Source: Planctomycetota bacterium (lineage in GTDB: Bacteria > Planctomycetota > UBA1135 > GCA-002686595). Taken from it: 36,634 nt of DNA. Below, in pieces: positions 1-36,634 of this stretch; position 1 is the stretch's first letter, and the number at the start of each line of letters is the position of its first letter. The translations under genes and the position numbers were made by a program. The stretch covers positions 1-36,634 of the forward strand of contig JACRIO010000154.1 of NCBI GenBank assembly GCA_016220035.1. The letters are read 5' to 3'. The notes under the pieces are model-generated. The model had not been told where the DNA came from. It was given only the letters and a program-made list of their open reading frames with translations, and searched no databases.

Positions 1-404
1 CGCTCCTCCCCGTGGATCGCGCCGCCGTCCGCCGCGTAGATCACGAGGACGTCCGTGCGCGCGAGCTCCTCCGCCGTCGGGAAACGCAGCGCACCCTCGA
101 CGACCGCACCGCGCGCCTCGAGCAACGGCTCCCACTCCGCGACGAAGCGCGGATGGTCGTGCTGACCGGGCCCGTGCGTCTTCGGGCCGCCGCGCAGGAA
201 CAGGCGCAGCGGCGCGGCGCGCTCCGGGGCGGGCGCCGACGCTTCGACCGGCGCGGCCGAGCCCGTCTCCGAGAGCGACTCGATCCGCCATGCGACACCC
301 GGCGCATCGGACCCGGAGGGTCGTACGTCGGGCGCGGGCCGCGCGCACGCGGCGAGGACGAAAGACGACAGGACCGTGAACGCAGCGTGGGGGAGTCGCA
401 GCAT
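1..404 (-). CDS. ThuA-like domain lipoprotein (partial, continues beyond left edge)
   Basis: Manual translation of the minus strand from ATG at 404: MLRLPHAAFTVLSSFVLAACARPAPDV...LRLFLRGGPKTHGPGQHDHPRFVAEWEPLLEARGAVVEGALRFPTAEELARTDVLVIYAADGGAIHGEE. Lipobox LAAC; ThuA-like GGPKTHGPGQHDH. Missing from the ORF track because no stop lies inside the window. Confidence 0.8.
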   Translation of the reverse strand, partial: MLRLPHAAFTVLSSFVLAACARPAPDVRPSGSDAPGVAWRIESLSETGSAAPVEASAPAPERAAPLRLFLRGGPKTHGPGQHDHPRFVAEWEPLLEARGAVVEGALRFPTAEELARTDVLVIYAADGGAIHGEE

Positions 405-497
405 CGTGACGGAAGTCTAGCGACGGAGCCCGCGCACGGGTCGCTCGCGGCGCCGCGCGTCCCTAGAATGCGCGCGCTCGTCGCATCGAGCGCTCCC

Positions 498-1727
498 ATG
501 GCCGTCCACCTCCTCGCGACGCTCGACACGAAAGGCGAAGAAGCGGAGTTCGTTCGGCGTGCGCTGCTCGCGTCGGGCGTGCCGGTCGTGCTGGTCGACA
601 CGGGATGCCTCGGGGAGCCGCGCGCGCGCGCGGACGTGACGCGCGACGAGGTTTTCCTCGCCGCCGGGACGTCGCTCGCCGCCGTGCGCGCGAAGAACGA
701 CCGCGGCGAAGCCGTGACGTTTGCTGCGAAGGGCGCCGAGGCGATCGTGCGCGCCGCGCATGCGAAGAAGCAGCTCGACGGCGTGCTCGGCCTCGGCGGC
801 GGCGCGGGGACGACGATCGGCACGGCGGCGAGGCGCGCGCTCCCGCTCGGCGTGCCCAAGGTGATGGTGAGCACGCTCGCGTCGGGCCAGGTCGCGCACT
901 ACGTCGGCACGAAGGACGTCTTCATGCTCCACGCCGTGACCGACATCGCGGGGCTGAACCGCATCAGCCGCGCCGTCCTGTCGCGCGCCGCGCAGGCGAT
1001 GGCCGGCATGGCGAAGTCGGGACCGATCCGCGCGAGTGTCTCCGACAAACCACTCGTCGCCGCGAGCATGTTCGGCGTGACGACGCCGTGCGTCGAGCGC
1101 GCGCGGGCGGTGCTCGAGGAAGCTGGCTACGAAGTGCTCGTCTTCCACGCGACCGGCAGCGGCGGTCGCACGCTCGAAGCGCTCGCGGAGAGCGGAATGC
1201 TCGACGGTGTCCTCGACGTGACGACGACGGAGCTCGCGGACGAGCTCGTCGGCGGCGTGCTCTCGGCCGGCCCCGAGCGCCTCACCGCCGCCGGACAACG
1301 CGGCGTGCCGCAAGTCGTCAGCGTCGGCGCGCTCGACATGGTCAACTTCCACGCGCGCGACACGGTGCCGGCGCAGTTCGCGAGCCGCCGCTTCTACCAG
1401 CACAACGCGAACGTGACGCTGATGCGCACGACGCCCGCGGAGAACAAGGAACTCGGCCGCCAACTCGGCGCGAAGCTCGCCGCCGCGCGCGGGCCCGCGG
1501 AGCTCTTCTTCCCGTTGCGCGGCGCGAGCGCGATCGACAAGGAAGGCCAACCCTTCGACGACCCCGCCGCACGCAAGGAGCTCCTCGCCGGCCTGCGCGC
1601 GACGCGCGGCACCGCCCCACTGCACGAACTCGACCTCCACATCAACGACGCGGCCTTCGCCGAAGCGATGGCGCAGCGGCTCATCGAGCTCATGCGCGCG
1701 GGGAAGTCCGCGACGGCTCCGCGATGA
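498..1727 (+). CDS. Tm-1-like ATP-binding domain protein (UPF0261 family)
   Basis: MAVHLLATLDTKGEEAEFVRRALLASGVPVVLVDTGCLGEP...GLGGGAGTTIGTAARRALPLGVPKVMVSTLASGQVAHYVGTKDVFMLHAVTDIAGLNRISR is typical of UPF0261. ATG at 498 is internal to the tracked ORF 12..1727. Confidence 0.9.
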   Translation: MAVHLLATLDTKGEEAEFVRRALLASGVPVVLVDTGCLGEPRARADVTRDEVFLAAGTSLAAVRAKNDRGEAVTFAAKGAEAIVRAAHAKKQLDGVLGLGGGAGTTIGTAARRALPLGVPKVMVSTLASGQVAHYVGTKDVFMLHAVTDIAGLNRISRAVLSRAAQAMAGMAKSGPIRASVSDKPLVAASMFGVTTPCVERARAVLEEAGYEVLVFHATGSGGRTLEALAESGMLDGVLDVTTTELADELVGGVLSAGPERLTAAGQRGVPQVVSVGALDMVNFHARDTVPAQFASRRFYQHNANVTLMRTTPAENKELGRQLGAKLAAARGPAELFFPLRGASAIDKEGQPFDDPAARKELLAGLRATRGTAPLHELDLHINDAAFAEAMAQRLIELMRAGKSATAPR

Positions 1728-1821
1728 GCTCGAGCTGTCGCTTCCACCCGCGCGTGCGAGCGCTCTTGCGAGCTCGACGCCCCCCTACTGTCGTCGCTTG
1801 TCCCGCTCCCGTCCCCTCGCC

Positions 1822-3162
1822 ATGAAGCACCTCCTCACCTTCCTCGCGTCCACGGCGATCCTCGCCCTCGCTCCCGCCTGCTCGAAGGACGCACCGATCA
1901 CGTCCTCGGCCGCAAGCTCCTCCGCCGCGCCCGCGAAGGCGATCACGATCTGGTGGTTCCAGTGGGCGCCCGCGGACGGGCTCGCCGAGCTCGGCAAGGA
2001 GTTCGAGAAGGAGACCGGCATCGCCGTCAACGTCGAGCAGATCCCGCTCGCGTCGTACCAGGAGAAGACCTTTCTCGAGTTCGGCAACGCGCGCTCGCGT
2101 TTCGACATCGTGATCGGCGACAGCCAGTGGATCGGGCGCGGCGCGACCAAGGGGCTCTACGTCGAGCTCACCGACTGGCTCCCGACCGTCGTCGATCTCA
2201 AGTCGATCCACGCGGGCGCCGCGAAGTACCTTTGCGAGTACCCCGAGGGCAGCGGCAAGTGGTTCGCGGCGCCGTGCGAGACCGACGCGATCGGGCTCGC
2301 GTACAGGAAGGACTGGTTCGACGATCCGAAGGAGCAGGCTGCTTTCCAAGCCAAGTACGGCCGCGCGCTGAAGGTGCCCGACACGTGGGAGGAGTTCCGC
2401 GACGTCGCGACGTTTTTCCAACGCCCCGCGGAGAAGCGCTACGGCTGCGCGATGCCGAGCGACCGCAGCTACGACGGGCTCACGATGGGCGTGCAGAACC
2501 TGCTCTGGTCGTTCGGCGGCGCGTGGCATGCCGAAGGCTCGAATCACGTGAAGGGCACGCTCGACACGCAGGGCTCCGCCGACGCGATCGACTTCTTCAA
2601 GACGCTGATGAAGCTCGGCCCCAACGGCTGCGAGCGGCTCGACTACGGCCAGGTGCTCGAGGCCTTCGACAACGGCTCGACCGCGATGCTGCTCAACTAC
2701 TTCGCGTTCTTCCCCGGCATCGAGAAGAAGTGGGGGAGCAAGGTCGGCTTCGCGGTCGTGCCGGGTCACGACGGGAAGCGTGTCGCGTCGCTCGGCGGGC
2801 AAGGGCTCTCGATCTCGAAGAAGGCGCCGAAGGAGTCGCAGGCGGCGGCGAAGCAGTTCATCGCGTGGTTCCTGAAGCAGTCGACGCAGGAGCGGTGGAT
2901 CACGAAGCCCGCGGGCTTCACCGCGAACGCGCAGATCCTCGCGAGCGATGCGTTCAAGCAGGCGACGCCCTACAACGCGCCCTTCGCGGCGTCGGTCGAC
3001 ACGATGCGCGACTTCTGGAACGTGCCGTGCTTCAACGAGCTCCTCGCGGTGACGCAGCGCTACGTCGGCATGGCCGTCGACGGCGAGATGCCGACGATGG
3101 AGGCGCTGCACGAGCTCGCGGAGGAGAATGAGCGCATCTTGAAGGAAGCGGGATTGCTCTGA
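1822..3162 (+). CDS. ABC transporter extracellular (sugar/polyol-type) solute-binding lipoprotein
   Basis: MKHLLTFLASTAILALAPACSKDAPITSS lipoprotein signal; ITIWWFQWAPADGLAELGKEFEKETGIAVNVEQIPLASYQEKTFLEFGN...FDIVIGDSQW, SBP family 1 pattern. Confidence 0.9.
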   Translation: MKHLLTFLASTAILALAPACSKDAPITSSAASSSAAPAKAITIWWFQWAPADGLAELGKEFEKETGIAVNVEQIPLASYQEKTFLEFGNARSRFDIVIGDSQWIGRGATKGLYVELTDWLPTVVDLKSIHAGAAKYLCEYPEGSGKWFAAPCETDAIGLAYRKDWFDDPKEQAAFQAKYGRALKVPDTWEEFRDVATFFQRPAEKRYGCAMPSDRSYDGLTMGVQNLLWSFGGAWHAEGSNHVKGTLDTQGSADAIDFFKTLMKLGPNGCERLDYGQVLEAFDNGSTAMLLNYFAFFPGIEKKWGSKVGFAVVPGHDGKRVASLGGQGLSISKKAPKESQAAAKQFIAWFLKQSTQERWITKPAGFTANAQILASDAFKQATPYNAPFAASVDTMRDFWNVPCFNELLAVTQRYVGMAVDGEMPTMEALHELAEENERILKEAGLL

Positions 3163-3175
3163 GCTCGTGACCGGA

Positions 3176-3206
3176 GCAATTGTGCAAGCGGTGCTTGCAC
3201 AATTGC
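3176..3206. repeat. Perfect inverted repeat (14-bp arms, 3-nt loop) between convergent genes; possible bidirectional terminator or mobile palindrome (copy A)
   Basis: gcaattgtgcaagc-ggt-gcttgcacaattgc. Confidence 0.9.
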
Positions 3207-3225
3207 CCGGCGCCAGCCGCGACGA

Positions 3226-4557
3226 TCACTTTCGGGTGGGTTTCCCGGCGCGGACGACGACGTCCGTGCTTCGCGGTCCGTCGTCACTCCTACTCGCTCT
3301 CGGTTCGCCCAGGGGCGGCGGCTTCGATCTGCTCCGCGATAACGCCGCGCGCAAACGCGATGCGCTCGGCAGGCTGTTCGCGAGGTCGCGCGGCAGGGAC
3401 TTCACGAGCTTCGTCTCCCAATCCGCGACACCGATGGGACGACTGAAGTTGCGCAGCGCGTACTCGACCACGATCGCGTTCTTCGTCCGGCACAGGATGA
3501 GGCCGAGCGTCGGGCGGTCTTCGGCGTGCCGCATCTGGTCGTCGACCGCCGACAGGTAGAGGCTGAGCTGGCCGACGAACGACGCATCGAACGGGACCGT
3601 CTTCAGCTCGACCACGACGTAGCATCGCAGTTGCAGGTGGTAGAAGAAGAGGTCGAGCTGGAAGTCCTGATCGCCGACTTCGAGCGGCACTTGTCGGCCG
3701 ACGAACGCGAAGCCCGATCCGAGTTCGAGCAGGAAGCGCTGGATGTGGTCGATCAACGCCTGCTCGAGATCGCGCTCGCGCCGCAGCTCCTTCGCGCCGA
3801 GGAAGTCGAACACGTACGGATCCTTGAATGCGTCCGCGGCCATGTCGGACTGCGCGGGCGGGAGCGTGCGCCGGAAGTTCGTTACGGCCTGGCCGGTGCG
3901 CCGCTTCACTCCCGTCGCGATCCGGACCGCGAGCACGTTGCGGCTCCATCCGTTGCGCAACGCTTCGCGCGCGTACCAGAGCCGCTGATCGGCGTCGTCG
4001 AGCTTCTCCAGCAGCGCGAGGTTGTGGTACCAGGACAATTGTGCAAGGACCGCTTGCACAATTGACTTTCGCGGCCATGCCGCCGCGAACGCGCGCATGT
4101 ACTTCAAGTTCCGCGCGGAGAGCCCGCGCATGTCCGGGAACGAGCGGCCGAAGTCCCGCGCGAGACGGTCGATCACCTGCGCGCCCCAGCCTTCGGTGTG
4201 CTGTCGAGTGAGGATCACGCGGCCGATCTCCCAGTAGAGCCGCACGAGCTCCGCGTTCGCCGCGAGCACCGTCCGCAGGCGGCCGCGTGCGATGCGCCCC
4301 TTCAAATCGGAAAGGATGCGCGCATAGCTCCCGCCCGAGCCCTGCGGCCTCCGCTCGCGCGCTTCGATGGAGCTCGAGCGCCGACCGACACCGGACCGCT
4401 CGCTTCCGACTTTCCGAACCAAGACTCTCCCCCTGGGTTCCTTCCGCATGACGACCTCCATGCGAAGCACCGTGGGGAGTGACTTCGTACCTTCCTCGAT
4501 CCTCCGGACGTTTGGGGGCGGCGCAAGGAGCACGTCGCGGAATTCGAGTTCGCGCAT
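3226..4557 (-). CDS. DUF1016/YhcG-like PDDEXK nuclease-domain protein
   Basis: N-terminal LYWEIGRVILTRQHTEGWGAQVIDRLARDFGRSFPDMRGLSARNLKYMRAFAAAWP...IVQAVLAQLSWYHNLALLEKLDD and C-terminal GFAFVGRQVPLEVGDQDFQLDLFFYHLQLRCYVVVELKT (PDDEXK-like ELK). Real start may be ATG at 4461. Confidence 0.9.
   Translation of the reverse strand: MRELEFRDVLLAPPPNVRRIEEGTKSLPTVLRMEVVMRKEPRGRVLVRKVGSERSGVGRRSSSIEARERRPQGSGGSYARILSDLKGRIARGRLRTVLAANAELVRLYWEIGRVILTRQHTEGWGAQVIDRLARDFGRSFPDMRGLSARNLKYMRAFAAAWPRKSIVQAVLAQLSWYHNLALLEKLDDADQRLWYAREALRNGWSRNVLAVRIATGVKRRTGQAVTNFRRTLPPAQSDMAADAFKDPYVFDFLGAKELRRERDLEQALIDHIQRFLLELGSGFAFVGRQVPLEVGDQDFQLDLFFYHLQLRCYVVVELKTVPFDASFVGQLSLYLSAVDDQMRHAEDRPTLGLILCRTKNAIVVEYALRNFSRPIGVADWETKLVKSLPRDLANSLPSASRLRAALSRSRSKPPPLGEPRASRSDDGPRSTDVVVRAGKPTRK
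4036..4064. repeat. Inverted repeat (12-bp arms, 5-nt loop) inside the DUF1016 CDS (copy B)
   Basis: caattgtgcaag-gaccg-cttgcacaattg; its reverse complement matches 3177-3205 at 28/29 positions. Confidence 0.9.
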
Positions 4558-4723
4558 GCTCTCCGGATCTCAGCGCACCGGAGCGGCGGCGGGCGCAAGG
4601 GGCACGTCGCGGGATTCGAGTCCACGCAGCGGGCGGGAAATCCGGAAAGGGTCGAAAGCCGCGCCTGACGCGGGGACAGACGGGAGGACACCCCTTCTTC
4701 CTTCACCTCGCCACGAGATCCCC

Positions 4724-5800
4724 ATGCGACGCGCGCTCACCGTGCTGCTCTTCTTCTCCCCGTCCGCTCTGCTCCACGCCGGCAGCTTCACCGTTTCGAC
4801 CAACGTCGGCGGACCGATCCCCGCCGTCGGCACCGGCGGCGTCGGCGCCGTCTGGCCGACGCAGTTGCCCGCGGATCCGGCGATCTCGCAGATCACGCTT
4901 CCGCACGAGGTCGCGAGCGTCACGAACATCAGCATCACCGGCCTCGCGCACCCGAGCGCGGGCGAGCTGCACGCCGCGCTGCGCGACCCGAACGGCATCT
5001 ACTACAACCTCTTCGTGCGCTCGGGCTTCGACGGCCTGGACAACTGGAACCAGGGGAATTTCTTCGGCCCGGTGTGCGGCATCGTCACGCAGAACAACAA
5101 TCCGTTCCCCGGCGGCCCCAACAACAACATCGGCGGGGCGATCTACACGCAGGACTTCGGGAACACGGGGACTCCGCCGGCTCCCTGGCCGAACGGGAAC
5201 GCGGGCATCGTCAACACGCCGCTCAATCAGATCTGGGGACCCGCGGGCACGTGGTCGCTCGTTCTCTGGGACTGGGAATCGGGCAACGTGGGGAGCTTCA
5301 CCGGCTGGTCGATGAGCGGAGTGCGGCCCTCGATCGAGACGATCTGCCTCGGCGACGGAACCGGCCTTCCGTGTCCCTGCGGGAACAGCGGCGCTCCCGG
5401 ACACGGCTGCAACAACTCGTCGAACACCGGCGGGGCGATCCTCACCGGCTCGGGCACGTTCACGCCCGACACGATCGTGCTCACGTCGACGGGCGAGCGC
5501 CCGACTTCGCTGACGATCTTCGTGCAGGGCGGCCAGGGTGTGCCGACGCCGTTCGGGGACGGAGTCGGCTGCCTCGCGGGGCTCTTGAAGCGCCTCTACG
5601 TGAAGAGCGCGGTCGGCGGCGTCGCGACGGCGCCGGAGCCGGGGGACCTATCGATCAGCGCGCGTTCCGCCGCACTCGGCTACACCATTCCGCACGGGGA
5701 GTTCCTCGTCTACCAGGCCTACTACCGCGACGTCAGCGCGACCTTCTGTCCCGGCGCGACGTTCAACGTGTCGAGCGGTCTGCGCATCACTTGGCCTTGA
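4724..5800 (+). CDS. Secreted protein with P-domain (proprotein convertase)-like region and shared Cys-rich C-terminal domain
   Basis: Signal peptide MRRALTVLLFFSPSALLHAGSF; ITLPHEVASVTNISITGLAHPSAGELHAALRDPNG...GTWSLVLWDWESGNVGSFTGWSM is P-domain-like; C-terminus CLGDGTGLPCPCGNSGAPGHGCNNS...YYRDVSATFCPGATFNVSSGLRITWP. Confidence 0.8.
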   Translation: MRRALTVLLFFSPSALLHAGSFTVSTNVGGPIPAVGTGGVGAVWPTQLPADPAISQITLPHEVASVTNISITGLAHPSAGELHAALRDPNGIYYNLFVRSGFDGLDNWNQGNFFGPVCGIVTQNNNPFPGGPNNNIGGAIYTQDFGNTGTPPAPWPNGNAGIVNTPLNQIWGPAGTWSLVLWDWESGNVGSFTGWSMSGVRPSIETICLGDGTGLPCPCGNSGAPGHGCNNSSNTGGAILTGSGTFTPDTIVLTSTGERPTSLTIFVQGGQGVPTPFGDGVGCLAGLLKRLYVKSAVGGVATAPEPGDLSISARSAALGYTIPHGEFLVYQAYYRDVSATFCPGATFNVSSGLRITWP

Positions 5801-5886
5801 TCGGAGATGTCCATGCCCGCGCGTTCGACAGTCGAACCGGACGGGAATAGGATTCGAGCGAGATCCCGCGGGGTCTCGCTCGCGTC

Positions 5887-6498
5887 ATGTCCTCCCCGAG
5901 CAGCGACGAGTGGATCACGACCTCGACCGTGCTCCAGCGCCTCACCGACTTCACGGATCGGTCGGCGTGGGAGCGGCTCACGGAACGTTTTTCCAGGCCG
6001 GTGCAGGCCTTCGCGAAAAAGCAGGGGCTCGCCGAGAGCGAGTGCGAGGACGTGGCGCAGGAGACGCTGCTCGCGTTCGCCGAGGCGTACCGCCGTGGTG
6101 AATACGACCCGGACAAGGGGCGTCTGTCGAGCTGGATCTTCGGCATCGCTTGGCGGCGCATCGATCACGCGCGGCGCAAGCGGAAGCAGCGCGACGAACA
6201 CGAGGAAGGCGGGTTCGAGAGCCGTTTGCATCCCGGCGTGGACGGTCCGCCCGCGCAGAGCGCCGAGTGGCAGGAGCTGTGGGAGCGTTCGATCCTCGAG
6301 CACTGCCTCCGCCAGGTGCGCAAGGAGTTCGAGCCGGCGACGTTTCGCGCGTTCGAGATGCTCGTGCTCGAGCACCATTCGATCGAGGCGGCCGAGAAGG
6401 AGCTCGCGATGACGCGCAACGCGCTTTCGATCGCGAAGCACCGCGTATCGACGCGGCTGCGCGAGCTCGTCAGGGAATGCGACGAGGTCCGGCCGTGA
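5887..6498 (+). CDS. RNA polymerase sigma factor, ECF-type (sigma-70 family)
   Basis: LTDFTDRSAWERLTERFSRPVQAFAKKQGLAESECEDVAQETLLAFAEAYRRGEYDPDKGRLSSWIFGIAWRRIDHARR (region 2) and a region 4-like C-terminus. Confidence 0.9.
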   Translation: MSSPSSDEWITTSTVLQRLTDFTDRSAWERLTERFSRPVQAFAKKQGLAESECEDVAQETLLAFAEAYRRGEYDPDKGRLSSWIFGIAWRRIDHARRKRKQRDEHEEGGFESRLHPGVDGPPAQSAEWQELWERSILEHCLRQVRKEFEPATFRAFEMLVLEHHSIEAAEKELAMTRNALSIAKHRVSTRLRELVRECDEVRP

Positions 6499-9203
6499 GC
6501 ACGAGCCCGTGCCCGGAGCTGTTCGAGCTCGAGGAACTCGCGCGCGGAACGCTCGACCGCGAGTCGGCGACGCGGCACTCGTCGCACGCGTACGAATGCG
6601 AGTCGTGCTCGCTGAAGCTCGCGCAGGTGCGCGAGAACCTGGAGCTCGAGTCGCGCCTCGGCCGCGTGCTCCCCGGCGCCGCGCGCGGCCCGTTGCCGGC
6701 GATCGACGGGTTCCGCCTGCTCGCTGAGCTCGGTCGCGGCGGCATGGGCGTCGTCTACGAGGCGGAGCAACTCGCGCCGCCGCGCCGCGTCGCGCTCAAG
6801 GTCGTGCGCGGCAGCCAGTACGTCGACGCGACGACGCTGAAGCTCTTCCAGCGCGAGATCCGCGTGCTCGCGCGCCTCGAGCACCGCGGCATCGCGGCGC
6901 TCTACGACGCGGGCTGCACGGAGGGCGGCGAGCACTGGTTCGCGATGGAGCTCGTGCGCGGCGAGCCGCTCTCGCGCGCCGCGGCGAAGCTCGATCGCCC
7001 CGCGACACTCGCGCTCTTCCTCGAATTGTGCTCCGCGATCGACTGCGCGCACCAGCGCGGGGTCGTGCACCGCGACTTGAAGCCGTCGAACGTCCTGGTG
7101 GACGCCGCGGGTAGCGTGAAGGTGCTCGATTTCGGTCTCGCGAAGATCACGGACGCGGACGTGTCGCAGTCCTCGCTCGTCACCGAAGTCGGCGCGATCC
7201 GCGGCACGCTCGCGTACATGAGCCCCGAGCAGGCGCGCGGCGATCCGGCGGCGATCGACCTGAAGAGCGACGTCTATTCGCTCGGCGCGATCCTCTACGA
7301 GCTGCTCACCGGCCGCCTCGCGACCGACGTATCCGGCGTGCACCTCGCCGAAGCGGCGCGGCGCATCTGCGAGGAGGCGCCCGAGCGTCCGTCGTCCATC
7401 GATGCGACGCTGCGCGGCGACCTCGAGACGATCGCGCTCCGGGCGCTCGAGAAGGAGCCCGCGCGACGGTACGCGAGCGCCGCGGCGCTGGCCGAGGACG
7501 TGCGCCGGCACCTCGCGCACGAGCCGATCCTCGCGCGCGCTCCGAGCGGGCTCTACCAATTGTCGAAGCTCGTCGCGCGCCATCGTGCCGCCTCGGCGCT
7601 GCTCGGCGCGATCTTCCTGCTCGCGGTCGGGACCGCCGTGTGGACCGCGATCCTCTACTCGCGCGAGTCCGATCTGCGCGCCGACGCGGAGCGGAAGACG
7701 ATCGCGGCGAACACGTCGCGCGCGGCCGAGACGCAGGCCAAGGAGGCCGCTCTCGCGTCGGAGAAACACGCCGATGAGCAGGCGCAGGTCGCGCGGAACG
7801 AGGCCGAGCGCGCGCGCAAGGAGACGAAGACGCATCAGCGCGTGCGCGACTTCCTGCTCGACCTCTACGAAGCCGCCGATCCCGAGCGCAAGGACCAAGG
7901 CAGCGTGACCGCGCGCGAGATGCTCGATCGCTCCGCGAAGTCGATCGACGCGCTCGCAGACGAGCCCGAGGTGTGCGCGGACCTCGCGCTCGCGCTCAGC
8001 GAGGCCTACTCGCACATGGGGCTGCTGGCGCAGGCGGTGCCGCTCGTTCGTCGAAGTCTGGCGCTGCGACAGTCCGTGCCCGGCATCGATCCACTCCTGA
8101 TCGCGGAGGCGCACAACCGCCTTGGGACCTATTTCCTGAGCATGCAGGACTTGAAGAGCGCCGCCGCGTCGAGCGACGCCGCGATGGCGATCTACCGCAA
8201 AGTCGAACCGGAGGGCGGTCTCCAGCACGCGGGCGGCCTCGCGCTGCTCGCGCAGTTGAAGCGCTATCAGGGCGAGATCGTGGAGTCCGAGCGCCTGGCT
8301 CGCGAGACGATCGCGATGCGCGAGCGGTTCGGCGACGCGAAGAGCGAGTCCTACATCGGAGCGAAGGCGACGCTCTCGATGATCCTGCACCAGGAGCGGC
8401 GCGACGTGGAAGCTGAGGAGCTCGCGGAGCACGTCGTGGCGCTGCGGCGGGAGAAGAACGGCCGCAGCCTGCGTCTCGCGGTCGCGTTGTCCAACCTCGG
8501 CCTCACGAAGCTCGCCCGCGGCGACGCGAAAGGGGGCGAGCCGCTCGTCCGCGAGGCCTTCGTGCTGAAGCGCGAGATGCTCGGCGACGACAACCCGGCG
8601 ATGGCCGGAGCGCACTCGAATCTCGCCTGGGCGTGCCAGGTCGCGGGAAAGGACGACGAGTCGCTCGAGCACTACCAGACGGCGATCGCATACTGCGAGC
8701 GCTTCCCCGAGAGCAATCGAGGTCTGCTCGCGATCGCCTACAAGAACCTCGGCAAACTCCACCTGAAGTGCCGACGGTTGGACGAAGCCTACGCCGTGTT
8801 GAAGAAGGCGCTCGAGCTGCGTGAAGCGCTCGCGCCGAACGACGGCCCGGGCCTCGCGGACGTCTGGGACAACCTCGGCCAGGTCGAGTTCATGCGCTCG
8901 AAGTGGTCCGCGGCGGAGGACTGGACCGAGCAAGCGTTGCGCGTGTACGAGCGCGAGTTCGGTGCGGACAACCTGCGCACGGCGATGGTGCGGGAGAACC
9001 TCGGCGTCATCCAGTACCACGACGATCGTTTGCAGGAGGGCGAAGCGACCCTGCTGGAGGCCTTCCACGTGCTCGAATCGTTCCGCGCATCGAACCCGTC
9101 CCCGTACCGCAATGCCGCGACATGGCTCGCGCGTCTCTACGAGAAGCTGGAGAACGCCCCCGAGGCGGAGCGCTTCCACAAGCTCGCCGACTCCGTGCCC
9201 TGA
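6495..9203 (+). CDS. Ser/Thr protein kinase with N-terminal zinc-finger (anti-sigma-like), TM segment and C-terminal TPRs
   Basis: GTG start overlaps the sigma stop codon (GTGA). MSTSPCPELFELEELARGTLDRESATRHSSHAYECESC; LLAELGRGGMGVVYEAEQ, GVVHRDLKPSNVLVD, DFGLAK; TM LLGAIFLLAVGTAVWTAILY; TPR-like repeats follow. Confidence 0.92.
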   Translation: MSTSPCPELFELEELARGTLDRESATRHSSHAYECESCSLKLAQVRENLELESRLGRVLPGAARGPLPAIDGFRLLAELGRGGMGVVYEAEQLAPPRRVALKVVRGSQYVDATTLKLFQREIRVLARLEHRGIAALYDAGCTEGGEHWFAMELVRGEPLSRAAAKLDRPATLALFLELCSAIDCAHQRGVVHRDLKPSNVLVDAAGSVKVLDFGLAKITDADVSQSSLVTEVGAIRGTLAYMSPEQARGDPAAIDLKSDVYSLGAILYELLTGRLATDVSGVHLAEAARRICEEAPERPSSIDATLRGDLETIALRALEKEPARRYASAAALAEDVRRHLAHEPILARAPSGLYQLSKLVARHRAASALLGAIFLLAVGTAVWTAILYSRESDLRADAERKTIAANTSRAAETQAKEAALASEKHADEQAQVARNEAERARKETKTHQRVRDFLLDLYEAADPERKDQGSVTAREMLDRSAKSIDALADEPEVCADLALALSEAYSHMGLLAQAVPLVRRSLALRQSVPGIDPLLIAEAHNRLGTYFLSMQDLKSAAASSDAAMAIYRKVEPEGGLQHAGGLALLAQLKRYQGEIVESERLARETIAMRERFGDAKSESYIGAKATLSMILHQERRDVEAEELAEHVVALRREKNGRSLRLAVALSNLGLTKLARGDAKGGEPLVREAFVLKREMLGDDNPAMAGAHSNLAWACQVAGKDDESLEHYQTAIAYCERFPESNRGLLAIAYKNLGKLHLKCRRLDEAYAVLKKALELREALAPNDGPGLADVWDNLGQVEFMRSKWSAAEDWTEQALRVYEREFGADNLRTAMVRENLGVIQYHDDRLQEGEATLLEAFHVLESFRASNPSPYRNAATWLARLYEKLENAPEAERFHKLADSVP

Positions 9204-9293
9204 GCGGGTGAGGGCGCGTCGCGCCGAATCCAGCAACACTCCCAGCGCCCGGTGCTGGCCCGACGCGCTCCGCGCCGCTATGAATCTGCCGCG

Positions 9294-10172
9294 ATGAGGA
9301 AGCAAGGCGGCGGTCTCGCGTGGGCGCTCGTCGGGCCGACGCTGCTCCTGCTCGTCGCGTTCAACGTCTTCCCGCTCCTCTGGAACGTCCTCCTGTCGTT
9401 CACGAACGCGGAGCTCGTCGGCGAGGGCGCGCGCTCGGTGGGCGGCGCGAACTACGCGCGCATCTTCGACGACCCCTTGTTCGCGGCCGCGCTGCGGCGC
9501 ACGGCGCTCTTCGTGTTCGTCGCGGTGGCGCTGGAGCTCGTGATCGGCTTCGTGCTCGCGCTCGCGTTGAAGCGCGACTTCAAGGGCAAGCCGGTCGTGC
9601 TCACGACGCTGCTCGTGCCGATGATGTTGTCGCCGGCGGTGATGGGGCTCTACTGGAGCCTGATCCTCAACGGCAACTACGGGTTGCTCAATCAAGTGCT
9701 CGGCGCACTCGGCTTCGGCCAGCCGCAGTGGCTCACCGATCGCGACCTGAAGTTCTGGTCGATCCTCCTGATCGACGTGTGGACATGGACGCCGTTCATG
9801 ATGCTCATCGCGCTCGCGGGGCTCGCGTCGATCCCGCAGAGCCTCTACGAAGCGGCGGCGATCGACCGCGCGAGCACTTGGACGACGTTTCGACGCATCA
9901 CGTTGCCCATGTGCGCGCCGCTGCTCGGGCTCGCGGTGCTCTTCCGCGCGACGGATGCGCTCAAGCAGTTCGACCTGGTCATGGCGATCACCGGGCCGAA
10001 CGACGGCGGCACGCAGACCTTGTCCGCGCTGCTCTACCAGGTCGTGTTCCGTGACGGGAAGGTCGGGCTCGGCAGCGCCTACGCGATCCTCGTGCTCGTC
10101 GTCGTAATGGCGCTCGCGACGGTGTTCACGCGCTATGTCGAGCGCATGCGTGGTGCGGAGGCCTCGGCGTGA
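9294..10172 (+). CDS. ABC transporter permease (MalF/UgpA-like)
   Basis: MRKQGGGLAWALVGPTLLLLVAFNVFPLLWNVLLSF...SLYEAAAIDRASTWTTFRRITLPMCAPLL (EAA loop). Confidence 0.92.
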   Translation: MRKQGGGLAWALVGPTLLLLVAFNVFPLLWNVLLSFTNAELVGEGARSVGGANYARIFDDPLFAAALRRTALFVFVAVALELVIGFVLALALKRDFKGKPVVLTTLLVPMMLSPAVMGLYWSLILNGNYGLLNQVLGALGFGQPQWLTDRDLKFWSILLIDVWTWTPFMMLIALAGLASIPQSLYEAAAIDRASTWTTFRRITLPMCAPLLGLAVLFRATDALKQFDLVMAITGPNDGGTQTLSALLYQVVFRDGKVGLGSAYAILVLVVVMALATVFTRYVERMRGAEASA

Positions 10173-11032
10173 AGGTCGTGCGTGTCCTCGTGCTCGTCGT
10201 CGGCTTCTGCTGCGCGGCGGTGCCGCTCGCGTGGATGGCGCTGTCGTCGATCAAGGACCGCGCGGACACCATCCACGCGCATCCCAAGGTGCTGCCCGTG
10301 CCCGGCACGCCCGCGGGCGACGACTCGATCGCCTTCGCGCCGACGCTGTCGTCGTGGGCCGAGCTCGCCGAAGTGCACGCGGGGGCGCAGGCGAGCTTCT
10401 GGAGTCACCTCGGGAACAGCGTGATCATCGGGATCCTCTCGACGTTGTGCTCCGTCGCGCTAGGGACGGCGTGCGCGTACGGCTTCAGCCGCTTTCGCGT
10501 ACCCGGTGCCTCGGACTGGCTCTTCTTCGTGCTCTCGACGCGCTTCATGCCGCCGCTCGCGGTCGTCGTCCCCGTGCTGCTCATGTACCGCGAGCTCGAT
10601 CTCCAAGGCACGCACCTCGGGCTCGTCCTGCTCTACACCGTCTTCAACCTGTCGCTCTCGGTGTGGTTGATGAAGGGCTTCCTCGACGAGATCCCGCGTG
10701 CGTTCGAGGAAGCGGCGCTCGTCGACGGCTACACACGCATGCAGGCGTTCGTGCGCGTCGTGCTGCCCGAAGCGCGCACGGGCATGGCGGTGACGGCCGT
10801 GTTCTGCCTCATCTCGGCGTGGAACGAGTACGGCTTCGCGATGACGCTCAACAGCTCGGACGCGGTGACGGTGCCCGCCTACTTCGCCGGGCTCGCTGGC
10901 AACATCGAGGGCATGCCCTGGCCGCAGGTCGCCGCGGGCGCCCTCGTGTTCGTCGCGCCGATCGTGGTGTTCACGGTGCTCGTGCGGAGGCACCTCCTGC
11001 GCGGGATGACGTTCGGGACGATCAAGCAATGA
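10169..11032 (+). CDS. ABC transporter permease (MalG/UgpE-like)
   Basis: MKVVRVLVLVVGFCCAAVPLAWMALSSIK...EEAALVDGYTRMQAFVRVVLPEARTGMAVTAVFCLISAWNEYGFA (EAA loop). Confidence 0.92.
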   Translation: MKVVRVLVLVVGFCCAAVPLAWMALSSIKDRADTIHAHPKVLPVPGTPAGDDSIAFAPTLSSWAELAEVHAGAQASFWSHLGNSVIIGILSTLCSVALGTACAYGFSRFRVPGASDWLFFVLSTRFMPPLAVVVPVLLMYRELDLQGTHLGLVLLYTVFNLSLSVWLMKGFLDEIPRAFEEAALVDGYTRMQAFVRVVLPEARTGMAVTAVFCLISAWNEYGFAMTLNSSDAVTVPAYFAGLAGNIEGMPWPQVAAGALVFVAPIVVFTVLVRRHLLRGMTFGTIKQ

Positions 11033-11196
11033 AGGCCGCGATCCTGGAACGCGCGGCGCTCGTGGGGATGGGGCTCGGGGTCGCGCTCATGCTGCAGCCT
11101 TGGTGGAGCGGCGGCTTGCGCGCGGGCTTCTTCGCGACGCTCGCGTGCACGCTGCTCCAGATCGTGAGCTCGCACCTCCCGAAGGAGCGCGCGTGA
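11029..11196 (+). CDS. Small (55 aa) predicted membrane protein in ABC transporter operon
   Basis: ATGA overlap with upstream permease and GTGA overlap with downstream ATPase; MKAAILERAALVGMGLGVALMLQPWWSGGLRAGFFATLACTLLQIVSSHLPKERA, two hydrophobic segments. Confidence 0.7.
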   Translation: MKAAILERAALVGMGLGVALMLQPWWSGGLRAGFFATLACTLLQIVSSHLPKERA

Positions 11197-12248
11197 GCTT
11201 CCTCGTCCTCGAGCGGCTCGACAAGACGTGGCCCGACGGCACGCGCGCCGTGAGGTCCGTCGACCTCGCGATCGAGCCCGGCGAGTTCGTCGTGCTGCTC
11301 GGCCCTTCGGGCTGCGGAAAGACGACGACACTGCGCATGATCGCCGGGCTCGAAGAGCCGACGAGCGGGCGCGTGCTCCTGGGCGGCCAGGACGTCACGC
11401 GCCGCTCGCCCGCCGAGCGCGACATCGGCTTCGTGTTCCAGTTCTACGCGCTCTACCCGCACATGACGGTCGCGGAGAACATCGCGTTCCCGCTCGAATG
11501 CGCGCGCGTCCCGCGCGCGGAACGCGCTGTGGCCGTCGCGCGCGTCGCAGACAGGCTCGACCTCGCGCGCCTGCTCGGCAAGAAGCCGCGTGAGCTCTCG
11601 GGCGGCGACCAGCAACGCGTCGGCCTCGCGCGCGCGCTCGTGCGCAAGCCGTCCGTGTGGCTGATGGACGAACCGCTCGGTGCGCTCGACGGCGCCGAAC
11701 GTCTCTCCATGTGCGAGTTCCTCCGCGAACAACAGCAGGAGCACCGCGTCCCGACCGTCTACGTCACGCACGACCAAGAGGAAGCGATGCGCCTCGCCGA
11801 CCGCGTCGTCGTGATGAACGAAGGCGACGTCCTCCAAACCGCGCCGCCCGCGGAGGTCTACTCCGACCCCGCGACGCTTTTCGTCGCGCGCTTCGTCGGC
11901 AGCCCGGGGATGAACCTCCTCGACGATACGGAGTCAGGTGACTTTGTCCCCGATTCGCCCCGGTCGGCAACCGGCCGGGACGAATCTGGGAAAAAGTCAC
12001 CTGACTCCGTATGCGGCGTCCGACCGGAGTTCGTGCGCTTCGAGCCGTCTAGCGCCCTGCGGGGTCGCGTCGTGGTCGATGCGTTCCACGGCGCGTGTCG
12101 GTACGTGCACGTCGAGACGCCGATCGGGCGCGTGGTCGTGCGGCGTGGAGCGCACGAGCGCGTCGAGGTGGGCGCGGAGGTCGGACTCGCGTTCGATCCG
12201 CGCGGCGTGCGGTGGTTCGATCGCGCGAGCGGACGGAGGCTGGCGTGA
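11193..12248 (+). CDS. ABC transporter ATP-binding protein (MalK/UgpC-like), carrying an internal 87-nt palindrome
   Basis: GTG start; GPSGCGKTTTLRMIAGLEEPTSG, LSGGDQQRVGLARALVRKPSVWLMDEPLGALD, YVTHDQEEAMRLADR, GVRPEFVRFE. Confidence 0.93.
   Translation: MSFLVLERLDKTWPDGTRAVRSVDLAIEPGEFVVLLGPSGCGKTTTLRMIAGLEEPTSGRVLLGGQDVTRRSPAERDIGFVFQFYALYPHMTVAENIAFPLECARVPRAERAVAVARVADRLDLARLLGKKPRELSGGDQQRVGLARALVRKPSVWLMDEPLGALDGAERLSMCEFLREQQQEHRVPTVYVTHDQEEAMRLADRVVVMNEGDVLQTAPPAEVYSDPATLFVARFVGSPGMNLLDDTESGDFVPDSPRSATGRDESGKKSPDSVCGVRPEFVRFEPSSALRGRVVVDAFHGACRYVHVETPIGRVVVRRGAHERVEVGAEVGLAFDPRGVRWFDRASGRRLA
11926..12012. repeat. 87-nt near-perfect palindrome (42-nt arms, 3-nt loop) inside ABC ATPase CDS
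   Basis: atacggagtcaggtgacttt (11926-11945) pairs perfectly with aaagtcacctgactccgtat (11993-12012); inner stem pairs with 3 mismatches and one G.T wobble around loop caa (11968-11970). Confidence 0.95.
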
Positions 12249-13291
12249 CGGAGCGCGCCCTCGAGCTCGCGGGCGTGTCGAAGCGCTTCGGGAGCGTCGA
12301 AGCACTCGTGGGCGTCGACCTCGCGCTCGATGCAGGGGAGTTCCTCGTCGTGCTCGGACCGACGGGCGCGGGGAAGACCACGCTGCTGCGCACGATCGCG
12401 GGCCTCGAGGTGCCCGACGCGGGGAACGTGCGGCTCTTCGGCCGCGACGCGGAACTGATCGCACCCGCGCAGCGCGACGTCGCGCTCGTGTTCCAGAACT
12501 TCTCGCTCTACCCGAGTTCCACCGTGCGCGAGAACCTGGCTTTCCCGCTGCGCGCGCCGTCACGCCGGCTCTCCGCCGCGGAGATCGACGAGCGGGTGCA
12601 GTGGGCCGCGCGCCTCCTCCACGTCGAGCGCCTGCTCGATCGACCCGCGAAGAAACTCTCCGGCGGCGAGATGCAGCGCGTCGCGATCGGCCGCGCGATC
12701 GTGCGCAAGCCCAAGCTCTTCTTGATGGACGAGCCGCTGAACAACCTCGACGCGAAGCTGCGCGAGGAGCTGCGCGTCGAGCTGCGCGAGCTCGCGCGGG
12801 AGCTGCGCACGCCCGTCGTCTGGGTCACGCACGACCAGGCGGAGGCGCTGACGATGGCCGATCGCGTCGCGCTCTTCGTCGCGGGCCGCGTCGTGCAGAC
12901 CGGCACGCCGGAGGCCGTCTATGCGCGGCCCGTGTCGCCGCTCGCGGCGCGGCTTCTCGGCACGCCGCCGATGAACGTGATCGCGGTGCGACGCGTGGAC
13001 GGTGCATGGACCACGGACGCCGGTCACGCGCTCGCGCGCGCCGCGAGCGTTGCGCCCGAGCGTGCGACCCTCGGCATCCGACCTGAACACGTGCGCCTCG
13101 AAGGCGGCGCGGCCGAGGCCGTCGTGCTCGTCGTCGAGGACTGGGGCCCCGAACGCGTGCTCCTCGCACGCCTCGGCACGCTCGAGCTGCACGTGCTCGC
13201 TCCGCGCGATTGCGCGCTGCGCGCCGGCGACCGCTTCCGCCCCGCGCTCGACGAGCGCCGCATCGTGCTCTGGGACCCCGCTCCCCGATGA
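12245..13291 (+). CDS. ABC transporter ATP-binding protein (second, MalK-like)
   Basis: GTG start overlapping upstream stop; GPTGAGKTTLLRTIAGLEVPDAG, LSGGEMQRVAIGRAIVRKPKLFLMDEPLNNLD, WVTHDQAEALTMADR, GIRPEHVRLE. Confidence 0.93.
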   Translation: MTERALELAGVSKRFGSVEALVGVDLALDAGEFLVVLGPTGAGKTTLLRTIAGLEVPDAGNVRLFGRDAELIAPAQRDVALVFQNFSLYPSSTVRENLAFPLRAPSRRLSAAEIDERVQWAARLLHVERLLDRPAKKLSGGEMQRVAIGRAIVRKPKLFLMDEPLNNLDAKLREELRVELRELARELRTPVVWVTHDQAEALTMADRVALFVAGRVVQTGTPEAVYARPVSPLAARLLGTPPMNVIAVRRVDGAWTTDAGHALARAASVAPERATLGIRPEHVRLEGGAAEAVVLVVEDWGPERVLLARLGTLELHVLAPRDCALRAGDRFRPALDERRIVLWDPAPR

Positions 13292-13296
13292 AAGTC

Positions 13297-13334
13297 GCGC
13301 GCGGAGCGCGGCCGACCCGCCTCGCTCCGCGCGC
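13297..13334. terminator. GC-rich hairpin between convergent genes (candidate terminator)
   Basis: gcgcgcggagc (13297-13307) ... gctccgcgcgc (13324-13334), 11-bp arms; no strong T-tract. Confidence 0.5.
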
Positions 13335-13402
13335 TCTCGGCCCGCACTCTCTTTCGAGCCGAGGCCCGGTCGTCGATCAGGATTCGACGCCCATGCTGTC
13401 GC

Positions 13403-14662
13403 TCACGGCGCCCAGATCAGTCGAATGGCGTTCGTGTAGTTGTAGGTCGCCGGCGTGCAGAAGCTCGCCGCGTTGCGATACCAGCCTTGGTAGTAACGCG
13501 TCCCTCCGGCCGCCGGAATCGCGCCGCGGACGCTCAAGTCGATGTCGTGGCCCGTCTGGGGATAGGTGGCGACGCCCCCGTTCGCGGCGCGCGTCGCGAT
13601 GCGGATGATCGTGCCGCCGACGCAGATCAATCCGTCCCCGCTCATCAAGGGGCCTGACTCCGTCATCCCCGTGCCCTGGAAGAAGAGCACCGAGGTCGTT
13701 GCCGGCACGTCCTGGGCTTGGAGCACGGTGGTGTCGGAGGAGACGTACGGAGCGTTCGTGCTCACCAGGCGGCCGCCGTTCGCGTTCACGGAGCTCGCGC
13801 ATCCGTGTCCCGGCGCGCCGGTATTCCCGCACGGACAGGGGAAGAACGAATCCGCGCCGTCGCACATGGTGAGCGCGTGGTCGCGCTGCAGCACGACGAT
13901 CGCATCCGCGCCTGCTCCGAAGCCCGTGGCAACGTAGAGTCGGTCGCCGCGCGCGTCGAAGTCGAGCCCGCCGTTCAGGCTGTGCAGCCCGATCAGGAAC
14001 GGCGTGAGATCGGTGGTCGAGCGAATCGCGCCGGTCGTCGTGTCGAGTTCGAGGAGGAAGTCCCGATCCCGCTCGAGGACGTAACACGCGCCCGAGTGCG
14101 GATCGAAGGTGAGGCCGGTCATGAGCGACGTGGAACCGAGGATCGGCACGGTCGCGAGGACGACGCCGGTGTTCGGGTTCAGGCGGTGGAGCGTGCTCAC
14201 CGCTCCGTTGTAGGCGACGATCCAGAGGTTGCCCGCGTTGTCGTAGTCCGCGCCCGTCGCGTTGTTCGCTCCGGGGTACTCGGCGATGAACGTGCCCGTC
14301 TCCGAGACGAGCCCCGCCTCGGATTCGTTGATCATGCTGAAGAGCGAAATCCGCGCGAGCGGCGTCGTCGTGTCGATGGCCATCGCTTCCGGGCCGCCAT
14401 CGAGGCCGGGGATCGCGTTCGATCCGAATTGCGAGAGCAAGGCGCCGGTCGTTCGATCGACTTCGAACACGAGGCCGGGCGAGGCGGCGTCCACGATCCA
14501 CAGGCGCGCTCCGTTCGCCTGGAACGCGAGGTCGCCGATGCTCGAGAGGTTCAACGCGCTGATGTCGAGCGTGGTCTCGAGCGAAAGCCTCAGACTTTCG
14601 GCGCCGGCGGTGGCCGCGGAAGCGAGGAAGAACAGGGGGAGGAGTGCGTTTCGTCGTTGCAT
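13403..14662 (-). CDS. Secreted beta-propeller-like protein with shared C-terminal domain (tandem paralog 1)
   Basis: ATG at 14662, MQRRNALLPLFFLASAATAGAESLRLSLETTLDISALNLSSIGDLAFQANGARLWIVD...CDGADSFFPCPCGNTGAPGHGCASS...RYYQGWYRNAASFCTPATYNYTNAIRLIWAP. Confidence 0.9.
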   Translation of the reverse strand: MQRRNALLPLFFLASAATAGAESLRLSLETTLDISALNLSSIGDLAFQANGARLWIVDAASPGLVFEVDRTTGALLSQFGSNAIPGLDGGPEAMAIDTTTPLARISLFSMINESEAGLVSETGTFIAEYPGANNATGADYDNAGNLWIVAYNGAVSTLHRLNPNTGVVLATVPILGSTSLMTGLTFDPHSGACYVLERDRDFLLELDTTTGAIRSTTDLTPFLIGLHSLNGGLDFDARGDRLYVATGFGAGADAIVVLQRDHALTMCDGADSFFPCPCGNTGAPGHGCASSVNANGGRLVSTNAPYVSSDTTVLQAQDVPATTSVLFFQGTGMTESGPLMSGDGLICVGGTIIRIATRAANGGVATYPQTGHDIDLSVRGAIPAAGGTRYYQGWYRNAASFCTPATYNYTNAIRLIWAP

Positions 14663-14839
14663 GGGGATCTCGTGCGTGGGCAAGGAGTGCGGAAGGAGCT
14701 CGCGCTCCCGATCCATCTCGTTCGTTCCAGCGGGGCGCTCCTGCCGGAACGCCTTCCGGAGCGTGTGTCCGCGGGGTTCGCCGTCTTTCAGCGCAATCGC
14801 GTTCCTTTCGCCGATCCCGCGTTCGTCCGAACGCAGGTC

Positions 14840-14878
14840 GCGCGCGGAACAGGGCGCTCGTTTCCCTGCTCCGCGCGC
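14840..14878. terminator. GC-rich hairpin between tandem paralogs 1 and 2 (candidate terminator)
   Basis: gcgcgcggaacaggg (14840-14854) ... ccctgctccgcgcgc (14864-14878), 14 of 15 pairs. Confidence 0.5.
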
Positions 14879-14946
14879 TCTCGGCCCGCACTCTCTTTCG
14901 AGCCGCGGCCCGGGCGTCGATCAGGATCCGACGCCCAGTCTGTCGC

Positions 14947-16206
14947 TCACGGCGCCCAGATCAGTCGAATGGCGTTCGTGTAGTTGTAGGTCGCCGGCGT
15001 GCAGAAGTTGGCCGCGTTGCGATACCAGCCTTGGTAGTAGCGCGTCCCTCCGGCCGCCGGAATCGCGCCGCGGACGCTCAAGTCGAGCTCGTGGCTGTTC
15101 TGCGGATAGGTGGCGATGCCCCCGCTCGCAGCCCGTGTCGCGATGCGAATGATCGTCCCGCCCGTGCAGATCAACCCGTCCCCGCTCACCAGGTGGTTCG
15201 GCACCGTGGTCGCCGTCCCCTGGAAGAAGAGCACCGAAGTCGTGGCCGGGACGCCCTGAGCCTGGAGCACGGTGTTGTCCGAGGAGACGAAGGGCGCGTT
15301 CATGCTCACTAGGCGCGCGCCGTTCGGGTTCTGAGAGTTCGCGCACCCCTGGTCCGGCAACCCGATGTTCCCGCAAGGACACGGAAAGAGCGGATGCGTG
15401 CCGTCGCACATGGGGAGCGCGTAGTCGCGGTGCAGCACGACGATCGTATCCGAGGCCGTCGCCCCCCCGGTCGCCAGGTAGAGGCGGTCGCCGCGGGCGT
15501 CGAAGTCGAACCCGCCGTTCACGCTGTTCAACGCAGTCACGAACTGCGAGATGTCGGTGGTCGAGTTGATCGTGCCGGTCGTCGTGTCGATCTCGAGGAG
15601 GAAGTTTCGATCCCGCTCGAGGACGTAACCCGCACCCGAATGCGGATCGAACGCGAGGTCCGTCATGCTCGACGTCGATCCGACGATAGGAACGGTCGCG
15701 AGGACGACGCCAGTGTTCGGGTTCAGCCGGTGGAGCGAGCTCGACACGCCGTCGTAGGACACGATCCAGAGGTTGCCGGCGGTGTCGTAGTCCGCGCCGG
15801 TCGCATTGTTCGCCCCGGGGTACTCGGCGATGAAGGTGCCTGTTTCGGTGACGAGCCCCGCCTCGGATTGATTGATCATGCTGAAGAGCGAAATCCGCGC
15901 GAGCGGCGTCGTCGTGTCGATGGCCATCGCTTCCGGACCGAAATTGAGGCCGGGGATCGCGTTCGACCCGAATTGCGTGAGCAAGGCGCCGGTCGTTCGA
16001 TCGACTTCGAACACGAGGCCGGGCGCGGCTCCGTCCACGACCCACAGGCGCGCTCCGTTCGCCTGGAATGCGAGGTCGCCGATGCTCGCGAGGCTCAGCG
16101 TGCTGATGTCGAGGGTGGACTCGATGGAGAGCCGCAGGCTCTCGGCGCTGGCCGTGGCTGCAAAGGCGAGGAAGAACAGGGGGAGGAGTGCGTGTCGTCG
16201 TTGCAT
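14947..16206 (-). CDS. Secreted beta-propeller-like protein with shared C-terminal domain (tandem paralog 2)
   Basis: ATG at 16206, MQRRHALLPLFFLAFAATASAESLRLSIESTLDISTLSLASIGDLAFQANGARLWVVD...CDGTHPLFPCPCGNIGLPDQGCANS...RYYQGWYRNAANFCTPATYNYTNAIRLIWAP. Confidence 0.9.
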   Translation of the reverse strand: MQRRHALLPLFFLAFAATASAESLRLSIESTLDISTLSLASIGDLAFQANGARLWVVDGAAPGLVFEVDRTTGALLTQFGSNAIPGLNFGPEAMAIDTTTPLARISLFSMINQSEAGLVTETGTFIAEYPGANNATGADYDTAGNLWIVSYDGVSSSLHRLNPNTGVVLATVPIVGSTSSMTDLAFDPHSGAGYVLERDRNFLLEIDTTTGTINSTTDISQFVTALNSVNGGFDFDARGDRLYLATGGATASDTIVVLHRDYALPMCDGTHPLFPCPCGNIGLPDQGCANSQNPNGARLVSMNAPFVSSDNTVLQAQGVPATTSVLFFQGTATTVPNHLVSGDGLICTGGTIIRIATRAASGGIATYPQNSHELDLSVRGAIPAAGGTRYYQGWYRNAANFCTPATYNYTNAIRLIWAP

Positions 16207-16383
16207 GGGGATCTCGTGCTTGGGCAAGGAGTCGGGAAGGAGCTCGCGCTCCCGATCCATCTCGTTCGTTCCAGTGGGGCGCTCCTGCCGGAACGCCCTC
16301 CGGAACGTGTGTCCGCGCGGCTCGCGGTCTTTCAGCGCAACCGTGTTCCTTCTGCCGATCCCGTGCTCGTCCGAACGCAAGTC

Positions 16384-16422
16384 GCGCGCGGAGCAGGGCA
16401 CTCTCCTCCCTGCTCCGCGCGC
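16384..16422. terminator. GC-rich hairpin between tandem paralogs 2 and 3 (candidate terminator)
   Basis: gcgcgcggagcaggg (16384-16398) ... ccctgctccgcgcgc (16408-16422), perfect 15-bp arms. Confidence 0.55.
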
Positions 16423-16488
16423 TCTCCGTCCGTGGACCTGGACCTTCGGCGCCGAGGCGCGGTCAGGATCCGCGCTCCGACCGCAGGG

Positions 16489-17754
16489 TCACGGAGTCCA
16501 TCGCACTTGAATCGCGTTGGTGAAGTTGAAGGTCGCGCTCGTGCAGAAGTTGGACGCGTTGCGGTACCAGCCCTGGTAGTAGCGCGTGCCGCCGCCCGCC
16601 GGGATCGCGCCGCGCACGTGCAGCGCGGGATCCGCGGGACCGGGGTAGGTCGCGACGCCGCCGCTCGCGATCTTCGTCCCCAGGCGGATGATCGAGCCCG
16701 AGACGCAGATCAAGCCGTCGCCGAGCACCGTCGGTCCCGTCGCCGTGGGCGTCGTCCCTTGGAAGAAGAGCACGGGCGCCGTGACGGGAATGCCGAGCGC
16801 GCGCACCACGAGCGTGTCGTCGGCGATGTCCGGCACGCCCACGGAGTGCATCACGGCCCCGTTCGGATTGACCGAGCTCGCGCAGCCGGCCCCCGGCGCG
16901 CCGGGATTGCCGCACGGGCAGGGGAAGAGCGGGTCCGTGCCGTCGCAGATGCTGGTCTCGAAGTCGCGTTGGAGCCTGATGATGGTGTTCGCCGCGGCGC
17001 CGGTGCCGGTGCCGACGTACAGGAACTCGCCGTGCGTGTCGAACGCGATGCCGCCGGCGAGGGTATTGCCCTGGATGAGGTAGGGCGCGAGGCTCGTGGT
17101 GGACAGTCGCAATCCCGTCGCGAGGTCGATCTCGACGAGGTTGTTCGTGGCCTCCTCGAGCATGTAGCACGCGCCCGTGTTCGGGTCGAAGTCGACGTCG
17201 ACCATCCGCGACGTCGTTCCCAGGATCTGCACGGTGGTGAGGATCGCACCTGTGACGGAGTTCATGCGGTGCAGGGACGCGCCGCCGCCGAGCGTCGTGC
17301 CCGCGACGATCCACAAGGTCCCGGCGAAGAAGGTCGCGCCGGTCGCGCCGTTCGATGTGCCGTAGTTGTTCAGGAGCGCGCCGCTTTGGGTCACGCGGCC
17401 GCCCTCGGATTCCCCGAGCGAGCTCAGGACGATCAGGGCGCCCGCCGACACCGCTGAGAGGACGGCGAGTGCATCGGGCCCCTCGCTCAGACCGGCGATC
17501 GCGGACGGCGACAACTGCCCGAGCACCGCGCCGGTCAGCGGGTTGATCCGGTAGACCTGACCGCTGTGCGCTCCGTCGCTGATCCACAACTTCTCCGCGT
17601 CGGGCTCGTAGGCAAGATCGCCGATGGACGTGAGGTTGGCCGCGGAGATGTCGAGCGTGCTCCACGCGGCGACATGCAGTTGGTCGGCCGCGGCCGATCC
17701 CGCGACGAGGAGGAGGGCAGCGCCGCCGGCGCGGATCGAAGGGCGTAGGTTCAT
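16489..17754 (-). CDS. Secreted beta-propeller-like protein with shared C-terminal domain (diverged paralog 3)
   Basis: MNLRPSIRAGGAALLLVAGSAAADQLHVAAWSTLDISAANLTSIGDLAYEPDAEKLWISD...CDGTDPLFPCPCGNPGAPGAGCASS...RYYQGWYRNASNFCTSATFNFTNAIQVRWTP. Confidence 0.9.
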   Translation of the reverse strand: MNLRPSIRAGGAALLLVAGSAAADQLHVAAWSTLDISAANLTSIGDLAYEPDAEKLWISDGAHSGQVYRINPLTGAVLGQLSPSAIAGLSEGPDALAVLSAVSAGALIVLSSLGESEGGRVTQSGALLNNYGTSNGATGATFFAGTLWIVAGTTLGGGASLHRMNSVTGAILTTVQILGTTSRMVDVDFDPNTGACYMLEEATNNLVEIDLATGLRLSTTSLAPYLIQGNTLAGGIAFDTHGEFLYVGTGTGAAANTIIRLQRDFETSICDGTDPLFPCPCGNPGAPGAGCASSVNPNGAVMHSVGVPDIADDTLVVRALGIPVTAPVLFFQGTTPTATGPTVLGDGLICVSGSIIRLGTKIASGGVATYPGPADPALHVRGAIPAGGGTRYYQGWYRNASNFCTSATFNFTNAIQVRWTP

Positions 17755-18375
17755 GGCGTGAATCGGGTCGGGGGGGTCGGGGATCGCGACCGCGCTCCAG
17801 CGCGACGAGTCGCTTCCAGGGGGGATCCAGCGGGCGGACTCCCGCTGGAACCGCCCGCTCCAGAGGTGTCCCCGACGCGCACCTCGATTTCAGGCTTTCT
17901 CCCCGAGATGCGCCGGTTCGCGTCGAGTTCCTCGCGGCGCACCTCGGCCGGGAGCGCGTGCGGCCGACCGCCGCCCCAGCCGGCGGTGCTGTTCGCCCTC
18001 GAGACGGCGATCCAGGAGCAGACGACGCCAGGGTCGTCGAGGAGGAAGGCGCGAGGGTCCGCGATGCCGCGGCGGCGCGCGTGCGCAGGACCGCGCGCCG
18101 ACGGGGTGACGGAAGGAGTCGGCTCGACGCCATGAGCGGGTCGAGGGCCGCGAGGCCACCCGTGACGACGCCGAGCACGAGCCACAGCTAGGAGTTGCAC
18201 ACGTTGCGGCGCATGCGCGCGACGTCGCCGTCCTCATCGTGCGCTCACGACGTGCGCACGGGGAGCGAGCGCATTCCGATCCAGACCGCGGTCGGACGCT
18301 CCTCCCGCGCCCGCGCCGCGCTCGACCGCCCTTGGGATGCCGCTATGCTCTGCGCCTCGTCCCCCGGAGGCCCGC

Positions 18376-18684
18376 TTGATCACCCACGTCGTACTGCTGC
18401 GTGTGCAGGAATCCGTCCCCGCGAAGGAGGTCGAGCGCGTCTTCGGCGCCATCGGCGCGTTGAAGGCGCGGATCCCAGGGATCCTCGCGTATTCGTGGGG
18501 GCCGTATTCGTCGCCCGAGGGTCTGCACAAGGGCTTCACGCACGGCTTCGTGATGACGTTCACCGATGCCGCGGCGCGCGACGGCTACCTGTCGCACTCC
18601 GAGCACGAGGTCGTGAAGGGGAGGGTGCTCGCGATCCTCGATGGCGGGCTCGACGGCGTGATCGCGTTCGACTACGCGAGTTGA
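18376..18684 (+). CDS. Dabb (stress-responsive A/B barrel) domain protein
   Basis: TTG start with ggagg ~7 nt upstream; LITHVVLLRVQESVPAKEVERVFGAIGALKARIPGILAYSWGPYSSPEGLHKGFTHGFVMTFTDAAARDGYLSHSEHEVVK. Confidence 0.85.
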   Translation: MITHVVLLRVQESVPAKEVERVFGAIGALKARIPGILAYSWGPYSSPEGLHKGFTHGFVMTFTDAAARDGYLSHSEHEVVKGRVLAILDGGLDGVIAFDYAS

Positions 18685-18756
18685 GCTGCGGCCCGTGCGC
18701 CGTGCGCCGGACGAGCGCGCGCGGCGCGAGTGTCTTGCTCGTCTCGCGAGCTCCGC

Positions 18757-21700
18757 ATGCACTCCTTCGCGCGTATCGTCCTCGCCTTCGTGTTCCTCGT
18801 GGGCTGCAGTACGTTCGAGCCGACGCCCGCTCGGCGAGTCCAGTCGCCGGCACGCTCTGCATCGGCGGTCGCGTTCGAGCGCTGCGAGCTGTCGCGTGAA
18901 TTCACCTGCGAGGGCGCCACGTTCGCCGACCTCGATCGCGACGGCGACCAGGACGTGATCGCCGGGCCCTGGTGGTACGAGGGTCCGCGATGGACGACGC
19001 GCCACGCGCTCTACGCGCCGAAACCGTTCGACCCCGCGGGCTACTCCGACGCGTTCTTCGCGTGGCCCTTCGACGTCGATCGCGACGGCTGGACCGACGT
19101 CGTCACCGTCGGGTTCCCGGGCAAGGAGGCGTTCTGGCACCGGAACGCGCTCGCCGCGAGGGACGCGCGCGACGCGGCTTGGGAGCGCGTTCTGATCGCG
19201 CCGGAGGTCGACAACGAGTCGCCCGCGTTCACCGACCTCACGGGCGACGGCCGTCCCGAGCTCGTCTTCCACACCGGCGGGCGCTTCGGCTGGGCGGAGC
19301 CCGTGAAGACCGACCCGCGCGCGCCGTGGACGTTCCACGCGCTCTCCGAGAAGCTCGACATCGGCCGCTTCACGCACGGTCTCGGCGTCGGCGACGTCAG
19401 CGGCGACGGGCGCGCGGACGTCCTGTGGAAAGAGGGTTGGTTCGAGCAGCCCGCGACGCTCGCGGGCGATCCCGTCTGGACGTTCCACGCTTTCCGCTTC
19501 AGCGACCGCGAGGGCGGCGCGCAGATGCTCGTGCACGACGTCGACGGCGACGGCGACCAGGACGTGATCACGTCGCTCGCGGCGCACCACTTCGGGTTGT
19601 CCTGGTTCGAGAACACGCCCTTCGCGCGCCAGGACGGCGGCGTGAGCTTCGTCGAGCACCGCTTCATGGACGACACGCCGGCGAAGAGCCCGCACGGCGC
19701 GTGCTTCGCCGAGCTCCACGCGCTCGACCTCGCGGACGTGAACGGCGACGGGCTCCAGGACGTCGTCACGGGGAAACGCTGGTGGGCGCACGGCGCGACG
19801 GGCGATCCCCAGCCGGGCTCGAAGCCCGAGGTGTGGTGGTTCGAGCTCGCGCGCGGTCCCAACGGCGTCGATTTCGTGCCGCACGAAGCCGACGAAGCGA
19901 GCGGAGTGGGGACGCAGGTCGTCACGGGCGACGTCGACCGCGACGGGCGCTGCGACGTCGTGATCGGCAACAAACGCGGCGCGTTCGTGCTCCTGCAGCG
20001 CACGCCGGAGGAGTTGAAGGCGAACGCCGCGCGCGCGCCGTCCGCGGCGAGCACGGCGCTCGCGGCCGAGGTGGACGCGCCGAGTTCCGCTTCGCCCGGC
20101 ACGCAGCCCGTGGGCCACGACAACCTCGACTTCGAGAAGGGCGACCTTTCCGGTTGGACCGCGAGCGGCGACGCGTTCGCCGATCAACCGATCCGCGGCG
20201 ACACCGTGAAGGCGCGCGGCCGCGAGCCGAGCCTGCACGCGGGCGAGTTCTGGATCGGCGGCTTCGAGAAGCACGGCGACGCGCCGACCGGCACGCTGAC
20301 GTCGAAGGCGTTCCGCTGCGAACAGCCGTGGGCGAGCTTCCTCGTCGGCGGCGGTGCGAGCCGCGCGACGCGCGTCGAAATCGTGCTCTCCGAGGAAGAG
20401 CGCGTGCTCTTCGAAACGAGCGGCGCGAACTACGAGTCGATGCAGCGCGTCGTCGTGGATCTGCACGGAGCGGTGGGCAAGGACCTCCTCTTGCGCCTCG
20501 TCGACGACGCAACGGGCGGTTGGGGCCACCTCGACTTCGACGACTTCCGCTTCCACGCGACGAAGCCGACCTTCGCGCTGCCCGCGGGCGTGCCCGCGAT
20601 CCTCCCGATGGACGGCGTGGCGCACGCGGGCCTCGCGCCGCAGGCGGCCGTGAAGGCGATGACGACGCGCGACGGTTTCCACGTCGAGCTCGTCGCCGCC
20701 GAGCCCGACGTCCACCAGCCGGTCGCGTTCACGTTCGACGCGCGAGGCCGCCTGTGGGTCGCGGAGGCGTTCACCTATCCCCAGCGCGCCGACGGCGACT
20801 GGAACGCGGGCAAGGACGACGTCGTCGTGTTCGAGGATCGCGACGCGAACGGTTCCTACGAGACGCGCACGGTCTTCCTCGACCACTTGAACCTCGTGAG
20901 CGGTCTCGAGGTCGGCTTCGGCGGCGTGTGGATCGGCGCGGCGCCGTACCTGCTCTTCGTCCCTGATCGGGACGGCGACCTCGTGCCCGACGGTCCGCCG
21001 CAGAAGTTGCTCGACGGTTTCGGGCACGAGGACACGCACGAGACGCTGAACGCCTTCACCTGGGGGCCCGACGGTTGGCTTTACGGCTGCCACGGCGTTT
21101 TCACGCACTCGAAGGTCGGCGCGCCGGGCACGAAGGACGCGGAGCGCGTTCCGCTCGACGCGGGCGTGTGGCGCTATCACCCGACGCACAAGACGTTCGA
21201 GGTCTTCGCGTGGGGCACGTCGAACCCGTGGGGCGTCGACTTCGACGATCAGGGACAGGCGTTCATCACCGCGTGCGTCATCCCGCACCTGTGGCACGTG
21301 ATCCAGGGCGCGCGTTACGAGCGGCAGGGCGGCGCGCACTTCGACAAGTACTTGATGGGCGAGATCGGCACGATCGCGGATCACCGCCACTTCCTCGGCG
21401 ACACTCCGCATGGCGGGAACCTGCGCTCGAACTCCGTCGGTGGAGGACACGCGCACTGCGGTCTGTGCTGCTACCTCGGCGACGCGTTTCCTAAGGAGTA
21501 CAGGAACGCGCTCCTCTTCGGGAACATCCACGGCAACCGCCTGAACATGGACGTGGTGGAGCGCGCGGGCTCGGGCTTCGTCGGGCGCCACGCGCCGGAC
21601 TTCCTGCTCGCGAACGATCAGTGGTTCCGTGCGATCGCGATGAAGCAGGGACCCGACGGCGCCGTGTACGTGATCGATTGGTACGACAAGCAGGCGTGCC

Positions 21701-24027
21701 ACGAGACGCACCCGGAGATCTGGGACCGCACCAACGGGCGCATCTACCGTGTGCGGTACGGCGACTCCGCGCCGCGCCGCGTCGATTTGACGCAGCTCTC
21801 AAGCCGCGCGCTCGTCGAGCTGCAGACGAGCCGCGACGAGTGGACCGTGCGCCAGGCGCGCAAGCTCCTCCAGGAGCGCGGGCCCGATCCCGCGGTCCAA
21901 CGCGAGCTGCGCGACCAGCTCGCGAAGGCGAAGGGCGACGAGCCGCGCGAGCTCCGCGCGTTGTGGGCCCTGCACGCGGTCGGCGGCTTCAGTGAGACGT
22001 TCGCGCGCGTGCTCTTCGCGTCCGGAAGCGAATCCGTGCGCGCTTGGGCCGTGCAGCTCGCGCTCGAGGACCGCGCGGCCGACCCGGCGACGGTGACGGA
22101 GCTCGCGCGGCGCGCCGACAAGGACGCTTCGCCGCGCGTGCGGCTCTACGTCGCGTCCGCGCTGCAGCGTCTGCCGCTCGAGCAACGCTGGGGCATCGCC
22201 GAGGCGCTCCTCGCGCGCGGCGAGGACGCAGGCGACGCGAACCTGCCCTTGATGCTCGGTTTCGCGATCGAACCGCTCGTCGCCGCCGATCCCGAGAAGG
22301 CACTCGCGCTCGTGCCGCGCGCCAAGCTCGAGAGCGTCGCGCGCTTCGTCGTGCGGCGCGCGGCGGGCGAGGTGAAGCTCCACGCGGCGCTCGTGCAGGC
22401 TCTGTCGGGCGAAAACGACGGTGCGCGGCGCGCATGGATGCTCGAGGAGGTGCTCGCGGGCCTCGCGGAGCAGCGCGAGCTCGCCGAACCCGCGGGATGG
22501 AGCGCGCTCGCCGAACGCTGGAGTGCCTCCGGCGACGCGAAGCTCGCGGAGCTCGTCCAGCGCGTGTCGATCGCGTTCGGGTCGCGCGCGGCGTTCCCCG
22601 AGCTCAGGAAGCGCCTCGCGGACGTGAAGGAGAAGCCGGCGCGCCGCCGTGAAGCGCTCGACGCGCTCGTGCGCGGCAAGGACGTGGAGACGGCACCGAT
22701 CCTGCGCGCGCTGCTCGACGACGCGGCATTGCGCGGACCGGCGCTGCGCGCGCTCGCGAACTACGACGACGCGGCGTCGGCCGAGCGCGTGCTCGCGCGG
22801 TACGCGGGCTTCGGCGTGGAGGAGCGCCGCGACGCGCTGAACACGCTCTCCGCGCGCGCGAGCTCGGCGCGGAAGCTGCTCGACGCCGTCGCGGACGGAC
22901 GCGTGCCGCGCACGGACCTCGGTGCGTTCGTCGTGCGCGCGCTCCAGAACCTCGGCGACGCGGCGCTCACGGCGCGACTGAAGGAGGTGTGGGGCGAGGT
23001 GCGCTCGACGAACGATGCGAAGGCGAAGCGCATCGCGGAGCTCCAGCCGGTGCTCGGCCCCGACGCGCTGAAGGCCGCGGACCTGCCGCGCGGCCGCGAG
23101 GTCTTCGCGCGCACGTGCGAGCAGTGCCACACGCTCTTCGGGACGGGCGGCAAGGTCGGTCCCGACATCACGGGCTCGAACCGCGCCGACCTCGCGTACC
23201 TACTCGCGAACGTCGTCGATCCCAATGCCGTCGTGCCGAAGGACTACCTCGCGACGAACGTGTTCCTGAAGGACGAACGCGTCGCGAGCGGCCTCCTCGT
23301 GTCGCAGACCGACTCGTCGATCACGCTGGCGACCGAGAACGACACACTCGTGATCGCGAAGAACGACGTCGAGGAGATGAAGCTCACGAACCTGTCGACG
23401 ATGCCCGAGGGCCTGCTCGACGCGCTCCCCGCCGACGACGTGCGCGACCTCGTCGCGTACCTGGAGAGCCCGATCCAGACCCCGATGCGCGCCACCGCGG
23501 CGAACGTGAAGCGCTTCTTCGACGGGAAGAGCCTCGCGGGTTGGAAGGGCGCGGGGTGCTGGAGCGTGGAAGGCGGGGAGATCGTGGGCCGGACGAAGGG
23601 CCTCGACCACAACGAGTTCCTCGTGAACGAGCTCGACCTCGGCGACTTCCGCCTCGAGCTCGACGTGCGCCTCGTCGGCGACGTGGGCAACTCGGGCGTC
23701 CAGTTCCGCACGCGCGCCTTGGACGGCGGCGAGGTCGCGGGCGACCAGGCCGACGTCGGTCCGGGCTGGTGGGGCAAGCTCTACGAGGAGCACGGCCGCG
23801 GCGTGCTCGCGGAGAACGACTGCGAGTCGAAGGTGACGAAGGACGGCTGGAACCACTACGCGATCGAAGCGCGCGGTTCGCGCGTACGCACGTGGATCAA
23901 CGGCTCCGCGTGCGTCGACCTCGACGATCCCAAGGGCGCGCGCCGCGGCGTGATCGCGCTCCAACTCCACTCGGGCGGCGCGACGGAGGTGCGCTTTCGG
24001 AACTTGCGGCTCGAGCTCATCCCGTGA
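18757..24027 (+). CDS. Multidomain lipoprotein: FG-GAP/VCBS-like repeats, PVC-type heme-binding/membrane-bound dehydrogenase region, HEAT-like repeats, cytochrome c (CxxCH), DUF1080
   Basis: MHSFARIVLAFVFLVGCSTFEP lipobox; DLDRDGDQDVIAGPWWYEGP repeats; DGFHVELVAAEPDVHQPVAFTFDARGRLWVAEAFTYP; RGREVFARTCEQCHTLFGTGGKVGPDITGS; FFDGKSLAGWKGAGCWSVEGGEIVGRT...GNSGVQFRTRAL (DUF1080). Confidence 0.9.
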   Translation: MHSFARIVLAFVFLVGCSTFEPTPARRVQSPARSASAVAFERCELSREFTCEGATFADLDRDGDQDVIAGPWWYEGPRWTTRHALYAPKPFDPAGYSDAFFAWPFDVDRDGWTDVVTVGFPGKEAFWHRNALAARDARDAAWERVLIAPEVDNESPAFTDLTGDGRPELVFHTGGRFGWAEPVKTDPRAPWTFHALSEKLDIGRFTHGLGVGDVSGDGRADVLWKEGWFEQPATLAGDPVWTFHAFRFSDREGGAQMLVHDVDGDGDQDVITSLAAHHFGLSWFENTPFARQDGGVSFVEHRFMDDTPAKSPHGACFAELHALDLADVNGDGLQDVVTGKRWWAHGATGDPQPGSKPEVWWFELARGPNGVDFVPHEADEASGVGTQVVTGDVDRDGRCDVVIGNKRGAFVLLQRTPEELKANAARAPSAASTALAAEVDAPSSASPGTQPVGHDNLDFEKGDLSGWTASGDAFADQPIRGDTVKARGREPSLHAGEFWIGGFEKHGDAPTGTLTSKAFRCEQPWASFLVGGGASRATRVEIVLSEEERVLFETSGANYESMQRVVVDLHGAVGKDLLLRLVDDATGGWGHLDFDDFRFHATKPTFALPAGVPAILPMDGVAHAGLAPQAAVKAMTTRDGFHVELVAAEPDVHQPVAFTFDARGRLWVAEAFTYPQRADGDWNAGKDDVVVFEDRDANGSYETRTVFLDHLNLVSGLEVGFGGVWIGAAPYLLFVPDRDGDLVPDGPPQKLLDGFGHEDTHETLNAFTWGPDGWLYGCHGVFTHSKVGAPGTKDAERVPLDAGVWRYHPTHKTFEVFAWGTSNPWGVDFDDQGQAFITACVIPHLWHVIQGARYERQGGAHFDKYLMGEIGTIADHRHFLGDTPHGGNLRSNSVGGGHAHCGLCCYLGDAFPKEYRNALLFGNIHGNRLNMDVVERAGSGFVGRHAPDFLLANDQWFRAIAMKQGPDGAVYVIDWYDKQACHETHPEIWDRTNGRIYRVRYGDSAPRRVDLTQLSSRALVELQTSRDEWTVRQARKLLQERGPDPAVQRELRDQLAKAKGDEPRELRALWALHAVGGFSETFARVLFASGSESVRAWAVQLALEDRAADPATVTELARRADKDASPRVRLYVASALQRLPLEQRWGIAEALLARGEDAGDANLPLMLGFAIEPLVAADPEKALALVPRAKLESVARFVVRRAAGEVKLHAALVQALSGENDGARRAWMLEEVLAGLAEQRELAEPAGWSALAERWSASGDAKLAELVQRVSIAFGSRAAFPELRKRLADVKEKPARRREALDALVRGKDVETAPILRALLDDAALRGPALRALANYDDAASAERVLARYAGFGVEERRDALNTLSARASSARKLLDAVADGRVPRTDLGAFVVRALQNLGDAALTARLKEVWGEVRSTNDAKAKRIAELQPVLGPDALKAADLPRGREVFARTCEQCHTLFGTGGKVGPDITGSNRADLAYLLANVVDPNAVVPKDYLATNVFLKDERVASGLLVSQTDSSITLATENDTLVIAKNDVEEMKLTNLSTMPEGLLDALPADDVRDLVAYLESPIQTPMRATAANVKRFFDGKSLAGWKGAGCWSVEGGEIVGRTKGLDHNEFLVNELDLGDFRLELDVRLVGDVGNSGVQFRTRALDGGEVAGDQADVGPGWWGKLYEEHGRGVLAENDCESKVTKDGWNHYAIEARGSRVRTWINGSACVDLDDPKGARRGVIALQLHSGGATEVRFRNLRLELIP

Positions 24028-24061
24028 CTCGGGTCAAGGGTGTCACCGGGGCCAGCAGCCG

Positions 24062-25261
24062 TCAGGTCGCGGAGAACCAGTGCTCGGGGGGACTCGTGAG
24101 GAACTCCTCGAGCGGCACTCCTCCCGATCCGACGAGCAAGGAGCGTGTGCCTGGATTGCGCTCGGCGAACGCTCCCATTCCACGATTCGATTTGCGTGGT
24201 CGCCCGCTCTTGACCTCGATCGCCACGTGCTGGTCGCCGCGGCTCATCACGAAGTCGACCTCGAGGTCGCGCTCCCGCCAATACGTGACCTCGATCGTGC
24301 TGCCGGCCGTGCCGTTGACGAGGTGCGCGCCGACCGCGGACTCGACGAGGCGTCCCCAGGCTTCGGGCTTGGCTCTCCAATCCGCCGGGGCATGCGGGCC
24401 CTGGGCCGTGATGAGCGCGTTGTTCAGCGCGAGCAGTTTCGGCGTCGAGGCTCGCGCGCGCACCTCGCTCACCGTGAATTTCGAGAGCGGCGTGACGAGA
24501 CCCGCGCCCGACAAGAGCTGGAGGTAGTGGGCGATCGTGCTGGCGTTACCCGCCTCCTGCAGTGTTCCGAGCATCTTGTTGTAGGAGAGCTCCTGCCCGG
24601 AGTACCTGCATGCGAGCGCGAACACCTGTCGAAGGAGCGCGGGCTTGTCGACGCGCACCATGAGCAGCACGTCGCGGCTCAGCGTGGTCTCGATCAGTGC
24701 ATCGCGGATGTAGCGCGCCCAGCGTTCGGGCTCGGGCACGAGCGCGGCAGCTCCCGGATAGCCCCCGAAGGCAAGGTACGTGTCGAGATCCCATCCGAAC
24801 TCCGCGCGCATCTCCTCGAACGTCCAGTGCGTGACGCGTAGGATTTCGAAACGCCCGGCGAGGCTCTCGCTCAACCCGGCTTGCACGAGCAGCGGCGCCG
24901 AACCGAGAAGCACCACCTTCAATGGGATCTTGTGACGCGCGTCCTCGTCCCAGAGGAGCTTGACGATCTCGGACCAGCCCGGGAGCTTCTGCACTTCGTC
25001 GAGGACGAGCACTGCGTTCGAGTGCTTTCTCGCGAGGGCGCGTCCGATCTCCCAGTGCTCTTGGATCCAGCCTTCCTCCCGCAAGCCTGGTGCATCCGCG
25101 GTGACGTAGTGGTGCGGAGCGCCGAGTCGTTCGAGCGCGGCGTGGGTCGCCGTCGTCTTCCCGACCTGGCGAGGCCCGAAGAGCACCTGGAGGAAGCGGC
25201 GCGGCTCCCGGAGCCGGGTGATCAACGTACCTTCGATCTGGCGGGCGATCATGGGGCCCAC
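24062..25261 (-). CDS. AAA ATPase with DUF4143-type C-terminus
   Basis: MIARQIEGTLITRLREPRRFLQVLFGPRQVGKTTATHAALERLG (Walker A), ...NAVLVLDEVQKLPGWSEIVKLLWDED (Walker B), C-terminal TYWRERDLEVDFVMSRGDQHVAIEVKSGR. GTG at 25261 or ATG at 25252. Confidence 0.92.
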   Translation of the reverse strand: MGPMIARQIEGTLITRLREPRRFLQVLFGPRQVGKTTATHAALERLGAPHHYVTADAPGLREEGWIQEHWEIGRALARKHSNAVLVLDEVQKLPGWSEIVKLLWDEDARHKIPLKVVLLGSAPLLVQAGLSESLAGRFEILRVTHWTFEEMRAEFGWDLDTYLAFGGYPGAAALVPEPERWARYIRDALIETTLSRDVLLMVRVDKPALLRQVFALACRYSGQELSYNKMLGTLQEAGNASTIAHYLQLLSGAGLVTPLSKFTVSEVRARASTPKLLALNNALITAQGPHAPADWRAKPEAWGRLVESAVGAHLVNGTAGSTIEVTYWRERDLEVDFVMSRGDQHVAIEVKSGRPRKSNRGMGAFAERNPGTRSLLVGSGGVPLEEFLTSPPEHWFSAT

Positions 25262-25268
25262 ACAGAAT

Positions 25269-25284
25269 GTTCAGTGTACTGAAC
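25269..25284. promoter_or_regulatory. Short palindrome immediately upstream of the DUF4143 ATPase gene; candidate operator
   Basis: gttcagt-gt-actgaac, 7-bp arms, 7 nt upstream of the GTG start. Confidence 0.5.
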
Positions 25285-25421
25285 GTTTTGTAGTGCCTTC
25301 TCCAAACCATTGAAATGAAACGGGTTCGGATCGGCGCTCACTTGCATGTCGACTGCTCCCACCCCCTCGTGCACCCCCAGGCCGCACGCCCGGGGAGTGG
25401 AGGACGGCCCCTGGAAGCACC

Positions 25422-27263
25422 TCAACGCGGCGCGTTCTGCAGTCGCGCCGCCGCGCGGCGGTGTTCCTCCGCGCACGCCGGGTCGCGTAGCTCCACGCAA
25501 AGCTCGGCGAGGAACGCGTGCAGGTCGCCGCGCGCCGGGGCGATCACGAGCGCCGCCTCGACCTCGCGGCGCGCGCCGACGAGGTCCTGCTTCCCGATCA
25601 AAGCGCGTGCGATGAACGCGTGCGTGTCGGGGTCGTTCGGGTCCTGCGCGAGCGCCTCGCGGAAGAGCGCGATGCCCTCGTCGTAGCGGCCTTGCGCGCA
25701 GAGCATGCCGGCGAGGTTCTCGCGCGTCTCGCGGGAGCCGGGCGCGAGCTCCAGTGCTTCACGGAACGCGCGCTCGGCGACGTCGAGCTGGTTCTCGGCG
25801 GCGGCGCGCGTTCCGCGCTGGAAGAGCTCGTCCGCGCGTCGGGCGCGGAGCTCCGCCTCGCCATGACCGAGCTGCGTCGCGTGCTGCTCGACGACCTTGT
25901 CGACGTGCACCCACGCGCGCCACGCCACGACGCCCGCGAGCGGCACGAGCACGAGGCCGAACACGAGGCCGGGCGCCTGCAGCGCGCCGTTCGCGCGCAG
26001 CGGCAGCTTCTGGACGAGCACGTTGGGTCGAAGGAGCATCCGCACGCCCTGCACGGCGGCGTAGGCGAACATCGCCGACAGCGCGAGCGCGAACAGGAAC
26101 GGGAAGTCGATCGCCGCGGCCCCCGGCAGTCCGACGGGGATGTGCTGGTCGCGGATGCCGAAGAGCGCCACGAGGAACACGAGCGCGAGCAGTGTCTCCT
26201 CGCCGAGCGAGTACTCGCTCCTCCGTTGCTGCTTGCCGCGGAACGGCAGCGCCACGAGGAGCGAGATGGCCGTGAGCGCGAGCACGAGCTTCCACTCGAA
26301 GTCGCTGCGGCCCGTGTTCGACGCGAGGAACGCCGCCTGCGCGAAGAGGAAGAACACCGCGAGCACGAAGAAGCGCGCGAGCGGTCCGCGCTCCGCCGGT
26401 TTCGTCGGCGCGACCGCCGTCCGCCGCCGCGCGAACAACGCCGGCGCGCCGAGGCCGACGTAGAGCGCATTCGTCGGGCACACGCTGACGCAGTCCATGC
26501 ACTTCATGCAGCTCGGATCGACGACCGCCTTCCAGTCGCGCACCTCCTCGTGCACCTTGACGTTCGACGTGCAGACCGCCGTGCAGTGTCCGCACCCGTG
26601 GCACGCATCCGTCACGCGGATGCGCGCGGGCGCGAGCTGATCCACGACGCCGAAGATGCCGCCGTACGGACACGCGTAGGAGCAAAAGCCCTTCGCGCCG
26701 AGGAACCACACGATCCAGCCGCCGGCGAGGAGCAACGTGAGCAACGCGGTGAGCCAGTTCGGAAACGTCGCCCAGAAGCTCACCGTCGTGAGCTGCACCG
26801 AGGGTTCCTCGAGCCCGATGCCCTGCAGGAGCCGGAACACGATCGGCGTGAGGAACATGTAGACGCACGCGAGCCACGGCACCCACCCGAGCACGCCGAG
26901 GTCGACGTGCCGCGCGCGGATCCCGACCTTCTTCAACAGCCACGACGCCCCGTCCTGCACCGCGACGATGTGGCACGCCCAGCCGCACACCCAGCGTCCG
27001 AACACGAGCGTGCTCAGGATCGCCGCCGCGAAGAAGAGGAACCCGGGGTTGATCACGCCCTCCTTCGCGAAGGCCATGCTCTCGGAGGGTTCGATGGGCG
27101 CGATCGTCGTCCCCTGGACGAGCCACTGCACGAGGTGCGCGACGATCGCGAGGTTCACGACCACGAGCACGAGCGCACGCCACTTCCCCACGCGCGACTT
27201 CCGGATGCGCGTCCCGGGTTGGAGCTCCCGCTCGGTCGCGGGTGTGTTGCACTCGGTCTTCAT
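25422..27263 (-). CDS. NapH/MauN-like polytopic 4Fe-4S ferredoxin protein with C-terminal TPR region
   Basis: VFGRWVCGWACHIVAVQD; KGFCSYACPYGGIFGVVD; CHGCGHCTAVCTSNVKV; CMKCMDCVSVCPTNALYVG; C-terminal TPR-like AERAFREALELAPGSRETRENLAGMLCAQGRYDEGIALFREALAQDPNDPDTHAFIARAL. Confidence 0.9.
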   Translation of the reverse strand: MKTECNTPATERELQPGTRIRKSRVGKWRALVLVVVNLAIVAHLVQWLVQGTTIAPIEPSESMAFAKEGVINPGFLFFAAAILSTLVFGRWVCGWACHIVAVQDGASWLLKKVGIRARHVDLGVLGWVPWLACVYMFLTPIVFRLLQGIGLEEPSVQLTTVSFWATFPNWLTALLTLLLAGGWIVWFLGAKGFCSYACPYGGIFGVVDQLAPARIRVTDACHGCGHCTAVCTSNVKVHEEVRDWKAVVDPSCMKCMDCVSVCPTNALYVGLGAPALFARRRTAVAPTKPAERGPLARFFVLAVFFLFAQAAFLASNTGRSDFEWKLVLALTAISLLVALPFRGKQQRRSEYSLGEETLLALVFLVALFGIRDQHIPVGLPGAAAIDFPFLFALALSAMFAYAAVQGVRMLLRPNVLVQKLPLRANGALQAPGLVFGLVLVPLAGVVAWRAWVHVDKVVEQHATQLGHGEAELRARRADELFQRGTRAAAENQLDVAERAFREALELAPGSRETRENLAGMLCAQGRYDEGIALFREALAQDPNDPDTHAFIARALIGKQDLVGARREVEAALVIAPARGDLHAFLAELCVELRDPACAEEHRRAAARLQNAPR

Positions 27264-27338
27264 CTCGGTCGGGGCCCCATGGCTCGACGGCGCATCGTAG
27301 CCTCCCGCCGCGGGCCGCCGATGCCGCGCGCGCCCACG

Positions 27339-27372
27339 AAAACAGCCCGGCGCCGCTTGCGCGACGCCGGGC
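27339..27372 (-). terminator. Rho-independent terminator-like hairpin for gene 27409..29145
   Basis: gcccggcg (27345-27352) ... cgccgggc (27365-27372), preceded on + by gaaaac, so on the minus strand the stem is followed by gttttc. Confidence 0.65.
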
Positions 27373-27408
27373 CTCGAGATCCGGTTACAGGTTCCGCGCC
27401 GGGTCAGG

Positions 27409-29145
27409 TCACGGAGCCCACACGATCACGATTCCATTGGTGCGGTTGCTCGTCGCCGGCGGGCAGAAGACGGCGGCCGCGTTGCGGTAGAAAGTCTGGT
27501 AGTAGCGCGTCGCGCCGGCCGCGGGGATGAGCCCCTTGACCGAGACGATCGGATCGGCGCCGGTCGGGTAGGCCGACGTGTTGGCGACGATCGCCTTCGT
27601 GCCGAGGCGGATCACCGGCCCGCCGACGCAACCGATGCCGTCGTCGACGACCACCGCGGGGATCGAGGTGGCGCCCTGGAAGAACACGCAGGTGGCACCG
27701 GTCATGTTCGACGCGAGGAGGCTGACCGAGTCGCCCGTGACGCTCGCGACGCCGGTCGCGGTGAGCGCGCCGCCCGCTGCGAAGGCCGAGTTCGCGCAGC
27801 CGTTGCCGTTCGCGCCGACGTTGCCGCAGGGGCAGGGGATGAGCGTGCCGTCGCCGTGGCAGAAGCCGATCGACGTGGCCGGCGGACGGCGCGTGTCGAG
27901 CGCGTCGAGGTCGTCACCCATCGGGTTCAAGCCCATGCGCATCGTCGCGAGGCCGAGGTACTCCGCCGGGATGAAGATTTGCGGCGGCATGCCGGCCACC
28001 GCGGGCGGGATGAGCACGTCGCCCGCTTCGATCGGCGCGGCGATCGGACCGCTCGCGATCATGCCGATGACCGCCGAGCCGCGGCGCACCGAGAAGAGCA
28101 GCATGTCGAACGCGCCCGGGCCCCACGCGTAGGCGCCGGGTGAAGGCTGATAGCCGGGCATGCCGTTCTCGAAGATCGCGAGCGCGTCGAGGTCGTCGCG
28201 ACCCGGACCCGCGAGGTCGCGGCCGAGCAAGGCGGGCGGCGCGTAGACGATCGGCGGACCGCCGGCGACCTGCTGGAGCACCGCTCCGGGCAGGAAACCA
28301 TTCGCCATCGCGGTGCCGAGGCCGGGCGTGCACGGATTCGGCACGACGCCGTCGAGCGAGAAGAACATGCCGCCGACGACGGGTACCGGGCCGACGTCGA
28401 GGTCGAGCGCGTCGAGGTTGTCGCCCGGGCGCGGGGCCGGTGCCGCCACGGGGACGGCCGGTGTCGGCTCGATGATGCCGACGCCGGGGTAGTGGGCGAA
28501 GGTCGGGCTGACGAGACCGTTGCCGTCGACGAGGCCGAGGTTGCCCGGGACCATGGCGGCCGGGATCGGGAAGGCCATCGGGTAGGGCGGGATGGTGAGC
28601 GCTTCGAAGACGTCCGCGGCCGCTTCACCCGGGCCGAATTCGCTCGCGACCGTGCCCGTGCTCGGCGCAAGCGGGCCGCCGGGGATGCCGACGGAGCATT
28701 CGTCGACGGAGAAGACGTAGAACCCGGCGGGCATCTGGCCCGGCGTGGGGAACGGGTCGAAGCCCATCGAGATCGCGTCGAGTTCGCGCGGACAGGCGGC
28801 GCCGGGAGGCGCGCCGATGCAGCCGCCGATCGAGGGCACGCCGAGGCCGCCGGGGCCGCCCATGATGATCAGATCGGGCGGGGGCAGCGGGCCGTAGGCC
28901 GGGCCGTCGATGGCACAGGGAGCACCGGGGAAAACGGAGAGCACGTCGCCCGGACCCAGCGGGGGCAGGCCGCAGGGCGAGGGCATCCCGTTGGTGGGGC
29001 CGCGGTAGTCGACGGAGAACAGGATCTGGGCCTGAGCGTCGCGGGCGAGCACGCCGAGGGCGGCGGCGACCATGGCGACGGGGAGCACACGGCGAGCGAC
29101 GCGCCGCGCGGGGGAGGGAACGGACAAGTGAGGGGTCTGGACCAT
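27409..29145 (-). CDS. Secreted repeat protein with (D)LDAL-type internal repeats and shared C-terminal domain
   Basis: ATG at 29145; signal RRVLPVAMVAAALGVLARDAQAQ; repeats around ELDAIS/NLDALD/DLDALA/DLDALD; C-terminus CHGDGTLIPCPCGNVGANGNGCANS...RYYQTFYRNAAAVFCPPATSNRTNGIVIVWAP. Confidence 0.88.
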   Translation of the reverse strand: MVQTPHLSVPSPARRVARRVLPVAMVAAALGVLARDAQAQILFSVDYRGPTNGMPSPCGLPPLGPGDVLSVFPGAPCAIDGPAYGPLPPPDLIIMGGPGGLGVPSIGGCIGAPPGAACPRELDAISMGFDPFPTPGQMPAGFYVFSVDECSVGIPGGPLAPSTGTVASEFGPGEAAADVFEALTIPPYPMAFPIPAAMVPGNLGLVDGNGLVSPTFAHYPGVGIIEPTPAVPVAAPAPRPGDNLDALDLDVGPVPVVGGMFFSLDGVVPNPCTPGLGTAMANGFLPGAVLQQVAGGPPIVYAPPALLGRDLAGPGRDDLDALAIFENGMPGYQPSPGAYAWGPGAFDMLLFSVRRGSAVIGMIASGPIAAPIEAGDVLIPPAVAGMPPQIFIPAEYLGLATMRMGLNPMGDDLDALDTRRPPATSIGFCHGDGTLIPCPCGNVGANGNGCANSAFAAGGALTATGVASVTGDSVSLLASNMTGATCVFFQGATSIPAVVVDDGIGCVGGPVIRLGTKAIVANTSAYPTGADPIVSVKGLIPAAGATRYYQTFYRNAAAVFCPPATSNRTNGIVIVWAP

Positions 29146-29568
29146 GTTGGATCTCTTCTCTCCCCGCTCGCACCGGCCTCCATGACACGGTTGCGGTGGG
29201 GAGCTCATGGGAGAGGTGAGCCCTGGCCCGGCACGTGGAAAGGAAAGTCGAGAAAGCTGTCCGGTGACGGCGCATGCCTGTCCCGTTGGAACCTGGCCCC
29301 GTTCGCTGGCACGGAGCTCCCGGAGGGGGATGGTCGGCCGCCGAACCTTGGGATCGACGCCGCAGTAGGGCCCTGGGCTCACCCTGCCAGCGAAGGGTGC
29401 CGGCGTAGGTAGGCGTGAGCGCCAGGTCCCTGGCATGGGACTCCCCGAGGGCGGTCCGGGGAAGATGCCGACGCCCCCCTTCCTGACCCCAAGCAACCGG
29501 AGTAGGGTCGATCTCGGTGGGGAGCCTTTTCCCCACGAGATTCCTCTGCCCCGGAGGCTGCTCGTGAT

Positions 29569-29590
29569 TCTCTCTCTCTCTCTCTCTCTC
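29569..29590. repeat. (TC)11 dinucleotide microsatellite in signal-peptide coding region
   Basis: gtgat-tctctctctctctctctctctc-tgcag; 11 uninterrupted TC units. Confidence 0.97.
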
Positions 29591-29669
29591 TGCAGCTCTG
29601 CAGGCTCCGCCGACGCAACAGGTCTTCGACAACCTCGTCGCGAGCTACCCTTGGGGGCCGCAGCTGTGC

Positions 29670-32600
29670 ATGGCGGTCAGTGACGACGACACCCGCGCGT
29701 TCGTCGCCGCAGGCGCCGCAATCACGGTGCTCGACACGCAGATCGTCGAGGAGAACGTCCGACCCCAGGTGATCCACCGGCTCGAGCTCCCCGACTGCCA
29801 ACCCGTGTCCATGCTCTTTCACCATCCGGCAGGCACGATCCAACGGCGTCTCTACATCGCCGGTGGGACCACCGGCCTCTGGGAGGTCCCGATCTGCGCC
29901 TCGCTCTTCGCCAGCCCGCCTATCGAGTGCGCATCCTCTTTCTACGGGAGCCCCTACAACGCACCGCGACTCGTCGAAGAAATCGTCTCGAGCCAGCACC
30001 ACCGCAAGCGCTGCGTCGACGTGTGCGTCGTCGAAGGCAACTCGGCCGCAGGCGTGCCGCTGCTCTTCGCCCTTTTCGCGGCGCTCGCCGAGGGACCGTT
30101 CCCCGCCACCGAGCTGCACGCCTACGAGATCCTCCCCACGGGGAACACGGTCCAGCTACCCAACGGCCAGTACGTCCCGAACGACACCGTGCCCTATGGC
30201 GTGCCGTTGTCCTTCGGAACGGGATTGCAGGGGCCCTACAGCAAGTTCGCGTCGGGCACGGCCCTCGCGTCGGATCCGGGCGATCCCGATCATCTCTACG
30301 TGGCCTTGGGCAAGGGTGGGCTCGTTCGCGTGACGATCGGTGCGGGCGGCGCGCTTTCCGCAGATAGTCTCCCCCGTCCGGCATGCCCGAACCCGCAGCG
30401 CTGCCCGTGCGCGCCGAGCACGACCAACTGCGCTTCGCCCGGCGAGTCCGTGCGCGACCTGGCTGTGGCAAGGACGCCGACGCGCGCCTTCCTGTACGCC
30501 GCTTTCGAGTACAACGGCCTCGTCGAATACGACATTCTGCAGCAGCAAGCACCCTCCGGCTGGCTCTATGCCACCCTTCCTGGAGGGTCCCAGCCTCTAG
30601 GTTATTCCGAACGAGTCACGGCGATGACGGACGGGGGCCAGACCGTGTTCATCGCTCTCGCGAACCAGGGATCCTCCTACGTCTTGCCATACAGTCGCGC
30701 TCCATTTCGGAACACAGGCCTATGGTCAGACTTGTGCGTGGCCTCGGGAGTGCTGGATCAAAACTACGACACTGCGCTCGCCCAGGGTGGCAATGACGGC
30801 GCACGAACCCAGTATTCCGGAGCCAACACCGTGTATTGGTTCGATCGTGATGCCTTGGATGCTACGTTTCGCCCCACCCAGAGAATGGCCCATGATTACG
30901 ATCCCCTGTGGGGGACGCTGTACATGCACCGAGCAGGTGAGTGCGACTTCCGCCTCTACGAGTGCACGGACCACGGCGGAACTATCGTTCGTCAACTGCA
31001 CATTCCAGAGCAAATCGGCGCCTTCGACCCAAATGACCATCTTGGAAGCTACGTTCCAGAACCGGACACGTGGAATGTCTCCGCAGCCCATCTAGACCGG
31101 GTGTTCTCCGCTTCGGACGGGGTCGTGTCCCTGGTCAACCCGGGCCTTCTGTTCTTCGGGCTCGATGGACCAAGCGTCAAAGCCGAACCGGAGGCGAGCA
31201 TGTTCTTCATCACCCCACCGCCCAACGAAGACGTGCTGCCTGTCGTGGGCACATTGGGTACCGCGAGCCCCGTACCGACGATTCAGCCGAACGGTATTTC
31301 ACCGACAGGGTATGAAGACCCTCCGAATCCGTTCGTAGGCTCCCTACTGAACGCAGCTCATTGGATCGACCCCAATGATCCACTGCGAGAGTGGTTCATT
31401 CCAGGGGATCGTGTCTTACAGAAGTTCCTGCCGATACCTTGGCCGAGTTCCGCAGTGCCGGCCGGCAACTGTGCTGACCCGAGCGTGGTTGCCTGGCAAC
31501 TGGCACCGATACCTGGATCGCTTCGCTCGAGGATCGGCTGGCGCCCGACCTCCATGCGGCGGCTCACGCTACCTTCAACTCAGCCCGTGCCGACTGCAGC
31601 AGACCTCGCGCCCAATCTGAAGTGGTCGCAGGTCGTGAGTCCAACCTTCGTTCAGACTGACCGATCCGCCACGTCGCCGTACATCTCGTCCGACGTTGTG
31701 TTCGGGGCGAACGGCCAGCCAGTGCTCGTGGTCGGTGTCCGAGGAGGGACGGACCTCGGGTTGAAGCTGTTCATGGCCACCGAGTTCATGTCGATCCTGG
31801 ACGGCAGTGTATGCGGTCAACCTGCTCCGGCGGGAGTGGGCACCGCGGGAATCGGGGAGGCATTCACTCAGGGCACGAGTCTTGGAACGTCACCCGGTCC
31901 TCCTTTCGGTGGGGCATTCCCTGAGTTCCGCGAAGCGGTCACGCACTTCGAACTCGAAGGACCTGGGCCGGGGCTTGCACCTTGTGTTCAATACTCCAAG
32001 TGCGACAGTCTGGGATTCCCAGCCTCCCCTGTTGCACGTCGAAACTCTCGTTGTGCCGTTTTCACAGCCACAGATCTCGCCGGAGCCGGTCGTCGGGCGT
32101 GCATCGTGGCTTCGGGATTCATCGTGACGCCGACCGATCCTCCTCCTAGTAGTCCTCCTCAGAGTGTGTCCTGCCAATGGAGCCCGTACTACGGTCGAGC
32201 TCTCCTCTCAATCTACGACCTCGAGGATGCCGCTGCCTACGCCGAGAATCCCGTTGCAGGCATTCCCTTGCCCGAGCCCCAGCTCCTTCGAGTCTGTGTT
32301 GGTCCCCCGGTCACGACTGAGGGCGAGACGCACGCCTGGGCCGTGTGCGTCAAGGACTACCCCGGCACGGCAGGAGCACCCGACCGTCGCTACGCCTTCG
32401 TGGGAGATCTCCTGGGCAAGCTCCTCGTCTACGACATCAGCGGCGGGGCGGCCGGCAGCAACAAGCTCTACCCGCCGGCGGATTCGGCATTCCCGTACTT
32501 GCCCGCTGGGCCTCCATTCCCCGTGAACAGTCCCCCGCTTCTCGAACCCGTGGTGACGTTGCCTTTCCCGAAGGACGCCGACGATGGTCTGGGCGTGAAC

Positions 32601-32825
32601 TGCGTGGATCTCGAGCTCGATTATGCGAACAACATCCTCTACTGCGCGACTGGGCGCAGCGGTGTGGCCATCGTCGACGTCAGCAACCCGCTGAACCCGT
32701 CGCACATCGCGACGCTCGACACCCCCGGCATGGCCATCGGGCTCACGACGTGGACCACGGCCGGGAGCCAGCGCAGGCTGCTGGTTGGTGATTCGTTGTG
32801 TGGATTGCGCGTGTACAGCTACTGA
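29670..32825 (+). CDS. Large secreted LVIVD/beta-propeller-like protein; true N-terminus probably begins near 29546 in another frame (see finding)
   Basis: Uninterrupted ORF MAVSDDDTRAFVAAGAAITVLDTQIVEENVRPQVIHRLELPDCQPVSMLF...GVAIVDVSNPLNPSHIATLDTPGMAIGLTTW...GLRVYSY. In-frame sequence upstream of the ATG (AALQAPPTQQVFDNLVASYPWGPQLC) also reads as protein but has no start codon. Confidence 0.85.
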   Translation: MAVSDDDTRAFVAAGAAITVLDTQIVEENVRPQVIHRLELPDCQPVSMLFHHPAGTIQRRLYIAGGTTGLWEVPICASLFASPPIECASSFYGSPYNAPRLVEEIVSSQHHRKRCVDVCVVEGNSAAGVPLLFALFAALAEGPFPATELHAYEILPTGNTVQLPNGQYVPNDTVPYGVPLSFGTGLQGPYSKFASGTALASDPGDPDHLYVALGKGGLVRVTIGAGGALSADSLPRPACPNPQRCPCAPSTTNCASPGESVRDLAVARTPTRAFLYAAFEYNGLVEYDILQQQAPSGWLYATLPGGSQPLGYSERVTAMTDGGQTVFIALANQGSSYVLPYSRAPFRNTGLWSDLCVASGVLDQNYDTALAQGGNDGARTQYSGANTVYWFDRDALDATFRPTQRMAHDYDPLWGTLYMHRAGECDFRLYECTDHGGTIVRQLHIPEQIGAFDPNDHLGSYVPEPDTWNVSAAHLDRVFSASDGVVSLVNPGLLFFGLDGPSVKAEPEASMFFITPPPNEDVLPVVGTLGTASPVPTIQPNGISPTGYEDPPNPFVGSLLNAAHWIDPNDPLREWFIPGDRVLQKFLPIPWPSSAVPAGNCADPSVVAWQLAPIPGSLRSRIGWRPTSMRRLTLPSTQPVPTAADLAPNLKWSQVVSPTFVQTDRSATSPYISSDVVFGANGQPVLVVGVRGGTDLGLKLFMATEFMSILDGSVCGQPAPAGVGTAGIGEAFTQGTSLGTSPGPPFGGAFPEFREAVTHFELEGPGPGLAPCVQYSKCDSLGFPASPVARRNSRCAVFTATDLAGAGRRACIVASGFIVTPTDPPPSSPPQSVSCQWSPYYGRALLSIYDLEDAAAYAENPVAGIPLPEPQLLRVCVGPPVTTEGETHAWAVCVKDYPGTAGAPDRRYAFVGDLLGKLLVYDISGGAAGSNKLYPPADSAFPYLPAGPPFPVNSPPLLEPVVTLPFPKDADDGLGVNCVDLELDYANNILYCATGRSGVAIVDVSNPLNPSHIATLDTPGMAIGLTTWTTAGSQRRLLVGDSLCGLRVYSY

Positions 32826-32834
32826 GGTGCCGTC

Positions 32835-34508
32835 ATGACATTCACACGAGCAAGTCTTGGCGGCGGTTCAATCCGAAGTCTGCGCGGTGCAGGGGGGGCA
32901 GTCCTGTGTGCGGTACTCCTCGCCGATGCCATCGGTGTGCTTGCCAGCCGCTCAGCCGCACAATGCCAGTCGTACGATCCCACGTTTCAGAATGGATCGC
33001 TGCACGGGTATCACCTGCTGGACGGCTACACGTTCGACATGATCGTGCACGATGACGGATCGGGTCCGAAGATCTACGCCGGTGGCCAAATGGCTCCGGT
33101 GCCTGTGACCGGTCGCAATCTTGCCATCTGGAACGGAACGAGCTGGTGGTCACCATTGTATGTCGGAAGTATCTATGACGTGGTGTACGCGGTCGAGTTT
33201 TTCGATCGTGGCTTTGGCCCAGAACTGTACGCTGGGGGCAGCTTCTCGGCCCTGGGCAGCTACAATCTCATCCGCTGGGATGGCGGCTTCAACATGTCCC
33301 TCGTGCCAGCCCCGCTGGGCATCCCTCCGTTCCACTATGTCCTTGACTTGAAGACCTACGACGATGGCACAGGGCCATCTCTGTACGTCGGTGGGAACTG
33401 GACTGGAGTGTATGGCCAGAGCTTCCTGCTGCGTTGGGATGGGTTCGGTTCGTACCCGGTAGGGGCAGGGGTCAATGGCACAGTGCTCGCCATGGAGGTG
33501 TGGGACGATGGGACTGGATCGAAGCTCTATGTCGGAGGCACCTTCACACTGGCCGGGGGGATCCCCGTCGTCGGCCTCGCGAGCTGGGATGGGACGAGTT
33601 GGGCGGCGGTCGGGCCGACAAATCTGTCGCCCGGCGTCAGCAAGCTGGCGGTCGGGGATCTAGGCCGGGGACTGGAGTTGTTCGTTGCGCGAGGAGCGGA
33701 TATCGAGCGATTCCACGGTCAGACTTGGACGAGCCTCGGTCAAGTGAATGGGCAAGTCTGGGGACTTGTGGCATTCGACGACGGCACCGGTCCGGCATTG
33801 TTCGCCGGCGGAGGATTCACGCAGATCGGCGGCGTCTCAGCGAACAGACTGGCCAAATGGGATGGCCAGTCCTGGCATTCTCTAGGGTCCGGCGCCGATT
33901 CCACTGTCTATTCGATGGTCGCCTACACGGATCCGGCTGGTCCCAGGCTCTACTTCGGCGGTGGGTTCTCGCAGGTTGGCGCGATCTACTCCGACTACCT
34001 CGGCGCGTGGCGCGGCTGCTCGCAGCCGATCGAGCTCATGTGCCCTGCGGACGGCACGCTCGTCAACTGTCCGTGCGGCAACCTCGGCGCGACCGACAAC
34101 GGCTGCGGGAACTCGGTGAGCTCGGCGGGCGCGAGCTTGCGCGCCAGCGGGACGCCCGCGCTGAACGATGTCCAGTTCACTTTGATGAACGTCCCACAGG
34201 CGAGCCTGACGCTGCTCGTCCAGGGGCAGGGTTCGCGCACGGACAACCTCCCTTTCGGCGACGGCCTCTTGTGCCTCGACGGCCGGCTCGTGCGCATGTG
34301 GACGCGCACCGCGACGAGCGGATCCGTGCTCGTGCCCGATACGGGCGATCCGAGCGTCCTTGCGCGATCCGCCGCGCGCGGCGATCCGATCGGGGCCGGC
34401 GATGTCCGGTACTACCAGACCTACTATCGCGACGTCAGCGCGACCTACTGTCCGGCACCGTCCGGCGGCACGTTCAACGTGTCCAATGGCGTGCGAATCG
34501 TCTGGTAG
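32835..34508 (+). CDS. Secreted ~7-repeat beta-propeller-like protein with shared C-terminal domain
   Basis: Repeats DDGSGPKIYAGGQM, DRGFGPELYAGGSF, DDGTGPSLYVGGNW, DDGTGSKLYVGGTF, LGRGLELFVARG, DDGTGPALFAGGGF, DPAGPRLYFGGGF; C-terminus CPADGTLVNCPCGNLGATDNGCGNS...RYYQTYYRDVSATYCPAPSGGTFNVSNGVRIVW. Confidence 0.9.
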   Translation: MTFTRASLGGGSIRSLRGAGGAVLCAVLLADAIGVLASRSAAQCQSYDPTFQNGSLHGYHLLDGYTFDMIVHDDGSGPKIYAGGQMAPVPVTGRNLAIWNGTSWWSPLYVGSIYDVVYAVEFFDRGFGPELYAGGSFSALGSYNLIRWDGGFNMSLVPAPLGIPPFHYVLDLKTYDDGTGPSLYVGGNWTGVYGQSFLLRWDGFGSYPVGAGVNGTVLAMEVWDDGTGSKLYVGGTFTLAGGIPVVGLASWDGTSWAAVGPTNLSPGVSKLAVGDLGRGLELFVARGADIERFHGQTWTSLGQVNGQVWGLVAFDDGTGPALFAGGGFTQIGGVSANRLAKWDGQSWHSLGSGADSTVYSMVAYTDPAGPRLYFGGGFSQVGAIYSDYLGAWRGCSQPIELMCPADGTLVNCPCGNLGATDNGCGNSVSSAGASLRASGTPALNDVQFTLMNVPQASLTLLVQGQGSRTDNLPFGDGLLCLDGRLVRMWTRTATSGSVLVPDTGDPSVLARSAARGDPIGAGDVRYYQTYYRDVSATYCPAPSGGTFNVSNGVRIVW

Positions 34509-34520
34509 CGCTCGTGCCGA

Positions 34521-36634
34521 TCAGAGCCCCCAACCCACCGCCACCGCGTTCGACCAGTTGTAGGTCGCGCTCGTGCAGTAGGTGGCCGCGTTGCGATACC
34601 ACGCTTGGTAATAGCGCGTGACCCCCGCGCTCGTCCCGCCGACCACGTGCAGCGCTGGATCGCCACCGTCCGGAATCTGCGACGCTCCGCCCGCGTTGTG
34701 CTTCGTCCCGAGGCGCACCACGCTGCCCGTGACGCACCGCAGTCCGTCGCCGAGCGGCGTGCCCAGGCCCGCGCCGTCCGCGGTGTCGGCCTGCAGGTAG
34801 AGCACCGTGCCGTTCGCCGGCATCTCCGCGCCCGACAGCACGAGCGTGTCGTTCGCGATCGACGCCGCGCCGCTCGCCGTGAGCACCGCGCCGGCGCCGA
34901 TCGAGCTCGCGCAACCGCGACCTGGGGCGCCCGAGTTGCCGCATGGGCACGCCGTTCCCGTTCCGTCGCCCGCGCACAGGCTCGCGTAGCCGCCGCACTC
35001 GTCCGCCACGACGCGCACGTCGTCGATCGCCGCTTCCACGTGCGTGTCGTTGTTCAGATCCTGCGCGACGAAGCGCACGCGCACCGCGTTCGTCGGCGGC
35101 ACGAAGTCGGCGACCTTGAACGCGTGGTGGATCCATCCGCCGCGCGAGTTCGCGTCCGACGGACCGATCGTCTCCACGTTGACCCAGTTCGTCCCGTCGT
35201 TCGTGACGTCGACTCGGAACGGATCGTCGGGCAGCGAACCGGTCGGGAGCTGGTTGTCGTACCACCTCCAGTACGCGATGCGCGTTCCGGGCGCGTTCGC
35301 GAGCGCGAACACCGGCGAGAGGAGCGTCGTGACGCCGCCGTCGACATCGCCGAGGTGCACCGTGCCGGGCGGGTTCTGGCCCGTGAACCAGCACTGCGTG
35401 CCGAGCGGCGTGTGGTCGTTCTCGGGCTGGAGGTCGGTGACGTTCGGATCGCCGAGCACCCACAGCCCGTCGGTCGCGGTGTCGCCGGGCGGGCTCGCGG
35501 TCCAACCCTGCGCGCCGCTCTCGCCGTCGTTCGCGTGCACGATCGTCTCTGCGAACGCGACGGCGGCCGTGTGCTCGAGATCGGGCGCGCCCGCGGGGTC
35601 GCTCCAGATCACGCCGTTGGTCGAGCGCGCGCTGAACGAGTAGCGCACCGTACTCCCGCACGCGATCGGCGGCAGCGGCGCGACCCAGTCGCCGTTCGGC
35701 GCTTGGACGAGGCTCGTCGTGTTCGATCCCGCGCCCGCGTTCCAATGCAGCTCCGCGCTGCCGGGCTGGATCGCGCCCGTGATCTGCACGCGCACGACGT
35801 CGCCCGCGGGGCTGACGCGCTCGACCTCGCCGCCGGGAAGCGTGAAGGTCACGGGCGGCGTGCCGACCCACCACACGAAGAGGCCCTTCTCGAGGTCGCT
35901 GCCGATCACGGTCCCGCTCGGGAAGTACGGGTAGACGTTCCAGAGCGAGTTGAAGAACGTCCCGTCGTCCTCGGGCCACGTGTCGAACGACGCGACCTCG
36001 ACCGGACTCGTCGGCGTGCCCGGCGCCGTGGTCTGGAACACGTGCAGTCCCGCGCGGTAGTTCGCCTGGTAGATCCGGTCGTCGCGCGTGTACTGGTTGT
36101 GGTCGATCGCCGAGCTGCCCGTCGTGAACGTCCCGGCGAACACCGGCGCGAGCGGGTTCGCGAGGTCGAACACGCGCGTCACGCTCGTGACGCCGAGGTA
36201 GGTGTCGTCGAGCTCGTCGTCGAGGTAGAGCCAGCGCAGGTCGGGCGACGGCCAGCACTGGTGGGCGTACTGCGAGTTGGGGTAGGTGACGTACGCGATC
36301 TGCGTCGGCGCCGCCTTGTTCGTGACGTCGACGACGTAGAGCCCCGTGTTGACGTAGCCGTTCGAGAGCCCGCCGCAGCAGTACACGACCTGTTTGCCGC
36401 TCGCGGGGCCGCTCGTGAAGGTCACGACGGTCGGCTCGTGCACGTAGCGATCGCTCCACGTCCCGACGCGCGTAGGGACGGCGGGGTTGGTGTGGACGTC
36501 GTAGATGCGCAGCCCCTGCCCCGCGCCGCCGGAGCGGTAGAGGTAGCCCGACACGGTGTCGAGCGCGACCGTGTGCGTCTGACCCCACGTGTCGTCGTGC
36601 ACGTTGCCCGTGAGCACGACGCTGCCCGCGTCGA
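34521..36634 (-). CDS. Choice-of-anchor B family-like secreted protein with shared C-terminal domain (partial, continues beyond right edge)
   Basis: GLRIYDVHTNPAVPTRVGTWSDRYVHEPTVVTFTSGPASGKQVVYCCGG...LYVVDVTNKAAPTQIAYVTYPNSQYAHQCWPSPDLRWLYLDDELD...FDLANPLAPVFAGTFTTGSSAIDHNQYTRDDRIYQANYRAGLHVF; C-terminus CAGDGTGTACPCGNSGAPGRGCASS...RYYQAWYRNAATYCTSATYNWSNAVAVGWGL. Open to the window edge upstream. Confidence 0.88.
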   Translation of the reverse strand, partial: DAGSVVLTGNVHDDTWGQTHTVALDTVSGYLYRSGGAGQGLRIYDVHTNPAVPTRVGTWSDRYVHEPTVVTFTSGPASGKQVVYCCGGLSNGYVNTGLYVVDVTNKAAPTQIAYVTYPNSQYAHQCWPSPDLRWLYLDDELDDTYLGVTSVTRVFDLANPLAPVFAGTFTTGSSAIDHNQYTRDDRIYQANYRAGLHVFQTTAPGTPTSPVEVASFDTWPEDDGTFFNSLWNVYPYFPSGTVIGSDLEKGLFVWWVGTPPVTFTLPGGEVERVSPAGDVVRVQITGAIQPGSAELHWNAGAGSNTTSLVQAPNGDWVAPLPPIACGSTVRYSFSARSTNGVIWSDPAGAPDLEHTAAVAFAETIVHANDGESGAQGWTASPPGDTATDGLWVLGDPNVTDLQPENDHTPLGTQCWFTGQNPPGTVHLGDVDGGVTTLLSPVFALANAPGTRIAYWRWYDNQLPTGSLPDDPFRVDVTNDGTNWVNVETIGPSDANSRGGWIHHAFKVADFVPPTNAVRVRFVAQDLNNDTHVEAAIDDVRVVADECGGYASLCAGDGTGTACPCGNSGAPGRGCASSIGAGAVLTASGAASIANDTLVLSGAEMPANGTVLYLQADTADGAGLGTPLGDGLRCVTGSVVRLGTKHNAGGASQIPDGGDPALHVVGGTSAGVTRYYQAWYRNAATYCTSATYNWSNAVAVGWGL

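Follow-up and report, generated by a model that had tools for sequence, protein, structure and literature searches.

Tract and reading frames

The window, the whole 36,634 nt stretch of DNA analyzed here, is one contig (C94) of a 4.78 Mb MAG (G000) that is split into 341 contigs and is 83.7% complete. PVC-type cytochrome proteins and PSD1 domains are present in this genome, and these sequence features suggest affiliation with the Planctomycetota. Near 29 kb the window carries a two-gene cassette. In the first gene, the signal-peptide coding region contains a perfect (TC)11.5 array, identified by direct reading of the sequence and by TRF, which found no other perfect dinucleotide array in the window. 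The features of the cassette, all read from the sequence, are listed below.

29435, + strand: ATG, alternative start in the same frame as GTG 29564
29465, + strand: ATG, alternative start in the same frame
29546, + strand: CTG, alternative start in the same frame
29553-29557, + strand: GGAGG, ribosome-binding-like
29564-29566, + strand: GTG, start candidate of the signal-peptide frame, with GGAGG 6 nt upstream
29564-29683, + strand: short reading frame of the sequenced (OFF) phase, ended by TGA at 29681-29683
29565-29567, + strand: TGA closing the mature frame, just 5' of the tract
29568-32825, + strand: open frame of the mature secreted protein, LVIVD-repeat-type, 1,085 codons, stop at 32823-32825
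29569-29591, + strand: (TC)11.5 microsatellite within the signal-peptide coding region (sequence, TRF and genome tract count)
32835-34508, + strand: gene B, the second gene, secreted and repeat-free, its ordinary signal peptide being in frame

An earlier note, made from this locus alone, had claimed that the TC tract parts the signal peptide from the mature protein by frame. This proved correct, since the start and n-region lie in one frame and the 1,050-aa ORF in another. The frame of CTG 29546 reads LPRRLLVILSLSLSLCSSAGSAD... and terminates at the TGA ending at 29683, as described. Frame reading likewise confirmed the TGA at 29565 in the mature frame and the absence of any start before 29670, and the mature frame is without a usable start of its own. 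Its earliest ATG, GTG or TTG is the ATG at 29670, whereas conservation of the mature ORF begins at about 29604.

Could the ATG at 29670 be the true start, with a cytoplasmic product and the tract in an untranslated leader? It does open a 1,051-aa frame. However, this codon falls within the conserved region, 3' of an LxASYPWGPQ motif that is conserved among paralogues in the alignment, so a start there would truncate a conserved domain. It is also without a ribosome-binding-like site, and in the one repeat-free paralogue (C247) and in more distant homologues a signal peptide lies in frame immediately 5' of the conserved region. We felt that this explanation was scarcely credible.

We assigned start codons by visual inspection, and no ATG lies near the tract in the window copy. 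The earlier note had chosen CTG 29546, which the alignment places opposite the ATG of paralogue C37, but a CTG is not required because GTG 29564, ATG 29465 and ATG 29435 had been overlooked. Its description of the cleavage site as A-x-A-like fits only loosely in the window copy, which reads L-Q-A, compared with AHA-Q, ANA-Q and VRA-Q in the paralogues. The tract encodes Leu-Ser-Leu-Ser whichever frame is read, and the arithmetic by which 12 or 9 TC units restore the frame is sound. A scan of the region upstream of the gene for sigma-70 promoters and terminators found nothing.

Protein identity

Pfam detected only LVIVD repeats in the window protein, where they score beneath the curated cut-off, and no homology to the outer-membrane β-barrels OipA (Hop) or Opa was found. 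A sequence search of solved structures with the mature protein returned no related one. The AlphaFold model of the mature protein was mostly β with a mean pLDDT of 53.6, too poor for a fold search.

Other secreted proteins of the window, at 5372, 13837(-), 16920(-), 27834(-) and 34949(-), have a C-terminal domain of ~140 aa that begins CPCGNxGxxGxGC. This motif is found 15 more times in 690 kb sampled from the genome; in 14 of these cases it precedes the stop by 125-134 aa, and the reversed motif does not occur in that sample. Pfam and NCBIfam assigned no family to the region in the members scanned. The domain is a candidate sorting or anchoring domain.

Five paralogous cassettes in the window genome

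The gene is present in five copies, and the window protein shares 39-43% identity with the other four. The gene starts are as follows.

C94 (window): (TC)11, out of frame
C37: ATG then (TC)12, out of frame
C212: ATG then (GCACTCTCGC)8, a 10-nt unit, out of frame
C216: ATG then (CGCTCTCCCG)5, a 10-nt unit, out of frame
C247: ATG, repeat-free, in frame

Repeats of non-triplet units thus lie inside the signal-peptide coding region of 4/5 paralogues. In all four the mature frame is the start frame +1.

The earlier note had proposed a genome survey for similar repeats. The whole 4.78 Mb assembly contains only two (TC)≥6 tracts, the one in the window at 29569-29591 and another at C37:7020-7043, and both sit in signal peptides at the starts of paralogous genes. 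By chance alone, both would fall within 5 x 60 nt of a single strand with a probability of about 1e-9. Perfect tandem repeats of at least 20 nt and at least 3 copies were found once in 690 kb (60 other contigs) versus four times in the five family starts. The single repeat in the 690 kb sample, (CCGCCGCCCC)4 on C61 (L187:5842-5881), is also a 10-nt, non-triplet repeat and lies within a long open frame.

Gene B served as an internal control. In 5/5 cassettes it has an intact in-frame signal peptide without repeats, so the assembly is not generally frame-broken. On C37 (L021) gene B is tandemly duplicated, with a second near-identical gene start after the first copy, 3' of the tract-bearing gene.

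Out-of-frame copies might be decaying pseudogenes in which the repeats are neutral, since none of the four tract copies in the window genome is in frame and a homologue in another genus (G085) is broken in frame again further downstream. Yet the mature ORFs, ~1,000 codons long, are intact in 4/4 tract copies and conserved across paralogues, and such repeats are scarce elsewhere in the genome. In the related genome G026, two OFF copies (C42 and C58) encode proteins that are 77% identical, and their nucleotide differences at codon positions 1/2/3 are 0.16/0.13/0.36. Such third-position-biased divergence implies purifying selection on the mature frame. Judged by these sequence comparisons there is no sign that the OFF copies are dead, and decay appears very improbable.

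Tracts in related genomes

A survey of 81 genomes of the family identified 48 (TC)≥7 tracts. Of the 48, 17 are coding-strand tracts within signal-peptide starts, against an expectation of about 1.4, and the excess remains significant (3e-8) even with near-identical copies collapsed. These tracts occur in several unrelated families of secreted proteins. Pfam assigned zero families to the tract-bearing secreted proteins other than the window protein. An order-level scan of 154 genomes added seven signal-peptide tract genes. No relatives were found in the genome-contig or viral-contig collections scanned.

Repeat number differs among closely related copies. G019 has four copies of the N-terminus of the window gene with near-identical flanks and 14, 9, 12 and 7 TC units; the copies with 14 and 9 units are ON and those with 12 and 7 are OFF. 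In G026, contigs C329 and C384 have near-identical flanks and carry 15 and 9 units, respectively. Repeat number sets whether the start and mature frame are joined, and both in-frame and out-of-frame copies are seen. In the G085 homologue an 8-nt unit, repeated three times, occupies the position of the tract, and the gene is out of frame. More distant homologues have ordinary signal peptides in frame.

Three further observations concern these genomes. On G085:C16 (L040) a second frame discontinuity lies near a CCCCCGACCCCCC stretch beyond the 8-nt repeat, and could be decay, a second switch or a sequence error. On G021:C206 (L064/L121) a (TC)30 tract lies upstream of a ribosome-binding-like site and the ATG of a secreted protein, possibly a transcriptional or leader version of the switch. 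Five tract contigs (G019:C8, C40 and C64; G026:C329 and C384) break off 116-180 nt beyond the tract. Near-identical copies, or tracts of mixed length, would be expected to interrupt the assembly there.

Repeats are prone to PCR and assembly errors, and the true tracts might all be in frame if the MAGs had lost or gained repeat units. The window genome is a fragmented, incomplete MAG, the loss of one TC unit would yield exactly the +1 phase, which is the commonest, and the G019 and G026 tract contigs are interrupted so soon after the tract. On the other hand, frames are also broken at short (TC)7-9 tracts and at 10-nt units, and short tracts and 10-nt units are rarely miscounted by sequencing. 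All three phases occur across genomes and loci, and near-identical copies differ by 2-7 units. Even in-frame tracts would still be unstable, non-triplet and confined to signal peptides. Consensus or assembly error is therefore unlikely, though it retains some weight.

Distribution of phases

Among 27 signal-peptide tract genes, 7 were in frame and 13 and 7 were in the two out-of-frame phases. This distribution is not different from equal thirds (chi-square p = 0.26) and is compatible with free slippage. Since starts were assigned by eye, G058 is ambiguous and the related copies are non-independent, we treat the count only as a consistency check; it does not amount to a strong test.

All nine TC or 10-mer tract genes of the window genome (four) and G026 (five) share the +1 OFF phase. 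Over all genes the +1 bias is not significant (11/15 OFF among the first 20 genes, p 0.12). For TC tracts the +1 phase is one unit below ON, which matches a deletion bias or consensus stutter, but the loss of one unit does not account for the +1 phase of the 10-mer genes. The shared phase in these two genomes counts against a contingency locus and is unexplained.

The same 9/9 offset raised the idea of recoding, in which the sequenced phase is functional and yields full-length protein, the frame being recovered when the ribosome slips by -2, or the transcribing polymerase slips, on the TC run. After a 2-nt slip the tandem TC would permit re-pairing of the tRNA or RNA polymerase. The 10-nt-unit paralogues have the same offset yet offer no 2-nt re-pairing, in-frame and +2 copies exist in other genomes, and near-identical G019 copies are in different phases. 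When the idea was tested on more genes, the overall distribution was compatible with uniform. We rejected recoding as quite unlikely.

A proposed switch

The tract is probably a phase-variable contingency locus of the oipA/opa type. The tracts, their positions and frames, the length differences of near-identical copies and the constraint on the mature frame were observed directly; slippage in cells, a surface or extracellular role and any benefit are all inferred, as is export, which rests on signal-peptide-like sequence alone. The claim of a phase-variable secreted protein, originally drawn from one locus, is supported by sequence comparison with tract-bearing paralogues, with the G019 copies that differ in length and phase, and with further families and genomes.

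In the proposed mechanism the (TC)n run would form the hydrophobic core of the export signal, and replication slippage would alter n. Because TC repeats give Leu-Ser in every frame, n would be free to vary without harming the signal peptide. With n = 12, 9, 15 and so on, the upstream start would read into the mature protein, which would be made and exported. With n = 11, as assembled, translation would halt within a few tens of codons (OFF). In four of the five two-gene cassettes the first gene would carry the switch, built from TC in two cases and from two distinct 10-nt units in the others, and further secreted proteins throughout the family and order would be controlled by the same device. 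mutS was found in the window genome, so nothing indicates an elevated slippage rate.

Comparison with known systems

Contingency loci in signal peptides are a textbook trait of host-adapted pathogens. The closest precedents, by analogy, are oipA and opa, in which the repeat lies inside the signal peptide itself. Helicobacter pylori oipA has CT repeats in the signal-peptide region whose number switches the gene ON or OFF by frameshift (PMC10564699). Both oipA and the window gene have a CT/TC dinucleotide run in the 5' signal-peptide coding region, but OipA is an unrelated outer-membrane protein of a host-bound epsilonproteobacterium, while the window gene encodes a large LVIVD-repeat-type secreted protein of a probable planctomycete, and its paralogues and homologues use 10-nt and 8-nt units too. 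Neisseria opa, a multicopy family with CTCTT repeats in the leader peptide, undergoes frameshift phase variation (PMC3960869). The multicopy families and the pyrimidine-rich repeat in the leader are alike; the opa unit is a pentamer, however, and its products are β-barrel adhesins with no sequence relation to the window proteins. According to one survey, avoidance of dinucleotide repeats extends across phyla, and long simple repeats are linked to host dependence (PMC4060949). We found no literature joining phase variation with Planctomycetota; searching under Planctomycetes gave general surveys.

The broader interpretation is that, throughout a whole order of bacteria that are free-living and probably planctomycetes, slippage-prone repeats within export signals are a general switch on many unrelated secreted families, with the repeat unit (2, 8 or 10 nt) re-invented at the same position in paralogues, and that a stochastic secretome exists outside host-adapted pathogens. 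We give this generalization an even chance of being correct. Gene callers will overlook or mis-start such proteins because the OFF phase conceals the signal peptide. If such a switch does act on several families in what are probably environmental planctomycetes, the random switching of secreted proteins would have a use beyond immune evasion, for example in relation to phage receptors, predation or division of labour.
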